Counted from the stretch's first letter, positions 1 through 64,000 are shown. The stretch: DNA of 64,000 bases from Propionimicrobium lymphophilum DSM 4903 (GCF_000423485.1 NZ_AUIB01000005.1:1-64000); one strand, 5' to 3'. Notes: generated by a model from the letters alone, not told the origin. Program-made: numbers and translations.

Positions 1-174
1 GTCCGCATCGCACTGTTCACGAAGACCAACTACCTGGGGCTGCGTAACCAGCTCACCCGAGCCCTAATTGATGCAGGGCTGACGGTGACCGCCCGCCGCT
101 ATATCGGATACGAGGCGGATACCGGTTTTCACCACTATTCCATCGATGTTTCGAGTTTTAGAGCCTGTCCTTAA
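1..174 (+). CDS. phage head-tail/tail-terminator-position protein, C-terminal end (partial)
   Basis: An open frame runs from the left edge of the window to TAA at 172-174, giving the last 57 residues of a protein that starts outside. It lies directly before the major tail protein, the place usually held by a tail-terminator or minor head-tail protein in siphovirus late operons, so the role is inferred from position only. The end contains TGFHHYSID. A clearly related end (TGYHHYSID) is found again at 15443-15508, in the decayed second prophage. The stop overlaps the stop of the opposite-strand VanZ-like gene by two bases. Confidence 0.6.
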   Translation, partial: VRIALFTKTNYLGLRNQLTRALIDAGLTVTARRYIGYEADTGFHHYSIDVSSFRACP

Positions 175-683
175 GAGTTTGCAATGATCAGGAAAGCCAA
201 AAATCCGATGAACAAGATCTCCAGGACTAACCCGATGACGTTAATGACTTTTTCGCTCTTTTCAGGCCAGAATCTGGCTAGCAGAGCAAAAACTACTAAG
301 CCAGTAGCGGCTCCAGCAGTGTTCATTATGACATCGGTGATATCGCTGATCCCAATAGCGAAAACGTACTGAACGACCTCGAATGCCACACTTGCTAAAA
401 ACGGTGGGAGCAATTGAATTAACCATGAGCGCCGTTTCAACAACATCCTCATGTACAAGCCAAACGGGATGAAAATAAGGAAGTTGACCACGATCTCATC
501 AAAGAAGTTCGACCCGTAAAGATTCGCAGAATCTGTAAATGGGATCAGATTTAAGTAGCGCGCATGCCGCATGCTCAGTATGTCGTCAACGCTGGTGGCG
601 AATTTGAACAGCACCATCCACAACAACAAGAGCAGATAAATCCCGAACACCGCATAGGTCAAGCATCGCGTTTTCTCCCTCAT
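171..683 (-). CDS. VanZ-like integral membrane protein (prophage cargo)
   Basis: 170-residue membrane protein with about five hydrophobic segments (roughly residues 10-28, 65-80, 90-108, 120-138 and 148-167). The NLIPF motif, the NxxxFIPFG-type motif and the later D-x-x-x-N-T-x-G segment are typical of the VanZ-like family (PF04892). VanZ gives low-level teicoplanin resistance in some bacteria, but most family members have no known role. The gene lies on the opposite strand inside the phage tail operon, between the tail-terminator-position gene and the major tail protein, so it reads as a moron (cargo gene). Its stop shares four bases (171-174) with the phage gene stop. It probably has its own promoter in the 60-base gap before 744. 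Confidence 0.75.
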   Translation of the reverse strand: MREKTRCLTYAVFGIYLLLLLWMVLFKFATSVDDILSMRHARYLNLIPFTDSANLYGSNFFDEIVVNFLIFIPFGLYMRMLLKRRSWLIQLLPPFLASVAFEVVQYVFAIGISDITDVIMNTAGAATGLVVFALLARFWPEKSEKVINVIGLVLEILFIGFLAFLIIANS

Positions 684-743
684 GCCCCAATTCTATCTCT
701 CGATGACATCTAACGAAAATTACTACCCAAAAGGAGAAACATC

Positions 744-1355
744 ATGGCAACTATTGGTTTAGACAAGCTCTACTACGCGAGCATTAGCGAAGATCCCACT
801 AGCGGTGAGGAAACTTATGCCGTTCCTAAACCGCTCGCTAAAGCAATATCTGCAGAATTGTCTGTGGAGGTGGCTGAGGCAATTTTGTATGCCGATGACG
901 GGGCATCCGAGATTGTCAAGGAATTCAAATCTGGAACACTCACTCTTGGGGTTGATGATCTCGGGGCTGAGGCTGCAGCTGCCTTAACTGGTGCGAGACT
1001 GGACGCGAACGGGGTACTTATCAGCACTTCTGAGGATGGTGGCGCACCCGTGGCTATCGGTTTTAGAGCTACACGCTCTAACGGGAAGTACCAGTATTTT
1101 TGGCTCTACCGAGTGAAGTTTGCTTTACCGACCACGACCTTGGCGACCAAGGCAGACTCGATCACGTTTTCTACGCCTTCTATTGAGGGCACGATCCTGC
1201 GCCGCAACAAACCAGACGCTACCGGCAAGCACCCGTGGAAAGCCGAAGTCACCGAAGGAGCCACCGGCGTGAAAGCTGAAACCATTACCAGCTGGTACAG
1301 CCGCGTTTACGAACCCGCCGCAGCCACCAATCCAAGTCGTGCCGCCAGCCACTAA
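744..1355 (+). CDS. phage major tail protein (phi13-type)
   Basis: 203-residue protein resembling the phi13-type phage major tail protein family (TIGR01603), which polymerises into the tail tube of long-tailed siphoviruses. The start ATG follows a good ribosome site (AAAAGGAGAAACATC). The family assignment rests on the N-terminal MATIGLDKLYYA-like beginning, the central GFRATRSNGKY region, and its position before the tail chaperone and tape measure. The C-terminal ~20 residues are Ala/Thr/Ser-rich, as in many tail-tube proteins. It belongs to the rightward late operon and is separated from the upstream phage gene only by the inserted VanZ-like gene. Confidence 0.75.
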   Translation: MATIGLDKLYYASISEDPTSGEETYAVPKPLAKAISAELSVEVAEAILYADDGASEIVKEFKSGTLTLGVDDLGAEAAAALTGARLDANGVLISTSEDGGAPVAIGFRATRSNGKYQYFWLYRVKFALPTTTLATKADSITFSTPSIEGTILRRNKPDATGKHPWKAEVTEGATGVKAETITSWYSRVYEPAAATNPSRAASH

Positions 1356-1377
1356 AAGAAAAAGGGAGACAGTGATC

Positions 1378-1797
1378 ATGGGAAAGAAAACTGTAGTTGC
1401 AAGTGTTGATTCGTCTCGTAGTGCGGTCATTAGTATCGGCGGGCAAGAATACGAACTGGTCTTAACGACGCGTGCTACTCGTTTGATCGCCAAGCGATAT
1501 GGCGGTCTCGAACATCTAGGTGATGCTCTGGAAACCTCCGAGGACGTAGGCAAATCCTTGGGTGAGGTAATCTGGCTCATCACCCTTCTGGCTAACCAGT
1601 CAGTGCAGATTCACAACCTCACACATCCAGACGATCAACACACTGAACTAACTGAGGATGCAGTGGAACTGCTCACAGTTCCAGCTGATCTGACCGACTA
1701 CCGGGCAGCAATCAGCGAAGCACTACAAAGAGGAACAAGACGAGCTATCGCCACCGAAGCACCGGCCCCAAAAGACCATGTCAAGGACGAGTCCTAG
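1378..1797 (+). CDS. phage tail assembly chaperone (G-type, zero frame)
   Basis: 139-residue protein in the position of the lambda gpG-type tail assembly chaperone, between the major tail protein and the tape measure. I take ATG at 1378, which has GGGAG upstream, rather than the upstream alternative start at 1339, which overlaps the tail protein gene. The zero frame ends at TAG 1795-1797. A slippery CCCAAAA at 1767-1773 would send part of the ribosomes into the -1 frame to make the longer G-T fusion. The protein has no membrane or signal segment and is expected to bind the tape measure during tail assembly. Confidence 0.65.
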   Translation: MGKKTVVASVDSSRSAVISIGGQEYELVLTTRATRLIAKRYGGLEHLGDALETSEDVGKSLGEVIWLITLLANQSVQIHNLTHPDDQHTELTEDAVELLTVPADLTDYRAAISEALQRGTRRAIATEAPAPKDHVKDES

Positions 1798-1988
1798 ATA
1801 GCGACGAGGCAGCCTTCACCAGGCTTATCTATATCGGTTTAGCCCACCTAAACCTGAGTCGCGTCGAGGTTGAGCTGTGCGTGTTTGGTGAATTACTCGA
1901 CCTCGTGGACTGCTGGCGCATCGAGACCGGCCGCGCTGAGCAGAGGCGTGTTTGGTTTATTGATGATGTGATTCCAGCAGGTATCTAG
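1378..1988 (+). CDS. tail assembly chaperone G-T fusion made by -1 frameshift
   Basis: The -1 frame is open from before 1767 to TAG 1986-1988 and adds about 71 residues (ending in VWFIDDVIPAG) to the chaperone. Production of both G and G-T from one start by a programmed -1 shift is a widely conserved trait of siphovirus tail operons; here it is inferred from the frames and the slippery heptamer. The same C-terminal motif (IWFIDDIIPAG) recurs at 19111-19146 in the decayed prophage, which confirms that this frame is translated. The stop shares the CTAG at 1985-1988 with the opposite-strand antitoxin gene. Confidence 0.6.
1767..1773 (+). promoter_or_regulatory. slippery heptamer for -1 ribosomal frameshift
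   Basis: CCCAAAA lies in the phase C-CCA-AAA relative to the chaperone frame, which matches the X-XXY-YYZ rule for tandem -1 slippage. The shift leads into the open frame that ends at 1988. It lies 22 bases before the zero-frame stop. Confidence 0.6.
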
Positions 1989-2278
1989 GCATTTTGTGTA
2001 GCGAGAGTTATTTTGAGTCCTAGGGCTTTCATGATTTTCGTGATAGCCGCAAAGGACGGGTTGCCGTCTTTTGATAGTGACTTGTAGAGGGATTCACGGT
2101 TGAGTTGAGTTTCTTTAGCTAGCTGGCTCATGCCGTGTGCCCTTGCAATGTCACGCAAAACCACCTGTACGGTTTTCGTATCGCCGTCTTCGAGTGCGAT
2201 AGCTAGGTAATCGTTCATTGCTTCTTGGCTATCGAGATATTTGCTTGCGTCGAACGCTGAAAATGTTACTTCCTTCAT
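1985..2278 (-). CDS. HigA/RelB-type antitoxin, addiction module antidote
   Basis: 97-residue protein with a helix-turn-helix in its second half (about residues 50-85, with MSQLAKETQLNRESLYK). It resembles the 'putative addiction module antidote' family (TIGR02684), partner of HigB/RelE-like killer proteins. The toxin gene lies upstream, and their ATGA overlap (2275-2278) indicates translational coupling in toxin-antitoxin order, the HigBA arrangement. The pair sits on the strand opposite to the phage late genes, between the tail chaperone and the tape measure. As a module it could stabilise the prophage or block other phages; both are inferences. Confidence 0.8.
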   Translation of the reverse strand: MKEVTFSAFDASKYLDSQEAMNDYLAIALEDGDTKTVQVVLRDIARAHGMSQLAKETQLNRESLYKSLSKDGNPSFAAITKIMKALGLKITLATQNA

Positions 2279-2583
2279 GACTGTTCCTTCCTTACCTGTT
2301 GTGCGAGCTTTTGAGCGGTTCGAATGTCTTTAGCCTGGCTGGATTTATCTCCTCCGGCCAGCAGGAAAACCGTTACTGCACCTAGTTGGGTGTAGTACAC
2401 CCGGTAGCCGGGCCCGAAATGAAATCTCATCTCGTTAACTTTCTCGCCAACGGGTTTGATGTCTCCAACCATTGTTCCGTGTGCTTCGCATCGGGCTATT
2501 GCATGCAAAATGCGCCGCTGAGCATGTTTGTCTTTCAGCTCACCTAACCAAGCGTCAAACAAGCTACTGGAAATAATCTCCAC
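2275..2583 (-). CDS. HigB/RelE-type toxin, addiction module killer protein
   Basis: 102-residue protein of the RelE/ParE superfamily, closest to the 'addiction module killer' type (TIGR02683). Family features are the MRFHFGPGYRVYY segment at about residues 52-65, followed by VFLLAGGDKSSQAKDI, a typical GDKxxQ-x-DI ending. Known members cleave mRNA on the ribosome. The start is GTG at 2581-2583, with a short inverted repeat (TGTAGC/GCTACA, 2593-2610) just upstream that could be the autoregulatory operator. It is the first gene of the two-gene module. Confidence 0.8.
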   Translation of the reverse strand: MEIISSSLFDAWLGELKDKHAQRRILHAIARCEAHGTMVGDIKPVGEKVNEMRFHFGPGYRVYYTQLGAVTVFLLAGGDKSSQAKDIRTAQKLAQQVRKEQS

Positions 2584-2592
2584 ACACCTAAG

Positions 2593-2610
2593 TGTAGCCT
2601 AAAAGCTACA
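2593..2610. promoter_or_regulatory. possible toxin-antitoxin operator
   Basis: Inverted repeat TGTAGC-N6-GCTACA, ten bases before the toxin start and 26 bases before the tape measure start. Modules of this type usually bind such a site through the antitoxin. No binding evidence exists beyond symmetry and position. Confidence 0.4.
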
Positions 2611-2635
2611 TGAGTCAAGAAGGGAAACACCTCTC

Positions 2636-5317
2636 ATGGCCGACTCGTCTTTTGGTCTCAAGATTGGTTTGGAGGGTGAGCGGGAGTTTAAACGCGCGAT
2701 CACCGACATCAACCGTGAAATGCGGGTTTTGGGATCCGAGATGAAGTTGGTCGCTTCTCAGTTCGATAAGAACGATAAGTCTGCTTCAGCGTTGACTTCT
2801 CGTAACCAGGTTTTGGGCAAAGAGATTGAGGCACAAAAATCCAAGATCCAGACCCTTAAGAGTGCTCTTGATAACTCTGCTACCAGTTTTGGGGAAAATG
2901 ATTCTCGGACGAAGAATTGGCAGATTCAGCTCAATAACGCTCAGGCGACTTTGAATGGTCTTGAGGGTGAGCTTAAAGAGAATAATTCTGCTCTTTCCAA
3001 GTTTGCCGATGAGGCTGACGGTGCGGGTGATGATGCGAAAACTGCCGCTAAGGACACCGGACACCTAGAAAATGCTGTAGATGAGCTGGGCTCTCAGATG
3101 GACGGTACCAGTTCGAAGACCCGCATTTTTGGTGACGTGCTTAAAGCCAGCCTGGCAGCGGAAGCTGTTGTTGGTGGGGTTAAGGCTATCGGGCACGCCA
3201 TCGCGGGTATCGCTAAAGGCTTTGGCTCAGCGATGAAGGATGGTTTGGACTATAACGCCCGGATGGAGCAATACACCACCTCGTTTACCACGATGCTGGG
3301 TGATCAAGCCAAGGCTCAGAAACTGGTTAATAACCTCAAGTTGGAAGCCGCCCGTACTCCGTTTGGGATGGAGGATCTAGCCAAGGCCACCCAAACGTTG
3401 ATGGGGTTCGGCATGAGCGCTGAAGAATCCCAGGTACGCCTCAAACAGTTAGGTGATATCAGCCAGGGGGATGCTGGAAAGTTCGAATCCCTCACGTTGG
3501 CGTTTGCTCAAATGAGCTCTACTGGCAAGCTGACGGGTCAGGATTTGAACCAGATGATTAACGCGGGGTTCAACCCTTTAGAGGAGATTTCCCGTAAGAC
3601 CGGTAAAAGTATCGGTGAGCTCAAAGAAGAAATGGCTAAGGGCGCGATCAGTGCGGATATGGTTGCGGATGCGTTTGCTAGTGCCACAAGTGAGGGCGGC
3701 CGGTTTTATGGGGCGATGGATGCCCAATCCAAAACCTTCTCTGGCCAACTAGCTACGCTAAAAGACGGGGTCGATAACCTTAAAGGCTTATTGGCTGGAG
3801 GTTTGACCACGGCTTTGGCTGGCACGGTGATGCCGATGGTTAATGGTTGGGTCGATGAACTCACCGAAGCCTTCGAAACCGGCGGGGCACCAGCACTGAT
3901 TGATACCTTCGGGCAAATCTTGCAGGAGGCGCTGGCGTTCATTGCTGAGCAACTCCCACAAGTTGTCGAAACCGGCATGACAATCCTGACCAGTCTCCTT
4001 GAAGGCATTATTGCTGTTCTGCCTTCCTTGGCAGAGACTGCCGTGACGTTGATTGTGGCATTGGTGGAAGCGATTATTGAGGCACTTCCGAGCCTGTTGG
4101 AGGCAGCGGTTCAGATTATCGCCACCTTGGTTGCTGGTATCGGCGAGGCTCTACCGGAGCTGATCCCGGCGGCGGTAGAAATGCTGATGACCATGATCCA
4201 GGGGCTCATCGATAATTTGCCACTTATTTTGGATGCAGCCCTGCAGTTAATTATTGGTCTTGCCCAGGGTTTGATTGCGGCTATCCCGGTGCTTGTTGAG
4301 GCTTTGCCGCAGATTATTCAGGGGCTGGTGGATTTCCTGATAAGTGCTATTCCGCAGATCATTCAAACCGGCATCCAACTACTCACCTCTTTAGTGAGCG
4401 CTCTGCCTGAGATTATTACTGCAATTGTTGCGGCTTTGCCACAGATTATTACGGCGGTAATTAACGGTGTGTTGGGTGCGATTCCACAGTTGATTCAATC
4501 TGGTGTCCAGTTGTTTGTGGCTTTGATTGGTGCATTGCCACAAATCATTACAACGATAGTCAACGCACTGCCGCAGATTATTTCTGCAGTGGTCTCGGCT
4601 ATCGGTGGAGCCATACCGCAGTTAGTGCAAGCTGGCATCCAGCTACTGACGGCGCTTATTGGTGCGCTACCGCAAATTATTGGCACGATTGTTTCGGCTA
4701 TCCCGCAAATTATTAGCGGTATCGTTAGCGCGGTGTTGGGTGGGGTTGGTCAGATGATCTCAGCTGGTGCGTCCCTGGTTTCTGGTTTGTGGCAGGGCAT
4801 CCAATCACTGGCGGGTTGGTTGTGGAACAAGGTATCTGGCTGGGTATCTTCAATTTGGGATGGGATTCTCGGGTTCTTTGGTATCCACAGTCCTTCCAAA
4901 CAAATGGCGTGGGTTGGTGACATGCTCGTAGCAGGCCTCGCCGGAGCGATCACATCCGAGGGGTACAAGGCAGCTGATGCAGCCGCAGACATGGCCGCCG
5001 ACACGTTGAGCGCCATGGACGCACTGGCAGAAGGCGTTGACGTGCCCGTCAGTATCAGTGACGCGGATTTGTCGCTACCGAGTATTAATCTCGAACCCGC
5101 CACCGCGCTTCGAGCTGACGTTGCTGCAACGCTGAAAGACCGCCAGCCGGTAGACGTCGAATCGGTCGTGGATACAGCTGCCCGCAGAATTCTAAGCAGC
5201 CTGGATGTCCAAGTCGTGCTCAATGACGGAACACTGGTAGGCAAACTCGCACCCCGCATCGACACTCAACTCTCACGACTATCAAGGCGCAGTAACCTAA
5301 TCACGGCAGGAGTGTAA
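2636..5317 (+). CDS. phage tail tape measure protein
   Basis: 893-residue tape measure protein, which sets tail length and is carried inside the tail tube. Layout: an N-terminal coiled-coil region (about 15-150), a TP901-type core (about 200-380, with ARTPFGMEDLAKA), a long hydrophobic block (about 430-720) built from repeats of the type ALPQIIxxxVxAL, then a C-terminal segment with the family motif FGIHSPSKQM near residue 755. The start ATG follows AAGAAGGGAAACACC. The first residues (MADSSFGLKIGLEGE) recur almost unchanged at 20029-20073 in the decayed prophage. With ~890 residues, a tail of roughly 130 nm would be expected by the usual length rule. Confidence 0.9.
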   Translation: MADSSFGLKIGLEGEREFKRAITDINREMRVLGSEMKLVASQFDKNDKSASALTSRNQVLGKEIEAQKSKIQTLKSALDNSATSFGENDSRTKNWQIQLNNAQATLNGLEGELKENNSALSKFADEADGAGDDAKTAAKDTGHLENAVDELGSQMDGTSSKTRIFGDVLKASLAAEAVVGGVKAIGHAIAGIAKGFGSAMKDGLDYNARMEQYTTSFTTMLGDQAKAQKLVNNLKLEAARTPFGMEDLAKATQTLMGFGMSAEESQVRLKQLGDISQGDAGKFESLTLAFAQMSSTGKLTGQDLNQMINAGFNPLEEISRKTGKSIGELKEEMAKGAISADMVADAFASATSEGGRFYGAMDAQSKTFSGQLATLKDGVDNLKGLLAGGLTTALAGTVMPMVNGWVDELTEAFETGGAPALIDTFGQILQEALAFIAEQLPQVVETGMTILTSLLEGIIAVLPSLAETAVTLIVALVEAIIEALPSLLEAAVQIIATLVAGIGEALPELIPAAVEMLMTMIQGLIDNLPLILDAALQLIIGLAQGLIAAIPVLVEALPQIIQGLVDFLISAIPQIIQTGIQLLTSLVSALPEIITAIVAALPQIITAVINGVLGAIPQLIQSGVQLFVALIGALPQIITTIVNALPQIISAVVSAIGGAIPQLVQAGIQLLTALIGALPQIIGTIVSAIPQIISGIVSAVLGGVGQMISAGASLVSGLWQGIQSLAGWLWNKVSGWVSSIWDGILGFFGIHSPSKQMAWVGDMLVAGLAGAITSEGYKAADAAADMAADTLSAMDALAEGVDVPVSISDADLSLPSINLEPATALRADVAATLKDRQPVDVESVVDTAARRILSSLDVQVVLNDGTLVGKLAPRIDTQLSRLSRRSNLITAGV

Positions 5318-5321
5318 AGCG

Positions 5322-6008
5322 ATGTATAGGTTTACTCTCGACCACGAAACCTCCTCTCGGGATCTTGGTTTGCGGTTCACTGCTCCAGTTGAGATTCCAG
5401 CTGCTGCACGGCGGGTAGACGATATAGAAGTGAGTGGCAGAGCAGGTTCTTTAACCTGGTTCACCGGCTGGAAAGACACGGAAATCAGCCTGCCGTTAGC
5501 TGTGCATGGAGGCGTGGAAGCTTATCGGCAAGCATGCCTTGCCTTGATGGAGGCTTCAACGATCTCGTTTAGTGGTGAGCCTGGTCTATTCCGATACATA
5601 AAACATGTAGAGGTTTCGCCGCTTGCCCAGGAGATGGCTGGCTGGGGCATGTTCCAAGCCAACCTCACCTGCCAGCCGTTCACCTATCTCGCCACAGGGC
5701 TAAAACCGATCACCCTCACCAGCACGGCAACGATCATCAACCCTGGCCTGCTGCCATCCGATCCAGAAATAACCTTGTTCGGCACTGGGCAGCTGGTGCT
5801 GACGATCAATGGACAGCGCTACAAAGTCTCCTCACCAGTAGATCAGATCACGCTCGATTCGGCTCGCATGATCACTCACGTGTGCGGAAAAACCCAAACC
5901 GATGCTTTAAGCGGGTCTTTTCCGCAGCTTGCCATCGGTGAGAATCACATAGAACTCGGTGCGGGCCTAGCGAAGGTAGCGGTTACTGGGAACTGGCGCA
6001 CCCTCTAG
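5322..6008 (+). CDS. phage distal tail protein (Dit-like)
   Basis: 228-residue protein directly after the tape measure, the usual place of the distal tail protein that forms the hub between tail tube and tip. The N-terminus (YRFTLDHETSSRDLGLRF, then VDDIEVSGRAGSLT) matches the phage tail component family that includes phi3626 gp14 (TIGR01633 type). The start ATG follows GGCAGGAGTG, which lies in the 3' end of the tape measure gene. It is followed closely by the tail-tip gene. Confidence 0.75.
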   Translation: MYRFTLDHETSSRDLGLRFTAPVEIPAAARRVDDIEVSGRAGSLTWFTGWKDTEISLPLAVHGGVEAYRQACLALMEASTISFSGEPGLFRYIKHVEVSPLAQEMAGWGMFQANLTCQPFTYLATGLKPITLTSTATIINPGLLPSDPEITLFGTGQLVLTINGQRYKVSSPVDQITLDSARMITHVCGKTQTDALSGSFPQLAIGENHIELGAGLAKVAVTGNWRTL

Positions 6009-6023
6009 TAAGGAGTAAAACCT

Positions 6024-8687
6024 ATGATTTCGGTTCACAACCGTGTTGCTAAAACCTTCACCACTAATGGTTTGGCTGTTCTCGACCGCGAGATCATTGA
6101 CCCGGTCGTGAGCGAGGAACTAGGCAGCCACTTCATGTTGTCGTTTAGTTACCCAGCTGATGGTTCAGCAGCCAAGCACCTGCGTCTTGAGAACATCGTC
6201 GCAGCACCCGTAGCTGGCGTGGAGGATCGTCAGGGTTTCCGCATTACTGAGGTGGTCACCACGCTCGGTGGAATGCTCGAGGTGACAGCTCATCACGTAT
6301 TTTATGACCTAGCAGCAAACCTGATCGCCGACACCTACGTGGTCAACAAAACCGCCGCTGATGCACTCAAGCACTTACTCAATGCCGCCAACAACACACA
6401 CGGCTTTACCGCCACTAGCTCCGATAATGTGTCGCGAGCTTCAGCTCGAATCGTGCGCCAACCGCTAGCCGCCGCGATCCTAGACTCCAAAGCCGACAAC
6501 TCCTTCGTCTCTAGGTGGGGTGGTGAACTAGCCTTCGATAACTGGCATATCCACCACGCGCCCAGGCGCGGCAACGATAACGGCGTGGTGATCAGAGATC
6601 GTAAAAACCTGTGCGGATATGAATCGAGCCTGGAATACACCACCATAGTTACCCGGATTTTGCCGGTTGGTTACGACGGGCTGCTGTTGCCTGAACTGTA
6701 CGTGGATTCTCCGCGCATAGGTGATTATGTTGCGCCGCGTATCAAGGTCATCCGTTATGGGCAGGTCAAAGCCATCAAAGACCCAGACAAGCCACGTGAG
6801 GACGAACTGCCCCTAGAGCAAGCTCACGCGAGATTGCGTGAACTAGCTAAAGCAGAGTTCTCTAGTTGTCATGTCGATCAGCCGGCGTGCTCATACAAGG
6901 TGTCATTCGTCGATCTGGCTAGCACTCGCGAATATGAGGGTTTTCGTGACCTAGAAACCGTGACCCTAGGCGACACAGTAACCGTCCGCCATGATGACCT
7001 CAACGTGGCACTCACCGCCAGGGTCGTTGCCTACGATTACAATCCGCTGGCTGGCGAATACATCAGCATTGAGCTGGGCAGCGTGGCGGGTAAGTTCACC
7101 GACATCACCCACGCTATTAATACCGCTCGCACTGAGGCTGCTGAAGCTAGCCAGGTGGCAGGTGTGGCGCTGGCGTCAGCTGATGGGAAGAACACCAACC
7201 ACTATGGCACCACCCAACCGGTATCAGCCAGGCTGGGCGATGTGTGGTTTAAAGACAATGGTGAGCAAGTAGGAATCTGGATCTATAAGGCCACCGATAC
7301 TGGTCAGCCCGGATGGGTCAGTCTTGCCACCGACCTTAACCACGCGCTGGTGAGTGCTGAGTTAGAGCAAGCAAAAACCGAGGTTGCCCAAGCTAAACAA
7401 GCCGCTAAACAAGCTGGCGATTTGGCTGGGCAAGCCCAAGCTAGCGTAGCGAAAGCAGCCAGTGATGTTGCGGCGGCGCGCAAACAAGCCGACCAGGCGG
7501 TCAAGACTGCTAGCCAGGCTAGTGAGGGCGTTGAGGGTTTGAAGATTACGCTGAGCGATAACCTGCAAAACGTGTGGGGATCTATCGCCATGATGAGCAA
7601 CAACATCAACCTGCGTGTGACTAAAGGCGATGTCATCAACCAAATCAACATTTCACCTGAAACCATCCTCATCGACGGCAAACGGGTGCATATCACTGGG
7701 CAGACCACTATCGACAACGGAATTATCGGCACGGCGATGATTGCCGATGCGGCGATCACAAACGCTAAAATCTCTCAGCTGTCCGCAGATAAAATAACCA
7801 CCGGCACCCTAGCAGCAGCCAGGATCGCCGCAGGCTCCATCACCTCCGACAAGTTGACCATCAGCAATGGGTTTATCCAAACAGTGATGATCCGTGATGC
7901 GGCTATAACCTCGGCGAAGATTGCTTACATAGATGCCAGCAAGATCACCACTGGGTATTTGAACGCTGCCAGGATTCAGGCAGGCTCTATTAGCGCCGAT
8001 AAACTCGCGGCTAACGCGATCCAGGTTGGATTGGCGGGGTGGAATCAGAATATTCGCATCAGCCCCACTCAAATCTCTTGGTATAACGGTTCCCGGTTGG
8101 AGGGAACAATTAGTTCTCGGGGTATGCAGTTTTGGTATGGCGAGCGTTACGTCGGTGAGCTGTCGCGTGGTGGCAAAAAGAACAACGAAAACATTCAAGG
8201 CATCTCTATGTCACTAGCCAACCAAGGCGACTACGTGGCATGGACATACCAAACACAAGCGAACGGTACCTTCTACACGTGCTTGACGCTGGATCCTAAA
8301 GGCAAGTTCTACGGTTCAGCCGGCATCCATTTAGGTTCTGATCTGCGCACAAACGGTTACAAGTTCTACACCAATGGAAACCGCTATGTCACCTTGCAGG
8401 ACGTGTCTTTGCAGGGGCGTGGTACGCATCCGGGCTGGGTGGGGCCAACCGCTTTGTCGAAGGTTGTGTTTCATACCTACGACGTCATGGTTGTTACCAA
8501 CGGCTCGTTCTACAACATGACGAGATTATTCGACCGGGTTGGGGATTTGATGAACCGCGTTAACGGAATACTTGGGCTATTGAACCAAGGCTGGATTTCT
8601 AAAATCACCTCCCGCGCTGATGGCTCCATCTCTTGGACTTATTTCGACAACACCGGCTACCAGAAAATGTCCACCAATCTCGCATGA
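6024..8687 (+). CDS. phage tail-tip/minor structural protein, probable receptor-binding
   Basis: 887-residue protein. Residues 1-370 resemble the prophage tail endopeptidase/minor structural protein family (TIGR01665, PF06605-like), which forms the tail tip after Dit. Residues 425-515 are an Ala/Gln/Lys-rich coiled coil. Residues 570-675 hold repeats of the kind AAITxAKIxxLxAxKITTGxLxAAR, common in phage fibres. The last ~200 residues, aromatic and glycine-rich, are the likely host-binding part. It has a good ribosome site (AAGGAGTAAAACCT). Whether a peptidase active site is present cannot be decided by eye. Confidence 0.75.
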   Translation: MISVHNRVAKTFTTNGLAVLDREIIDPVVSEELGSHFMLSFSYPADGSAAKHLRLENIVAAPVAGVEDRQGFRITEVVTTLGGMLEVTAHHVFYDLAANLIADTYVVNKTAADALKHLLNAANNTHGFTATSSDNVSRASARIVRQPLAAAILDSKADNSFVSRWGGELAFDNWHIHHAPRRGNDNGVVIRDRKNLCGYESSLEYTTIVTRILPVGYDGLLLPELYVDSPRIGDYVAPRIKVIRYGQVKAIKDPDKPREDELPLEQAHARLRELAKAEFSSCHVDQPACSYKVSFVDLASTREYEGFRDLETVTLGDTVTVRHDDLNVALTARVVAYDYNPLAGEYISIELGSVAGKFTDITHAINTARTEAAEASQVAGVALASADGKNTNHYGTTQPVSARLGDVWFKDNGEQVGIWIYKATDTGQPGWVSLATDLNHALVSAELEQAKTEVAQAKQAAKQAGDLAGQAQASVAKAASDVAAARKQADQAVKTASQASEGVEGLKITLSDNLQNVWGSIAMMSNNINLRVTKGDVINQINISPETILIDGKRVHITGQTTIDNGIIGTAMIADAAITNAKISQLSADKITTGTLAAARIAAGSITSDKLTISNGFIQTVMIRDAAITSAKIAYIDASKITTGYLNAARIQAGSISADKLAANAIQVGLAGWNQNIRISPTQISWYNGSRLEGTISSRGMQFWYGERYVGELSRGGKKNNENIQGISMSLANQGDYVAWTYQTQANGTFYTCLTLDPKGKFYGSAGIHLGSDLRTNGYKFYTNGNRYVTLQDVSLQGRGTHPGWVGPTALSKVVFHTYDVMVVTNGSFYNMTRLFDRVGDLMNRVNGILGLLNQGWISKITSRADGSISWTYFDNTGYQKMSTNLA

Positions 8688-8699
8688 AAGGAAACCAAC

Positions 8700-9140
8700 A
8701 TGAAAATTCTTCTTCCCAATGATCAGCTCGCCGCGGTCACCGAACTGCTGGCTGGCATGTCGCTGAAGCCAGCCGCCTCACGTGCGCGCACCAAACTACT
8801 GCATTTGGTACGTGAAGCATCTACGCGCTTCGGGGTCGACGAATACGAACTAATCAGCCAATACGCAACCCTCGACGATGCTGGCAAGCCCATCATCAAT
8901 ACCGATGGAACATTCAGTCTCGCAACCCCGGAAAAGGCGCAAGAATTTTTTGCCCTACGCCAGGAATTATTCGATAGTGCTGCCGAGGTTTCCGGGCCCA
9001 CATACGGCCGTCACCTAGCCGATATTAAAACTCTGCTTGATGGCTATGACGGTGAACTATCGGGAGCAGCGGCGGAGGCCTTCGACGTGCTTTACGACGC
9101 CGTCGCTGACGCACTAGCCAAGGAGACTGACGATGAGTGA
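8700..9140 (+). CDS. phage protein, DUF1617-like
   Basis: 146-residue acidic protein after the tail-tip gene. The beginning (KILLPNDQLAAVTELLAGMSLKPAASRARTKL) resembles the DUF1617 family seen in phages of Gram-positive bacteria, usually at this same place before holin and lysin. Its function is unknown. The ribosome site is GAAAGGAAACC. Its stop overlaps the start of the next small gene by eight bases. The family call is from memory and only moderately sure. Confidence 0.5.
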   Translation: MKILLPNDQLAAVTELLAGMSLKPAASRARTKLLHLVREASTRFGVDEYELISQYATLDDAGKPIINTDGTFSLATPEKAQEFFALRQELFDSAAEVSGPTYGRHLADIKTLLDGYDGELSGAAAEAFDVLYDAVADALAKETDDE

Positions 9141-9300
9141 AGAACCGATTATTTCTATTCCCTCTGATCCCACACCAGCACCACCAGCACAACCTACCAA
9201 CGAGAAATCAGATGAGGCGGCTCGCCCGCGTGAAGCACACCTCGATCTAAGAATGCCGATTTTAGAAGTGCTTACCAACCCCAACCTGCCGGACCTATAA
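9133..9300 (+). CDS. small proline-rich phage protein
   Basis: 55-residue frame starting with ATG inside the end of the preceding gene, with AAGGAGACTGACG as its ribosome site. The first half is Pro/Ala-rich (PTPAPPAQP) and it ends in PNLPDL. It has the size and position of XkdX-like small tail-associated proteins, but I do not recognise a family. A 9-bp stem (CTATAACCT/AGGTTATAG) spans its stop codon. Confidence 0.5.
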   Translation: MSEEPIISIPSDPTPAPPAQPTNEKSDEAARPREAHLDLRMPILEVLTNPNLPDL

Positions 9301-9330
9301 CCTCAAAGGTTATAGTCTCCAGCTACTTAC

Positions 9331-9388
9331 GCCTGCCAGTTTTGGTGGGTATTTTTTATGCGCCCTACACCCTGTGTCGGGCGTTTTT
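9331..9388 (+). terminator. two tandem terminator-like hairpins between tail and lysis genes
   Basis: The first stem (CCTGCCA/TGGTGGG, 9332-9349, two wobble pairs) is followed by six T. The second (CGCCC-T-ACAC / GTGT-C-GGGCG, 9361-9383) is followed by five T. They could separate tail and lysis transcription or set their ratio. Confidence 0.6.
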
Positions 9389-9416
9389 CTTTGTCTTTTG
9401 AAAGGAACCACTCGAC

Positions 9417-9983
9417 ATGTCCATTAAATCTATCTGGGTCACTATCCAAGGCGTCATCACCGCTATAGGTGCTTGGATAGGAGCATTCCTCGGTGGAACT
9501 GACTCCCTGCTATACGCGATAGTCGCATTCACTGTTATCGACTATCTAACCGGCATGCTCGCCGCGATCAACGCCCACAAACTATCCAGCTCGGTAGGGT
9601 TTCGCGGTATCGCCCGCAAAATCCTAATCTTCGCCCTCATCGGACTCGCCCACCTGCTCGATGTCCATGTTCTTGGCACACCCGGAGTGCTACGCACCGC
9701 CACCATCTTCTTCTACCTATCCAACGAGGGCATCTCCATCCTCGAAAACGCAGGGCTACTGGGCCTGCCGATCCCGGGCGGTTTGCGCCAGGCTTTGGAT
9801 GTAATCAAACAACGCGGCGAGACTCAGCCAGAGGAAAAAACTACTGGTGTTGCTGGCAGTAAGTCTACTGATCCGGCAGGTAGTGGGACTGGCGTGAACT
9901 ATCCGGTACCCACACCCCGCACCGACACCACCAAGCCAAATTACCAGCCGCGTCGTGCCGAACCAGACGAGCTGGAGCAGTAG
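9417..9983 (+). CDS. phage holin (phage_holin_4/toxin secretion family)
   Basis: 188-residue protein with three to four hydrophobic segments in the first ~120 residues and a charged, Pro/Thr-rich hydrophilic tail. The segment DYLTGMLAAI and the later FYLSNEGISILENAGLLG-like region are hallmarks of the phage holin / toxin secretion family (TIGR01593). It would form the inner-membrane pore that lets the amidase reach the wall. The ribosome site is GAAAGGAACC. The gene after next is the endolysin, which supports the role. Confidence 0.85.
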   Translation: MSIKSIWVTIQGVITAIGAWIGAFLGGTDSLLYAIVAFTVIDYLTGMLAAINAHKLSSSVGFRGIARKILIFALIGLAHLLDVHVLGTPGVLRTATIFFYLSNEGISILENAGLLGLPIPGGLRQALDVIKQRGETQPEEKTTGVAGSKSTDPAGSGTGVNYPVPTPRTDTTKPNYQPRRAEPDELEQ

Positions 9984-10141
9984 TGAAACCCCGGCTGACT
10001 GCATTCGTCAAAGCGCTCATTCTTATCTGTGTATTAGCGCTTTTTATTGCTGGGGTGTGGCTGCTACTTGGTCTCATCCTCTCTTGGATGTTGGCCCCGC
10101 TGATCTACCTGCTGGCACTCATCATTTACACGATTCCATAA
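9983..10141 (+). CDS. small two-segment membrane protein in lysis cassette
   Basis: 52-residue frame starting with GTG in the TAGTG overlap with the holin stop. After a short basic N-terminus (VKPRLTAFVK) it is almost wholly hydrophobic, with two membrane segments (about 11-30 and 33-50). Between holin and endolysin it could be a second holin or an antiholin. No family is recognised. Confidence 0.6.
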   Translation: MKPRLTAFVKALILICVLALFIAGVWLLLGLILSWMLAPLIYLLALIIYTIP

Positions 10142-10168
10142 ACAACAGAAAACTGGAGGAACCCCCTT

Positions 10169-10981
10169 ATGAAGAATTGGAACACCTTAGATGCTGACAT
10201 CAACCTGCTACTCGACAAGCACTACTCGAAAGGCCGCCAAGGCCGCCAGATCGACAAGATCATCTTGCACCACAACGCCGGAAACCTCTCTGTGCGTGGC
10301 TGCTTCGACACCTGGCAAACCCGCCAAGCCAGCGCACACTACCAGGTAGAAAGTACCGGCATTATTGGGCAGCTCGTGTGGGATGGTGATACTGCCTGGC
10401 ACGCTGGCAATTGGGACGCCAACCTCACCAGCATTGGCATCGAACACGCAGACGCCTCCAATAGCCCGTGGCGGATATCAGACGTGTGTTTAGAAAACGG
10501 TGCACACTTGGTCGCAGCACTCTGCGTCTACTACAAGCTCGGGCGACCCGAATGGGGACGAAACGTCTACGGACACAACCACTTCAGCCCGACCGAATGC
10601 CCAGCATCCATCGCAGGCAACCAGCGAGCTGAGTACATGGCACGAGCTGGGTACTGGTATGACCAAATGACCGGAAACAAGCCCGTAGCGACACCAACTC
10701 CTGCAACTACTGCACCGAACCTTGACGCATTGGCTGATGCAGTGATTCGAGGTGAATATGGTAACGGGGATACCCGCCGTGCTCGCCTCGGTGGTTTATA
10801 TGACGCTGTCCAGCGCAGGGTGAATGAAAAGCTAGGTGCAGGATCTAGCTTTGGCCCGAATATTGATGCTCTGGCTGACGCAGTGATCCGTGGCGAATAC
10901 GGCAACGGCGACGAGCGCCGTCGCAGACTCGGAAATCTTTATGACGCTGTTCAACGCCGTGTAAACCAGAAACTCAGCTAA
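10169..10981 (+). CDS. endolysin: N-acetylmuramoyl-L-alanine amidase with two CW_7 repeats
   Basis: 270 residues. The N-terminal amidase_2-type domain (about 25-150) carries the zinc-site pattern IILHHNAG (His34/35) and YGHNHFSPTECP (about 133-144). Two near-identical C-terminal repeats (about 188-226 and 232-270, each with LADAVIRGEYGNGD) match the CW_7 cell-wall-binding repeat of the Cpl-7 lysozyme. The enzyme should cut the amide bond between MurNAc and the stem peptide and be released through the holin. The start ATG follows GGAGGAACCC. A strong terminator follows at 11006. Confidence 0.9.
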   Translation: MKNWNTLDADINLLLDKHYSKGRQGRQIDKIILHHNAGNLSVRGCFDTWQTRQASAHYQVESTGIIGQLVWDGDTAWHAGNWDANLTSIGIEHADASNSPWRISDVCLENGAHLVAALCVYYKLGRPEWGRNVYGHNHFSPTECPASIAGNQRAEYMARAGYWYDQMTGNKPVATPTPATTAPNLDALADAVIRGEYGNGDTRRARLGGLYDAVQRRVNEKLGAGSSFGPNIDALADAVIRGEYGNGDERRRRLGNLYDAVQRRVNQKLS

Positions 10982-11005
10982 CAGCATCTGCACGTTTTTC
11001 TCTTT

Positions 11006-11056
11006 GGCCCCGCTGCCGTCTCCCTGTTTGGGAGGTGGTGGCGGGGCCTTTTTTGT
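11006..11056 (+). terminator. terminator after the lysis cassette
   Basis: GGCCCCGC pairs with GCGGGGCC (11041-11048), followed by TTTTTTG. It ends the rightward late operon before the recombinase operon. Confidence 0.8.
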
Positions 11057-11124
11057 TTTATGGCCAGCTTGGATTTAACAAATGTGGGCTGGTCGGCAGT
11101 TGGTTGAGAGGATGGTGAGTTTCT

Positions 11125-11499
11125 TTGAACCAACTAGACCGATTACGCATCACCAATCTGCGCGCCAACGGGTGGGGGTATAAGAAGATCGCAGACTTCT
11201 GTGGCATATCTCGCGACCAGGTGCGCGCCTACTGCACCAAACACAACCTGTCGGCTGAGGGTGAGACTCAGGAGCGGGTGTGCGAATGGTGTGGACGAGA
11301 ACTAACGAGTGTTGATCCTCGTGCGAGATTCTGTAGTAGCGCGTGTCGGCATCAATCCTGGAGGGCAGGCCTACACCGTCCGAAAACCTGCCAAGCCTGC
11401 GGACAAACCTTCAACGCGCTCGATAAGCCGGGCCAGCAGTATTGCTCGCACGCTTGCTATGTACGTTCACGTTTTGGCACCAGAGGCGGACGCAAATGA
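11125..11499 (+). CDS. small HTH and zinc-finger protein of the recombinase operon
   Basis: 124 residues. An N-terminal helix-turn-helix (about 10-40, GWGYKKIADFCGISRDQV) is followed by two cysteine clusters of the form CxxC-(N)-CSxAC (CEWCGRE...FCSSAC and CQACGQT...YCSHAC), probably two treble-clef-like zinc fingers. This looks like a DNA-binding regulator or recombination helper. The start is TTG at 11125, preceded by GAGAGGATGG. It overlaps the next gene by ATGA. Similar small genes often precede serine recombinases in Gram-positive mobile elements. Confidence 0.65.
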   Translation: MNQLDRLRITNLRANGWGYKKIADFCGISRDQVRAYCTKHNLSAEGETQERVCEWCGRELTSVDPRARFCSSACRHQSWRAGLHRPKTCQACGQTFNALDKPGQQYCSHACYVRSRFGTRGGRK

Positions 11500-11705
11500 C
11501 CCCGCCCGCTGCTTTTGTTGATCAGTTGGCAGACGGCGCGGTATTTGCTCGTGAGCTCGGGTTTATCCAAGATGTCGACATGCTTGCCGCCCTTGCGGCG
11601 AGCGGGGTGATTACTGCTAGCGAGCACGAGGCTTTCTACACCCGGTTGGCGGAGATGTGCAGGCCGGTTTATCAGCGGCGAAAATTATCGGTTTTGACTG
11701 GATAA
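11496..11705 (+). CDS. small protein upstream of the recombinases
   Basis: 69-residue frame, translationally coupled to the preceding gene through an ATGA overlap. It is helical and acidic at first, basic at the end (RPVYQRRKLSVLTG). I do not recognise a family. Its place between an HTH/zinc-finger gene and two serine recombinases suggests a directionality or accessory role, which is only a guess. Confidence 0.55.
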   Translation: MTPPAAFVDQLADGAVFARELGFIQDVDMLAALAASGVITASEHEAFYTRLAEMCRPVYQRRKLSVLTG

Positions 11706-11766
11706 ATGGCGCGTTTAGAGCGTGTATAGACACAAGCACTAGTCAGCTTAGAAGTGAGGAGGGACA

Positions 11767-13008
11767 GTGGCGAAGATCGAGCAGGTAACACCGGTAAGGC
11801 CGGTCAGAGTGAAGCTCGTGAATGTCGCGGCATACGCTCGGGTATCTACAGCTAGCCAGCGGCAACTGTCCTCTATCGCTACCCAGGTGTCTTATTATTC
11901 GCGGCTCATCCAATCAACTCCCGGCTGGACCTACGCCGGCGTGTTCACCGACGAGGGTATTACCGGCACTACGACCGGCGGCCGACAAGGCCTAGCAGAT
12001 TTGATGAACCTCGCCCGAGAAGGCGGGGTGGATATTGTGTTGTGTAAGTCGATCTCCAGACTCGCCCGCAATACGCTCGACCTTTTGCGCATCGTGCGTG
12101 AACTCAAAAACCTAGATGTTTCTATCCGTTTTGAGCGTGAAAACATTGACACTGCCACTGCTGATGGTGAGCTGTTGTTGACGCTGCTGGTCTCGTTTGC
12201 CCAAGAAGAATCCGCCTCACTGTCAGCGAATGTGAAGTGGGCTATCAGGCAAGGCTTCAAACAAGGCAAAACGAACTCATTCGTGCTCTACGGCTACCGC
12301 TGGGACGGACAACGCTTCCATATCCACGAGCGTGAGGCCGAAGCCATCCGGCGCATATATACCGGCTTCCTAGCAGGGACGTCACCTGAGAAAATCGTGG
12401 ACCAACTCAATGCTGAAGGGTTCCGTTCTCTAACAGGTAAGCCTCTGGAGCCGAATCTTGCTCGCCGCATCCTTGAAAACGAGCGCTATACCGGAAACCA
12501 GATGCTACAGAAAACCTTCATCCCCGCTATCGGCGCCAAACGGGAAGTAAAGAACACTGGCGAGTTGGAGCGCTACTGGGTTGAAGACAGCCACCCGGCC
12601 ATTATCGATATGGAAACCTTTCAGCAAGTGCAAGCAGAGTTAGCGCGTCGCCGCAGGCTTGGTCTTGCTGCCACGCCGTCGCTTACCACGGGCTGTTTTA
12701 CTTCCAGGATCAAGTGTGCGTCGTGTGGCAGGAATTATCAGCGTAAAACCCGCTACCGAAAGGCTGGTGCTTACAAGATTTGGCGTTGCTGGGGAGCCTG
12801 CCTCGGGAAAGGTAATACTTGCGGGCCAGACCTCAAAGAAACCCACCTTAAACAAGCAGTCATCAAGATTCTCGCGCTGGCTAAGTGGGATGAGGAAGAA
12901 ATCATGTCCCGCCTATCTTGTATCACCGTCACAAAAGACCAGCTGACACTCACCCACGACAATCACCGCCAGACAGTCATTGCGCTGGCCCGGCTGGAAG
13001 GAGAATAA
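11767..13008 (+). CDS. large serine recombinase 1 (short coiled-coil form)
   Basis: 413 residues from GTG at 11767 (ribosome site GAGGAGGGACA). The resolvase catalytic domain (about 18-165) has YARVSTAS with nucleophile Ser27 and SRLARN; a recombinase domain (about 180-290) follows, then a zinc ribbon (CASCGR near 317, second Cys pair near 340-350). Only about 60 residues follow the ribbon, so the long coiled coil of typical large serine integrases is missing. It is followed two bases later by a second, full-size recombinase. It would act in site-specific integration or excision of the prophage. Confidence 0.85.
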   Translation: MAKIEQVTPVRPVRVKLVNVAAYARVSTASQRQLSSIATQVSYYSRLIQSTPGWTYAGVFTDEGITGTTTGGRQGLADLMNLAREGGVDIVLCKSISRLARNTLDLLRIVRELKNLDVSIRFERENIDTATADGELLLTLLVSFAQEESASLSANVKWAIRQGFKQGKTNSFVLYGYRWDGQRFHIHEREAEAIRRIYTGFLAGTSPEKIVDQLNAEGFRSLTGKPLEPNLARRILENERYTGNQMLQKTFIPAIGAKREVKNTGELERYWVEDSHPAIIDMETFQQVQAELARRRRLGLAATPSLTTGCFTSRIKCASCGRNYQRKTRYRKAGAYKIWRCWGACLGKGNTCGPDLKETHLKQAVIKILALAKWDEEEIMSRLSCITVTKDQLTLTHDNHRQTVIALARLEGE

Positions 13009-13010
13009 CA

Positions 13011-14576
13011 GTGGCTACGATTACCGCGATACCAGCAACCAAGACACGCATCCATGACAGCGCGCTTTCAGGTTTTAGCCCCAAGCGTCGGGTGGCGGCC
13101 TACGCAAGGGTGTCCACTGATATGGAAGAACAAGCTAGCAGCTATCAGACCCAAATCGACTACTACACCACCTACATCCAATCGCGTGCTGATTGGGTGT
13201 TTGCTGGCATGTATGCCGACGAAGGCATTAGCGGTACTTCCACCAAACACCGTGAAGGTTTCCAGTCCATGATCGCCGACGCGTTGGCTGGCAAAATCGA
13301 CCTGATCCTCACCAAGTCTGTGTCGCGTTTTGCCCGTAACACTGTCGACTCGCTGACCACCGTGCGCCAGCTAAAAGAAGCCGGTGTAGAGGTGTATTTC
13401 GAGAAAGAAAACATTTGGACCTTGGATTCTAAAGGCGAGTTGCTCATTACGATCATGTCCAGTCTTGCTCAGGAAGAATCCCGCTCCATATCTGAGAACG
13501 TCACTTGGGGGCACCGCAGGCGCTTCTCTGATGGCAAAGTCATGGTCCCGTACTCCTCACTACTGGGATACAAGAAAGGCGCTGACGGTAACCTCGCCAT
13601 CGACGAGACCCAAGCCCCGACCGTGCGTTTGATCTATCAGCTGTTTCTAGACGGCTCATCGATCACCGAAATCCGTGCCGAGCTACAGCGTCGCGGTATT
13701 TTGACTCCGCGAGGTAAAACCAACTGGTCCACCTCAACCGTGCGCTCGATCTTGTCCAACGAGAAATACAAAGGCGACGCTTTGCTTCAGAAGACGTTCA
13801 CCGCTGACTTTCTAACCAAACGTATCGAAGTAAACGAAGGTGAAGTCCCGCAGTATTACGTCACCGGAAACCACGAGCCGATCATTGACCCAGCCGTGTG
13901 GGACCAGGTTCAATACGAACTCGCCACCCGCCACGCGGCCAACACCGCCAAGATCGGGCTGTTTGCCAGCCGCCTAAAATGCGCCGACTGCGGTGCCTGG
14001 TACGGACGAAAAACCTGGGCATCCAACACTAAATACAAACACACCATCTGGCGATGCAACCAAAAATACGATCACGCCCAGCCATGCCAGACCACCACCT
14101 TGCGTGACGAGCAAATCCAGACTGCGTTCCTCGCTGCGCTAAACCAGCTGGCTGAACAATATCGCGGACAAAGCCACCTACTTGAGGTTATCGAGGCCAT
14201 GTTCAACACCGACCAACTTGAGGCAGAATCTGCGAGATTAGACAAGAAGATTCGTGCTCTTGCCAGCGAGATTGAAGCATTGGTTGCAGAAAATCAGCGG
14301 GTAGCGCAAGACCAAGACCAATACCTCGCCAAATACACCCAGTTAGAAGCTAAATACCAGAAAACGCTAGGGCACAAACAAGCCATTGATGCCGACATCG
14401 CAGCCAAACAGGCCAAAGCCACCGCGATCAAAACCGCCTACATCCAGCTAGCCGACCAGCCTATCCAGCACTTCCAGCCATCCCAATGGACAGCGCTCAT
14501 CGACCACGCCGTTATCGGAGCCAACGAGATCCGGTTCGTCTTCAGAACCGGGAAAGAAATCACGGTCAATCTCTAA
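13011..14576 (+). CDS. large serine recombinase 2 (full-length)
   Basis: 521 residues. I choose GTG at 13011, which has GGAAGGAGAATAACA before it, rather than the longer frame that overlaps recombinase 1. The catalytic domain has YARVSTDM with Ser35 and SRFARN, followed by a recombinase domain, a zinc ribbon (CADCGAW near 323) and a C-terminal coiled coil (about 395-485). It is clearly related to recombinase 1 but not a recent duplicate. The stop lies a few bases before repeat A1, where an attachment site is expected. Confidence 0.9.
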   Translation: MATITAIPATKTRIHDSALSGFSPKRRVAAYARVSTDMEEQASSYQTQIDYYTTYIQSRADWVFAGMYADEGISGTSTKHREGFQSMIADALAGKIDLILTKSVSRFARNTVDSLTTVRQLKEAGVEVYFEKENIWTLDSKGELLITIMSSLAQEESRSISENVTWGHRRRFSDGKVMVPYSSLLGYKKGADGNLAIDETQAPTVRLIYQLFLDGSSITEIRAELQRRGILTPRGKTNWSTSTVRSILSNEKYKGDALLQKTFTADFLTKRIEVNEGEVPQYYVTGNHEPIIDPAVWDQVQYELATRHAANTAKIGLFASRLKCADCGAWYGRKTWASNTKYKHTIWRCNQKYDHAQPCQTTTLRDEQIQTAFLAALNQLAEQYRGQSHLLEVIEAMFNTDQLEAESARLDKKIRALASEIEALVAENQRVAQDQDQYLAKYTQLEAKYQKTLGHKQAIDADIAAKQAKATAIKTAYIQLADQPIQHFQPSQWTALIDHAVIGANEIRFVFRTGKEITVNL

Positions 14577-14590
14577 CCTCGTGCCCTGAA

Positions 14591-14803
14591 CACGGTACTA
14601 GGTAACGCAAAACCACAATCCGCTAACACAAAAGGGTACTTATCAGACCTGACGTCCTAGCAAATATCATTCTAAGTTTACTGACCTAGAACCAACACCA
14701 CTGATCCACCGTTAACGCCGGGTCACAGAGGCGCATTTTTCATCTCCGTTAGCGAGTTAAACCCCCAAAACTGTAACTACGATACTAGGTACCGCAATAC
14801 CCC
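14591..14803. repeat. two partial copies of a non-coding repeat (A1, A2)
   Basis: A1 (14591-14665) holds GGTAACGCAAAACC, then CGCTAACACAAAAGGGTACT and GACGTC. A2 (14731-14803) holds CGCATTTTTCATCTCCGTTA followed by GCGAGTTAAACC and a GATACTAGGTA-CGCAA motif. Together they contain the right and left halves of the complete copy at 20131-20296. The position directly after the recombinase genes makes A1 a candidate attachment-site remnant. No coding frame is visible in 14577-14818. Confidence 0.65.
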
Positions 14804-14818
14804 AGAGTCGAGCGCAAT

Positions 14819-15202
14819 TTATGATTTGCGGGGAATGTTGGTGCTGTGAGGTTTTGAATATAACCAGCTGCCGATCTTGTTAGCTATTACTGCTAGCAGT
14901 GAATAAGCGACCCCGTAGATCAGCGCGGATTCGTTGAAAAAGATCAGCATGGGCACCATGAAAAACACTATCGGCATCACTATCCATAAAACAGTGAACC
15001 CCTCCGCGATTCCATCCCAGGCGGCTAGCGCAATAGTGGCGAGTGGAAACGCTATGAAAAGCAGCAAGATAAACGCCATCATTCCTAAATCGGAGGCATT
15101 GCCTAATCCGATGGCAGCTCTAGTAAGAGCAGGCAGTAAAAGATAGCAGGCGAAAAGCGCGCCAACTCGCGCCCACGTGCCGCGTCTTTTCCACCTTCGC
15201 AT
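14819..15202 (-). CDS. hypothetical membrane protein
   Basis: 127 residues if started at ATG 15202; a longer frame reaches 15265, but the added residues look unnatural. A basic N-terminus (MRRWKRRGTW) is followed by four hydrophobic segments (about 12-30, 38-58, 65-90 and 95-115). No family is recognised. It lies between the repeat pair after the recombinases and the first scar of the second prophage, so it may be cargo or chromosomal. No clear ribosome site. Confidence 0.5.
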   Translation of the reverse strand: MRRWKRRGTWARVGALFACYLLLPALTRAAIGLGNASDLGMMAFILLLFIAFPLATIALAAWDGIAEGFTVLWIVMPIVFFMVPMLIFFNESALIYGVAYSLLAVIANKIGSWLYSKPHSTNIPRKS

Positions 15203-15442
15203 GCATTCATTTTTCCATGAGCAGAAAGGAAAAACCACGGGTCTTAGAAACCGACTACGCTCCAAACCTTATATTGCTAAAAGCCACCAGATATTCTCGT
15301 CCTAATCGTTTTGCTTGTGCCTATGTCTTCTGGAGTCCGGTGCCCGAACGTAACGCGACGCAGATGACCGACATCTCATCTACCTGCGGATTCTTATCTC
15401 GGGGCTAGGTTTTGACGGGAGCTTTGGTTATTTCTCGATTCC

Positions 15443-15508
15443 GAGGATGATACCGGCTACCACCATTATTCAATCGACATCGCAGATTATTTGCCGGATA
15501 TTTTCTAG
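15443..15508 (+). pseudogene. scar of the phage tail-terminator-position gene (second prophage)
   Basis: Twenty-one codons ending at TAG 15506-15508 encode an end (TGYHHYSID) closely related to the end of the phage gene at 1-174 (TGFHHYSID). Upstream the frame is broken and the similarity fades within ~40 bases. The stop shares CTAG with the stop of the opposite-strand GIY-YIG gene, the same geometry as in the intact prophage. Confidence 0.7.
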
Positions 15509-16290
15509 GAGTTGTTGCTTTCCTCCCAGACTCCATATTGTTGCCCTTCATCATTCACCCAACGCGCTCTGCCATTGGCGGAGGTACCTAACACTATGGC
15601 CGCTGCTGCAGAAGGAGAAGTAAAAGCAATATCCCTGGTGACTACGCCGAGATTATTTTCTATGCGTATTGACCCATCACTAACTAGCTTTTGGTGACGA
15701 CTAGCGATAGCCGTATAGGAGTTAACCGTTGATTGGCTTCTGGCTTTGCTGGTTTTCCAGCTAGCAACCACGATTGATCCCTTGAGGAGGAAAAACTCGC
15801 CATCGATAAGCTGCATCGAGGCGTCTACCCCATCTTTTTGTCTATGTAGATGGAAAACAGGTGAAGAAGCTATCTGAGCGTTATCTGGTTGCACAGTATT
15901 TTCTGGGGAACGCAAAACGTTGACTCCCAGGATCGGCAAAATCAGCTTCACATTATCTAAGAAGGACTCGGCTGATGCTCGTTGCGCTTCAGAAAGCTTC
16001 CTAACCCGAGGGGTTTGTTTGTTATCTGGCATAGAACAGCGCTCGGCATTCTTGGCGATTTCAACCAGACGGGCTTCTAAATAGCCCCAATGTCCCTCAT
16101 TAAAAGATCGTTGCAAGCTAGCGACAATAACGACCTTTTCCCACTGTGGTTTTTTATCATGATCGCGTAACTCTCTACAAAGTTTTCTGTCTTACCTATA
16201 TAGCACCACGTGTTCTCAATAGCTTCAGGGTCATTACCAAGAAGAATATACACACCATTACAAGCGATTGAGCTGAATGACCTCGTGTTT
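15505..16290 (-). pseudogene. GIY-YIG nuclease with DUF4357, C-terminal piece, frameshifted
   Basis: The open part (15505-16116, 203 residues) ends with a DUF4357-type domain (FTSPSAAAAIVLGTSANG near the C-terminus). Upstream on the same strand, in another frame, 16170-16270 encodes NGVYILLGNDPE...WCYIGKTENF, the GIY-YIG core. A single-base change near 16170 breaks the frame. The N-terminal domain of the same family lies 2.5 kb away at 18765-18947, so the gene seems to have been split by the MFS/TetR module. Intact relatives are predicted nucleases of unknown role, sometimes linked to defence. The gene is probably dead. Confidence 0.7.
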
Positions 16291-16414
16291 GCATGGGGTT
16301 TTTGAGACGTTTGAGTTTGTTTGAATCTCGTAGCGACTAGACATCATAGTTCTGCTGAAGTCAACACCGCTTTAGCAGTAATTTTTATGGTTTTTGCTTC
16401 TAATCATAAAGAGA

Positions 16415-17638
16415 TTATTTGCGGAACTCGGGATGGTAAAAACTCAGCAAAATTGCCGCAGCTATCAGGACTGTGCAACATGTCATTGGTAGCCACGGAG
16501 AGAGTCCGTAAAGTGCGGTGGAGGCTATCGGTGCCACTACATAGGCTGCACCATTGTTAGCATTAATCAACCCGGCCAGCCCACCTTGTTCTTCGGGCTT
16601 CATTTGCAAAGTAGGCGCCGTGTTGTAGCCAGGCATCGCCAGGCCTAGACCAAAGCCTGTCAAGATGCTGGCCACGATGAACAGTCCAAGATTTAGTGGA
16701 TAAACCAAGAGTAGTAACCCGAGAAGAACGATTATTAATCCTCTTCTAAAGAGTTTTTTAGCACCCCAGTCTAACCTTGGAGCCACCAAGGCCTGCGCCA
16801 GTATCATCACCACACCCATTATTGACATGCACAAAGCGGTGAGCCCTGCTGTTGCGCCGGCCGCTAGCTTCAAAACATCCTGCAGTAAAAAGCCGAAAAG
16901 TGTAGCCACGGTAGAAAAAGCAGTAAACATTAGGAAACCGCAAGCCAGGAACACGAATACTCTTGAATCAAAATAGGAAACTTTTGCCGGTTGAGCGACT
17001 TTTTCTTCGCCACCTGTGGGTTTGAATGTTAGCAGCAAAACGGCAACGCCAAAAAGCATGACCAGAGGCATCACCAGCAAGGGCATCATGAAACCTCCTA
17101 TAGCTGCAAGGCTGCCGCCCAATAAGGCTCCAAGAATAGACGAGAATCCTTGTGCAGCGCCCAAGACTCCCAGACCTTTTACCCGTTGCGTCTCATTGTA
17201 GGTATGAGTCACAACGTAGGTTTGCGCGGCTGGGGAAACTGATGCGATGGCACCGCCGTACAGCACGCCCCTAGTTATAACTACTCCTATGATCAACGCT
17301 ATGCCGGTGAGCAGACCCTTAAATCCTAGCCACACCACCATAGCGAATCCGCTTAGAGCCAGGATTCCGGCAAGCATGCCAATAAGCAAGATACGCCGAG
17401 ATCCCCATCGCAATGAGACCCGTCCCCACCTGGTGGAGGTAAGAGAAAACATTATGGCTGCTAACGAAATGGTGGCGCCAATGTGCCATTCCTTCAGCCC
17501 GATTTCGCGCGATAGCGGAGCCAGAATTGGATTAAGAATCATTTGCCCCATATATGCCAGTAACACCGTCAAAAACAGGGGAAACAGTCCCGTTATTCTT
17601 GATTCGACTTTCTGGTTTCGTTCATTAGTGGCGCACAT
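16415..17638 (-). CDS. MFS efflux transporter
   Basis: 407 residues starting at ATG 17638, chosen over the ATG at 17668 because GGAAAGGA lies eight bases before it. Twelve hydrophobic segments; the first-loop MFS signature appears in degenerate form (STRWGRVSLRWGSRR near residue 70). It belongs to the drug:H+ antiporter-type major facilitator group and probably exports a toxic compound. The divergent TetR gene and a perfect palindrome between them show a local repressor-pump pair. The module lies inside the split GIY-YIG gene, so it came in after that gene. Confidence 0.8.
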   Translation of the reverse strand: MCATNERNQKVESRITGLFPLFLTVLLAYMGQMILNPILAPLSREIGLKEWHIGATISLAAIMFSLTSTRWGRVSLRWGSRRILLIGMLAGILALSGFAMVVWLGFKGLLTGIALIIGVVITRGVLYGGAIASVSPAAQTYVVTHTYNETQRVKGLGVLGAAQGFSSILGALLGGSLAAIGGFMMPLLVMPLVMLFGVAVLLLTFKPTGGEEKVAQPAKVSYFDSRVFVFLACGFLMFTAFSTVATLFGFLLQDVLKLAAGATAGLTALCMSIMGVVMILAQALVAPRLDWGAKKLFRRGLIIVLLGLLLLVYPLNLGLFIVASILTGFGLGLAMPGYNTAPTLQMKPEEQGGLAGLINANNGAAYVVAPIASTALYGLSPWLPMTCCTVLIAAAILLSFYHPEFRK

Positions 17639-17678
17639 TAAAACATCCTTTCCAAAGTGAGCAGCCAATCAAGCTGAA

Positions 17679-17707
17679 ACAATACTAGAACAATGTTCTA
17701 GTATTGT
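17679..17707. promoter_or_regulatory. TetR-type operator between pump and regulator genes
   Basis: Perfect 13-bp inverted repeat ACAATACTAGAAC-AAT-GTTCTAGTATTGT in the 93-base gap between the divergent genes. The size and symmetry fit a TetR dimer pair site covering both promoters. Confidence 0.75.
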
Positions 17708-17731
17708 CGAGGTTGAGGGTATGCTGTTTTC

Positions 17732-18433
17732 GTGGGAAATAAAGACAAACGGGTAAACACGGGTAGACGAGCCTGGCTGACGCAGGAAAAGATCATGTAC
17801 ACCGCAATGGAACTGACCCGAGAGTGCGGTCTAGAAAAATGGTCGATTCGCGACCTTGCGCAGCGTCTGGGAGTAGTTCCCTCTGTCATCTACCACCATT
17901 ACCAAAACCGTGACGCCATTACCGCTTCTGTAATAGGCGAGATCACTAGCACCATCGAGCTACCGGACGAGCAGCTGGAATGGAAAGATTGGTTCATCTC
18001 CCTAGCAAAAAATGTCAGGCCCGTCTTTCTTGAATTCCCCGGAGTCACCGACAAACTGATGTATGGACATATGAACGCCGCGTTTATACCAATCTTGGAG
18101 GTGGCTTACGAAAAACTACGGGATGCTGGTTTTAGCCAGTACATTCACATCGCATACTCAATTATCATCAACACGATACTGTGGAGCATTACTGCTCGCA
18201 ACTTGCGCAGCCCAACCAAGCAGGAACAGCGCCACGACCTAGGCCAAATGATTACCCAACTTCAGCCCCTAGCTACCTGCTCCACAACGCTCGCTGACAT
18301 CATCCAAGGCTACTTAATTCCGCTAGCCAACCCGAAAAACGAAGACCGCATGAGTCAGGAATACTTTGAAATCATCACAGAAGTCGTACTCGCCGGTTTA
18401 GAGATAGCGATCTTGCCTCGCGAAAACGCCTAA
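17732..18433 (+). CDS. TetR family transcriptional regulator
   Basis: 233 residues from GTG 17732. The N-terminal helix-turn-helix (about 16-60) has TRECGLEKWSIRDLAQRLGV and the typical VIYHHYQNRD recognition helix end. The C-terminal ligand-binding domain is helical with no recognised subfamily. It is divergent from the MFS pump, with a perfect palindrome between, so it most likely represses the pump and itself until a ligand binds. Confidence 0.85.
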   Translation: MGNKDKRVNTGRRAWLTQEKIMYTAMELTRECGLEKWSIRDLAQRLGVVPSVIYHHYQNRDAITASVIGEITSTIELPDEQLEWKDWFISLAKNVRPVFLEFPGVTDKLMYGHMNAAFIPILEVAYEKLRDAGFSQYIHIAYSIIINTILWSITARNLRSPTKQEQRHDLGQMITQLQPLATCSTTLADIIQGYLIPLANPKNEDRMSQEYFEIITEVVLAGLEIAILPRENA

Positions 18434-18764
18434 CGACCCCATGAACAAGAAAACTCATCAATACGCATAAAATATTACCCAAAATCGCAAGGCATCCAGC
18501 TAAGAGCAGACCCTTTTCGGCCTCTCCCTCTATTTCCTGCGATTTTCCAATAAATACAAGAAAATCCACTATATCCAGAGCTTCCCAAACAACTAGTACG
18601 ACTACATCAAATACTGCACTACCAATGAACTAGCTATCGCCCTTCACAGTACACAGGCCTCTCCCAGGAATCCGCAGCCTATATTGAAGACTGAGCCCAC
18701 CCTATTACGTATCGACGAAGAGGAAACCTCCATCTCGACTTCTGGCTTACCTCTTCAACGAACA
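18434..18764. other. non-coding stretch after the TetR gene
   Basis: I see no gene, repeat or RNA here. It is probably the right flank of the DNA that split the GIY-YIG gene. No transposase remnant or clear target-site duplication was found. Confidence 0.5.
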
Positions 18765-18947
18765 TCAACGTGAAGAAAGAAGCCGACGAAATCTTCCACT
18801 ATTGTCTTCCTCTCGCTTATAAAGCTGGGAAAGTTGATCGCGGCGTGCAGAGGTGAGAATACCCGTCCAATCCGCTATACCCGCAGTAGCCATCCCTCCC
18901 GGGGTTCCATCAACCAGAAAAAGCTCCACCGCTTTACCACGCGCCAT
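18765..18947 (-). pseudogene. GIY-YIG/DUF4357 nuclease, N-terminal piece
   Basis: About 45 residues after ATG 18947 match the N-terminal domain of GIY-YIG/DUF4357 proteins (LFLVDGTPGGMATA, then DWTGILTSARRDQLSQLYKREE). In intact relatives the GVYxLxG motif follows directly; here it is found at 16.27 kb instead. The residues after KREED are unrelated. Together with 15505-16290 this is one gene cut in two. Confidence 0.7.
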
Positions 18948-19044
18948 CACAACCACGCCCCTCGTTCACACGCACCTAACCTCAAGAATAACCGAGATAA
19001 ACAGATCACCCCTCAATACGAGGATCCAAAAGAAAGGAAACACC

Positions 19045-19149
19045 ATGGGTGAGCCAATGGATCTGGTTGATTGTTGACATATCAAAACAGGCAGAGCCGT
19101 ACCGAAACGCATCTGGTTTATCGATGATATTATCCCCGCAGGGGTTTAG
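19045..19149 (+). pseudogene. scar joining the major tail protein start to the chaperone T end (second prophage)
   Basis: AAAAGAAAGGAAACACC-ATG resembles the ribosome site and start of the major tail protein gene. The next 34 codons match the end of the G-T chaperone (LVDC, then IWFIDDIIPAG). An internal TGA at 19075-19077 replaces the Trp codon of the intact copy (1939-1947 region, DCW). A deletion thus removed the tail protein and most of the chaperone. The final TAG shares TTAG with the opposite-strand hydrolase stop. Confidence 0.7.
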
Positions 19150-19769
19150 CGGGCTAAATGTTTAGTGAGATAACAGGCGAATAGCTGAGGATGGGCGGCG
19201 TGCCACTGGTGCCCTACACCTTGGATAACCTCTAGGTGAGCCGTGGGGATAAGGCTTGAGATTCTGCGGGCGGCAGGCAGATTTGCTTTATCCTTGCTAC
19301 CGCAAACCACAGTTACGGGCATCGATAAAGCTGCTAGCTGCGCGGTGAGGTCTAAATCTTTCAAACTATCGAGAATGTTCAGTAGCTCAGGTTTGCTTAG
19401 CAGCGGCGGACAGACCCATTTTGTTGGTAAAACTCGCATTAGTGTCTTTTGCAGATTCATCAACATTTTTGGGAGTTTAGCTTGCGGAGCTGAAACAAAC
19501 AGTGAAGACACCTTATCTGGATGGGTGATCGCGATATTTAAAGCAATCACTGCACCCAACGATAGCCCGACCAAGTGAACTGGTTCGGTCAGCGAGTCAG
19601 CAATCTGGGTACATACGTCTTCAAGCGACCAGCACGCCAGCGGCGGTTTCATTCTCAAAACGTCTAGAGCTATGCACTCGGTTTGTCGCAGCTGCTTTAT
19701 TACCGGGTTCCAAACACCACAGGTTTCGCCCAACCCGTGCAGAAACACTACCTTTTGGGCATCGTTCAT
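19146..19769 (-). CDS. alpha/beta-hydrolase (prophage cargo)
   Basis: 207 residues with the alpha/beta-hydrolase layout: oxyanion HGLGE at residues 11-15, nucleophile elbow GLSLG with Ser70, acid in CGSKDKAN (near 160), and His in GVGHQW (near 188). It is somewhat short for the family, with a small cap. It has no signal peptide. It overlaps the upstream small membrane protein gene by ATGA. It occupies the chaperone/tape-measure gap of the decayed prophage, where the intact prophage carries a toxin-antitoxin pair, so it is likely a lysogen-expressed cargo gene. The substrate is unknown. Confidence 0.75.
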   Translation of the reverse strand: MNDAQKVVFLHGLGETCGVWNPVIKQLRQTECIALDVLRMKPPLACWSLEDVCTQIADSLTEPVHLVGLSLGAVIALNIAITHPDKVSSLFVSAPQAKLPKMLMNLQKTLMRVLPTKWVCPPLLSKPELLNILDSLKDLDLTAQLAALSMPVTVVCGSKDKANLPAARRISSLIPTAHLEVIQGVGHQWHAAHPQLFACYLTKHLAR

Positions 19770-19951
19770 TTACGCAGCGCGAAAAAACCTACGACCAGGC
19801 TAGTTATCAGAAAACCAGCAGCATTTCCGATAGCGGTGACCGGTGAAATCACGTGCGTGAACCCGAAAACAGCAAAACAGATAGCTGCAATTAATAGCCC
19901 AACGGCTACCAACATTAACCAGTTACGCACTCGCGCACTGTTCTTTCCCAT
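19766..19951 (-). CDS. small two-segment membrane protein
   Basis: 61 residues from ATG 19951, with GAAAGGGC as ribosome site; the longer reading to 20089 would run through the phage tape-measure scar and is rejected. Two hydrophobic segments (about 11-31 and 38-58). No family recognised. Translationally coupled to the hydrolase, so the two form one cargo operon. Confidence 0.6.
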   Translation of the reverse strand: MGKNSARVRNWLMLVAVGLLIAAICFAVFGFTHVISPVTAIGNAAGFLITSLVVGFFALRK

Positions 19952-20028
19952 ATATGCCCTTTCAATTTTACGTGTTCGTTCATTGATTATCCCATAACTG
20001 TCGTTACCGAAAAGAAAGGTAAACACCC

Positions 20029-20103
20029 ATGGCTGATTCGTCTTTTGGCTTGAAGATTGGCCTTGAGGGTGAGCTAAAAAAGAACTCATACCGACACCGC
20101 TAG
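20029..20103 (+). pseudogene. scar of the tape measure gene start (second prophage)
   Basis: ATG with AAAGAAAGGTAAACACC upstream, then MADSSFGLKIGLEGE, almost identical to the first 15 residues of the tape measure at 2636. After 15-16 codons the match ends and a stop follows at 20101. The rest of the tape measure and all later phage genes are gone. Confidence 0.8.
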
Positions 20104-20130
20104 AACAGCGTTATTTGCGAGTCAGAAAGA

Positions 20131-20296
20131 CGCATTTTTCATCTCCGTTAGCGAGTTAAACCCCAAAATCCTGTGCGAACAGGGAAAACACGATACTGGG
20201 TAACGCAAAACCCAAACCCGCTAACGCAAGCGATTTTTCACACCCCCCCCCTAAGCGATACTCGCTAACGCAAAAGGGTACTTATCAAATCCGACG
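20131..20296. repeat. complete copy (B) of the non-coding repeat next to tRNA-Thr
   Basis: Contains CGCATTTTTCATCTCCGTTA, GCGAGTTAAACCCC, CGATACTGGGTAACGCAAAA, CGCTAACGCA, then a second CGCTAACGCAAAAGGGTACT with CGACGTC. The first GTTAGCGAG and the later CTCGCTAAC (20261-20269) are inverted to each other, so the unit could fold. A run of nine C (20243-20251) lies inside. It is seven bases from the 3' end of the tRNA gene. Confidence 0.65.
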
Positions 20297-20302
20297 TCTA
20301 AG

Positions 20303-20378
20303 TGGAGCCCCCTGTCAGACTCGAACTGACGACCTTCGCTTTACAAGAGCGGTGCTCTACCAACTGAGCTAAGGAGGC
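20303..20378 (-). tRNA. tRNA-Thr (anticodon TGT)
   Basis: 76 bases including an encoded CCA. Acceptor GCCTCCT pairs with AGGGGGC (one G-T); D arm GCTC/GAGC; anticodon loop CTTGTAA gives TGT (threonine, ACA codons); T arm GTCAG-TTCGAGT-CTGAC. The outermost anticodon-stem pair is a C-A mismatch. The 3' end faces the phage-derived region. Confidence 0.9.
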
Positions 20379-20559
20379 AAACGCATTTGCGAGGTTTAAT
20401 TCTCGCTTAAAACTGTCGTCAGATCAAGATGACTTGCGGCAGCGCGTCTGTCCAACCCCACTTTCAAAAGATGGCAGGGTACGACCATCAGAAATTGTCA
20501 GTGTCCCCGAGTAGCATCTAATAAGTAAGCAATGCCGCACTCAGATAGAGGTTGTTGAG

Positions 20560-22983
20560 ATGTTCAATTGGCTGGGAAGAAGCGTAATCCGCCGCCCGAT
20601 AACGGTCATAGTGTCTTGGCTGCTGCTGGCCGTGCTCGGCCTGCTTGGCACCTTCTGGGGCTTTGGCCAAGGCGGCCTTTTCGACCGCATGGCAACCACC
20701 CAGGTGCTGACTCCCGGCTCCGAGTCTGAGAAAGTCAATCACCTAATTTCGGGCGAAGACAGCCAACAGGCAATCACTTACGTCATAAGTGGGATAGACC
20801 TCAAAAATGATCTCCCTGGCCTCGTCGAAGTCATGGCTACCCAACGCGAAAAGATTGCCGACATCAACGGCGTGGCGGAGGTGAAGGATCCCCTAGTCGT
20901 TCCAGAGAAACCCGCTCAGCCTCAAACACCGCAACTACCTGCGGGTGTTGACCCAAGTCAGCTAGACTCGTCCCAGTTGCCAGCCGGCGTCGATCCTTCC
21001 CAGCTGCCTGCCGGCGTCGACCCGAGCCAGTTGGATCCGTCGCAGCTTCCCGAGGGCACGGTCATACCCGGCATGCCAGACCTGCACTCCCCTGAGAACC
21101 AAGCCCTGCTCAGCAAAAAGGGCGACGGTTTCGTCGTCGCAATCACACTTGAGAAAGGCCTCAGCGACGACGCGACCGTGAAGGCCGATTCGCAAGTGAT
21201 CTCGTACAGCGACGACCTGCAGTCGGCGCTCCAAGAAAAGTCTCCTGAAGCAAAAGTCCAGGTAGTCGCGCAGAGCGAGATCGAGTCCACGATCATGGGA
21301 CAGGTCCAATCAGATCTGATTAAGGGAGAATCTATCGGCCTGCCTGTGGCGCTGATTCTGCTCGTCGTCATTTTCGGTGGCTTGGTAGCCGCGGGCCTGC
21401 CGCTCGTCGGGGCGCTAACAGCCATCGGCATCGGCATGGGCATCGTGTGGGCGCTGACGTTCAGCATGGACATCTCAAGCTTCATCCTGAATGTGGTTTC
21501 TTTGATCGGCCTGGCGCTGTCCATCGACTACGGCCTGCTGGTGGTCAGCCGGTACCGGGAAGAAATAGCCGAGGAACTCGAGAAGGCGGGATACCCCAGC
21601 GACGGCACCACCCTGCCGGAACGCTCGGTGGTTAACGACCTGGTCAAAAAGGCAACATTCACTACGATCAAGACCGCCGGACGCACAGTCTTCTTCTCCG
21701 CAATGACAATCGCCTTCTCAATCGCCGGCCTGTTGGTGTTCAGCTCCAACATTCTGCGGACCATCGGCATCAGCGGCATCGTCGTCACACTGTTCGCAGT
21801 TTTCACGGCGATCACCATGGTGCCGGCAATAATCGTTCTGCTCGGAAACCGCTTGGTGAGGCCGTCCATGGTTTCAAAGTTTCCTGGCATCAAACAGCTC
21901 ATCAAGCTGTTCGGCGACAGCTCAAGCGACCACGGCGCGTTCAGCAAGCTGGCTGAGTTCGTTCACAAGTGGCCGATTCCTATCCTCATCATTGTCGTAG
22001 CAATTTTGAGCCTAATGGCCTCCCCCATCGGCGACCTGCGCATGCGCTCGTCGTTCATGGAATATCTGCCGGAGGATTCCGCCTCAAGGATTGCCTACCA
22101 AACCATGAACGATAACTACCCGGCCCTCGCCACGCCCGAAATCGAAGTGGTCGTTGAGGCAGCCCCCGAGGATCCGGCGGTTCAGACGGTCAGCGATCAG
22201 ATCACCAATCGCTACCCCGAGGTTAGCTACATCGTGCCGTCCGCCATCAACGATTCCAACATGACGAAGCTGGCCGTGCACTTAGACGTCGACGACCCCG
22301 TCGGCGACCGCGTAGTTGACATCGTCAAGGACATGAGAAACACCGACTTCGAGGATCCCGTGTTAATTGGCGGTGGAGCAGCGATGCAGACGGACTTCGT
22401 CGACTCCCTGGGCGATCGAGCGCTATGGGCCGGCCTGATCGTCGTCGCTGCTGTAATGATCCTCCTGTTCCTGATGACGGGCTCCGTGATCGTGCCACTC
22501 AAGGCTCTGATCGTTAACTCGTTCTCGCTCGTCGCATCGCTTGGCGCAACCGTATGGATCTTCCACGGCGGGCACTTCGGAATGCCACAAGTCAATGGTC
22601 TAGAGACGTATATCGTGGCGGTGATGATCGCATTCGGCTTCGGCCTCGCGATGGACTATGAAGTGTTCCTGATTGCCCGGATCAAGGAGTACTGGGACGC
22701 CGGCTACGACAACGACACGGCGGTGGAACGCGGCCTGCAGCGCTCCGGGCGAATAATCACGTCCGCTGCAGCCATCATCGTCGCTGTATTCCTCGGCTTC
22801 GTCGCGGGCGACATGTTGGCCATCAAACAGATCGGCGTCGCGCTGGCCATCACGGTCATCGCTGACGCCACGCTGGTGCGGCTGCTGCTGGTGCCAGCCA
22901 CCATGACCATCATAGGCAAGTGGAACTGGTGGGCACCGAAACCGTTGCGCAAGCTGCACGAAAAGTTCCACATCGACCACTAA
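20560..22983 (+). CDS. MMPL/RND family exporter
   Basis: 807 residues in the two-lobe MmpL design: TM1 near residue 15, a large extracytoplasmic domain, TM2-6 (about 255-420), TM7 near 460, a second outer domain, and TM8-12 (about 620-790). Conserved pieces are SLIGLALSIDYGLL and AFGFGLAMDYEVFL, each with the intramembrane Asp-Tyr pair used for proton transfer. Members export lipids or drugs across the actinobacterial membrane. The first outer domain carries three LPAGVDPSQL repeats near residues 125-160, which I have not seen as a family trait. No regulator is adjacent. Confidence 0.85.
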   Translation: MFNWLGRSVIRRPITVIVSWLLLAVLGLLGTFWGFGQGGLFDRMATTQVLTPGSESEKVNHLISGEDSQQAITYVISGIDLKNDLPGLVEVMATQREKIADINGVAEVKDPLVVPEKPAQPQTPQLPAGVDPSQLDSSQLPAGVDPSQLPAGVDPSQLDPSQLPEGTVIPGMPDLHSPENQALLSKKGDGFVVAITLEKGLSDDATVKADSQVISYSDDLQSALQEKSPEAKVQVVAQSEIESTIMGQVQSDLIKGESIGLPVALILLVVIFGGLVAAGLPLVGALTAIGIGMGIVWALTFSMDISSFILNVVSLIGLALSIDYGLLVVSRYREEIAEELEKAGYPSDGTTLPERSVVNDLVKKATFTTIKTAGRTVFFSAMTIAFSIAGLLVFSSNILRTIGISGIVVTLFAVFTAITMVPAIIVLLGNRLVRPSMVSKFPGIKQLIKLFGDSSSDHGAFSKLAEFVHKWPIPILIIVVAILSLMASPIGDLRMRSSFMEYLPEDSASRIAYQTMNDNYPALATPEIEVVVEAAPEDPAVQTVSDQITNRYPEVSYIVPSAINDSNMTKLAVHLDVDDPVGDRVVDIVKDMRNTDFEDPVLIGGGAAMQTDFVDSLGDRALWAGLIVVAAVMILLFLMTGSVIVPLKALIVNSFSLVASLGATVWIFHGGHFGMPQVNGLETYIVAVMIAFGFGLAMDYEVFLIARIKEYWDAGYDNDTAVERGLQRSGRIITSAAAIIVAVFLGFVAGDMLAIKQIGVALAITVIADATLVRLLLVPATMTIIGKWNWWAPKPLRKLHEKFHIDH

Positions 22984-22992
22984 TAGTTGCAG

Positions 22993-23033
22993 AAGCAAAC
23001 CGCCTGGGCGCGCAGCGTTTAGGCGGTTTGCTT
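22993..23033. terminator. bidirectional terminator between MmpL and DedA genes
   Basis: AAGCAAACCGCC pairs perfectly with GGCGGTTTGCTT. It lies between the convergent exporter and DedA genes and overlaps the last codons of the latter. Confidence 0.75.
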
Positions 23034-23927
23034 TGCCTTCTTAGAACCGCGTCGAAAGGCCAAGAATACGATGCCTACCACCAGTGCGATAGCGACGTAG
23101 TTAGCCAATTTGCCGTACCACTTCAGGACGGCTACAGCCGGTTCGCCAACCAGTAGACCGAAACCGAAGTATGCCAATAGCCAAATCCCAGCTGCGAAAA
23201 AGTCGAGGATCATGAACTTCTTCCAGTTCATTCCGCTGGCGCCGGCAAGCACAAAAACCACCGGCATGATTGGCAGCGGAATGGGCACGTATGCGACGAA
23301 CATGCCGAGCCATCCCAGCTTTTGGGCCCAGCGCTCGGCGCGCGCGTAGTTTTTTCGTGAGCGTTCGGACTGCCCGGCCCAAACCTCGATCATGCCCCGC
23401 CCCCAAAGCTTGCCTGCCCACCAGTAGACCCAGTCGAGCTTGATGGACATCAGTGTGCCGAGCAGGATAGGCCAGACCCAGGGCTGGCTGCCGCCAGTGC
23501 TTACGACGGAACCGAGAGCGGCCGTGCCGGAGCGGCTACCCATCAAGGCCACCAGCCAAGGCAACCTATCCGGTGACCCGAGCAGCCATGCCCGCAACGG
23601 CAGCATGCAAAGCGAAAAAATACCCAGAAAGGCAATCCAACCCATGCAAGCCCAGTCAGACCTGGACGGCTTATGACGCCAAGGCAGCGACGGGTCGTCC
23701 CACCATTCGCGTTCTGGTTCGGCACCCTCTACGTTTTCTGTCGAGGTTGCCTCGCGCTGTTCAGTGACGGCATCGTCAACCCGGATTTCGAAAGCCTCAC
23801 GAGTTATCTCATCGGAGTCCTCCGGGGCTTGGTACTCGATAGCCTTGTCGGCGGCACGCTTGGGTTTTTCTTCACTCACGCGCAAAACTCTACCCAGAGC
23901 AGTCGTGCCCACCCAATAAGCCCACAA
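23019..23927 (-). CDS. DedA family membrane protein
   Basis: Up to 302 residues; the true start may be a later GTG/ATG, since the first ~15 residues look untidy. An acidic cytoplasmic N-terminus (about 15-90) is followed by four to five membrane segments. The motifs GRxxxxxxWAGQSERSRKNY and FVAYVPIPLPIMPVVFVLAGASGM match the DedA/SNARE-associated family, whose members flip lipids such as undecaprenyl phosphate or phosphatidylethanolamine. Convergent to the exporter, divergent from sdaA. Confidence 0.8.
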   Translation of the reverse strand: MWAYWVGTTALGRVLRVSEEKPKRAADKAIEYQAPEDSDEITREAFEIRVDDAVTEQREATSTENVEGAEPEREWWDDPSLPWRHKPSRSDWACMGWIAFLGIFSLCMLPLRAWLLGSPDRLPWLVALMGSRSGTAALGSVVSTGGSQPWVWPILLGTLMSIKLDWVYWWAGKLWGRGMIEVWAGQSERSRKNYARAERWAQKLGWLGMFVAYVPIPLPIMPVVFVLAGASGMNWKKFMILDFFAAGIWLLAYFGFGLLVGEPAVAVLKWYGKLANYVAIALVVGIVFLAFRRGSKKAKQTA

Positions 23928-23971
23928 TCGAAGAGTGGAAATAACTTGACCTGTAAGCGCACAATTGCCTC

Positions 23972-25372
23972 ATGGCCATCAGCGTTTTCGATATGTTCAA
24001 GGTCGGCATCGGGCCCTCCAGTTCTCACACGGTTGGGCCGATGGTCGCGGCGACGAGGTTCATCGACGGGCTCGTTGATCTAGGGCTATTTGCCTCAGTT
24101 AAGGCAGTAAGTGTGCAGCTTCGCGGGTCGCTTAGCGCAACCGGAAAAGGCCACGGTACCGACGCCGCAGTGCTTGCCGGCCTGGGCGGCGGCTGGCCAG
24201 AAACGGTTGACCCAACATGGGTGACGGGCATCGTCGCACAGACTAAGGAAAGTAAGACTCTGGTTTTGGCAAACACCTCCGGAAGCGTGTCTAAGACTAT
24301 CCCCTTCGACTACGACGGAGACCTCGAATTCGCCTCTTACAACTGCCAAATCCGCGACCCACACCCAAACGCGATGACGCTTTGGGCGTTCGATGAGACC
24401 GGAACCGAGCTAGCGCGCAAAAATTTCTATTCGATCGGTGGTGGATTCATCGCAACCGACGAAACCGTCGACAAAAAGACGGCGACCGCAACCGTCGCAG
24501 CGAAGATCCCCTACCCGTTCCGAACGGCGTCCGAGCTGCTGGGGCATTGTTCGGCTACGCAGCTTTCCATCGCCCAGCTCGTTTTGGCTAATGAGGCCGC
24601 GATCGGACGCGACGAAGCCGAGGTTACGCGCAGGATGCACCGAATCTGGGACGTCATGCACTCGGCTATAGAGAGGGGCTGCAGCACGGAAGGAGTGCTT
24701 CCCGGCGGGCTAAAGGTTCGCAGACGCGCTCCCTTGCTAGCTAAGGATCTGCAATCTGAGGAGGCTGATCCGCTATCGGTGATGGATCGAGTGTCTGTGT
24801 GGGCGATTGCGGTCAACGAGGAGAACGCTGCAGGCGGCCGGGTGGTGACGGCACCAACCAATGGAGCAGCCGGAATCATCCCTGCGGTGCTGAACTACTC
24901 CCGCCAAGCTAAGGCTGTCTTGAGCGTCTGCGACGACCCGATCCGCGATTTCCTGCTCACCGCCGGCGCCATCGGCACCATCTACCAGCAAACCGCGTCC
25001 ATTTCCGGCGCCGAGGTCGGCTGCCAGGGCGAGGTGGGCGTCGCTAGTTCAATGGCTGCTGCGGGGCTTGCCCAGGTAAGGGGTGGCAGCCCAGAACAGG
25101 TCTGCAACGCCGCGGAGATCGGCCTGGAACATCACCTCGGCCTAACTTGCGACCCTGTTGGCGGACTCGTCCAGGTGCCCTGCATCGAGCGCAACGCCGT
25201 GGGCGCGGTCACGGCGATCACCGCAGCCCGTCTCGCCTTGGCTGGCGACGGGCGTCAGCTGGTCAGCCTCGATCAGGTGATGGAGACGATGATGGCGACC
25301 GGCTCCGACATGATGAGCAAATACAAGGAGACGTCGACGGGCGGCCTGGCCGTAAGCCTTGCCGAGTGCTAA
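23972..25372 (+). CDS. sdaA: L-serine dehydratase (single-chain, Fe-S)
   Basis: 466 residues, the usual length for the fused alpha/beta L-serine ammonia-lyase that turns L-serine into pyruvate and ammonia. The beginning SVFDMFKVGIGPSSSHT is diagnostic. The C-terminal half has the NGAAGIIPAVL loop, EVGCQGEVG and CDPVGGLVQVPCIERN, which supply the cysteines for the 4Fe-4S cluster. A single gene, probably with its own promoter. Pyruvate from serine would feed the transcarboxylase pathway encoded next to it, though no regulation in common is visible. Confidence 0.95.
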   Translation: MAISVFDMFKVGIGPSSSHTVGPMVAATRFIDGLVDLGLFASVKAVSVQLRGSLSATGKGHGTDAAVLAGLGGGWPETVDPTWVTGIVAQTKESKTLVLANTSGSVSKTIPFDYDGDLEFASYNCQIRDPHPNAMTLWAFDETGTELARKNFYSIGGGFIATDETVDKKTATATVAAKIPYPFRTASELLGHCSATQLSIAQLVLANEAAIGRDEAEVTRRMHRIWDVMHSAIERGCSTEGVLPGGLKVRRRAPLLAKDLQSEEADPLSVMDRVSVWAIAVNEENAAGGRVVTAPTNGAAGIIPAVLNYSRQAKAVLSVCDDPIRDFLLTAGAIGTIYQQTASISGAEVGCQGEVGVASSMAAAGLAQVRGGSPEQVCNAAEIGLEHHLGLTCDPVGGLVQVPCIERNAVGAVTAITAARLALAGDGRQLVSLDQVMETMMATGSDMMSKYKETSTGGLAVSLAEC

Positions 25373-25413
25373 ACCAAATCGCCCACAAACACCACCAAGA
25401 TCAGCAGAAACCA

Positions 25414-25494
25414 AAAAGCTCGTAGTCGAATGTTTTGGTTCTCACTAATTGAAAAATAAATAGTAGGAACCGAAAAGTTCGACTACGAGCTTTT
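25414..25494. terminator. long inverted repeat between sdaA and the transcarboxylase operon
   Basis: Arms 25414-25441 and 25467-25494, 28 bp with three mismatches; the inner-to-outer 17 bp (AAAAGCTCGTAGTCGAA) match perfectly. The loop is 25 bases. It sits between convergent genes and ends in T-runs on both strands, so it may serve as a two-way terminator. Similar words recur after ilvD. Confidence 0.6.
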
Positions 25495-25551
25495 CCGTTC
25501 CAGTTGTCCCCAACAGGTTCCGCACATGATACAAACTGCGAAACCACAAAA

Positions 25552-25585
25552 TTTAGGGCACCGGGACGAATCCCGATGCCCTAAA
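25552..25585 (-). terminator. terminator of the transcarboxylase operon
   Basis: On the minus strand TTTAGGGCATCGGGA-TTCG-TCCCGGTGCCCTAAA is followed by TTTT. It has a TTCG tetraloop and starts 18 bases after the 1.3S gene. Confidence 0.8.
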
Positions 25586-25602
25586 CCTTATTGTCTAATC
25601 GA

Positions 25603-25968
25603 TCACTCGATGGTCAGCAGCGGCTGTCCACCCTGGACGGCCTGGCGTACCTCGGCGAGAAGCTTGGTGACAGTGCCAGCCTTGGGGGCTGCGATCTCGG
25701 TCTCCATCTTCATAGCCTCGAGCACGACCACAACCTGGCCGGCCTCGACCTTGTCACCCTCGGCAACCTCGAAACGGGCAACCGAACCGGCCAGCGGAGC
25801 GGTTACGTCGTTCGGGCCAGCGCCGCCAGCGGCGGCAGCTGCGGGAGCGGCAGCCGCCGGAGCGGCACCGCCACCGATCACGATCGGGCCCGGAACCGGA
25901 CGAACTTCCGGCTCCTGCTCTACGTCGACGACATATTCGTTGCCGTTAACGGTCATCTTGAGACGCAT
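25603..25968 (-). CDS. methylmalonyl-CoA carboxytransferase 1.3S biotin carrier subunit
   Basis: 121 residues. Starts MRLKMTVNG as the Propionibacterium 1.3S protein does, followed by an Ala/Gly/Pro-rich linker (about 32-55) and the biotinyl domain (about 56-121) with EAMKMET; Lys87 would carry biotin. It shuttles the carboxyl group between the 12S (methylmalonyl-CoA) and 5S (pyruvate) sites. Last gene of the operon, followed by a TTCG-loop terminator. Confidence 0.95.
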   Translation of the reverse strand: MRLKMTVNGNEYVVDVEQEPEVRPVPGPIVIGGGAAPAAAAPAAAAAGGAGPNDVTAPLAGSVARFEVAEGDKVEAGQVVVVLEAMKMETEIAAPKAGTVTKLLAEVRQAVQGGQPLLTIE

Positions 25969-25989
25969 AATTTTCCTCTTTCAAATCTC

Positions 25990-26214
25990 TTATGCCGACG
26001 CCAGCGAATTAGTGCCGGAACGGCCAGCGAACTGGATGGCCTTCACCTTGCCCTTGATGCCCAGGAAGGCTGCGGCGGAAGCCGCGATGACCGCTAGGTC
26101 CTCCTCCGGGATCGGCTGTGCAGCCTTGGAATCGGCGAGCTCAGTCTCAAGAGAGGCGATCTTTTCTTGCATTTGCTTTACGAGCTCGAGAAGCTCGTCA
26201 TCTTTTTTGCTCAT
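25990..26214 (-). CDS. small protein of the transcarboxylase operon
   Basis: 74 residues from ATG 26214, which has AGGAG five bases upstream. A coiled-coil N-terminus (DDELLELVKQMQEKIASLETELAD split over residues 3-28) is followed by a short domain (PEEDLAVIAASAAAFLG, then KGKVKAIQF). It lies between 12S and 1.3S with short gaps. A small gene of this kind is known at this place in propionibacteria and biotin-dependent decarboxylase operons; it resembles an epsilon/assembly subunit, but its role here is not known to me. Confidence 0.7.
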   Translation of the reverse strand: MSKKDDELLELVKQMQEKIASLETELADSKAAQPIPEEDLAVIAASAAAFLGIKGKVKAIQFAGRSGTNSLASA

Positions 26215-26222
26215 CAGCACTC

Positions 26223-27779
26223 CTATACCGGCATGATGCCGTGCTTCTTCTCGGGGCGCTGAATCCTCTTCTTAGCAAGAAGTTCGAGCGCGACGAGAAT
26301 CTCACGACGGGTGTCAGCCGGATCGATGATGTCGTCCACGTAACCGTGTGCTGCGGAGGCAAACGGAGTCGCGAACTCGTCGCGGTACGCCTGCACTACC
26401 TCTGCACGCTTGGCCTCCGGATCTTCGGCAGCGGCGATTTCCTTGCGGAAAACAACCGCGGCAGCGCCGTCGGCACCCATAACCGCTATCTCGGCGCTCG
26501 GCCAAGCGAACACGCGGTCGGCACCAAGTTCCTTCGAGCACATGGCCAGGTAGGAACCGCCGTACGCCTTGCGCAGGACGATGGTGATCTTCGGGACGGT
26601 TGCCTCGGAGTACGCGTACAGCATCTTCGCCCCGTGGCGAATAATGCCGCCGTGCTCCTGAGCGACACCAGGCAGGAAGCCAGGAACATCGACCAGGTTG
26701 ACGATCGGGATGTTGAACGCGTTGCAGATGTTGATAAAGCGAGCGCCCTTGTCGGAGGCGTTGATGTCGAGAACACCCGACATCACCTTCGGCTGGTTGC
26801 AGATGAAGCCAACGGAGCGGCCACCGACACGGCCGAAACCGGTGACGATGTTGCCCGCGTAGCCGGCCTTCACCTCGAGGAAGTCGCCGTGGTCAACGAT
26901 CTTAGAGATGACGTCACGAACGTCGTAGCCCTTGTTGCCCTCGACGGGAACGATATCGCGCAGCGACTCGTCCGGGTCAGCCGAGTAATCGGGGTTGACG
27001 ATCGGGGCCTCTTCACGGTTGTTGCTGGGCAGGAAGCTCAGAATCTTCTGGGCAACCAGCAACGCCTGCTCGTCGGTGTCCACAACGAAGTCGTTAACAC
27101 CAGAAACCTGCTGGTGGGCGTCAGCGCCACCGAGCGCGTCTTGGGTAACTTCCTCGCCGGTGACCTGCTTGATCACACCAGGGCCCGTAATGAACATGTG
27201 TGCCTTACGGGTCTGAATGATGAAGTCGGTCAGTGCCGGGCTGTAGACCGCACCACCGGCACACGGGCCGGCGATGATCGAGATCTGCGGGACAACCCCT
27301 GACAGCTTGACGTTGGCGTAGAACACCTTGCCGTAGCCGGACAGCGAGTCGATGCCCTCCTGAACACGAGCGCCACCCGAGTCGTTAATGAAGACGAACG
27401 GGGCGCCAGCCTCCAGAGCGTTCTCCATGGTCTCGGTAACCTTGATGTTGTGCGTCTCGCCAGCGGAACCACCAACGACGGTGAAGTCCTGGCTAGCCAG
27501 GAACACCGGACGGCCCATCAGCGAGCCGGCGCCGGTTACGACACCGTCAGCAGGCATATCTGCCTTATCCATGCCGAAAGCCGTGGTGCGGTTACGACGG
27601 AACGCGCCGGTCTCGGTGAACGAGCCCGGATCGACGAACTGGTCGATGCGTTCGCGAGCCGTCAGTTTGCCCTTGGCGTGCTGCTTCTCAATGCGCTTTT
27701 CGCCGCCGCCCGCCTGCACGGTTGCACGTGCTTCGGTGAGCTCGTCGATGCGCTGCTCCATGCTTTTTTCTTTAGCCAT
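26223..27779 (-). CDS. methylmalonyl-CoA carboxytransferase 12S subunit
   Basis: 518 residues of the acyl-CoA carboxyltransferase family. It moves the carboxyl group from (S)-methylmalonyl-CoA to biotin. The N-terminal half has KLTARERIDQFVDPGSF and GGSAGETHN; the oxyanion-hole segments are SGGARVQEG and GPCAGGAVYSP; the C-terminal half has VDVPGFLPGVAQEHGGIIRHGAK and AYGGSYLAM, all as in the Propionibacterium 12S protein. Twelve bases separate it from 5S. The three subunits form the 26S transcarboxylase of the Wood-Werkman propionate cycle. Confidence 0.95.
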   Translation of the reverse strand: MAKEKSMEQRIDELTEARATVQAGGGEKRIEKQHAKGKLTARERIDQFVDPGSFTETGAFRRNRTTAFGMDKADMPADGVVTGAGSLMGRPVFLASQDFTVVGGSAGETHNIKVTETMENALEAGAPFVFINDSGGARVQEGIDSLSGYGKVFYANVKLSGVVPQISIIAGPCAGGAVYSPALTDFIIQTRKAHMFITGPGVIKQVTGEEVTQDALGGADAHQQVSGVNDFVVDTDEQALLVAQKILSFLPSNNREEAPIVNPDYSADPDESLRDIVPVEGNKGYDVRDVISKIVDHGDFLEVKAGYAGNIVTGFGRVGGRSVGFICNQPKVMSGVLDINASDKGARFINICNAFNIPIVNLVDVPGFLPGVAQEHGGIIRHGAKMLYAYSEATVPKITIVLRKAYGGSYLAMCSKELGADRVFAWPSAEIAVMGADGAAAVVFRKEIAAAEDPEAKRAEVVQAYRDEFATPFASAAHGYVDDIIDPADTRREILVALELLAKKRIQRPEKKHGIMPV

Positions 27780-27791
27780 TTACTTCGCCTC

Positions 27792-29303
27792 TTACGCGGG
27801 CTCGACGGAAACAGTGTGCTCGTTGCCGCCTACCTTGACGTTGTAGGTGACAGGACCGGATAGTGCGTTCGCCTGGCCTTCCTGGGCGGCCTTCAGCGCA
27901 GCCTCAGAGAGAGCAACCGACTTGGGGCCCTCGTCGCGGTGCTCGAAGAAGGTCGGTGCAACGCCCGGGAACATGGCGTAGGTGAGGACGTCTTCCTCGG
28001 TGCCGTTGTAGCCCTCGAGCTTGCTAGCCTCCTCGACCTGCTTTTCCCATTCGGGCTCCAGCAGATCGGCCGGACGGCAGGTGATCGGCTCTTTCTTGTT
28101 AACTTCCTGAGCCTTCTTGGCCAGTTCCTCGTTACGCGGAGCGGGAGACTCGCCGTAGTAGCCGAGCATCAGGTCGGCGAACTCTGCGGTCATGTTCTTG
28201 TATTCGCCCATCAGGACGTTGAACACGGCCTGGGTACCAACGATCTGGGAGGAAGGGGTAACCAGCGGCGGGTAGCCAGCGTCCTTGCGGACAACCGGAA
28301 CCATTTCCATAACCTCGTCGAGGCGGTCCTCGGCACCCTGAGCGCGCAGCTGCGACTCCATGTTGGAGAGCATGCCGCCAGGAATCTGGGAGCTGAAGAT
28401 GTTGGTGTTAACCAGCGTCTTGGACTCGAAGTTCTGGTACTTGGGACGAACCTTCTTGAAGTGGTCGCGGACCTTCTTGACGCGGTCGATGTCGACGTCG
28501 GTCTCGTAACCGGTACCCTCTAGCATCTCGACGACGGACTCGGTCGGGTTGTGGCCCGGACCAAGCGACATCGAGCTAACTGCTGCGTCGACGACGTCAG
28601 CGCCGGCCTCGATGGCCTTCATCAGCGAAACCTGGGTAACGCCGGTGGTGGAGTGGCAGTGGACGTTGATCTGAACGTCCTCGCCGTAAGTGTCCTTGAT
28701 GCCCTTGACGATGTCGTATGCCGGCTGCGGCTTCAGCAGTGCGGCCATGTCCTTCAGGCAGATTGAGTCTGCACCCATGTCGAGCAGGCGGCCTGCCAGC
28801 TTGACGTAGTTCTCAACGGTGTGAACCGGGGAGACGGTGTAGCAGATGGTGCCTTGAGCGTGCTTGCCGGACTTTTTGACGGCCTTCATAGCGTGCTCAA
28901 GGTTGCGGGGGTCGTTCAGTGCGTCGAAGACACGGAAAACGTCCATGCCGTTTTCGGCGGCTTTTTCGACGAAGCGGTCAACAACTTCATCGTTGTAGTG
29001 ACGGTAGCCTAGCAGGTTCTGGCCACGAAGCAGCATCTGGAGACGGGTGTTCGGCAGCAGCTTGCGGAAAGTGCGCAGGCGCTCCCACGGATCCTCGTTG
29101 AGGAAGCGAATGCAGGAGTCGAAGGTTGCTCCGCCCCAGCACTCTGCCGACCAGTAGCCGGCTGCGTCGATGTCGGCGCAAGCGTCGACCATGTCTTCCA
29201 TTGCCATTCGGGTAGCCATCAGGCTCTGATGGGCGTCGCGAAGCGCGAGCTCGGTGATTCCCACCTTGCGCGGCGCTGCGATCTCAATTTCTCGGTAGCT
29301 CAT
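27792..29303 (-). CDS. methylmalonyl-CoA carboxytransferase 5S subunit
   Basis: 503 residues from ATG 29303 (GGAG upstream; a longer reading to 29333 is unlikely). Pyruvate carboxylase-type carboxyltransferase that passes the carboxyl group from biotin to pyruvate, giving oxaloacetate. TIM-barrel motifs: ELALRDAHQSLMATRM with the metal Asp, ECWGGATFD, MLLRGQNLLGYRHY, and HCHSTTG with the two metal His. The C-terminal part (PTFFEHRDEGP) and the final beta strand match the Propionibacterium subunit. First gene of the operon. Confidence 0.95.
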   Translation of the reverse strand: MSYREIEIAAPRKVGITELALRDAHQSLMATRMAMEDMVDACADIDAAGYWSAECWGGATFDSCIRFLNEDPWERLRTFRKLLPNTRLQMLLRGQNLLGYRHYNDEVVDRFVEKAAENGMDVFRVFDALNDPRNLEHAMKAVKKSGKHAQGTICYTVSPVHTVENYVKLAGRLLDMGADSICLKDMAALLKPQPAYDIVKGIKDTYGEDVQINVHCHSTTGVTQVSLMKAIEAGADVVDAAVSSMSLGPGHNPTESVVEMLEGTGYETDVDIDRVKKVRDHFKKVRPKYQNFESKTLVNTNIFSSQIPGGMLSNMESQLRAQGAEDRLDEVMEMVPVVRKDAGYPPLVTPSSQIVGTQAVFNVLMGEYKNMTAEFADLMLGYYGESPAPRNEELAKKAQEVNKKEPITCRPADLLEPEWEKQVEEASKLEGYNGTEEDVLTYAMFPGVAPTFFEHRDEGPKSVALSEAALKAAQEGQANALSGPVTYNVKVGGNEHTVSVEPA

Positions 29304-29540
29304 GTCTCCAATCATCTCACGACTTACTCGCAAAAGTGCGACTGGGGGCTGATGTAAAACGGTTCTGCGGCATTAATGCAAGTTATTTCACCTTCGCCGT
29401 CAGATTCTGCCTTACCAGCTGATTAACGCGTTCAGATTGTGAGAAAACATGCATCTTTTTGGGTAAATATTTTCTCGATAACGAGCAACTGCCCCGACGC
29501 CTGGTGTGGCTTCGGGGCAGTCTCCAAAAAGGGTTACTAC

Positions 29541-29981
29541 TTAGTTGTTCTTGCCTTCGTAGGAGCAGATGGCAGCAACCTTCTCGCCGGAGCGCGAGTT
29601 CGGGTCGAACTCGTACTTGAGGTATTCCTCGAGGAACATCTCAGCGGACTTGATGCCGACAACCTGCTCGCCGATGGCGATCATGTTGGCGTTGTTGCTC
29701 AGCACGGCGCGCTGGGCCTGGTAGATGTCGGTGACGCAGGCGCAGTAGGCACCCTTGACCTTGTTCGCGGCGATCGAAACGCCGATGCCGGTACCGCAAA
29801 CGACGATGCCACGGTCGTACTCGCCTGCTGCGACGGCCTCGGCAACGTCAACTGCAACGTTTGCGTAGATCGGGTCGTCGGAGCCGAAGTCCTTGGTCTC
29901 GTGGCCGAGCTCTTCAGCCTTGGCGATCAGGGCCTTCTTGAGGGCCGTTGCGTTCGGGTCGCATCCAAATGCAATCTTCAT
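29541..29981 (-). CDS. RpiB/LacAB family sugar-phosphate isomerase
   Basis: 146 residues, the usual size of this family. The beginning KIAFGCDPNA carries the phosphate-site region, GIVVCGTGIGVSIAANK the active-site Cys region, and SNNANMIAIG the C-terminal signature. Members interconvert ribose-5-phosphate/ribulose-5-phosphate, allose, galactose or tetrose phosphates. As the last gene of the five-gene kinase/dehydrogenase operon it probably acts on that pathway's own intermediate, for example a tetrose or pentose phosphate, rather than on the general pentose pathway. Confidence 0.85.
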   Translation of the reverse strand: MKIAFGCDPNATALKKALIAKAEELGHETKDFGSDDPIYANVAVDVAEAVAAGEYDRGIVVCGTGIGVSIAANKVKGAYCACVTDIYQAQRAVLSNNANMIAIGEQVVGIKSAEMFLEEYLKYEFDPNSRSGEKVAAICSYEGKNN

Positions 29982-29998
29982 AATTCTTACCTAACTGT

Positions 29999-31369
29999 CT
30001 AGTTGTTTTCGGGATGACGGTGTTTGCCCCAGAAGCCTTCTGGGCTGAACAGCTTGTCTACAACCTCTTCGGTCTTATTCAGGTCTACCAAGAGGTCTAG
30101 AATCGTGTACCTGTTGCGGATGTTCTGAGCCTTGAAGTGGGTTTCGCGGAAGCGGTCCCAATCAATCTTGATCATCTCCGGGTGGTACGGTGCACCGGCA
30201 GTCTTGAGCATCTCTTGGATCTCGTCCGGTGTGTAGAGCTGCTTTTTAGCCTTCTCGCGAAGCTCCGGCCAGACTTCCTTGATCTTGGTCAGCCGCTCGC
30301 GCAGTGCGTCGCCCTCGAGGTGCTTGACCAGGGTGTTCTCAACGGCTGCGTCGACAATCCGATCGATGTGCCTCGAGCGGACGCGCTTTTCGACCTCCGC
30401 GGCACTAGGAGTGGCTGCGACGATGGCCTCGATATCGAGGTTATCGACGTCGATCTTGAGGGCCTCTTCCCAAATTGCGCAGGAAGCGACAGTGCCAACA
30501 CCAACCTTCATGCCGTGAGACAGCGGCGGATCCCAGTCGGTGCCGTGACCCTCCATCTCCCACACGTGGCTGAACTGGTGCCCAGCGCCAGATGCCGGAC
30601 GCGACGAGTTCGCGGCCTGCATAGCAAAGCCAGAGATGATGTTGGCCTCGGCCAGCTTCTCGATGGCCTCCGGATCGCGGTTTGTGCAACCGGCAGGGTC
30701 AGACAGCGAATCGCGAAGCGTCGACTGAGCCAGGCTCCACACGTAGTCGTCGATCGGCTCGACGCCAAGCGCATCCGCCAGAATCCAGTCTGCACCTGCC
30801 GGGATCTTCTCGATCAGGTCGCCATAACCGGTTTCGATCAAGCGCATCGGAGAGGCAACCATGGTGTCCAGGTCGGCGACCAGCGCGGCCGGGGCCGGGC
30901 AGCTGTGCGTCGACTTGAAACCATCCTCGGAGATGGACGCACCAAAGGCGGCGAAACCATCCACCGACGGAGCGGTGCAGACGTTCATGTACTCGCGGTT
31001 CAGCTCGCTGCTGGCCAGCTTGGCCAGGTCGTTCAGCGTGCCGGAAGCCAAGGAGCAGCAGACGACATCGTCGCCCATCGGACGCAGGATCTCGCGCAGC
31101 TTCTCCACATTCTCGTAGCCGGCGTAGAGAGTCGGCTTTCCGGGGAAGATGTACGGATCTGCAGCGAACTCGACGCCGGCCTCCTTGAGGGAGGCCACTA
31201 CCTCGTCACCGCAGGCGCCGAAGGTGTTCTCGTCTGCTACGACGATAACCTTCTTGCCGGGGAAGTTCTTCTTGAACAGTTCACCGGTCTTCTTGTTGGC
31301 GCCCTTGCCGAAGGCTATGTCCCGGGTCTGCGTCGCCGTGCTCAGGGCCTTATCAATTAGTTCAGACAT
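29999..31369 (-). CDS. glycerol-1-phosphate dehydrogenase-like (AraM-type) enzyme
   Basis: 456 residues from ATG 31369 (AAGGA six bases upstream). It is an iron-type alcohol dehydrogenase fold close to AraM/EgsA: ASGTLNDLAKLAS for cofactor binding, PSVDGFAAFGA, then metal-site pieces GAGHQFSHVWE and HGMKVG (Asp and two His). Known relatives reduce dihydroxyacetone phosphate to sn-glycerol-1-phosphate. In this operon, behind an FGGY kinase, it more likely oxidises a polyol phosphate. It is longer than B. subtilis AraM by some 60 residues at the C-terminus. Confidence 0.8.
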   Translation of the reverse strand: MSELIDKALSTATQTRDIAFGKGANKKTGELFKKNFPGKKVIVVADENTFGACGDEVVASLKEAGVEFAADPYIFPGKPTLYAGYENVEKLREILRPMGDDVVCCSLASGTLNDLAKLASSELNREYMNVCTAPSVDGFAAFGASISEDGFKSTHSCPAPAALVADLDTMVASPMRLIETGYGDLIEKIPAGADWILADALGVEPIDDYVWSLAQSTLRDSLSDPAGCTNRDPEAIEKLAEANIISGFAMQAANSSRPASGAGHQFSHVWEMEGHGTDWDPPLSHGMKVGVGTVASCAIWEEALKIDVDNLDIEAIVAATPSAAEVEKRVRSRHIDRIVDAAVENTLVKHLEGDALRERLTKIKEVWPELREKAKKQLYTPDEIQEMLKTAGAPYHPEMIKIDWDRFRETHFKAQNIRNRYTILDLLVDLNKTEEVVDKLFSPEGFWGKHRHPENN

Positions 31370-31376
31370 GTTTTCC

Positions 31377-32939
31377 TTACGAAATGTGGTCAACAGTCTT
31401 GTGGGTCAGCTCTGCCATCTGCGGCCAAGCGTTCATGTACTGATCAACGAAGAACTTGTACTGCTCGTGACGTTCCATGTTGGGCTCGATCACGTCGGAC
31501 TCGTGCACCATGTAGCGGGCAGCGTCCGGCAGCGACTCGTAGAGGCCAACGCCGACAGCTGCCAGCATGCAGGAGCCGAGAACCACAGCGTCGCCAACCT
31601 TGGTCAGGGTGACAGGCTTGCCGGTAACGTCGGCGTACATCTGCATCCAAACCTTCGACTTGGTGGCGCCGCCACAGTAAACCAGCTTCTCGGGGTTGAA
31701 GCCGCCGGCCTCCATCACCTTCAGGTTGTGAGCGGTGCCGTAGCAGACACCTTCCATGATGGCGTGGTACATGTGGTCGGCAGTGTGCGACAGCGACAGA
31801 CCCCAGATGACACCGCGTGCCTTAGAGTCGGTGTACGGGGTGCGGTTGCCCTGGAAGTCCTGGTTGACGATCAGGCCGTCGGAACCAGGGGCAATGTTTG
31901 CACAGTTCTTGTCGAGAACCTCGTAGACGTTCATGCCTAGACGCTCGGTGGTGGAAGCAATCTCGCGAGCGAAGTTGTCGCGGAACCACTTCAGCACGGA
32001 GCCGGACGAAACCAGCGAACCCTCAACGGTGTACTGGCCTTCCATGACGGCGTCGGTGTAGCCGCCCATGAAGCCCTTGCCGTAGATCTTGTCTTTACTC
32101 TGGCCGCTCATAACCTGCGAGGAGCCGGTGATAACTGCCAGCGAGCCCGGGTTTACCACGCCAAGGCCAATCTGGCCGTGCCAGGCGTCTCCGCCACCCT
32201 GGACGACGGGGATGCCAGGGGTCAAACCGAGGTCGCTAGCTGCCTTGACGGACAGGCCCTCGACGGGCTGACCCAGCGGCAGAACGTCCTCAGGAAGCTT
32301 TTCGAAGACGTCGCCACAACCAATTTGTTCGAAGAACTCAACCGGCCAACCGCCGAAGTCACGGTTGTAGTAACCACGGACTGCCGCAGTGTTCAGGTTC
32401 ACAGTCCAGCGGCCGGTCAGCTTAAAGGTCAGCCAGTCCGGAGCGTCGACAATGCGGTATGCCTTCTTGTAGATTTCCGGCTCGTTTTCCTTCAGCCAGG
32501 CTGCCTTGAATGGGTACCACTCAGCAGTAACCGGCATGGTGTCACCACCGTTATACAGCTTCGCCCAGCTCTCGGCCTCGTCGCCTCGCTTGGCCTGCTT
32601 AATGGCTCGAACGTCCATCCACATAATGGCGTCGCGAAGGGCGTTCCCCTCCTTGTCGAGAGCAACGACGGTCATCGTGGTTGCGTCGTAGGAGATTCCC
32701 GCGATCTGACGAGCCGGGATACCGGTCTGGTCGAGGACGCGGCTAACGGAGGCCTTCAAGGCCTCCCACCAGTCAGTAGGAGACTGCTCTGCCTGACCAG
32801 GACGAGGGAAGTTCGTCTTGTATGGAGTGCCTGCGAAACCCAGCGGATTACCACGAAGGTCGAAAATCGCAGCGCGGCAAGATTCCGTACCGAAATCAAC
32901 GCCTAGAAGGAAGGGACCTTCGTAACCAGGTAAAGCCAT
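31377..32939 (-). CDS. FGGY family carbohydrate kinase
   Basis: 520 residues, an ordinary length for FGGY kinases. LGVDFGTESCRAAIFD is the N-terminal phosphate loop, WMDVRA and VNPGSLAVITGSS lie in the middle, and the C-terminal ATPase motif is YCGGATKSKVWMQMYADV. It should phosphorylate a sugar or polyol; the exact substrate cannot be read from sequence (erythritol-, ribulose- and xylulose-type kinases all share these motifs). It is seven bases before the dehydrogenase gene and follows the HAD phosphatase gene. Confidence 0.85.
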   Translation of the reverse strand: MALPGYEGPFLLGVDFGTESCRAAIFDLRGNPLGFAGTPYKTNFPRPGQAEQSPTDWWEALKASVSRVLDQTGIPARQIAGISYDATTMTVVALDKEGNALRDAIMWMDVRAIKQAKRGDEAESWAKLYNGGDTMPVTAEWYPFKAAWLKENEPEIYKKAYRIVDAPDWLTFKLTGRWTVNLNTAAVRGYYNRDFGGWPVEFFEQIGCGDVFEKLPEDVLPLGQPVEGLSVKAASDLGLTPGIPVVQGGGDAWHGQIGLGVVNPGSLAVITGSSQVMSGQSKDKIYGKGFMGGYTDAVMEGQYTVEGSLVSSGSVLKWFRDNFAREIASTTERLGMNVYEVLDKNCANIAPGSDGLIVNQDFQGNRTPYTDSKARGVIWGLSLSHTADHMYHAIMEGVCYGTAHNLKVMEAGGFNPEKLVYCGGATKSKVWMQMYADVTGKPVTLTKVGDAVVLGSCMLAAVGVGLYESLPDAARYMVHESDVIEPNMERHEQYKFFVDQYMNAWPQMAELTHKTVDHIS

Positions 32940-32983
32940 GATGCTTCATCCTTTCAAAAATGTTTTGCAAAACCTTGAAGTTT

Positions 32984-33844
32984 TTAGTTGTCCTCGGTCC
33001 AGCCGAGTTCTTCCCAGGCACTCTGGGGGATCAGCCTGTCTACGCGGTCCAGCAGGTAGGTGGGCTGATCTTTTTCGGGTAGGGCAACGGCTTCCTGCCA
33101 TGTGGAGTCACCCGTTAGCGGCATCGCGGACACCATTCCGGCGCGCACGGCCATCTGAATGTCGGTGCCGAGCCTGTCGCCCACCATCACGCAGTGCTTC
33201 AGATCGACGTCAAGACCGACGAGGCACTCGTAGAGCATCTCGGGGTTCGGCTTACCGACGACGATCTGGCACTTGGTCTGTGTACACGCCTCGATAGCAG
33301 CAATGATCGAGGCGCAGTCGGGCTCACCCCGACCGCCCGGGAACGGGCAGTAGCGGTCGGGGTTCGTCGCCACAAGGATGGCCCGCTTGTGGAACCAGAT
33401 TGCGTCGAAAGCGATCTGGAGCTTCCTGTAGTCGAAAGTGCGGTCGTAGGAGGCGACCACGATGTCGATTTCCTCGGGGTTGTCGCTCAACTTGATGCCA
33501 GCATCCTTGAAGGCATTGATGAGTGGCTCCTCCGCGATCGGGAACACGACTGCGTCGGGATGGTGTTCCTTCAGCCAGTTCGTCATAGTGACGACGGTGT
33601 TCGCGATCTCGGATATGTCAGTCGGTAGACCGAGGCGCTCGAGCTTTTCGAGGTACAGCTGCGGGTCCTTTGTTGGGTTGTTAGACAGATACCGGATCGG
33701 TATGTCACGCCTGCGCAACTCCTCAACCATGCGCGTCACTCCGGGGAGGAGGTGGTCACCGAGGTAGATGGTGCCATCCATGTCGAAGATGTAGGCATCG
33801 TAGAACTCGGTAGGGAACTTCAAAGGCGCCTGTTGCTGAGTCAT
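32984..33844 (-). CDS. HAD-IIA (NagD-like) phosphatase
   Basis: 286 residues. Motif I is FDMDGTIYLG, motif II RYLSNNPTKD, motif III KPNPEMLY and motif IV VGDRLGTDIQMA, the NagD/phosphoglycolate phosphatase layout with a C2 cap between. Members remove phosphate from glycolate phosphate, glycerol phosphate or nucleotides. Its place between a membrane protein and a kinase suggests either a pathway step or removal of a toxic phosphorylated intermediate. The ribosome site is TAGGAGAAAA. Confidence 0.85.
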   Translation of the reverse strand: MTQQQAPLKFPTEFYDAYIFDMDGTIYLGDHLLPGVTRMVEELRRRDIPIRYLSNNPTKDPQLYLEKLERLGLPTDISEIANTVVTMTNWLKEHHPDAVVFPIAEEPLINAFKDAGIKLSDNPEEIDIVVASYDRTFDYRKLQIAFDAIWFHKRAILVATNPDRYCPFPGGRGEPDCASIIAAIEACTQTKCQIVVGKPNPEMLYECLVGLDVDLKHCVMVGDRLGTDIQMAVRAGMVSAMPLTGDSTWQEAVALPEKDQPTYLLDRVDRLIPQSAWEELGWTEDN

Positions 33845-33881
33845 TTTTCTCCTAGTGGCGTGTTTCTAACTTTTTATTTTG

Positions 33882-34862
33882 TTATGCGAGAGCCAGAACG
33901 CCCAGGCAGATCAGGGTGTTCATCGGCCAAATTGCGCTTGCCGGGGGGTCAATGTGGGTGTCGCCATTGGCGTAAACCAGACGCTGGGCAACTTCACCCA
34001 GGAACGCGGCAAGCATGCCAGCCACGACGCCGATGACCAGTGCGGCCCAAACGTTGTTACCAACAACCGGCAGGAACTTCACTGCTGCGAGAGCAGCCGT
34101 GATGGTCATGTGGTGAGTAACCGGGAACTTCGAGCCTAGAGGCAGGAAGAAGATGCACAGAGCGGAGATCGCGAACGGCAGAGCCTGAGCGTTAGCCATT
34201 ACGTGGTCAGCGGCCTCACCCGGAACAGCCTGGTAAGCGTAGTGCGTCAAAGCCAGAGCAGCGCCAGCAGCCATCAGACCAGAGAAAGCGCCGAGGGTGA
34301 GGTACTGGCTCGGCTTCTCCTGCCAGCCCAACCAGCACTTCTTGTCGTCGAGCTTGCTAACCCAGTGGAATACAGGCTGCTTGGAGAAGAGCAGACGAGC
34401 AACAATGCCCGAAGTCATAACGGTCAGCGCTACCGAGTCAGTGTGAGTACCGAACCACGGGATGAAGGTAATCGCCTTCTGCAGCAGATAGCCGCAAACG
34501 CCAAACACGGCACCGACGAGAAGAACGTCGGGATGTCCGAGGCCGGCTAGTGGCTGGTTAACATCTCGTCCGTAGCCGGTGTCGGCTGTGAGGAATTTCT
34601 TCTTCGCCGCGTATGCAGATGCAGCGGCACCACCAGCGAATGCGACGTGGGGGCCGAACAGCGGGCCGAAGGCCAGGTAGTCGAAGCCCATGGTCGAGCC
34701 GGTTGCAAAAGTGATACCGAAGGCGAGAAGAATCATCACGCCGGTGAAGCCGAACGCGTTGTTACCGCCGATTGCTGCACCAAAGAAGCCACCAGCGATA
34801 GAGGCGATCAGCCCAAATACCGTGATGTTCTCCACGAATTGGACTACAAGATCTGGAGTCAT
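33882..34862 (-). CDS. polytopic membrane protein, probable transporter of the kinase operon
   Basis: 326 residues from ATG 34862 (AGGTGGAAAA upstream); the GTG at 34928 is a poor alternative. About nine or ten hydrophobic segments are visible, with glycine-rich pieces such as GGFFGAAIGGNNAFG and ATGSTMGFDYLAFGPLFGPH. I do not recognise a transporter family. As first gene of the operon it is the best candidate for uptake of the substrate. An 8-bp inverted repeat lies upstream. Confidence 0.6.
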   Translation of the reverse strand: MTPDLVVQFVENITVFGLIASIAGGFFGAAIGGNNAFGFTGVMILLAFGITFATGSTMGFDYLAFGPLFGPHVAFAGGAAASAYAAKKKFLTADTGYGRDVNQPLAGLGHPDVLLVGAVFGVCGYLLQKAITFIPWFGTHTDSVALTVMTSGIVARLLFSKQPVFHWVSKLDDKKCWLGWQEKPSQYLTLGAFSGLMAAGAALALTHYAYQAVPGEAADHVMANAQALPFAISALCIFFLPLGSKFPVTHHMTITAALAAVKFLPVVGNNVWAALVIGVVAGMLAAFLGEVAQRLVYANGDTHIDPPASAIWPMNTLICLGVLALA

Positions 34863-34920
34863 TTTTCCACCTATTCCGAGGGCAGCCACCAACGTTGGCG
34901 ACCGCGCTTTCAAGAATTTT

Positions 34921-34947
34921 TTGAGCACCTCAGTTTTTAGTGCTCAA
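34921..34947. promoter_or_regulatory. inverted repeat upstream of the kinase operon
   Basis: TTGAGCAC-N11-GTGCTCAA, perfect over 8 bp, 59-85 bases before the first start codon. A regulator site is likely, but a stem in the leader RNA is also possible. Confidence 0.45.
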
Positions 34948-35648
34948 CTACTACATATTTAGTTGTCGCTAGCTGATCGGGGACATCGAGATGTTTTTCG
35001 ACTTCTATGTCTGGTTACTGCCCTTAATAATCCGGGGTTTACGTTTCGCAACCCGAATTCCCAAAGCAAACTTGGTCTTTAACTCTTGATTGTCCGACTC
35101 GGTTTTCAACTAGGTAACAGGTGTTTGCTTCGCGGGCTCAGCCAACTTGCGTCGTCTTTGACCGCTTTACAGAACCTTCCATGGATCCATCAAGCAACAC
35201 ATGCAATGTTAAAATTAACATACCGGTTGATAAAAAGAACAAACATGAGCGATTCCGCGAGCTCTGTTTTCGTAGCCCACACCGAATCCCCTAGCCGGGG
35301 TCAGCGATTAACAAATGTGCACGCGCCGCCAGCAAGTGTTCGATCACGGCAACTTCGTCACCACCAGGCCTTTCGATAAATCGAACCCGTCAACTAATGC
35401 ATGGAAGACTACACCGATTGAACCATTTCCCGCTCTTAGTAGCTCAAGATTTAACTGCTGACAAACCAGTTTTCTCCTGCCCTGCGGACCATCACAACAA
35501 TCTAACCAAGCGAGCGGCTCGCGCTTTTTCTCATTCAGGGAAAATTTTCCCGCACGTTTGACTCAAGCAATAGTTCTACCTCTCCGATTAAAAACAAAAG
35601 CTGTGGATAACTTCTCGAGCAATCGAGTTTCGATGACACGATTGCCTC
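34948..35648. other. 700-base gene-free divergent promoter region
   Basis: No convincing gene. It contains a perfect 14-bp palindrome TGTTAAAATTAACA at 35207-35220. The rest is unremarkable, with a locally AT-rich stretch near 35200-35245. It separates the leftward kinase operon from the rightward glycosylase gene. Frames of 90-97 codons here have no credible start or composition. Confidence 0.5.
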
Positions 35649-36299
35649 GTGAGCGAACAAATTAGACGACCAAACTGGGCAAACACGAACGCGCTGCTCA
35701 GCGACTATTACGACACGGAATGGGGCAATCCCATTTTCGACGAACGTGGCATTTATGAGCGAATTTGTCTGGAGTCTTTCCAGGCAGGCTTGTCTTGGCT
35801 GACCGTCCTAAAGAAGAGACCGGCGTTCAGAAAGCACTTCAATAACTTCAACCCGGAGATCGTCGCCGAATTCGGCGAGCCAGAAATTGCGCAGATGATG
35901 GCGGACCCAGAAATCATTCGCAACCGACCGAAAATCAACGCCGCAATAGCCAACGCGCAGGCAACCTTGGCCTTGCGCAAGAGCCAGCCGCTGCCCTACC
36001 TCGTCTGGTCTTTTCGCCCCGAAGAAACGAAGGCGCCCTCCACCAGCGAAGACGTTCCGACTCAAACGCCTGAATCCGTCGCACTCAGCAAACGATTGAA
36101 GAAGGAGGGATTTAAGTTCGTCGGACCGAGCACGGCATACGCGCTGATGCAGGCCATAGGCATGGTTGACGATCACCCGGCCGATTCGCCCAGGCGCGGA
36201 GCATCGGGCGTGTTCGATGAAAATGGCCGGGCGGTCGACGTCACAGAGAAGATCCGAATGGCCAATCCGGGCCTGCCCGAGGCCGCTTTATATAGGTAA
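35649..36299 (+). CDS. tag: DNA-3-methyladenine glycosylase I
   Basis: 216 residues from GTG 35649. Removes 3-methyladenine from DNA in base-excision repair. YDTEWGNPIFDERGIYERICLES with the catalytic Glu, then AGLSWLTVLKKR and FKFVGPSTAYALMQAIGMVDDH follow the E. coli Tag pattern. Of the four zinc ligands in E. coli Tag (Cys4, His17, His175, Cys179) only the third seems kept here: RPNW, YYDTEWG and DDHPADS replace RCGW, YHDNEWG and NDHVVGC. A ~20-residue C-terminal extension follows. Confidence 0.85.
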   Translation: MSEQIRRPNWANTNALLSDYYDTEWGNPIFDERGIYERICLESFQAGLSWLTVLKKRPAFRKHFNNFNPEIVAEFGEPEIAQMMADPEIIRNRPKINAAIANAQATLALRKSQPLPYLVWSFRPEETKAPSTSEDVPTQTPESVALSKRLKKEGFKFVGPSTAYALMQAIGMVDDHPADSPRRGASGVFDENGRAVDVTEKIRMANPGLPEAALYR

Positions 36300-36384
36300 T
36301 CCTAACTAGTCACCAGGCGGACATCGCGGGGTGGGCCTGTGCCCGAAGGTTAGTCTGAAACGACAAGTTTCTTAGGAGGAATTG

Positions 36385-38229
36385 ATGCCTAAACTGCGTT
36401 CGCAAACCACAATGGAGGGCCGTCTGATGGCAGGCGCCAGGGCTCTTTGGCGTGCCACCGGAATGACCGACGATGACTTTGGCAAGCCGATTATTGCGAT
36501 CGCTAACTCCTTCACCCAGTTCGTACCTGGCCACGTCGGCCTACGCGACGTCGGCAAAATAGTGGCAGACGCGGTCGCAGAGGCCGGCGGTGTTGCGCGA
36601 GAGTTCAACACCATCGCCATCGACGACGGCATCGCAATGGGCCACGACGGCATGCTTTACTCGCTGCCCAGCCGCGAGATCATCGCAGACAGCGTCGAAT
36701 ACATGGTCAATGCGCACAAAGCGGATGCCCTGGTCTGCATCAGCAACTGTGACAAGATCACCCCCGGAATGCTGATTGCCGCGATGCGCCTGAACATTCC
36801 AACCATCTTCGTCTCTGGCGGCGCCATGGAGGCCGGCAAGCCGATGACCTATGACGACGGCTCTACCAACAAGGGCCTCGACCTCATCGACCCAATGATG
36901 GCATCGGTTAGCAACGATATTTCTGACGACGAAATCGCCCGCATGGAGAGGCTCGCTTGCCCCACCTGCGGTTCCTGCTCGGGCATGTTCACCGCCAACT
37001 CGATGAACTGTCTGACTGAGGCCCTCGGTCTCTCGCTGCCGGGCAATGGCACCACGCTGGCCACTCACGCTTGGCGCAAGGAACTGTTCATCGAAGCTGG
37101 TAAACGGATCGTTTCGATGTGCAAGCGCTACTACGACGAAGATGACGAATCGGTGCTGCCACGATCCATCGCCACCTTTGAGGATTTCACGAACGCCATG
37201 ACCATGGACATCGCGATGGGCGGTTCGACGAACACGATTCTCCACCTGCTGGCCACTGCCCAGGAGGCCCGCGTCGACTTCACGCAGGACAACATCGACG
37301 AACTCAGCCTGCACGTCCCGTGCCTCTGCAAGGTTGCACCTAACTCCAAGCAATACTGGATCGAGGACGTCCACCGCGCAGGCGGCATTCCTGCGATCCT
37401 CGGCGAGCTAAACCGCGCAGGATTGCTGAAGAAGAACGTCCACTCCGTCCACCACGACAGCCTGCAGTCGTTCCTTGACGATTGGGACATTCGCGGCGGC
37501 AAGGCAATCGACGCCGCCAACAGGCTGTTCCACGCGGCGCCCGGTGGCGTCCGCACCACCGAGATGTTCTCCACCGAGAACACCTGGGAGACGCTGGACA
37601 CCGACTCCGAAAACGGCTGCATCCGGTCCGTCGAGCACGCCTACACGAAGGATGGTGGCCTCGCAGTGCTGAAGGGCAACCTGGCTGTCGACGGCTGCGT
37701 CGTGAAGACCGCGGGCGTGCCAGGGCATCAGTGGGTGTTCTCTGGCCCGGCCAAGGTTACGGAGTCTCAAGAGGAAGCTGTTGACGCCATCCTCAACGGC
37801 CGTATCGAGGCCGGCGACGTCGTCGTCGTGCGCTACGAAGGTCCGAAGGGCGGCCCGGGTATGCAGGAGATGCTCTACCCCACCAGTTACCTGAAGGGCG
37901 TTGGGCTCGGCCCGAAGTGCGCGCTGATCACCGACGGACGATTCTCCGGCGGCTCCAGCGGCCTTTCGCTTGGCCACATCAGCCCGGAGGCCGCCTCGGG
38001 CGGTAACATTGGCCTTGTTCGCGACGGCGATATCATCACGATCAATATCCCCGATCGTTCGATCAACGTCGAGGTATCCGACGAGGAGCTCGCTAAGCGT
38101 CGAGCCGAACAGGACAAGATTGGCTGGAAGCCCGCCAAGCGCGACCGCGTCGTCAGCAATTCGCTGAAGGTATTCGCGCTGCTCGCCCAAAGCGCCGACA
38201 AGGGTGCGGCTCGTCGCCAGCTAGATTAA
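36385..38229 (+). CDS. ilvD: dihydroxy-acid dehydratase
   Basis: 614 residues from ATG 36385, with AGGAGGAATTG upstream. Fe-S enzyme of valine, leucine and isoleucine synthesis, turning 2,3-dihydroxy acids into 2-keto acids. The cluster cysteines lie in [10 protein letters not shown] and [29 protein letters not shown] and [21 protein letters not shown] mark the C-terminal active-site part. It is monocistronic here, without other ilv genes, and is followed by a strong terminator. Confidence 0.97.
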
Positions 38230-38240
38230 GCAAGAAACTT

Positions 38241-38286
38241 AGCGGGAACCGAAAACTTCCGACTCGAAGGTTCCCGCTAAATCTTT
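38241..38286 (+). terminator. terminator after ilvD
   Basis: AGCGGGAACC pairs perfectly with GGTTCCCGCT (38269-38278), followed by AAATCTTTT. The loop holds GAAAACTTCCGACTCGAA, similar to words in the repeat at 25467-25494. Confidence 0.8.
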
Positions 38287-38326
38287 TCAATCAGCGAAAA
38301 CCAAAAGCTTCGCATTGAAGTGTTTT

Positions 38327-39343
38327 TTACGCAGGTTTGATCTCACCAGAGCCTCTGATCTGGAACCCGGTTGGCACGGTTATCGTCTCCGCTGGGCGAT
38401 AAATATCGCCGCGTAGCCTTGCAAAGAGACGCTCTGCAGCAATCCGTCCGATTCGCTCGGGGTCTTGTGTGATGGCGGTTAGCCCGATCTTGAACAGTTC
38501 GGCGTGTGGCAGATCGTCGAAAGAGACGACCGCGATTTGTTCGGCCATGTTCAGGTCTTTTAGCGCCCGCAGCACGCCTGCGGTCAGATTGTTCTGCGCA
38601 GAGAAAATCGCGGTGGGCGGCTCTGGACCGGTCAACAGCTCGTGTGCCTACATTCGGGCGGCCTCCTCGCCGGGCAGGTTTGACCTGACCAGTCCTGGCG
38701 CTATCTCGACGCCCGACTCCCCCATCGCCCGTTCGAACCCCGCGCGGCGAATCTGCGCGGTTTCGATAATGTCCCTGTCACCAAGAAAAGCGATGCGACG
38801 ATGCCCGCCGCTGATCAGATGTCTGGTGGCGCGTAGGGCACCCTGGAAGTTGTCGGAGACGACAGCGTCAACGTCTAGCCCGTGCGGTTGGCGGTCGAAG
38901 GCAACGACGGGACGGTCACCCATCAGGTCGGCCAGCCACTTTTGACTCTTGCCTAGCGGCGAAAAAACCAGCCCATCGATTTGCCGGTTAACCAGCACCT
39001 GAGCCCTCTGTTTCGTCAGATTCGGGTCGTCGTTTGAACTTAGCGCCAGCACCGTCGACGAATGCTCGGCGGCGACCTCTTCTAGTGCCGCGTGGATCTT
39101 TGCGTCGAACGGGTTGGCCACCGAAGAAACCAATAGCCCGACCGTCCTGGAACGCCTGTCCGTCCTGCGCAACGCCTGCGCTTGGGGGTCGACGCGGTAG
39201 CCGGTTTTGTTTATCGCGTCCTTCACTGCCTCGGCAGTTTGCTCAGCAACGCCCGGTTCGCCATTGACCACTCGTGAGACTGTCTTGAGACTGACACCAG
39301 CCAAAGCGGCAACTTCCCTCATCGTCACCCGCTTGTTTTTCAT
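38327..39343 (-). pseudogene. LacI family regulator interrupted by an in-frame stop
   Basis: From ATG 39343 the protein has a LacI helix-turn-helix (VTMREVAALAGVSLKTVSRVVNGE) and a periplasmic-binding-type core. The frame is stopped by TAG at 38648-38650 (residue ~232), yet the same frame continues for about 107 more codons with clear LacI C-terminal sequence (AIFSAQNNLTAGVLRAL, AVVSFDDLPHAELF). Hence a single nonsense change or a sequencing error. It is divergent from the sugar porter/kinase pair and would be its repressor. If truly truncated, it lacks part of the effector domain and the pair may be constitutive. Confidence 0.85.
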
Positions 39344-39426
39344 GTGATCAAGTATGCCAGATTTTTTTGGCAACCTTTGCAACTCCATTGCACAGCGCCA
39401 TCTTGTCCAATAATGTCCTGTTTGTA

Positions 39427-39438
39427 GACAACGTTGTC
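39427..39438. promoter_or_regulatory. LacI-type operator
   Basis: Perfect palindrome GACAACGTTGTC with a central CG, typical for LacI/PurR-type binding sites, in the gap between the regulator and the sugar porter gene. Confidence 0.65.
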
Positions 39439-39504
39439 AAGCGGCACCGTCATCGAACTCAAATCCACTTATCTGCAGAAAATGCTCACCGCGAAAGGCG
39501 AATA

Positions 39505-40899
39505 ATGACGAGTGAAGTACAACAACCTGCAAAGACAGGTGCGACCGCAATAGTCATCCGTAGCGCACTTGTCGCCTCCATCGGCGGCCTGATCTTCGGC
39601 TTCGACACCGCTGTTATCTCTGGCACAACGAAAGCGCTGGAACGCGTCTTTACCCTGGACAGCTTCGGGCTCGGCATTGCCGTATCCAGCGCAACTATCG
39701 GAACTATCTTCGGGGCGGTTTTCGCCGGCTCGCTAGCCGACCGCTTCGGACGCAAAAAGATGCTGTTCGCGATCGGCGCACTTTTCATGATCGGTGCGCT
39801 CGGCACCGCACTGACCCCGGCATCTGCTTACTGGTTTTTCCTCCTTTGTCGAGTGCTCGGCGGCATTGGCGTCGGCATGTCTAGCGTCTGCGCACCGATC
39901 TACACCGCAGAGATCGCCCCGGCCGCCCAGCGAGGTCGTCTCGTTGGCCTCGTCCAATTCAACATCGTGCTGGGCATCCTCGTTGCTTACGCCTCCAACT
40001 CAATCATTCGCGCGATCGTCAATAACCCGGACGCGTGGCGTTGGATGCTAGGCGTAATGGCCGCCCCGTCGGCAATCTTCCTGATTTTGCTGTTCGGCGT
40101 CCCCGAGACGCCACGCTGGCTGATGAGCCAAAACCGCGAAGACGAGGCAATCGAGATCAGTCGTCGCCTGTGCCGCACCGAGGAGGAATCCGACGCAGAG
40201 ATCCAGGACATCAAGGTTCAGCTCGTCGCCGACTCCAAGAACAAGAAGGTACCCTTCTTCACCAAGCGCTACCGCAAAGTAATTCTGCTCGCGATCGCCA
40301 TCGCCGCTTTCAACCAGCTCTCCGGAATCAACGCGATTCTGTACTACGCACCGATGGTCATGCAGCAGGCCGGCGCCGGCGAGGACATCTCTTATCTGAT
40401 GTCTATTGCCGTCGGTTTCATGAACCTGATCGCCACCATGACCGCTCTGACCGTCATCGACAAGCTCGGTCGCCGCACACTGATGTTCGTGGGCTCCATC
40501 GGCTACCTCATCAGCCTCGGGTTCCTAGCTGGCGTCATGTTCGTCTACGAGGGCAACTTCACTTCCACGTCGTCCATTCTGGTTCTGGTTGGTCTGATGG
40601 TGTTCATCGCCGCCCACGCTTTCGGCCAGGGTTCCGTCATCTGGGTGTTCATCTCGGAGATTTTCCCGAATCAGGTTCGCGGTCGAGGCCAGTCGCTGGG
40701 CTCCACCACCCACTGGATTTTCGCGGCTATCACCTCGTTCGCGTTCCCGTCTATGATCGAATTGCTCGGCGGTGGATTCAGCTTCCTCGTCTTCTTCGCG
40801 TGCATGGCTTGCCAGCTAATTTGGGTTTTGAAGATCATGCCTGAGACCAAGGGCGTTCCTCTAGAAGAGATGGCCGACAAACTCGGCATCGAAAAGTAA
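39505..40899 (+). CDS. sugar:proton symporter (MFS sugar porter family)
   Basis: 464 residues from ATG 39505 (AAAGGCGAATA upstream). Twelve membrane segments with sugar-porter signatures: GFDTAVISG in TM1, DRFGRKK, the PETPRWL motif, QLSGINAILYYAP in TM7, DKLGRR, and PETKGVPLEEM at the C-terminus. It imports a hexose or related sugar with a proton. It is followed 13 bases later by a fructokinase-like gene and preceded by a LacI regulator and operator, so it probably serves fructose or a close sugar. Confidence 0.9.
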   Translation: MTSEVQQPAKTGATAIVIRSALVASIGGLIFGFDTAVISGTTKALERVFTLDSFGLGIAVSSATIGTIFGAVFAGSLADRFGRKKMLFAIGALFMIGALGTALTPASAYWFFLLCRVLGGIGVGMSSVCAPIYTAEIAPAAQRGRLVGLVQFNIVLGILVAYASNSIIRAIVNNPDAWRWMLGVMAAPSAIFLILLFGVPETPRWLMSQNREDEAIEISRRLCRTEEESDAEIQDIKVQLVADSKNKKVPFFTKRYRKVILLAIAIAAFNQLSGINAILYYAPMVMQQAGAGEDISYLMSIAVGFMNLIATMTALTVIDKLGRRTLMFVGSIGYLISLGFLAGVMFVYEGNFTSTSSILVLVGLMVFIAAHAFGQGSVIWVFISEIFPNQVRGRGQSLGSTTHWIFAAITSFAFPSMIELLGGGFSFLVFFACMACQLIWVLKIMPETKGVPLEEMADKLGIEK

Positions 40900-40912
40900 G
40901 GTTTTGAAAATT

Positions 40913-41866
40913 ATGACTAATAGCACCCAACCTGTTCTCTGTCTCGGCGAGGCGCTGATCGACGTCATCTCGCGCAAGGACGCGGAGGTCGAGGAGCATG
41001 TCGGCGGTAGCCCCCTTAACGTGGCGTGCGGAATCGCGCAGCTCGGCCACCCCACTTTGATGGGCTCGTGGTTTGGCGAGGACGAGCGTGGACGCATGAT
41101 CGAAAGACACCTCGTTAACGCCAATGTTTCGGTTGTCGAGGGCAGCAACAAGGCCAAAAAGACCCCAATCGCCGACGCCCAGGTCGACGAGAACGGTCAG
41201 GCCACCTACGAGTTCGATCTGGACTGGCAAGTACCCGCGCTACCAAGTGCCGACGAGGTCTCGCACCTACATATCGGCAGCTTCTCGGCGACTCTTGCCC
41301 CGGGCGCTGCTGACGTCAAGAAGGCCGTCGATAACTCCACCGGCACCGTCAGCTACGACCCGAACGCCCGCCCTTCCATTATGGGCAGCCCAGAAGACGT
41401 CGTGCCGCTGGTAGAAGAGTTGATCAGCGAATCAGACCTGGTGAAGGCGTCCGACGAGGACATCGCCTGGTTCTATGGCAAAGAGACCCCCATCGAGGAG
41501 GTCATGAGGCGTTGGCTCTCGCTTGGTGCGAGCATGGTCGTCGCAACCCGCGGACCGTGGGGCGCATACGCGAAGATCGCCAGCGACCGAGACATGTTGG
41601 TCGTCGACCCGTTAACTGTCGATATCGGCGACACGGTTGGGGCCGGAGACTCCTTCATGGCTGGCCTGATTTCTGGCCTGCTCGATGCGGGACTGCTGGG
41701 CGGTGCCGACGCTAAGGAACGCCTGCGCAACGCCAGGCTTTCCGACATCCGCGGCGCGCTACACCGTGCGGTCATCACCTCTGGGATAACCGTCAGCCGA
41801 GCCGGCGCCTACGCTCCACGCATGGATGAGGTTGAGAAGGTTCGCTCGGTTGATCCACTGCTCTAG
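40913..41866 (+). CDS. PfkB family kinase, probable fructokinase
   Basis: 317 residues from ATG 40913. PfkB fold: LCLGEALIDVI at the start, VGGSPLNVACGIAQLG as the sugar-binding Gly motif, and DTVGAGDSFMAGL as the C-terminal ATP/anion hole with the catalytic Asp. The GEALIDxI beginning favours fructokinase over ribokinase. In operon with the sugar porter, it would phosphorylate the incoming sugar. Confidence 0.85.
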   Translation: MTNSTQPVLCLGEALIDVISRKDAEVEEHVGGSPLNVACGIAQLGHPTLMGSWFGEDERGRMIERHLVNANVSVVEGSNKAKKTPIADAQVDENGQATYEFDLDWQVPALPSADEVSHLHIGSFSATLAPGAADVKKAVDNSTGTVSYDPNARPSIMGSPEDVVPLVEELISESDLVKASDEDIAWFYGKETPIEEVMRRWLSLGASMVVATRGPWGAYAKIASDRDMLVVDPLTVDIGDTVGAGDSFMAGLISGLLDAGLLGGADAKERLRNARLSDIRGALHRAVITSGITVSRAGAYAPRMDEVEKVRSVDPLL

Positions 41867-41944
41867 AGCGGGCTTAACAGCAAATTCGGCGGCTTAATCG
41901 GTAGCATTGAATTTGAATGCGGCGATAAGTCGAGGGGTGGGCGA

Positions 41945-42814
41945 ATGCTCAAGAGAAGTTGGATAAATAAAAAGACACTGCTGACCAGTGGCGTCCTAGT
42001 GGGCGCCATTGTGCTGGCAGTTCTTTTTTCGTCGACAATTTTCAAAACCGTCGAGGTCGACTCGACGCCCGAGAATGGTCTTAATCTCTTCCCGACTCCG
42101 GTGGCGAAGATCTCGTCAGCCCCTAAGGTATGCCACGGCAAGACGATTGCTGCAGCCCCCAAAGATATCGAGGAGAAACTCGAAAAGATCGCGAAGGACC
42201 ACAATGTCACCCTGGAGGCTGCCTGGCTGGATCCGGAGAAGGGCGTTGTAAGGATCGGATCTGAGGACAACCTGCCCGCCTGGTCGACGATTAAAGTTCC
42301 GATTGCCCTAACCGCCACGAGAATGGGCAAGGGCGAGGAGCTAACCCAACCGATATCCACGGCAATTCGGGTTTCCGACAACGACACGGCCACAGCCATC
42401 TTCGAGGCCTTAGCGCCATCACACTTCGAACGCCTACAGCTGGTGGACGAAACGCTGCAGTCTTGCGGCGACGAAACCACCAAACTGAACGGCGAGGCGT
42501 TCGGCATGACGCTCTGGGACGTCGCAGATCAGGTGCAATTCTTGTCTAAGATGCCCTGCGTCGATAGCTCAGACCAGGTGATCGAGGAAATGTCCAACAT
42601 CACTGAAGGCCAGCGTTGGGGCATCGGCAAAGCCCCAAATCCGTCGTTCAAAGGCGGCTGGGGCGACGCTAACGGCGTACATACCGTCCGCCAGATGGGC
42701 TGGTTCACTAAGGAAAACGGCGAACGCGTAATCCTCGCGATCGCGACCACCTCACCCGATCAGGCGAGCGGGCAAGATGCGATAACCGAGATGGTTAAGG
42801 AATTTAACGCTTAA
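41945..42814 (+). CDS. exported beta-lactamase-fold protein, copy 1
   Basis: 289 residues. One N-terminal membrane segment (about 11-30), a ~30-residue linker, then a serine beta-lactamase/DD-peptidase-type domain with all three boxes: S114-x-x-K117 (AWSTIKVP), S144-D-N (VSDNDT), and K236-G-G (FKGGWG). The Glu166 loop of class A lactamases is not obvious. It may be a peptidase, an esterase or a non-hydrolytic wall protein. A paralogue lies at 43591. Its end overlaps the convergent Pro/Gln-rich gene. Confidence 0.75.
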   Translation: MLKRSWINKKTLLTSGVLVGAIVLAVLFSSTIFKTVEVDSTPENGLNLFPTPVAKISSAPKVCHGKTIAAAPKDIEEKLEKIAKDHNVTLEAAWLDPEKGVVRIGSEDNLPAWSTIKVPIALTATRMGKGEELTQPISTAIRVSDNDTATAIFEALAPSHFERLQLVDETLQSCGDETTKLNGEAFGMTLWDVADQVQFLSKMPCVDSSDQVIEEMSNITEGQRWGIGKAPNPSFKGGWGDANGVHTVRQMGWFTKENGERVILAIATTSPDQASGQDAITEMVKEFNA

Positions 42815-43517
42815 TCCACACGACGGCGTTGTTACCGCCCGTGCAGATCGCCACCCCATCGGATGTGCTGCACGACATCGTGTAGTTCTTCTCAGTGGTT
42901 GGGCTGTAAACCTCTATCTCGCCGTCACCGTGACGATCGAATTCGCTGAACACGTTGTCGGCGAACGGGCAGCTGGTGAAGTCATTTACCATGATGCTGC
43001 TACTGCAAGATTTGGTGGCGCCCGTCGGTGGCCAATCAATGTGGCGAGTGACGGTCACTGTCGGCTCCGGATCCACCGTCACAGTGGTTTTTGCGCTAGC
43101 CGAGGGCACGTTCGCCGGTGAGGACTTCTGGTCGGAGCCGAAGAATCCGAATGCCATGAACGCCAGCAGGGCAATGATGGCAATAGAGACGATCACGATC
43201 AGAGCGATCAGAATGCCGTTGCCACCCTTCTTCTTCTGGCCGCTGCCTGGGCCGTACTGCCCTGGATACTGCGGAGGATACTGGCCAGCCTGGAACTGTT
43301 GGTTTTGCGGCGGGTACTGACCCTGCGGTTGCCCCCGAAACTGTCCCTGGGGCTGGCCGTAATAGGGGTCGTATTGTTGCGGCTGACCCTGCTGAGGGTA
43401 AGGCTGGTTTGGGGGCAAGTAAGGGTTTGGCTGATTCTGAAACTGCGGGGGCATCGGTTGGTTGTACTGGCCTTTATTTCCATTTCCCTGCGGAAAATTC
43501 TGTTGTTCGTTGGCCAT
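42804..43517 (-). CDS. Pro/Gln-rich single-pass membrane protein
   Basis: 237 residues from ATG 43517 (GGAG six bases upstream). The first ~100 residues are Pro/Gln/Tyr/Gly-rich (repeats like QGQPQQYDPYYGQPQG), ending in KKKGG; one membrane segment follows (about 105-127), then a Thr/Pro linker and a small outer domain with four Cys (CSSSI, SCPF, MSCS, ICTGG). This layout is common in actinobacterial cell-envelope proteins. It lies between, and is convergent or divergent with, the two beta-lactamase-fold paralogues. Confidence 0.7.
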   Translation of the reverse strand: MANEQQNFPQGNGNKGQYNQPMPPQFQNQPNPYLPPNQPYPQQGQPQQYDPYYGQPQGQFRGQPQGQYPPQNQQFQAGQYPPQYPGQYGPGSGQKKKGGNGILIALIVIVSIAIIALLAFMAFGFFGSDQKSSPANVPSASAKTTVTVDPEPTVTVTRHIDWPPTGATKSCSSSIMVNDFTSCPFADNVFSEFDRHGDGEIEVYSPTTEKNYTMSCSTSDGVAICTGGNNAVVWIKR

Positions 43518-43590
43518 GGTTATCTCCAAACTCCCGATGCCGATAATCTGTTCCGTATGGTAACAAAAGCAACCCGACACCAGGATATCC

Positions 43591-44475
43591 ATGCGCGATA
43601 AATCAAAGCTACTGGCTGTGCTTGTCCTGCTATTGGTGGCCCTTTTGGGGTTGCTGCTTTTCGTGTCCTCGAAGCATATAAAACCAGAACGGGTTGAGCC
43701 GACGCCCGCTTCTCGCTACGAAACCGCTTCTGCGCAAACTAAAGAACCTGATCCGGCCCAGGTGATCGCGTGCGATTCGACGCCGCTGCACTCACCGTCG
43801 AACAAGAACCTGACGTCCGCCATCCAAAGCATCGCCGCAGACCGGGATGTGATGATCGAAGCTGCCTGGCTTCGAGAGGATGGTTCCGTCGAGCGGATCG
43901 GCGGCCAGGAAACTCTCCCTGCCTGGTCAACGGCTAAGGTGCCACTCGCGTTAGCGGCTACGGATGCGGGGCTAGGAGGTCAGCTCTCGGCCCAAATCTC
44001 TTTGGCGCTGCGGGAGTCCGACAACGAGGCTGCGAACGCGGTCTGGAACAACCTAGGAACAACCGACGCTGAACGAGCCAACGCGGTTACACAGGTTTTT
44101 AGGACAACTGGCGACGACACAACGGTTCCCAGCTATCGTATCCGGGCCGGATTCAGTGTTTTCGGCCAGACCGAGTGGGACGTCCACAACCAGGTGGATT
44201 TTTTGAAAAAGATGCCCTGCCTGACCGGCTCGGGACAAGTGATCGAGGACATGTCGAACGTATCTCCTGGTCAGCGCTGGGGACTGGGCACGCTGCCAGA
44301 TGCCGTTTTCAAGGGCGGTTGGGGTCCCGACCAATACGGCTACGTCGTGCGGCAGCTCGGTTGGTACACCGGCGCAGAAGGACGCGTTCCCATCGCATTC
44401 GCAGTTCGCGCGGCAGATTTCGGGCAGGGACAATCCGTGCTCAACCAGATCGCTGCCGCCCTAGAGGCAAGCTAG
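43591..44475 (+). CDS. exported beta-lactamase-fold protein, copy 2
   Basis: 294 residues. N-terminal membrane segment (about 7-26), linker, then the same domain as copy 1 with S113-x-x-K116 (AWSTAKVP), S143-D-N (ESDNEA) and K241-G-G (FKGGWG). The stretch ending MSNVSPGQRWGLG is shared with copy 1 (MSNITEGQRWGIG). Divergence outside the boxes is high, so the duplication is old. Its stop overlaps the convergent pncA gene by four bases. Confidence 0.75.
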   Translation: MRDKSKLLAVLVLLLVALLGLLLFVSSKHIKPERVEPTPASRYETASAQTKEPDPAQVIACDSTPLHSPSNKNLTSAIQSIAADRDVMIEAAWLREDGSVERIGGQETLPAWSTAKVPLALAATDAGLGGQLSAQISLALRESDNEAANAVWNNLGTTDAERANAVTQVFRTTGDDTTVPSYRIRAGFSVFGQTEWDVHNQVDFLKKMPCLTGSGQVIEDMSNVSPGQRWGLGTLPDAVFKGGWGPDQYGYVVRQLGWYTGAEGRVPIAFAVRAADFGQGQSVLNQIAAALEAS

Positions 44476-45035
44476 CCGTTGTAGGCGACGCCTGCCTCGA
44501 CGAATTCGTCGGCAAGCTCGGCCAGATTCTCCGGATGAATGGGTGCAGAAAGGCTACCCAGAACCGACGTGGTGAAGCCAGCCTTTGCCGCATCCAGTGC
44601 GGTTTGGCGAACGCAGTAATCCGTCGCGATTCCACAAACGTCGACGTCCTCGACGCCGTGCTCCCTCAACCAATCTTCCAGGCCCTGTCCCTCTGACGTG
44701 CCGCCGATTGTTCCCTCGAAGCCGGAATACGCGGCTTCGTACGATCCCTTGTCAAAAATCGCCTCGAAACCGAAACCGCGGATGGCCTCGTGTAGCTGCT
44801 GACCGTCGGTACCCACGACGCAGTGCGGGGGCCAGCTATCGACAAAATCCGGGTTGTCGGAGAAGTGCGAACCAGGATCGATGTGGTGATCGCGGGTTGC
44901 CAGCACGTGATCGTAGTCCTGAGACTCAAGCATCTTCGCTATCTTCTCTGCCACATCATTGCCGCCGTCCACTCCCAGCGAACCGCCCTCACAAAAATCG
45001 ACCTGGACGTCCACAACAATCAACGCATTAGACAT
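44472..45035 (-). CDS. pncA: nicotinamidase
   Basis: 187 residues, isochorismatase-like fold. IVVDVQVDFCEGGSL carries the catalytic Asp9, DKGSYEAAYSGFEG the Lys, and GIATDYCVRQTALDA the nucleophilic Cys after the cis-peptide region; TRDHHIDPGSHF gives the metal-binding His/Asp. Converts nicotinamide to nicotinate for NAD salvage. Followed by no partner gene; it shares a gap with the aldolase terminator. Confidence 0.92.
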   Translation of the reverse strand: MSNALIVVDVQVDFCEGGSLGVDGGNDVAEKIAKMLESQDYDHVLATRDHHIDPGSHFSDNPDFVDSWPPHCVVGTDGQQLHEAIRGFGFEAIFDKGSYEAAYSGFEGTIGGTSEGQGLEDWLREHGVEDVDVCGIATDYCVRQTALDAAKAGFTTSVLGSLSAPIHPENLAELADEFVEAGVAYNG

Positions 45036-45100
45036 TTTTCCTCGCTAAAAAATCTGCTCGAGCCCGAAAGCCAGTGAGCCGTAAAAACAATTAGATACGC

Positions 45101-45135
45101 AAAAGGCGAGGCCCGCGAAACGAACCTCGCCTTTT
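45101..45135. terminator. terminator after fba
   Basis: AAAAGGCGAGG pairs perfectly with CCTCGCCTTTT. The A and T flanks make it usable in both directions; it directly follows the leftward aldolase gene. Confidence 0.85.
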
Positions 45136-45145
45136 AGCGAATTAT

Positions 45146-46168
45146 TTACTTAACGCTGGTGCCAGCGGAACCCAGCTGCTGGCAGGACTCGATAACGCGA
45201 TCGACCATGCCCTTCTCAGCTGCACGGCCCCACGAACGCGGGTCGTACATCTTCTTGTTGCCGACCTCGCCGTCGATCTTCAGAACACCGTCGTAGTTCT
45301 TGAACATGTGCTCAACAACCGGACGGGTGAAGGCGTACTGGGTGTCGGTGTCGACGTTCATCTTGATGACGCCGTAGCTAACAGCCTCTGCGATCTCCTG
45401 GTCGGTGGAGCCGGAGCCACCGTGGAAGACCAGGTCGAACGGACGATCCTTGCCGTACTTCTTCGCGCAGGCGTCCTGGATCTCCTTCAAGATGGACGGG
45501 CGCAGCTTAACGTTGCCCGGCTTGTAAACGCCGTGAACGTTACCGAAGGTCAGAGCGGTGATATAGCGGCCGTGCTCGCCAAGACCCAGCGCGTCGATGG
45601 TGTCGAAGCCATCCTGCGGAGAGGTGTACAGCTTGTCGTTGATCTCGCCAACAACGCCGTCTTCCTCGCCACCAACAGCGCCAACCTCGATCTCGAGGAT
45701 CTGCTTGGCCTTGGAGGTTCGGGCCAACAGCTCACGGGCGATTTCCAGGTTCTCCTTTAGCGGAATGGCGGAGCCGTCCCACATGTGGGAGTTGAATAGC
45801 GGGTCCTCGCCGCGGTCGACGCGCTCCTGCGAGATGGCGATCAGCGGGTTGACGTACTTGTCCAGCTTCTCTTTCTGGCAGTGGTCGGTGTGCAGGGCGA
45901 TGTTGACGTTGTAGTGCTTGGCTACAACGCGGGCGTATTCGGCAAGAGCAACAGCGCCGGTGACCATGTCCTTGATGTTCGAGCCGGAAGCATATTCAGC
46001 GCCGCCAGTCGAAATCTGGATGATGCCGTCAGACTCTGCCTCGGCGAAACCGCGGATGGCCGCGTTCAGAGTCTGCGAAGATGTAATGTTGATCGCCGGG
46101 TATGCGAAGCCTTTTTCCTTCGCACGGTCAATCATCTCTTCATAAACTTCAGGAGTAGCAATACCCAT
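45146..46168 (-). CDS. fba: class II fructose-bisphosphate aldolase
   Basis: 340 residues, the long class IIA type. HTDHCQKEKLDKYV holds the zinc and catalytic residues, FNSHMWDGSAIPL and EIEVGAVGGEEDGV the second metal site, and VFHGGSGSTDQEI plus KMNVDTDTQYA the phosphate and substrate loops. Central glycolytic enzyme cleaving fructose-1,6-bisphosphate. A 12-bp palindrome (GCTGCATGCAGC, 46209-46220) lies upstream of the start and may be regulatory. Confidence 0.96.
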   Translation of the reverse strand: MGIATPEVYEEMIDRAKEKGFAYPAINITSSQTLNAAIRGFAEAESDGIIQISTGGAEYASGSNIKDMVTGAVALAEYARVVAKHYNVNIALHTDHCQKEKLDKYVNPLIAISQERVDRGEDPLFNSHMWDGSAIPLKENLEIARELLARTSKAKQILEIEVGAVGGEEDGVVGEINDKLYTSPQDGFDTIDALGLGEHGRYITALTFGNVHGVYKPGNVKLRPSILKEIQDACAKKYGKDRPFDLVFHGGSGSTDQEIAEAVSYGVIKMNVDTDTQYAFTRPVVEHMFKNYDGVLKIDGEVGNKKMYDPRSWGRAAEKGMVDRVIESCQQLGSAGTSVK

Positions 46169-46271
46169 TGCTTCTTCTTTCTACTAGTTGTTTTCTAATC
46201 AAATGCTAGCTGCATGCAGCAATCATTCATCAGGATCTATTTTGTTGTAAGTCTCTCAAACACCGTGTCCC

Positions 46272-46838
46272 TCACCAGAGTTCGTCCACTTGACTGAGAT
46301 CCATACCAAAACGGCCCCTAGAGTTGGCGCGGAGGATGCCGTCGATAATCTCGGGGTTTGCATCCAAAAAGATGATCGGAAAGCTGCGTCGCCCGTCTTG
46401 CCATTCGAAAACAAGGTTCGGGCCCGGGTTGAATCGCTTATCGACGGCTTTCACCAATTTGATCGATGAAAATCGGATTTTCTCACCGCTTGGAAACGCG
46501 ACGCCCTCGTTGTCCAGCAGGAAGGCTGGCCCGGGGATGATGGACTTGGCCACGCTTCGCGCCCTCGCCATTTTCATGACCGACACAAGCGCCATCACCA
46601 TCGAGTAGCAAAGCCCCGCGATGAGAATCCAGAAAAACAGTTCGTCCGATTTCGGCTTCCAAATGAAATAGAAGACGATAGTCAACACGATGCTGACGGC
46701 CAGCGAGATTAGTCTGCTGTTCATTTTCGAGCGCATATCAGCTGCCCGCTCGGCCATGTTTTTCTGCGTGAAACTAACCGAAAAACCAGGCATTTGGGCG
46801 GGCTGCGCCAAGCGCTCACGCATCAATGTCTGGCTCAT
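46272..46838 (-). CDS. hypothetical two-pass membrane protein
   Basis: 188 residues. A ~40-residue basic N-terminus, two membrane segments (about 43-61 and 67-87), and a cytoplasmic C-terminal domain (about 100-188) resembling a PH-like/GRAM-type strand pattern (FLLDNEGVAFPSGEKIRFSSI, FEWQDGRRSFPI). I do not recognise the family. It stands alone between fba and the aminotransferase gene. Confidence 0.65.
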   Translation of the reverse strand: MSQTLMRERLAQPAQMPGFSVSFTQKNMAERAADMRSKMNSRLISLAVSIVLTIVFYFIWKPKSDELFFWILIAGLCYSMVMALVSVMKMARARSVAKSIIPGPAFLLDNEGVAFPSGEKIRFSSIKLVKAVDKRFNPGPNLVFEWQDGRRSFPIIFLDANPEIIDGILRANSRGRFGMDLSQVDELW

Positions 46839-46885
46839 GTCACCTAGCTTACCCTGTTTGACGTTTGCACCGAGAGGCAGGTTGC

Positions 46886-48070
46886 CTACGCGAGCGCCGC
46901 AGCCATCTTTTCAATGATTTGCTCCAACACCGGACGCGGAGTGCCGAAGCAAAGCCTTAGCCAGCCCTTGCCGACGTCTCCGCATTCTGCGCCATCGGTA
47001 AGCGCGACACCCGCCTTCAAGAAGTGTTGGCGCGGATCTTCCAGGCCAAGGCCGCGGACGTCGAGCCAGGCTAGGAATGTGGATTGCGGAGCGATCATCT
47101 TCACGCCGGGCAGCTTCTTCTCCACCGCTTCAACCAGATAGTCACGATTTCCACGAAGGTAGTCGACTAGATCGTCGAGCCACTCTTCGCCGTCGCGATA
47201 TGCGGAGATCGCCGCTACGACACCGATTGGCGCGGACTCGTGGATTATGCCGTGACCCTGGCTGGTCATCCACCTCTGCTGCTCGTCGTTGGTGACGACC
47301 AGCTGGGCGCATTTGAGCCCCGCAGTGTTGAACGCTTTGGAGGCGGACAGCGCAGTGACGGTGTGCTGGGCTGCGCTCTGGCTGGTGGACGCGTACGGCA
47401 CATGATTGCCGTCGAGCACCAGGGGTGCGTGGATCTCGTCGCTGAATACCCAACCGTTGTGGGCGTCGACGATCTTCGTGATCTTATCCATCTCTCCAGC
47501 CGTGACGACCTTGCCGATGGGGTTGTGCGGGTTACATAGGATCAGCACGTTACCGCCGTCTTTGAATGCCTGATCGATGGCCTCGAAATCAAATTCCCAT
47601 GAATCTTCGGTTTGGATCATCGGGACCTGAATCAGCTCGCGTCCGCAGACACCGGGGATGTCGACGAACGGCATGTAACAGGGCGTCGGGACGATGACTT
47701 TGCCGTCGGGCACCAGATAACTGAGCGTCATGGTCAAGCCGGTCAGCACATCGGGCAGCCAATGCACACGCTCGGCAGGCACGCTCCAGCCGTACCGCTT
47801 ATCCAGCCATTGCGCGGTGGCCACTTTGAGTTCTTTGCGCATGTTCATCGGCGCGTAACCGGTCATCTCTTTATCGATGAAATCCACGACCGCCTTACGC
47901 ACCGGCGCGGCCAGACCGAAATCAGACTCGGCCACCCAAGCGCCGTCAGCTGGCTGGAACGCCGTCCACTTCAGGCTGCCCGCCTCTTGAAGTTCTTGGG
48001 CGTCCCTGGCATCCGCGCGCTCGGCGAATGTTCCTGGACGCTGGCTAACCGGCACAAAATTCTTAGTCAT
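46886..48070 (-). CDS. MalY/PatB-type PLP aminotransferase (cystathionine beta-lyase-like)
   Basis: 394 residues, fold-type I PLP enzyme. WLPDVLTGLTMTL, CNPHNPIGKV, SDEIHAPLVLDGN and the PLP-binding Lys in ALSASKAFNTAGLKCAQ follow the MalY/PatB family, which has beta C-S lyase activity on cystathionine or cysteine conjugates. Last of a LemA-TrmH-MalY gene string with gaps of nine bases or less. Confidence 0.85.
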   Translation of the reverse strand: MTKNFVPVSQRPGTFAERADARDAQELQEAGSLKWTAFQPADGAWVAESDFGLAAPVRKAVVDFIDKEMTGYAPMNMRKELKVATAQWLDKRYGWSVPAERVHWLPDVLTGLTMTLSYLVPDGKVIVPTPCYMPFVDIPGVCGRELIQVPMIQTEDSWEFDFEAIDQAFKDGGNVLILCNPHNPIGKVVTAGEMDKITKIVDAHNGWVFSDEIHAPLVLDGNHVPYASTSQSAAQHTVTALSASKAFNTAGLKCAQLVVTNDEQQRWMTSQGHGIIHESAPIGVVAAISAYRDGEEWLDDLVDYLRGNRDYLVEAVEKKLPGVKMIAPQSTFLAWLDVRGLGLEDPRQHFLKAGVALTDGAECGDVGKGWLRLCFGTPRPVLEQIIEKMAAALA

Positions 48071-48079
48071 GACTTCCCT

Positions 48080-48739
48080 TTATTTTCCGTACTGCCACTG
48101 TTTCGACCATTCGTACATGGCTACGGCGGCCGCGGCGCCCGCATTCATCGAACGGGTGGAACCGTACTGGGTAATTGCCACGAGACGCTCGCAGGCGGCG
48201 AGCATCTCGTCGGTGAGCCCAGGACCTTCCGAGCCGAAGACCAGACAGCAGCGCTCGGGAAGTTGCGATTCTTCGAGCGGCACGTACCCCGGCAGATTGT
48301 CGACGCCGATTAGGGTCAGAGAATTCTGTTTGCAGAACTCCACGAGCGCGTTCTCGTCAGGAGCGTGATGAACATGGATATATCTGTCGGTAACCATTGC
48401 CCCGCGCTTGTTCCAGCGGCGCTTGCCAACCACGTGCACGCTGGAGACGTTGAACGCATTGGCAGTTCGCACGATGGAACCGATATTGAAGTCGTGCTGC
48501 CAGTTCTGAATGGCGATATGCAGCTCGGCGGGCGCCCACTTATCGCGTTGGGCGTCCAACTCGGCGACGATGGCGTCCATCTTCCAATAGCGGAACCGAT
48601 CGATTACGTTCCGGTGGTCGCCCTCTGCTAGCAGCTCCGGGTCAAGCCGCTCGTCGTCGGGCCATGGACCCTCGTACGGGCCCACCCCGACCGTGGGTGC
48701 GGTCGGGTCAATTGGCTTCTTGTCTTCTTCAGAGCTCAC
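48080..48739 (-). CDS. SPOUT (TrmH-type) RNA 2'-O-methyltransferase
   Basis: 219 residues. The C-terminal SpoU domain has NIGSIVRTANAFNV (motif 1, with the Arg), LVFGSEGPGL (motif 2) and GSTRSMNAGAAAAVAMYE (motif 3), the knotted AdoMet site. The ~65 residues before are family-typical. The target may be tRNA or rRNA. Its start overlaps the lemA stop by four bases. Confidence 0.9.
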   Translation of the reverse strand: MSSEEDKKPIDPTAPTVGVGPYEGPWPDDERLDPELLAEGDHRNVIDRFRYWKMDAIVAELDAQRDKWAPAELHIAIQNWQHDFNIGSIVRTANAFNVSSVHVVGKRRWNKRGAMVTDRYIHVHHAPDENALVEFCKQNSLTLIGVDNLPGYVPLEESQLPERCCLVFGSEGPGLTDEMLAACERLVAITQYGSTRSMNAGAAAAVAMYEWSKQWQYGK

Positions 48740-49593
48740 TTTTCAGGGTCGACCTGCCCGTACGGGTTGGTGCCGCTGGCCGGTGGCTGCTTGTATTCGA
48801 CCGAACCAGGAGCGGGAGCCTGAGAGCCGAACTGATCAGCGCTATAGCCGGCCTGCGACTTGGCGCCTTGATCGATTGTAAGTGACGAATTAGCGCCTGG
48901 GAAGCTGAAACCCTGTTCCTTGCTCATGGTGCTGCGGTCTTGGCCGGTGTAGCTGGGCAGCTCGCCAGAGTTCCTGGATTCGTCGGTAACGGCGTGGTCT
49001 TGCACGGAGCGATTGCCGAAGTCGACCGTCGGGGCCTGGCGAACGTTGGTGTCGCGAACTTCGAAGTAGCCGGCCTCCTTAAACCCACCCATGTTGGCCA
49101 GGATGTTATTCGGGAAAGACTGGATCTTGGTGTTGTAGCTGCTGACGACAGCGTTGTAGTAGCGCCTGCCGTTAGCGATGCGGTCTTCAGTCTCCTCCAG
49201 CTGGCTAGCGAGCTGACGGAAGCCAGCATCCGCACGCAGCTCCGGATAGGCCTCGGCGGTAGCGATCAACTGGTGCAGGACGCCGGTCAGCTGATTCTCT
49301 GCCGCAGCACGCTGCTCGCCACTGGCTCCCGCCTGTGCTGACTGGTATGCGTTGTTGCGCATCGCGATCACGCGCTCGAGAGTCTGGGATTCGTGGCTCG
49401 CGTACCCCTTAACCGTCTCGACCAGATTCGGGATCAGATCGTAACGGCGATTCAATTCGACGTCGATCTGACGCCAGGCCTGCTCAACCTGGTTACGCAG
49501 CTTCACCAAGCCGTTGTAGGCGCCAACGCCCCAGCCGATGATGCCTACGACCAAGACGATAAGTACGATCACAATTATTAGAACCGAGGACAT
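48736..49593 (-). CDS. LemA family protein with long C-terminal extension
   Basis: 285 residues. An N-terminal membrane segment (about 3-24), then the LemA helical core (NGLVKLRNQVEQAWRQIDVELNRRYDLIPNLVETVKGYA is typical, about 27-66), ending near 190 (SFPNNILANMGGFKEAGYFE). The last ~95 residues are a low-complexity Ser/Gln/Pro-rich tail absent from the basic family. Function not settled; often linked to membrane-stress or maturation systems. First gene of the string. Confidence 0.88.
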   Translation of the reverse strand: MSSVLIIVIVLIVLVVGIIGWGVGAYNGLVKLRNQVEQAWRQIDVELNRRYDLIPNLVETVKGYASHESQTLERVIAMRNNAYQSAQAGASGEQRAAAENQLTGVLHQLIATAEAYPELRADAGFRQLASQLEETEDRIANGRRYYNAVVSSYNTKIQSFPNNILANMGGFKEAGYFEVRDTNVRQAPTVDFGNRSVQDHAVTDESRNSGELPSYTGQDRSTMSKEQGFSFPGANSSLTIDQGAKSQAGYSADQFGSQAPAPGSVEYKQPPASGTNPYGQVDPEK

Positions 49594-49674
49594 CGGAACT
49601 CTCCTTAAAGCAGACGAAAATTCCAGCTACAAAAACTTTAACCGCCGCCACTGACAAAAAGTCGCGACGCAAAA

Positions 49675-50214
49675 TTAAATATCGAGCTCTTCGACTCCGT
49701 ACGCGTAGCGGTATTCCAGACCAGCCTCGCGAACTCTTTCTTCTGCTCCCGTGCTGCGATCAACCACGACGACAACCGCGACCGGTTCGCCGCCTGCCTC
49801 ACGAACGGCTTCTACGGCAGTCAGGGCAGAACCGCCTGTGGTGGAGGTGTCTTCCACAACCAAAACACGACGACCCTTGACGTCCGGGCCTTCGATGCGT
49901 TTGTGCAGGCCGTGCGACTTGGCTTCCTTACGGACGACGAAAGCGTCCAGCCGCTCGCCTTCGGCTGCTGCGGCCGCGAGCATGGAGAAGGCGACCGGGT
50001 CAGCACCCATCGTCAGGCCACCGACGGCATCGAAATTTAGGTCTTTAGTGAGATCACGCAGAACGCGTCCGACTAGAGGTGCGGCCGAGCCGTCCAGCGT
50101 AACCCTGCGCATGTCTACGTAGTAGTCGGCTTCGCGACCGCTAGCCAGCGTCACCTTGCCTCGGACTACGGCTAATTCATTGATGGCTTTAAGAAGTGTT
50201 TCCCGATCAGTCAT
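49675..50214 (-). CDS. pyrE: orotate phosphoribosyltransferase
   Basis: 179 residues from ATG 50214. Makes OMP from orotate and PRPP in pyrimidine synthesis. The PRPP loop is VLVVEDTSTTGGSALTAVEAV; KVTLASGREADYYVDMR is the N-terminal signature, and FVVRKEAKSHGLHKRIEG the mobile catalytic loop. No other pyr genes lie nearby. The upstream ribosome site is weak, and the ORF could start up to ten codons earlier. Confidence 0.95.
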   Translation of the reverse strand: MTDRETLLKAINELAVVRGKVTLASGREADYYVDMRRVTLDGSAAPLVGRVLRDLTKDLNFDAVGGLTMGADPVAFSMLAAAAAEGERLDAFVVRKEAKSHGLHKRIEGPDVKGRRVLVVEDTSTTGGSALTAVEAVREAGGEPVAVVVVVDRSTGAEERVREAGLEYRYAYGVEELDI

Positions 50215-50255
50215 ACCAAGAAGCATAGTCGCCAGGGCCGGCAATTTTTAACACG

Positions 50256-50864
50256 CTATCTAGCGCGCTTACCCAAATACTTCGCGAAACACACTGAGCG
50301 ATCCCCAGTGGGCAGCAGATCCTGGCTAGTCGTCAAGGTCAGCATGGGCATGGTGGCGCGCTTGCCTTGCTCTCCAGGCACCTCATCCAGAACCCAATCG
50401 TCGTCGGAGTCGACCGTTAGCTGATCCGGCGAAACCACTACCTCGTACTCAAAAACCTCTTTGCAGGTCTCAAGCTGAATCGCATCGCCGACCTTTAAGT
50501 CGAGAAGATTCCGGAACGGCTCGCCGTTCGTCAGGCGATAGCCGGCGATAGCTGTGTTACCTACCTGTCCGGGAGCTACGGAGTCCGGGTAGAGCCCGAC
50601 TCCCGCGGAGAGCTGGTCTCGTCCGACACCCTCCAGAATCGGATAGCGCTGGTCGCCGATCTTCAACACTCCGACGACACTCGGCTGGGTTCCTGCAGCG
50701 CAGGCATCATCGAACTCGGCGAGATTCTGCGCGATTTTATTTCGGCTCAGTTGATTACTGCCAATCAACTGCCAGGCAACAAAAGCCGCCACCGCAACCA
50801 CGACGGCCACGAGCCCAACCCACGCCAAGCGCAGAACCCAAGACTTCGATTTCTTCTCTGCCAC
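50256..50864 (-). CDS. sortase-like protein (class E type) lacking catalytic His and Cys
   Basis: 202 residues from GTG 50864. N-terminal cytoplasmic KKSK, membrane segment (about 9-30), then a sortase beta-barrel: GVGLYPDSVAPGQVGNTAIAG, DLKVGDAIQLET and LTLTTS. In class E sortases the catalytic triad lies in AGHR, TLTTC and a late DR. Here AGYR has Tyr for His (codon TAT, 50538-50540), TLTTS has Ser for Cys (codon AGC, 50325-50327), and the Arg of GDRSV is kept. The frame is intact, so this may be a non-catalytic sortase homologue. Confidence 0.75.
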   Translation of the reverse strand: MAEKKSKSWVLRLAWVGLVAVVVAVAAFVAWQLIGSNQLSRNKIAQNLAEFDDACAAGTQPSVVGVLKIGDQRYPILEGVGRDQLSAGVGLYPDSVAPGQVGNTAIAGYRLTNGEPFRNLLDLKVGDAIQLETCKEVFEYEVVVSPDQLTVDSDDDWVLDEVPGEQGKRATMPMLTLTTSQDLLPTGDRSVCFAKYLGKRAR

Positions 50865-50883
50865 AAAACTAAGAATATCCGGA

Positions 50884-51693
50884 TTAACTAAACCGCAGGA
50901 TGCCGTGTTTGCTGGCCACCGGGGACGGCTCGGCGTCAGCATCCGTGAACGCTTCGGCTCCTGCAATGAACCGGCCGATCTTTTCCGAGCCGATGTATCT
51001 ATACGGCCAGATGGCTTTGGTGGCTTCCTTTTTGATGTCGTCTAGGGGAATATCAGCCTGGCTAGCTCCGAGCAGCAGGTTGCCAAACCTGGGCTGGTTA
51101 AAGATCCTGGGTTCGGCGCCAACCACGACCTCCTTAAAGAGCCAAGCCAACCCCGCAACCACCCGTCTCGTCCAGTCGAATGGGCGCTGGTCTATGACAT
51201 TCATTAGCAACAGACCGTCAGGCGTTAAGACCCGTTTAATTTCGGCAAAGAACTCGACGCTGACAAGTTCCTTGGGCACGCTCGCCGAGGAAAAGGCGTT
51301 GACGATTATTACTTGAGCGAAATCGTCTCTCATGCCAGCAATGCCGGCTCTGCCGTCCAGTGGACGAACCTTGATTCCAGACCTGAGCGGAAGCGGCAAT
51401 TTTTCTCGCACTGCCGCGGTCAAGGCCTCGTCAGGTTCCAGAACGATCTGCGGGGAAGTCGGACGCGTCACGCTTACGTATCTAGCCAAAGACATTCCTG
51501 CCCCACCCACGTGAACGACGCGATGGCGCTGGCCTGAGGGAACTATCTGATCTAGAAAATCGGCCATTCTTTCCATGTACGGAAAAATGAGTTTCGTCGG
51601 ATCTTCGACGTCCACATAAGACTGTGGGACGCCATTGATCTCAACTATTACCCCGTCATCTTCTTCGATGAATCTGACAGTATTTGCATTCAT
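50884..51693 (-). CDS. spermidine synthase-fold methyltransferase-like protein
   Basis: 269 residues. VVHVGGAGMSLARYVSVTRP is the nucleotide-binding loop of the spermidine synthase/SAM fold, followed by IVLEPDEAL, a central VIIVNAFSSASVPKEL in place of the usual DxxD/YD catalytic segment, and FFAEIKRVLTPDGLLLMNV. Without the catalytic Asp pair, true spermidine synthase activity is doubtful. Actinobacteria have many such uncharacterised homologues. Nineteen bases before the sortase-like gene. Confidence 0.7.
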   Translation of the reverse strand: MNANTVRFIEEDDGVIVEINGVPQSYVDVEDPTKLIFPYMERMADFLDQIVPSGQRHRVVHVGGAGMSLARYVSVTRPTSPQIVLEPDEALTAAVREKLPLPLRSGIKVRPLDGRAGIAGMRDDFAQVIIVNAFSSASVPKELVSVEFFAEIKRVLTPDGLLLMNVIDQRPFDWTRRVVAGLAWLFKEVVVGAEPRIFNQPRFGNLLLGASQADIPLDDIKKEATKAIWPYRYIGSEKIGRFIAGAEAFTDADAEPSPVASKHGILRFS

Positions 51694-52044
51694 ATTGTTA
51701 GCTCATTCACTTTTTCTTTTTACCTGTGTAAATAAGTTACAAAATTTTTCCTGATTTAGGTAACTTATTTTCCTAATCTCCGTTCCAAGCGATTCTTCAG
51801 CGTCTTTAGCCCTAAAAAGCTGTAATTTGTTGGAGATAACGCGGAGAATTTTCATTCGCTATGCCGCCACATATCAGCTACCGACGAGCCTCTGACTAGG
51901 GAGAATTGATCCAGTTATTTCACCAACTGGAATAACTATTCCATTTTTCTTTAGTTCCTGTTATTTTACGAATCACAGACGCCTACTTTTCACCCCCCCA
52001 GAAAATCTTGGAGTCTTAGATTTCATTAGTAGATCGGCCAGCAG
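51694..52044. other. AT-rich divergent promoter region
   Basis: 351 bases without a gene between the leftward spermidine-synthase-like gene and rightward rpiR. Short AT-rich palindromic pieces (GTAACTTATTTTCC near 51760, GGAATAACTATTCC at 51929-51942) may be regulator sites. No RNA gene recognised. Confidence 0.5.
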
Positions 52045-52842
52045 ATGATACCTATAACAGAACGCATATCGAACATTCTTCCTAAGTTACGCCCTTCCGA
52101 GCGTTCTGTCGCCGAATTGATTCTGCATAATCCAACTAAAGCTGCCGCCAGCACGATATCCGAGCTCGCCAAAGCCGCTTTCACATCAAAAACAACAGTA
52201 ATGCGTTTCGCCCAAAGAATCGGGCTTTCCGGATACTCTCAGATGCGTTACCTGCTCGCTATTGAGGCCGGTAAGCGTTCGGGGCACGACTGGGAGCTGA
52301 CGGATAAAGGGGCTGACGCACTATCTATAGACGCCAAACGGTTGGCCAAGCTGCAACTCGAGAACATTCGCGACACCTTCAACATGTTGGACACCAAGTC
52401 GCTTGAACGCGCGATCAAGATCTTAGCGGAAGCCAAACGCGTCCAGATCTACGCTCCAGCAGATTCGGCCGTGGTTGGCTTTTTTCTATCGCAGGTTCTC
52501 TCCGACGCCGGGGTCATTTGCGTCGTCTATAACGACTACAAGTCTGGGCTAGCCGCGGCTTCCAGTCTGATGGACAGCGACGTCGCCATCGGCATGACAG
52601 GCACCGACAACGTCGACAACCTGGTTAACTCCATCCGCTGCGCCAAGAATGCAGGCGCTAAGGCAATCGCGTTCACCACGTCCTACAATTCACCGCTAGC
52701 AAATGTCGTCGACGAAGTTCTCGTATCTGCGCCAGCGAGCGACGCCGATCTTTTCGGTGGCAGCGCATTCCTGGGTCAGATCGCCCTGATCAATTGCGTG
52801 CGTTCCGGGATGAACTTGCAGGCCGCCTCGTCTCAGGCCTGA
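52045..52842 (+). CDS. RpiR/MurR family transcriptional regulator
   Basis: 265 residues. N-terminal HTH_6 domain (about 1-77: LRPSERSVAELILHNP, then SKTTVMRFAQRIGLSGYSQMR) and a C-terminal SIS sugar-isomerase-type domain (about 110-260) that senses a phosphosugar. It is convergent to the ribokinase gene, with a 10-base overlap, which suggests control of that local sugar cluster. Confidence 0.88.
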   Translation: MIPITERISNILPKLRPSERSVAELILHNPTKAAASTISELAKAAFTSKTTVMRFAQRIGLSGYSQMRYLLAIEAGKRSGHDWELTDKGADALSIDAKRLAKLQLENIRDTFNMLDTKSLERAIKILAEAKRVQIYAPADSAVVGFFLSQVLSDAGVICVVYNDYKSGLAAASSLMDSDVAIGMTGTDNVDNLVNSIRCAKNAGAKAIAFTTSYNSPLANVVDEVLVSAPASDADLFGGSAFLGQIALINCVRSGMNLQAASSQA

Positions 52843-53795
52843 GCCTTCAGGAATTCCTTCACTTCGTCTGCATTTCTGTACGAGGCCTGCGCGCCTACCT
52901 TTTTCGTGGCAAGCGCAGAAACCACCGCAGCGAGTTTGGCTCCGTCAACCAGGCTGTGACCAGCCGAGAGGGTGCAAAGTAGAGTGCCCATGAAGGAGTC
53001 TCCGGCACCAGTGGTGTCTACGGTTTCGACCCGAACCGCCGGAACGTCGAAGATTTCGCCGTCCTCCATAACCTTTGAGCCATTTGCCCCGAGGGTCAGC
53101 ACCACGCGATCGCAATCAAGTTCGCGCATGGCTTTCTCCAGGTCCTCGCTGGATTCGGCGTCTATTTTGCGACCGCTGAGCACCGCTAGCTCGTGTTCGT
53201 TGACGATCAGCACGTCTACCTGTTCTAGCAGCGAATCCGGCACCTCGACGATCGGCGAATAATTCAACACGACCGTCTTTCCAGCCTTGTGGGCTATTCT
53301 GGCGGCCTCTTGGACCGCCTCGATCGGGGCTTCCAGGCACAGCCCCAAAACATTTGCCTCGCGAATCAACCGGCGCTTCGAATGGACCATTTTGGCGTCT
53401 ACGGCGTTGTTCGCGCCCGCCGAATAAACGATGGTGTTCTCCCCCACCTTATCAACGGTGATCAGAGTGGATCCTGAGGGATGCTCGACGCGTCTAATGC
53501 CCAGCGTGTTGACGCCGGCCTTCTGCAACGAGGCGAGCAGCAGATCGCCATGGCCGTCCAGCCCAACCGCACCGATCAAATTGACGTCGGCGCCAAGCAG
53601 CGCACAGGTCACCGCCTGGTTAGCCGATTTTCCTCCAGGCAGAATGGCTAACGGACCACCAACAACGGTCTCCCCCGGCTCAGGAAGACGCTCGGTCTCG
53701 ACCGTCAGGTCAGCATTAATGGAGCCAACCACGGCGACGGGCGCGCCGAGAGATTTTAGCAAATCAATATTTTTAGAAAAACCTTTAGCTTCCAC
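52833..53795 (-). CDS. rbsK: ribokinase
   Basis: 320 residues of the PfkB family in ribokinase form: VAVVGSINADLTVETERLPEPGETV, GGKSANQAVTCALLGA (sugar-binding Gly pair) and DTTGAGDSFMGTL with the catalytic Asp. It has a ~17-residue N-terminal extension. It phosphorylates ribose or, in this context, a sugar released by neighbouring enzymes. The LacI regulator gene follows upstream on the same strand, 21 bases away. Confidence 0.88.
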   Translation of the reverse strand: MEAKGFSKNIDLLKSLGAPVAVVGSINADLTVETERLPEPGETVVGGPLAILPGGKSANQAVTCALLGADVNLIGAVGLDGHGDLLLASLQKAGVNTLGIRRVEHPSGSTLITVDKVGENTIVYSAGANNAVDAKMVHSKRRLIREANVLGLCLEAPIEAVQEAARIAHKAGKTVVLNYSPIVEVPDSLLEQVDVLIVNEHELAVLSGRKIDAESSEDLEKAMRELDCDRVVLTLGANGSKVMEDGEIFDVPAVRVETVDTTGAGDSFMGTLLCTLSAGHSLVDGAKLAAVVSALATKKVGAQASYRNADEVKEFLKAQA

Positions 53796-53816
53796 AAAAC
53801 ACTCCTCTTTGAGTTT

Positions 53817-54824
53817 CTATTTTTGATTATTTATTTTTTCAACTGACGCTCTAGTAACTAGTCGCATAGGCAACACGGCATTCTCGAAAGAACGTTGATG
53901 AGATTGAGAAATTAGAGCTTGTAAAGCAGCAGTCGCCATTTCACTAACTGGTTGACTCACAGTCGTCAATCTAGGCGAAAGCCAATCACATAGAGGTATA
54001 TTATCGAAACCTATAATTGAAAGATCTTTTGGAATATCCAAGTTAGATTCTTTTGCTGCCCTGATTAATCCAACCGCAATGATATCGGAACATGCAAAAA
54101 CAGCAGAAACAGAAATTTTCTTATTTACCAAAGCAGGAAGGATGGATGCACCAAAGGCTTCGCTGTAAGGCCCCCTGAATACAAGATCTTCCGAACACGC
54201 AAGCCCATGAGCCTTCATAGCTTTACGGAAACCAAGCTCTCTCTGCTCCGCCGAGGATAAGCCTACAGGACCTCCTACTAAAGCAATATTTTCGTGCCCG
54301 TTTACTATTAGGTGACTTGTAGCCTGATAAGCACCATTAAGATTTCCAGAAACAACATAAGGAACTTTATTAAGAGATTCCGAACTTAAAACTATTTCAT
54401 CAACCATAACGAATGGCTTATTAAAGCTAGTTACGTCGATAACCTCATCCAGCATATTGTTTCCCACATACAATATGCCATGAATTGAATCATTTTTTAA
54501 AACCGCTTTTAATGTAGATATTTCACTAGCCAAACCACCACCGGTAAGATGAACCGATATCTGCTTATTTTCAAATTTTGCAGCGACAACTATCTCATCA
54601 GCTAAAGACGCAAAAAAAGGATTAGTCAGGGATGGAACCAATAATGCAATTGAATTTAAACTCGGATCTTTTTTAAGACGAGGACTCCAACCCACTTCAG
54701 ACATCGCATCTTGAATTTTTCTTGAGGTATCTACCGTGACATTCAGCTCGCCCTTGACATACCTAGACACGGTAGAAGTGGAAACTCCTGCCTTTCTCGC
54801 TACCTCGCGCAGTGACGCCCCCAT
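53817..54824 (-). CDS. LacI family transcriptional regulator
   Basis: 335 residues from ATG 54824 (a longer frame reaches 54875 but adds an odd Cys/Lys-rich start). HTH: SLREVARKAGVSTSTVSRYVKGE; effector domain with SIALLVPSLTNPFFASLADEIV, ALVGGPVGLSSAEQRELGF and SIIGFDNIPLCDWLSPRLTTV. The gene is clearly more AT-rich than the core genes around, suggesting acquisition. It is divergent from the amidotransferase-like/transporter/PTE operon, which it most likely controls. Confidence 0.88.
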   Translation of the reverse strand: MGASLREVARKAGVSTSTVSRYVKGELNVTVDTSRKIQDAMSEVGWSPRLKKDPSLNSIALLVPSLTNPFFASLADEIVVAAKFENKQISVHLTGGGLASEISTLKAVLKNDSIHGILYVGNNMLDEVIDVTSFNKPFVMVDEIVLSSESLNKVPYVVSGNLNGAYQATSHLIVNGHENIALVGGPVGLSSAEQRELGFRKAMKAHGLACSEDLVFRGPYSEAFGASILPALVNKKISVSAVFACSDIIAVGLIRAAKESNLDIPKDLSIIGFDNIPLCDWLSPRLTTVSQPVSEMATAALQALISQSHQRSFENAVLPMRLVTRASVEKINNQK

Positions 54825-54923
54825 AGAGATCCAATCCTTAAAAACCTTGCATTTGCAATACCAAACATATATCATACCTTTATTCGTTGCGTAACGTTGC
54901 GCAACATTGTCAAAGGAGACGAT

Positions 54924-55664
54924 GTGTCAAAAGTATTATTGGCAGGCGAATCTTGGGTAAGTGACGTAACCGACCACAAGGGTTTCGATCCTTTCCCTCA
55001 CACTCAAGTTCACATTGGATGCGAAAAACTTCTAGAAGTGTTGCGCAACAATGGCCATGAAGTTACTCATTTAAAATCTCACGATGTCAGCACGGACTTC
55101 CCGTTCTCTATCGACGAACTGAATGAATACGATGTTGTGATTCTTTCTGATGTTGGAGCGAACAGCCTTCTTCTTCCCCCACAAGTTTTTGAGGAGGGTA
55201 AAAAAACACCGAATCGGCTTAAAGTTATCCGTGACTGGGTTAGGCAAGGCGGAGGCCTGCTAATGGCGGGAGGCTACTTGAGCTTTCAAGGCTTCCAAGC
55301 AAAAGCAAACTACGCAGGCACCCCTGTTGAAGAAGCTCTACCGGTATCTATATTTCACTGGGACGACCGCGTTGAGACGCCTGAAGGTGCCAAACCACAG
55401 CTTTCAGCAACTGCACACACAATCACCGAAGATCTGGACGAATACTGGCCTGACTTACTGGGATACCAGCTATTAACACCTAAAGATGGCTCGGAAGTCT
55501 TGGCCACTATTAACGACGATCCTCTACTCATTACAACGGATTTCGGAGAAGGACGTTCGGTCGCATTCGCTTCAGATATCTCTCCTCATTGGGCTCCGGA
55601 AGAGTTCATGGCCTGGAACGGCTACGGGAAATTATTTAACAACATTATCAACTGGCTCAGCTAA
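54924..55664 (+). CDS. glutamine amidotransferase-like protein (DUF1355/ThuA-like)
   Basis: 246 residues from GTG 54924, with AAAGGAGACGAT upstream. Starts KVLLAGESWVS and has SDVGANSLLLP, then VRQGGGLLMAGGYLSFQG and a late TTDFGEGRSVAFASD, the pattern of the class I amidotransferase-like DUF1355 (PF07090) group. The usual Cys nucleophile of the elbow is not apparent (GGYLSF), so no ammonia transfer is claimed; ThuA-type relatives act in sugar metabolism. First gene of a three-gene operon. Confidence 0.75.
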   Translation: MSKVLLAGESWVSDVTDHKGFDPFPHTQVHIGCEKLLEVLRNNGHEVTHLKSHDVSTDFPFSIDELNEYDVVILSDVGANSLLLPPQVFEEGKKTPNRLKVIRDWVRQGGGLLMAGGYLSFQGFQAKANYAGTPVEEALPVSIFHWDDRVETPEGAKPQLSATAHTITEDLDEYWPDLLGYQLLTPKDGSEVLATINDDPLLITTDFGEGRSVAFASDISPHWAPEEFMAWNGYGKLFNNIINWLS

Positions 55665-55670
55665 GAAAGT

Positions 55671-56681
55671 GTGACAACGATGTCTTCAAATTCAAGCGTT
55701 GACTCCAAAAATAAAGATCAGAAAACAAACAGTTCCGGCAGTCTAACGGTAGCAATATTCACCTTCTTAACGGTTCTAGCTGGAATGCTAGGACCTCTTC
55801 AGAGCTCGGTGAACGGCAGGCTCGGCGTCGTCGTAGAAGACGGACATCTTGCCGCTTGCATCTCATTCTTCAGCGGACTGGTCGTAATGTTGATCATTGT
55901 CCTATCTCAGAAAAAACTGCGTAAATCTCTATTGTCGCTTCCAGGACATCTAAAGAACAGGGCCCTCCCCTGGCCTTACTTCTTCGCCGGTTGCTGCGGT
56001 GCAGTTATCGTGCTTTCAGAGGGAGTTTCAGTAGGCATGCTTGGCGTTGCCACATTTCAGACTTCGCTGATTGCAGGAATGGTTATCTCAGGAATTGTTT
56101 GTGACCGTTTAGGAATTGGTGTTGAGTTTAAGCAAGCACTAAATATTCCGCGTATCCTAGGGGCCTTGCTTGCGATCGCAGCAACGGTCCTTGTCGTGTC
56201 ACCAAACTTCACTGCCCCGCACATGATAGGGCTAGCAGTGTTGCCTTTTTGTGGCGGTCTCCTTGCTGGATGGCAGCCAGCAGGCAACTCAAAAATCGGG
56301 TACCTGGCCGATTCTATGCTTGTTTCTATTACCTGGAACTTCATCGTAGGATTTTCAGTACTTACGCTCGCCTTTTTGGTTCGGATGGCTATTGGTAAGG
56401 CCACTTTCCATCTACCTACTCAATGGTGGATGTTTTTGGGAGGGCCTCTTGGGCTACTTTCAATCGCCTTGATGGCGTTGCTAGTGCGCAAGCTAGGCCT
56501 CTTACTGCTTGCTCTTGCATCTACAGCCGGACAGCTCATCGGCTCCATCTTGATTGATGTGTTCTTCCCTCAGTCAGGACACGTCATCTACACGGCGACG
56601 GTAATCGGCGCATGCGTTGCCCTGGTTGCAGCGGGAATTGCAATGGCGCCAACAAAAAAGATTAAAAGCAACGATTTTTAG
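55671..56681 (+). CDS. DMT superfamily transporter (DUF606/YdcZ, two-domain)
   Basis: 336 residues from GTG 55671 (ATG 55680 also possible). A Ser/Asn/Lys-rich N-terminus is followed by ten membrane segments in two related halves: FTFLTVLAGMLGPLQSSVNGRLG begins the first, and GGLLAGWQPAGNSKIG begins the second. This is a fused form of the ~140-residue DUF606 protein. Substrate unknown. Its place between the amidotransferase-like gene and the PTE gene suggests uptake of their substrate. Confidence 0.8.
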   Translation: MTTMSSNSSVDSKNKDQKTNSSGSLTVAIFTFLTVLAGMLGPLQSSVNGRLGVVVEDGHLAACISFFSGLVVMLIIVLSQKKLRKSLLSLPGHLKNRALPWPYFFAGCCGAVIVLSEGVSVGMLGVATFQTSLIAGMVISGIVCDRLGIGVEFKQALNIPRILGALLAIAATVLVVSPNFTAPHMIGLAVLPFCGGLLAGWQPAGNSKIGYLADSMLVSITWNFIVGFSVLTLAFLVRMAIGKATFHLPTQWWMFLGGPLGLLSIALMALLVRKLGLLLLALASTAGQLIGSILIDVFFPQSGHVIYTATVIGACVALVAAGIAMAPTKKIKSNDF

Positions 56682-56686
56682 GATCA

Positions 56687-57739
56687 ATGATGAACCAGAA
56701 ATTATCATCAGGACAGCTACAGACTGTTACAGGAATCATCCAAGCCGAAGAGATGGGTATGACGCTTGTTCATGAGCATCTCTTTAATGACTTGTCGTCT
56801 GTAGTAGATGAGCCCTATTTCAAGTTTTCCAATGAACTGGTAGGCAAAAAAGTCGAGCCATCTCTCATGTATGGCCTTAGACAAGACCCTTACTGCAACG
56901 CAGATAACATGTCGGAAAAAGATACATCTGATGTTGTCTTCGAGGTAAATCACTATGCAGAGCTCGGAGGCAAAACTATCGTCGATGCCACCGGGACTGA
57001 GGCTATAGGCCGTAACCCCAAGAAACTTCTCGAAGTGGCTAACCAAACTGGTCTGAACGTAGTTATGTCCAGCGGGCACTATTTAGAAAAGTTTGAAGGA
57101 AAGCGAATAACTGCACAAAGTATCGACAAAATTGCCGAAGGCATAGACAACGACATCAATTCTGGCGTTCAAGGAACAGAGATCAAAGCGGGAATGATCG
57201 GTGAGATCGGCGTGTCCCCATTCTTCACCGATGGTGAAAAAGCTTCTCTAACAGCAGCAGCCGTCGCTCAGACTAATAACCCAACAGTGGCTCTAAATAT
57301 CCACATGCCTGGCTGGCAGCGTAGAGGCGACGAGGTATTGGATATCGTCTTCAAAGAAGGAGTCAAACCAGAGAAAGTATCGTTAGCACACTCTGATCCA
57401 TCCGGATGCGACGTCGAATACCAGCACAGAATGCTCGACAAAGGCATTTGGTTGGAGTTTGACATGATTGGCCTGGATATAACCTTCCCTAAAGAAGGTG
57501 TCTCTCCTTCGGTAAACGAAACAGTTAAGTGCGTTTCCAGCTTAATTAAAGAGGGCTACACGGAACAGTTATTACTTAGCCACGATCTGTTTCTTAAACA
57601 GATGTGGACGAAGAATGGCGGAAATGGGTTTGCCTTCGTGCCTACAGTATTCATAGATCTTCTCAAAGCAGAGGGAGTAGGAGAAGAAGACCTTCACAAG
57701 CTACTTTATGAGAATCCAATCGCGGTTCTAACCAAATAA
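56687..57739 (+). CDS. phosphotriesterase-homology protein (amidohydrolase)
   Basis: 350 residues of the PTE family. Metal ligands: HEHL (about residues 29-32), the bridging position as Glu in GEIGVSP (PTE-homology proteins have Glu or carboxylated Lys), His in NIHMPG, His in SLAHSDPSG, and Asp in LLSHDLFLKQMW. Known homologues hydrolyse lactones, N-acyl groups or phosphodiesters rather than true phosphotriesters. Last gene of the operon; a strong terminator follows. Confidence 0.85.
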   Translation: MMNQKLSSGQLQTVTGIIQAEEMGMTLVHEHLFNDLSSVVDEPYFKFSNELVGKKVEPSLMYGLRQDPYCNADNMSEKDTSDVVFEVNHYAELGGKTIVDATGTEAIGRNPKKLLEVANQTGLNVVMSSGHYLEKFEGKRITAQSIDKIAEGIDNDINSGVQGTEIKAGMIGEIGVSPFFTDGEKASLTAAAVAQTNNPTVALNIHMPGWQRRGDEVLDIVFKEGVKPEKVSLAHSDPSGCDVEYQHRMLDKGIWLEFDMIGLDITFPKEGVSPSVNETVKCVSSLIKEGYTEQLLLSHDLFLKQMWTKNGGNGFAFVPTVFIDLLKAEGVGEEDLHKLLYENPIAVLTK

Positions 57740-57749
57740 CTAACCTTTT

Positions 57750-57777
57750 TTGGGGGCTACTAGTTAGTAGCCCCCAA
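57750..57777. terminator. bidirectional terminator between the PTE gene and clpB
   Basis: TTGGGGGCTACTA-GT-TAGTAGCCCCCAA with T-runs on both strands, between convergent genes. Confidence 0.85.
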
Positions 57778-57785
57778 ATTTACGC

Positions 57786-60362
57786 CTATTCGACGTCCGT
57801 GATCTCTAGACCATTGTTGTCTGATGCGACGCCCATGTGGACGACCGAGCCGTCCGGCACCTGACCGGCAAGCAGCTTGCGAGCCAGCTGGTCCTCGACG
57901 CTCGTCTGGATCAACCTGCGCAGCGGGCGGGCACCGTACGTTGGGTCGTAGCCGGTGTTTGCCAGCCACGCCTTCGCGTTGTCACTCATCTCGATCGAGA
58001 TGCGGCGATCCGCCAGCCTCTTGTTGACCCTGGCCAGGTTGATGTCGACGATCTTCGCCAGGTTCTCGCGAGTCAGCGGGGTGAACATGACAATCTCGTC
58101 TAGACGGTTCAAGAACTCTGGCCTGAACTGGGCGCGAACGACGTTCATGACGGCTTCGTGCTTGGCCTTCTCGTCCATGCTCTGATCGGCCAAAGCGTGA
58201 GAACCCAAGTTACTGGTCATGATCAGAATCGTGTTGCGGAAATCCACCGTACGACCCTGGCCATCGGTCAGGCGGCCGTCGTCGAGCACCTGCAGCAAGA
58301 TGTTGAAGACGTCGGCGTGGGCCTTCTCAACCTCGTCCAGCAAAACGACCGAGTACGGATGACGACGCACTGCCTCGGTCAGCTGGCCGCCTTCTTCGTA
58401 GCCGACGTAGCCCGGAGGCGCGCCGACCAGACGAGAAACGGAGTGCTTCTCCATGTACTCGCTCATGTCGATGCGGACCATCGCCTGCTCGTCGTCGAAG
58501 AGAAAGTCAGCCAGAGACTTGGCCAACTCCGTCTTGCCGACGCCCGTGGGGCCAAGGAACAGGAACGAACCGATCGGTTTGTTCGGGTCGGCGATGCCCG
58601 CACGGCTACGACGAACCGCGTCGGAGACGGCCTGCACGGCCTCTTCCTGGCCGATCAGACGCTTGCCGAGGCGCTCCTCCATGTGCAGCAGCTTCTCGGA
58701 CTCGCCCTCCAGCATCTTGCCGACGGGAACGCCGGTCCACGCGCTAACAACATCCGCGATATCCTCGGCTCGTACCTCCTCCGAAACCATCGAAGTGTTC
58801 TCGGCCTCGGTGGCCTGCCCAAGCTCGCGTTCCAGGGCTGGCAGTTCCGCGTACAAAATCTGCGAGCTCTTCTCGAGGTTGCCCTCGCGCTGATACTTCT
58901 CGGCGTCAGTGCGCAGGGCGTCGATCTGCGTCTTCAGATCGCCAACCCTGTTCAGGCTGCGTTTCTCCTCCTGCCACTGAGCTTCGAGAGTGCGCAGCTT
59001 CTCCTTCTCGTCGGCCAGCTCTTGATCGAGCGCAGCAAGGCGCTGCTTGGAAGCGTCGTCGTCCTCTTTGCTGAGTGCGAACTGTTCCATAGTCAGGCGG
59101 TCGACGGCGCGACGCAGCTGGTCGATCTCGATCGGCGAAGAGTCGATCTCCATGCGCAGCCGGCTGGCGGATTCGTCGATCAGGTCGATGGCTTTATCCG
59201 GCAGCTGACGGTTGGTGATGTAACGGTTGGACAGCTGAGCGGCCGCCACCAGAGCACCGTCGGTGATGCGCACCTTGTGGTGGGCTTCGTAGCGTTCGCG
59301 CAGGCCACGCAAAATCGCGACCGTGTCCTCGACGCTCGGCTCACCAACGAAAACTGTCTGGAACCTGCGCTCCAGCGCGGCATCCTTTTCGATGTGCTCG
59401 CGGTATTCGTCGAGCGTGGTGGCGCCAATCATTCGCAGTTCACCACGGGCCAACATCGGCTTGAGCATGTTAGAAGCGTCCATCGAGCCTTCCGACGCGC
59501 CAGCACCGACAACCGTGTGCAGCTCGTCAATGAAGGTGATGATCTGGCCCTCGGCCTCCTTGATTTCGTTCAAGACGGCCTTCAGGCGCTCCTCAAACTC
59601 GCCGCGATATTTAGCACCGGCGACCATCGAGCCAAGGTCCAGCGAGACCACTCGCCTGCCCTTCAGCGAATCGGGCACGTCCCCGGCGACAACGCGCTGG
59701 GCTAGTCCCTCGACGACTGCGGTCTTACCGACGCCAGGCTCACCGATTAGAACAGGGTTGTTCTTGGTCCGGCGGCTCAGCACCTGGGCGACACGACGAA
59801 TCTCAGAGTCGCGCCCGATGACCGGGTCGAGCTTGCCTTCACGGGCCTGCATCGTCAGGTCGATCGAGTACTTCTCCAGCGCGGATTCGCCGCCCTCAGC
59901 CTCGGGGTTGGTGACGCGCTTGTCACCGCGCTCGGAATTGAAGATCTCTTCGAGCTTGCTGGCGGTAAGCCCGGTGCGCGTCAAGATCGTCTTCGCCTGG
60001 GAATCGACCTCGGCGAGCGAAATCAGCAGGTGCTCCGTCGCCACGTATTGGTCGCCAAGAGCCTGGGCGCGCGTTTCGGCTTCCGCAAGCACCCTGGCAA
60101 GCGAACCGGACAGCTGCGGCTGAGCCACGGACGAGCCTGAAGTGCTCGGCAGTTGCTTGATTGCAGACTCCGCCTCCTGGCTGATCACCTTGGCGTCTAT
60201 GCCTGCAGCGTTAAGTAGTTTTTCGCAGCTGCTATTCGGTGTCAGCAGCAGCGCTCGCAACAAGTGGACGGGCTCGGCCTGCGGGTTGCCGGCGCTCAGC
60301 GCTAGCCGAACCGCAGTGGTGACACCGTCTGTTGCTAATGAAGTTAGCTTTTCGGTATCCAT
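57786..60362 (-). CDS. clpB: ClpB protein disaggregase
   Basis: 858 residues. Two N-terminal Clp repeats (about 1-145), AAA-1 with Walker A GEPGVGKT and [15 protein letters not shown], the long M-domain coiled coil (about 400-530), and AAA-2 with [38 protein letters not shown] and [12 protein letters not shown]. Rescues aggregated proteins with DnaK. The HAIR-like palindrome 41 bases before the start points to HspR control. Confidence 0.97.
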
Positions 60363-60402
60363 AATTTCCTCTTTTGCTAGGTATTACCCCAACCTCTACA
60401 CA

Positions 60403-60427
60403 AAGTTGAGTCTACTTAACTCAACTT
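60403..60427. promoter_or_regulatory. HAIR-like HspR operator before clpB
   Basis: AAGTTGAGT-CTACTTA-ACTCAACTT, a perfect inverted repeat with a 7-base spacer. The actinobacterial HspR box is CTTGAGT-N7-ACTCAAG; each half here matches six of seven bases, with a symmetric C-to-G change. Confidence 0.75.
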
Positions 60428-60613
60428 GCTTAGTGGCTGGTTTATTCCAGGGCGCGCGACATTTTGTAAAGTCATTTGTAAAATCCGTGACAAAACTTCC
60501 TAGACAGAGCGACGGGAAGCCGCAACCATTGCAGCAAAACCTGCTGACTAGGGTAAACACTACGAGTTGCCTTAGATCACCCATTCACCGACCACGCTTT
60601 GTCACGGCGTTTA

Positions 60614-60646
60614 GGGAAAAACAAGGGCGGACGGCAATCGCCGCCC
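60614..60646 (-). terminator. terminator after the lipoprotein gene
   Basis: On the minus strand GGGCGG-N10-CCGCCC is followed by TTGTTTTT, 17 bases after the gene's end. Confidence 0.7.
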
Positions 60647-60662
60647 ACCCTCGAAGCACCAG

Positions 60663-61769
60663 CTACCAGCCCTGATACCCTTCAGGAGCCATGTATACGC
60701 CGTGGCCGGTCGAGGTGTTCCAGCAGGTAAGCGCTGACCCGGAACTCGCGCACACATAGTTGCTGGTGTACATGACCTCGCCCGGTTGGATGATCGTGTG
60801 CTTGCTGCGGTCATCAAAGAAAGCCGGCGCAGACGTTTCCGGATGTGCCGATATCGCCTTATCGCTGTTCAGGCTGAAAGCCCACGCGGGAATCGTTGAA
60901 TAGCCGTCCGAGAAACTTCCTCCCATCTCTTCCGGATACTTGTTTTCCTTCAAGTACGACATGACTCCGCAATAAGCCAACCCCTCCCCCGAGGCTGGAA
61001 ATTCGCAGCCAATATTCTTATCTGGGGTTTGAATCGACCTGAAGGTTTCACCTCCCTGGATAGAGACGCCAGTGATAGGAATCTCTTTTGCGCCTTCAGG
61101 AATCGGGCCACCTGCACCTTCGTACGCCTCGGCAGGGATACCAGGGGCCCTCCCCTCGTCCTTGTATGCAGGCTTACCGGATGATTCGATACCCGGATCC
61201 TCCAGTTCTATTCGATTAATCGGCAATTCGCCCGTACGTACGACTTCGTCCTGGTCAACGTCATACTTGAATTTTGACTCTGCCCAACCGGTGCTTTCGG
61301 CAGGAGCTAAGTCGCCTGGCTTCATGAAGCGGTAGCTAACCTCCACCTCTTCGGGACTGATTCGCTGGATTGCAGGGGTCCCACCAAACAACCACTTGGT
61401 CGCTGGATACAGGTATTCTCCGTAGCTGTAGAGCAACTGGATTTCAGGCGAATCAACAGTAGCCCCACTGACAGGAATGGAGATCACAGATAGCGGAGCG
61501 CAGGGGTCGTAGACGGAAGTGTTGACGCCGTCTTCCTGCCAGGCCCAGGGACTCTGCGTCCAGCTGGTCTCCGCTGATTTATAAGGCGCCTTTTCTAAAG
61601 CATCTTTCGCGACCTCTTCGAGACTTAGACCGCATGCTTTCTTATTGTTCTTCTTCGCGGCGGGCTTCTGAGAGCCGTCAGGATTTGTCACGGACGACGG
61701 TAAAACGCTGGAACACGCCGTCAGCAACAGTGCCAACGTAGTGAACAGCGCACAAAAAACTTTCTTCAT
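60663..61769 (-). CDS. secreted lipoprotein of unknown function
   Basis: 368 residues. Signal peptide MKKVFCALFTTLALLLTAC with lipobox LTAC; Cys19 would be lipidated. After a Ser/Lys linker an LppP/LprE-like segment may follow (CGLSLEEVAKDALEKAP, about 46-62, then YDPCAPLSVI near 88). The C-terminal third has four Cys (IGCEF, AYCGV, NYVCAS, LTCWN) likely in disulphides, and the ending GHGVYMAPEGYQGW. Surface-anchored; role unknown. Confidence 0.75.
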   Translation of the reverse strand: MKKVFCALFTTLALLLTACSSVLPSSVTNPDGSQKPAAKKNNKKACGLSLEEVAKDALEKAPYKSAETSWTQSPWAWQEDGVNTSVYDPCAPLSVISIPVSGATVDSPEIQLLYSYGEYLYPATKWLFGGTPAIQRISPEEVEVSYRFMKPGDLAPAESTGWAESKFKYDVDQDEVVRTGELPINRIELEDPGIESSGKPAYKDEGRAPGIPAEAYEGAGGPIPEGAKEIPITGVSIQGGETFRSIQTPDKNIGCEFPASGEGLAYCGVMSYLKENKYPEEMGGSFSDGYSTIPAWAFSLNSDKAISAHPETSAPAFFDDRSKHTIIQPGEVMYTSNYVCASSGSALTCWNTSTGHGVYMAPEGYQGW

Positions 61770-62054
61770 TTTTACCCCTTACTTGTTACCTATTTATATA
61801 CACGACACCTTTTCCGCAGTGAGCGCACACCCTTCTAAACAAAAGAGCGTGACAAATGAGGGTCGTCCTTAGACCCGCTGGAGTTGCGCTATTGCAATTC
61901 CCCAAGTCAGAGGATTTTGTTGCAAAAGTTGCGGTGCGAACCTGTCAGAGCCGCCAGGTTTTATCACGAGGCCTTCAGCCAAAACATGCAAACTGAGCGC
62001 TATTTTTCGCCGCAGCGGCAACCTGATCAGGCTATTGGGTAGCCTGGAGGAGTT

Positions 62055-64000
62055 ATGAACAGCGAAAAAGAAGGCGTGACCACCTCCGCAGAGCAGAAGG
62101 CAGCGGGCCAGCCGATTGCGGCTAGCCACCTGTCGTCTAGCGGCCACCGCACGCCGGTTTCAACATACAGAATTCAGTTGGGCCCCGAAATGACCTTCGA
62201 CGACGCCAGGGACTCGCTCGACTACCTCGAGCGGCTGGGCGTAACAGATATCTACCTAAGTCCGATTCTGCAGGCAGCACCTGGCTCCACCCACGGCTAC
62301 GACGTCGTAGACCCAACCCGGATCAGCGAGAGCCTCGGCGGACGCGAAGGCTTCGAACGCCTAGCCGACGACGCGCACAACCGAAACATAGGCGTCATCG
62401 TTGACCTCGTGCCAAACCACATGGGCGTGCCCACGCCGATCTACCACAACAAGGCGCTGTGGTCGGTGCTTCGCGAAGGCCCGAACTCCGAATACGCCGA
62501 ATGGTTCGACGGCACCGAAGACTCCGACGGCATCCTCATGCCGTTCCTGGGCGAGCGGATCGGCACTGCACTCGCGGAAGGCAAAATCACCCGCGAAGAA
62601 ATGGTGGTGCCGGGCTTAGAAGATGAAGGCCCCGCCCCCGTGCTGAAGTACTACGACCACGTGTTCCCGGTTCGCGCCGGAACCGAATCGCTGCCGCTGC
62701 CGATGTGCGTCGCCAAGCAGTACTACCGCCTTGCCTACTGGAAGGTGGCAAACGAGGAGCTCAACTTCCGTCGCTTCTTCGACGTCGACACCCTGCTCGC
62801 CGTCCGCGTTGAGGACCCAGAGGTTTTCCAGGCCACCCACGCACTTCTCTTCGATCTTTACGCCGACGGAAAAATCGACGGCTTCCGCATCGACCACATC
62901 GATGGCCTGGCCGACCCGCGCGGCTACCTGCGCAACCTGTCCCTGGCGACGGGCGGCGCATGGGTTACCGTCGAGAAAATCCTGGAGCCCGACGAAGAAC
63001 TCCCCCAAGATTGGCCGACTGCGGGCACGACCGGATACGACGCGTCCTGGCGGATCTCGCAGCTGCAGATCGACCCATCCGGGCACAACGAGATGGCCGC
63101 TGTTTTGCCAGACATCGGGGCTGTTCCGGAGCCGCTGTCCGTCACCATCGAAAAATCCAAGCGCGAGATCGCGACTGAGTCGCTGCACGCGGAGGTTTAC
63201 CGGATTGCGGACCTGGCGTACCAGATCTGCCACGACGACATCATGCTTCGCGACCACACGCATTCGTGGATTCAGCAGTGCATCACCGAGCTGGTGATCG
63301 CCTTCCCCCGCTACCGCGCCTACGTGGTGCCGGGCGAGCCGGCAGACAAAGAGGCCATCAGGCTGGTGGAGGAAGCCGCGAAGGTGGCCGCCACCAGACT
63401 CGACCCGCAGTTGCTAGACACCCTCGACGTCGTCGTCAACCTGGTTCTCGGCCGCGAAGTTGGTTCCGCGTCCCGCGCCCAACAGGACATCCGAGACGAA
63501 TTGGTCGTGCGCTTCCAGCAAACCTGCGGCGCGACCACCGCGAAGGGCGTAGAGGACACCGCCTACTACCGCAGTTCAACGCTCATCGCGCTGAACGAGG
63601 TGGGCGGTTCACCCGCCACCTGGAGCCTCGCCCCCGACGACTTCCACTCCTGGGCAGCGCACCAGGCCGCATATTGGCCGGCCGCCATGTCCGCCGGCTC
63701 TACACACGACAACAAGCGTTCAGAGGACGTCCGCGAACGCATCGGCGTGCTCAGCCAATTTGCCCCGCAGTGGCGTGGGCTGATCACCCAGCTGCACCCA
63801 TTCGCGGAAGGCGTCGAACCGGAGACCGAAAACTTCCTCTGGCAAACCCTTGCCGGCACCTGGACCGACGACGGCCCGATCGAAATCGAGCGCCTAAAGC
63901 AGTACATGATCAAGGCGTCCCGCGAGCAACAGTTGTGGACGACCTGGACCGAGCAAAACACCGAAGTCGAGCAGACCATGCTGGACGTCATCGACGCGAT
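62055..64000 (+). CDS. treY: maltooligosyl trehalose synthase (partial, runs off the window)
   Basis: 648 codons from ATG 62055 (GGAGGAGTT upstream), open to the window end; the full protein is expected near 750-800. GH13 enzyme that turns the reducing end of maltodextrins into a trehalosyl unit. STYRIQLGPEMTFDDA, YLSPILQAAPGSTHGYDVVDP, VDLVPNHMG (conserved region I) and DGFRIDHIDGLADP (region II with the nucleophile Asp), then VEKILEPDEELP (acid Glu), are as in known TreY. A ~30-residue N-terminal extension precedes. treZ/glgX would be expected nearby, outside the window. Confidence 0.95.
   Translation, partial: MNSEKEGVTTSAEQKAAGQPIAASHLSSSGHRTPVSTYRIQLGPEMTFDDARDSLDYLERLGVTDIYLSPILQAAPGSTHGYDVVDPTRISESLGGREGFERLADDAHNRNIGVIVDLVPNHMGVPTPIYHNKALWSVLREGPNSEYAEWFDGTEDSDGILMPFLGERIGTALAEGKITREEMVVPGLEDEGPAPVLKYYDHVFPVRAGTESLPLPMCVAKQYYRLAYWKVANEELNFRRFFDVDTLLAVRVEDPEVFQATHALLFDLYADGKIDGFRIDHIDGLADPRGYLRNLSLATGGAWVTVEKILEPDEELPQDWPTAGTTGYDASWRISQLQIDPSGHNEMAAVLPDIGAVPEPLSVTIEKSKREIATESLHAEVYRIADLAYQICHDDIMLRDHTHSWIQQCITELVIAFPRYRAYVVPGEPADKEAIRLVEEAAKVAATRLDPQLLDTLDVVVNLVLGREVGSASRAQQDIRDELVVRFQQTCGATTAKGVEDTAYYRSSTLIALNEVGGSPATWSLAPDDFHSWAAHQAAYWPAAMSAGSTHDNKRSEDVRERIGVLSQFAPQWRGLITQLHPFAEGVEPETENFLWQTLAGTWTDDGPIEIERLKQYMIKASREQQLWTTWTEQNTEVEQTMLDVIDA

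Follow-up and report, generated by a model that had tools for sequence, protein, structure and literature searches.

A conserved five-gene operon of Propionimicrobium lymphophilum with a candidate role in the catabolism of a small sugar alcohol

Introduction

A single locus can serve a tetritol as well as pentitols, as is the case in the erythritol-adonitol-L-arabitol loci (PMC3599248), and a route through the LerI/DerI isomerases leads to erythrose 4-phosphate (PMC10733421). In propionibacteria, erythritol and adonitol were fermented by 21 of 21 P. freudenreichii strains, and neither pathway could be reconstructed; a conserved locus "araB, araB, araM, araL" of this species was filed under L-arabinose in the same study (PMC4437456). 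The substrates of P. freudenreichii DSM 20271 include glycerol, adonitol, and erythritol (PMC4619572). Wawszkiewicz (1968), as cited in two later papers (PMC4437456; PMC10733421), names L-erythrulose 1-phosphate in P. pentosaceum in its title, and an aldol cleavage has been suggested for that organism (PMC10733421). On the transport side, a new family of glycerol transporters, including rrnAC0550, was predicted in 2011 beside glycerol kinases of haloarchaea; its homologues in bacteria lie close to glycerol/propanediol genes (PMC3102087).

The locus described here was found in a window of 64,000 nucleotides from Propionimicrobium lymphophilum DSM 4903, the genome of which is 2.04 Mb in size. 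The host belongs to the Propionibacteriaceae, a family that also holds Cutibacterium, Acidipropionibacterium, and P. freudenreichii. The combination of a kinase with a dehydrogenase of the glycerol-1-phosphate type was predicted originally to be unusual, and it is indeed unlike the erythritol genes of Brucella and rhizobia. A Brucella-type erythritol operon (eryABC, tpiB, rpiB) was rejected as an identity for the locus, as the dehydrogenase is of the Fe-ADH_2 type and neither an EryC-like nor a TIM-like gene is present.

The Operon and its Upstream Region

Five intact genes lie on the minus strand between 29541 and 34862, in the transcriptional order membrane protein (MEM), HAD-IIA phosphatase (HAD), FGGY kinase (FGGY), glycerol-1-phosphate dehydrogenase-like enzyme (G1PDH-like, or AraM-like), and RpiB. 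The features are as follows.

33882-34862, minus strand: MEM, 326 aa, multi-pass membrane protein, predicted polyol (glycerol/tetritol/pentitol) facilitator
32984-33844, minus strand: HAD-IIA phosphatase, AraL/NagD-like, 286 aa, proposed ketose-1-phosphate phosphatase
31377-32939, minus strand: FGGY kinase, 520 aa, proposed polyol kinase, nearest to pentulose kinases and under every curated cut-off
29999-31369, minus strand: G1PDH-like (AraM-like) enzyme, 456 aa, proposed polyol-phosphate dehydrogenase
29541-29981, minus strand: RpiB-family sugar-phosphate isomerase, 146 aa, PF02502
34929-35648, no strand: upstream intergenic region with an 8-bp inverted repeat and a 14-bp palindrome, putative regulatory role

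The original prediction of five co-directional genes of these families agrees with what was found, and their catalytic motifs are intact. The gaps, which it had described as short, measure 37, 44, 7, and 17 bp along the direction of transcription (range 7-44 bp), and the same adjacent pairs are kept in 35-49 surveyed loci. A plausible ribosome site precedes all five start codons. The start of MEM is best placed at the ATG at 34862, which has an AGGTGG ribosome site and is aligned with the starts of relatives, the GTG at 34928 being an in-frame alternative; the G1PDH-like gene starts at an ATG rather than at the TTG at 31393. The five genes form a real, conserved operon-like unit.

The two upstream repeats noted originally both exist, but neither is conserved: among 225 fetched loci, they are present only in the window sequence and its copies. 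The arms of the 8-bp inverted repeat lie at 34921-34928 and 34940-34947, the first of them overlapping the alternative GTG start of MEM, and the start of a divergent gene, at 35649, is about 100 bp away from the palindrome (35538-35551). Promoter and terminator scans stayed at chance level, with no sigma-70-like promoter in the upstream region, and an Rfam search of this region gave zero matches.

Enzymes of the Operon

The HAD protein matches the Pfam Hydrolase_6/Hydrolase_like models and retains the HAD motifs DMDGT and GDRLGTD. Its gene adjoins that of MEM or the G1PDH-like enzyme in most loci. Whereas the phosphatase was first described as either an extra step or a safety valve, it is probably a step of the pathway and not a safety valve alone, because the pairing of HAD with G1PDH is repeated across Actinobacteria and, as AraL-AraM, in Bacillus subtilis, and because the pathway reaches AraB and AraD.

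The kinase has FGGY_N and FGGY_C domains and scored 269 bits against XylB, 268 bits against ribulokinase, and 158 bits against glycerol kinase, all of which are under the respective cut-offs (590 for glycerol kinase). It is 84% identical to the Mobiluncus copy and 80% identical to the Winkia copy. Relatives on plasmids of Shinella, Skermanella, and Priestia stand in varied contexts that give no pointer to one substrate.

The G1PDH-like enzyme has an Fe-ADH_2 domain, and its top PDB matches are glycerol-1-phosphate dehydrogenases (9h4x at 9e-34). Its putative metal ligands D184, H264, and H285, as well as R257 and S260 of the SSRPASG motif, which we take to be phosphate-binding, are invariant in an alignment that includes the PDB 9h4x segment. 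Since it scored 169 bits against NF002022, the cut-off of which is 413, we assign it to a divergent subfamily and do not file it as a true glycerol-1-phosphate dehydrogenase (EC 1.1.1.261). Such a score is as expected of a relative that would act on another substrate.

The RpiB-family protein matched PF02502 at 141.8 bits and is above the RpiB subfamily cut-off (146 vs. 135) but under the equivalog cut-offs RPI_actino (131 vs. 168) and DerI (126 vs. 240). It is encoded at the 3' end of the operon, as in Mobiluncus, whereas other copies carry a different RpiB at the 5' end; it is not orthologous to the RpiB of most other copies (35-48% identity). A second RpiB is encoded in the host genome at C1:464059.

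The Membrane Protein

MEM gave zero matches to Pfam, NCBIfam, and PDB sequences, so that the view of it as a membrane protein of no known family holds as far as named families are concerned. It appears, however, that MEM belongs to the glycerol transporter family predicted earlier (PMC3102087), judging from the description and the neighborhoods of that family. An alignment-based scan of named genomes found at least 562 relatives, the best of which are in Mobiluncus mulieris and Winkia neuii (72%), followed by other Actinomycetaceae and Propionibacteriaceae; more distant ones are found in Microbacterium, Vibrio, Photobacterium, Aliagarivorans, and Alkalibacterium, and further ones, from plasmid records, are in Rhodococcus, Rubrobacter, and haloarchaea. 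A survey of the neighborhoods of this family, which had been proposed together with the original prediction, showed that relatives often have genes for glycerol kinase or for other polyol functions as neighbors. Those of Microbacterium and marine gamma-proteobacteria have GlpK/GlpD-like neighbors, and some propionibacterial copies adjoin glpABC. Among the haloarchaeal homologues (Haladaptatus and Natribaculum), the Natribaculum copy adjoins GlpK-like and GlpA-like genes, and the neighbors of the Rhodococcus relative are an NDMA-dependent alcohol dehydrogenase and an acryloyl-CoA reductase.

A confident AF2 model of MEM (pLDDT 95.6, pTM 0.92) was aligned with known structures by VIA-align; the top 15 entries were all urea transporters (Z 7.6-8.5) and the next five were Amt/Rh channels (Z 5.8-6.6), a Z of about 8 being borderline by the tool's own warning. 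The rmsd was 4-5 Å at ~9% identity. Foldseek of the model against the PDB returned no match at E <= 0.001, and a sequence-profile comparison with urea transporters, made with three UT sequences only, gave no match. A putative internal repeat (residues 114-143 vs. 275-302) is weak, with an hhalign probability of 17%. These structural neighbors, UT and then Amt/Rh, suggest from a borderline fold match that MEM may be a channel-like facilitator.

Conservation and Origin of the Cluster

Neighborhoods were analyzed for the best 80 of the at least 562 MEM relatives. HAD is present at 53 of these 80 loci, FGGY at 45, G1PDH at 43, RpiB at 39, and a second FGGY at 34; the adjacent pairs MEM-HAD, HAD-FGGY, and FGGY-G1PDH were seen 49, 43, and 35 times, respectively. 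The gene order is thus kept far beyond chance. Copies of the cluster are found in Propionibacteriaceae and Actinomycetaceae, where it often also takes in DeoR, AraB, AraD, a GpsA-like dehydrogenase, and transketolase; its usual order is DeoR - RpiB - MEM - HAD - FGGY - G1PDH - second FGGY - AraD and/or transketolase. A representative second FGGY is above the ribulokinase cut-off, and a 233-aa gene product is above the cut-off of the PRK06557 L-ribulose-5-phosphate 4-epimerase subfamily.

Plasmids of Rubrobacter carry the kinase in an island that also encodes transketolase, aldolase, a DHA-kinase-family protein, HAD-IIA, G1PDH, RpiB, and glycerol-phosphate-dehydrogenase-like proteins, and the R. 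radiotolerans copy of this island includes MEM. Across the phylum, HAD was found at 16 and an FGGY gene at 18 of 29 G1PDH loci, within the short stretches covered around each.

The window HAD, FGGY, RpiB, and MEM are 72-84% identical to the Mobiluncus proteins vs. 35-72% to the propionibacterial copies, whereas the product of the nearby ilvD gene is 78% identical to that of P. freudenreichii vs. 68% to that of Winkia. The window copy is thus more like those of Mobiluncus and Winkia than those of its own family, and judging from these identities it is likely that the operon was transferred between Actinomycetaceae and the host lineage.

Pathway Context and Proposed Function

The host genome encodes AraB (58%), AraD (71%), and a GpsA-like protein together at C1:294.5-298 kb, away from the operon. 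For the L-arabinose isomerase AraA, which an L-arabinose (ara) operon would call for, there was no PF02610 match in the host genome (completeness 100), while controls were positive. AraA was absent from 31 of 38 genome entries searched, four of which are one genome, so that the number of distinct genomes is slightly lower. Because AraB and AraD occur without AraA, L-ribulose, if it is the substrate of AraB, must come from a source other than L-arabinose. P. freudenreichii has AraA, so that its AraB and AraD are not diagnostic, and no AraD above threshold was found in operon-bearing Winkia.

P. freudenreichii DSM 20271 carries DeoR-RpiB-MEM-HAD-FGGY-G1PDH-AraB-Tkt, and from position and gene content we take the published araB-araB-araM-araL locus (PMC4437456) to be the present operon. 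The link between operon and phenotype is a correlation in one species, P. freudenreichii. The names P. pentosaceum and A. acidipropionici are synonymous, and the operon was found in the genus Acidipropionibacterium.

At roughly even chances, we read the locus as an operon for the breakdown of a small sugar alcohol, with erythritol and/or ribitol the likeliest substrate and phosphorylation the step that would come first; its reactions are ones that we infer throughout. The original prediction of a sugar alcohol operon with uptake, phosphorylation, oxidation, and isomerization gains support from the conserved neighborhoods and the P. freudenreichii phenotypes, the substrate being deduced. The strongest candidate substrates are erythritol and ribitol, because P. 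freudenreichii DSM 20271 ferments both and has the operon, because genes for either were not found in the published search, and because of the L-erythrulose 1-phosphate of P. pentosaceum. A literature search for an operon with this FGGY/G1PDH pair found none.

MEM would admit the polyol into the cell, and the FGGY kinase would phosphorylate one end of it, giving D-erythritol 4-phosphate or D-ribitol 5-phosphate. The former is the product of erythritol kinase (EC 2.7.1.27). Glycerol-1-phosphate dehydrogenases oxidize the D-carbinol next to the CH2-O-phosphate, and by this family chemistry the G1PDH-like enzyme would convert D-erythritol 4-phosphate to L-erythrulose 1-phosphate and D-ribitol 5-phosphate to L-ribulose 1-phosphate. 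In the ribitol branch, the HAD phosphatase would free L-ribulose, from which AraB and AraD would form D-xylulose 5-phosphate. In the erythritol branch, the product would enter central metabolism either by isomerization, through RpiB and one further step, or by aldol cleavage; no TIM-like L-erythrulose-1-phosphate isomerase was found among the operon genes. Either the phosphatase together with AraB, or isomerases, would in this way supply the pentose-phosphate pathway.

Several points count against this reading: the scores of the kinase, which are nearer to those of ketose (pentulose) kinases than to glycerol kinase, the AraA of P. freudenreichii, the missing TIM-like isomerase, the lack of an AraD match in Winkia, the non-orthologous RpiB, and a phenotype link from one species. 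The best scores of the kinase, against xylulokinase, ribulokinase, and pentulose-kinase models, would suit an opposite order, in which the G1PDH-like enzyme acts on the free polyol, the FGGY kinase phosphorylates the resulting tetrulose or pentulose, RpiB isomerizes the ketose phosphate, and HAD is only a safety valve. Kinase and RpiB would then suffice in the window operon with no second kinase needed, and dehydrogenase-first tetritol routes that end in a D-erythrulose-4-phosphate isomerase are known (PMC10733421). We nevertheless consider oxidation first to be unlikely: the dehydrogenase keeps the SSRPASG motif of the glycerol-1-phosphate dehydrogenases, which are also its top PDB matches, and neither the HAD-G1PDH pairing nor the second kinase AraB of many copies would be accounted for.

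The neighbors of the MEM relatives (glycerol kinase, GlpD/GlpABC-like genes, and glpABC itself beside some propionibacterial copies), like the prediction of glycerol transporters (PMC3102087), would fit the import of glycerol by MEM, with enzymes that act on sn-glycerol 1-phosphate or return DHAP to glycerol by reverse G1PDH and HAD activities. Metabolism of glycerol or a diol is improbable, since a glpK and glpABC cluster is present elsewhere in the genome and AraB, AraD, RpiB, and transketolase would have no place in a glycerol route; the FGGY enzyme is also far from glycerol kinase. More improbable still is an accessory L-arabinose/arabinan operon in which AraL and AraM would be dispensable side activities, as in B. 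subtilis araABDLMNPQ-abfA: HAD is AraL-like, the dehydrogenase AraM-like, many genomes have AraB and AraD alongside, and the P. freudenreichii locus was filed accordingly (PMC4437456), but AraA is missing from the host and most genomes searched, the conserved clusters show no arabinosidase where they are annotated, and MEM, RpiB, and the FGGY kinase are foreign to an ara operon.

Returning to phosphorylation of erythritol and/or ribitol as the first step, we tentatively, and with considerable doubt, extend it to a broader proposal: the missing propionibacterial pathway for these polyols might be a phosphorylate-oxidize-dephosphorylate-rephosphorylate route built on an AraL/AraM-type pair, which might also explain AraL/AraM of Bacillus, and might be fed by new polyol channels with a UT-like fold.

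Significance and Comparison with Known Systems

The operon names candidate genes for propionibacterial use of erythritol and ribitol, which were not found in the 21-strain study, and for the P. pentosaceum biochemistry of the 1960s (kinase, L-erythrulose 1-phosphate). The AraL/AraM pair gains a testable role, and an unnamed family of predicted transporters is highlighted in Actinobacteria, gamma-proteobacteria, Firmicutes, and haloarchaea. Several of the hosts are human-associated (Cutibacterium, Mobiluncus, and Winkia), and erythritol is a common sweetener.

The ery loci of Brucella and rhizobia and the erythritol-adonitol-L-arabitol loci resemble the present operon in having an FGGY-type kinase, RpiB, and, in the reading proposed here, a polyol-phosphate dehydrogenase and a small polyol as substrate. 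EryB is GlpD-like there, whereas the dehydrogenase here is AraM/G1PDH-like, and the window operon has an AraL-like phosphatase and MEM but no EryC, TpiB (TIM-like), or ABC transporter. B. subtilis araABDLMNPQ-abfA likewise combines a NagD/AraL-type HAD with an AraM-type dehydrogenase, and the extended copies of the operon add AraB and AraD; the differences are that AraA and arabinan enzymes are missing here and that a further FGGY kinase, RpiB, and MEM are present. As for MEM, it shares with the predicted haloarchaeal family (PMC3102087) homologues in haloarchaea, one of them next to a glycerol kinase, and bacterial members beside glycerol/diol genes, but the MEM of the window is linked to a non-glycerol kinase, and the transport role of that family is itself a prediction. 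Urea transporters (UT/SLC14) and Amt/Rh channels are the nearest structural neighbors of the MEM model, a borderline likeness that sequence profiles do not support. To our knowledge, no gene has been assigned to EC 2.7.1.27 or to the L-erythrulose 1-phosphate chemistry of P. pentosaceum. The chemistry of that kinase and that intermediate is the same as would be expected of the FGGY and G1PDH-like pair.

Origin of the operon

The operon at 29541-34862 on the reverse strand of the window was compared with L047, the Mobiluncus copy, and found to be closer to Mobiluncus than to its own family, while this is not so for the neighboring ilvD gene. This contrast makes horizontal transfer of the operon likely.

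Related genes in the same genome

A second G1PDH-like paralogue (G000:C5:63376-64731; 9347-10813 in locus L176) scores ~529 bits against the window enzyme. It is solitary, with an FGGY gene upstream and convergent with it, and no HAD, MEM, or RpiB gene lies alongside it in this locus. An additional FGGY kinase (457 bits; L187 6808-11048, G000:C1 ~27-31.5 kb), of the same broad subfamily as the window kinase, is preceded by apparent genes for a zinc alcohol dehydrogenase and a sugar-binding regulator, along with one for a DeoC-like aldolase (family assignments by eye); it belongs to a separate operon, perhaps for a deoxy-sugar.

Other contexts of the membrane protein

In Vibrio, Photobacterium, and Aliagarivorans (L121 4977-12148, L107, L109, L120), MEM, the predicted polyol facilitator, is flanked by a GlcD-like oxidase on one side and GlpK- and GlpD/GlpO-like genes on the other, accompanied by GlcF-like and YhfZ-like genes, in what is a putative glycerol-like oxidation cluster. 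Microbacterium-type genomes (L080 6225-13637; also L079, L083, L085, L102) carry a further, uncharacterized polyol cluster, in which MEM is grouped with a kinase resembling GlpK, a RuBisCO-like protein (MtnW/OiaX-like), a Cof-type HAD, a TIM-like protein, and a GlpD-like dehydrogenase. On a Rhodococcus qingshengii plasmid (L010 9118-16867), the genes beside the MEM homologue, encoding an NDMA-dependent alcohol dehydrogenase, an aldehyde dehydrogenase, an AMP-binding protein, and an acryloyl-CoA reductase, suggest catabolism of a diol or 3-hydroxypropionate.
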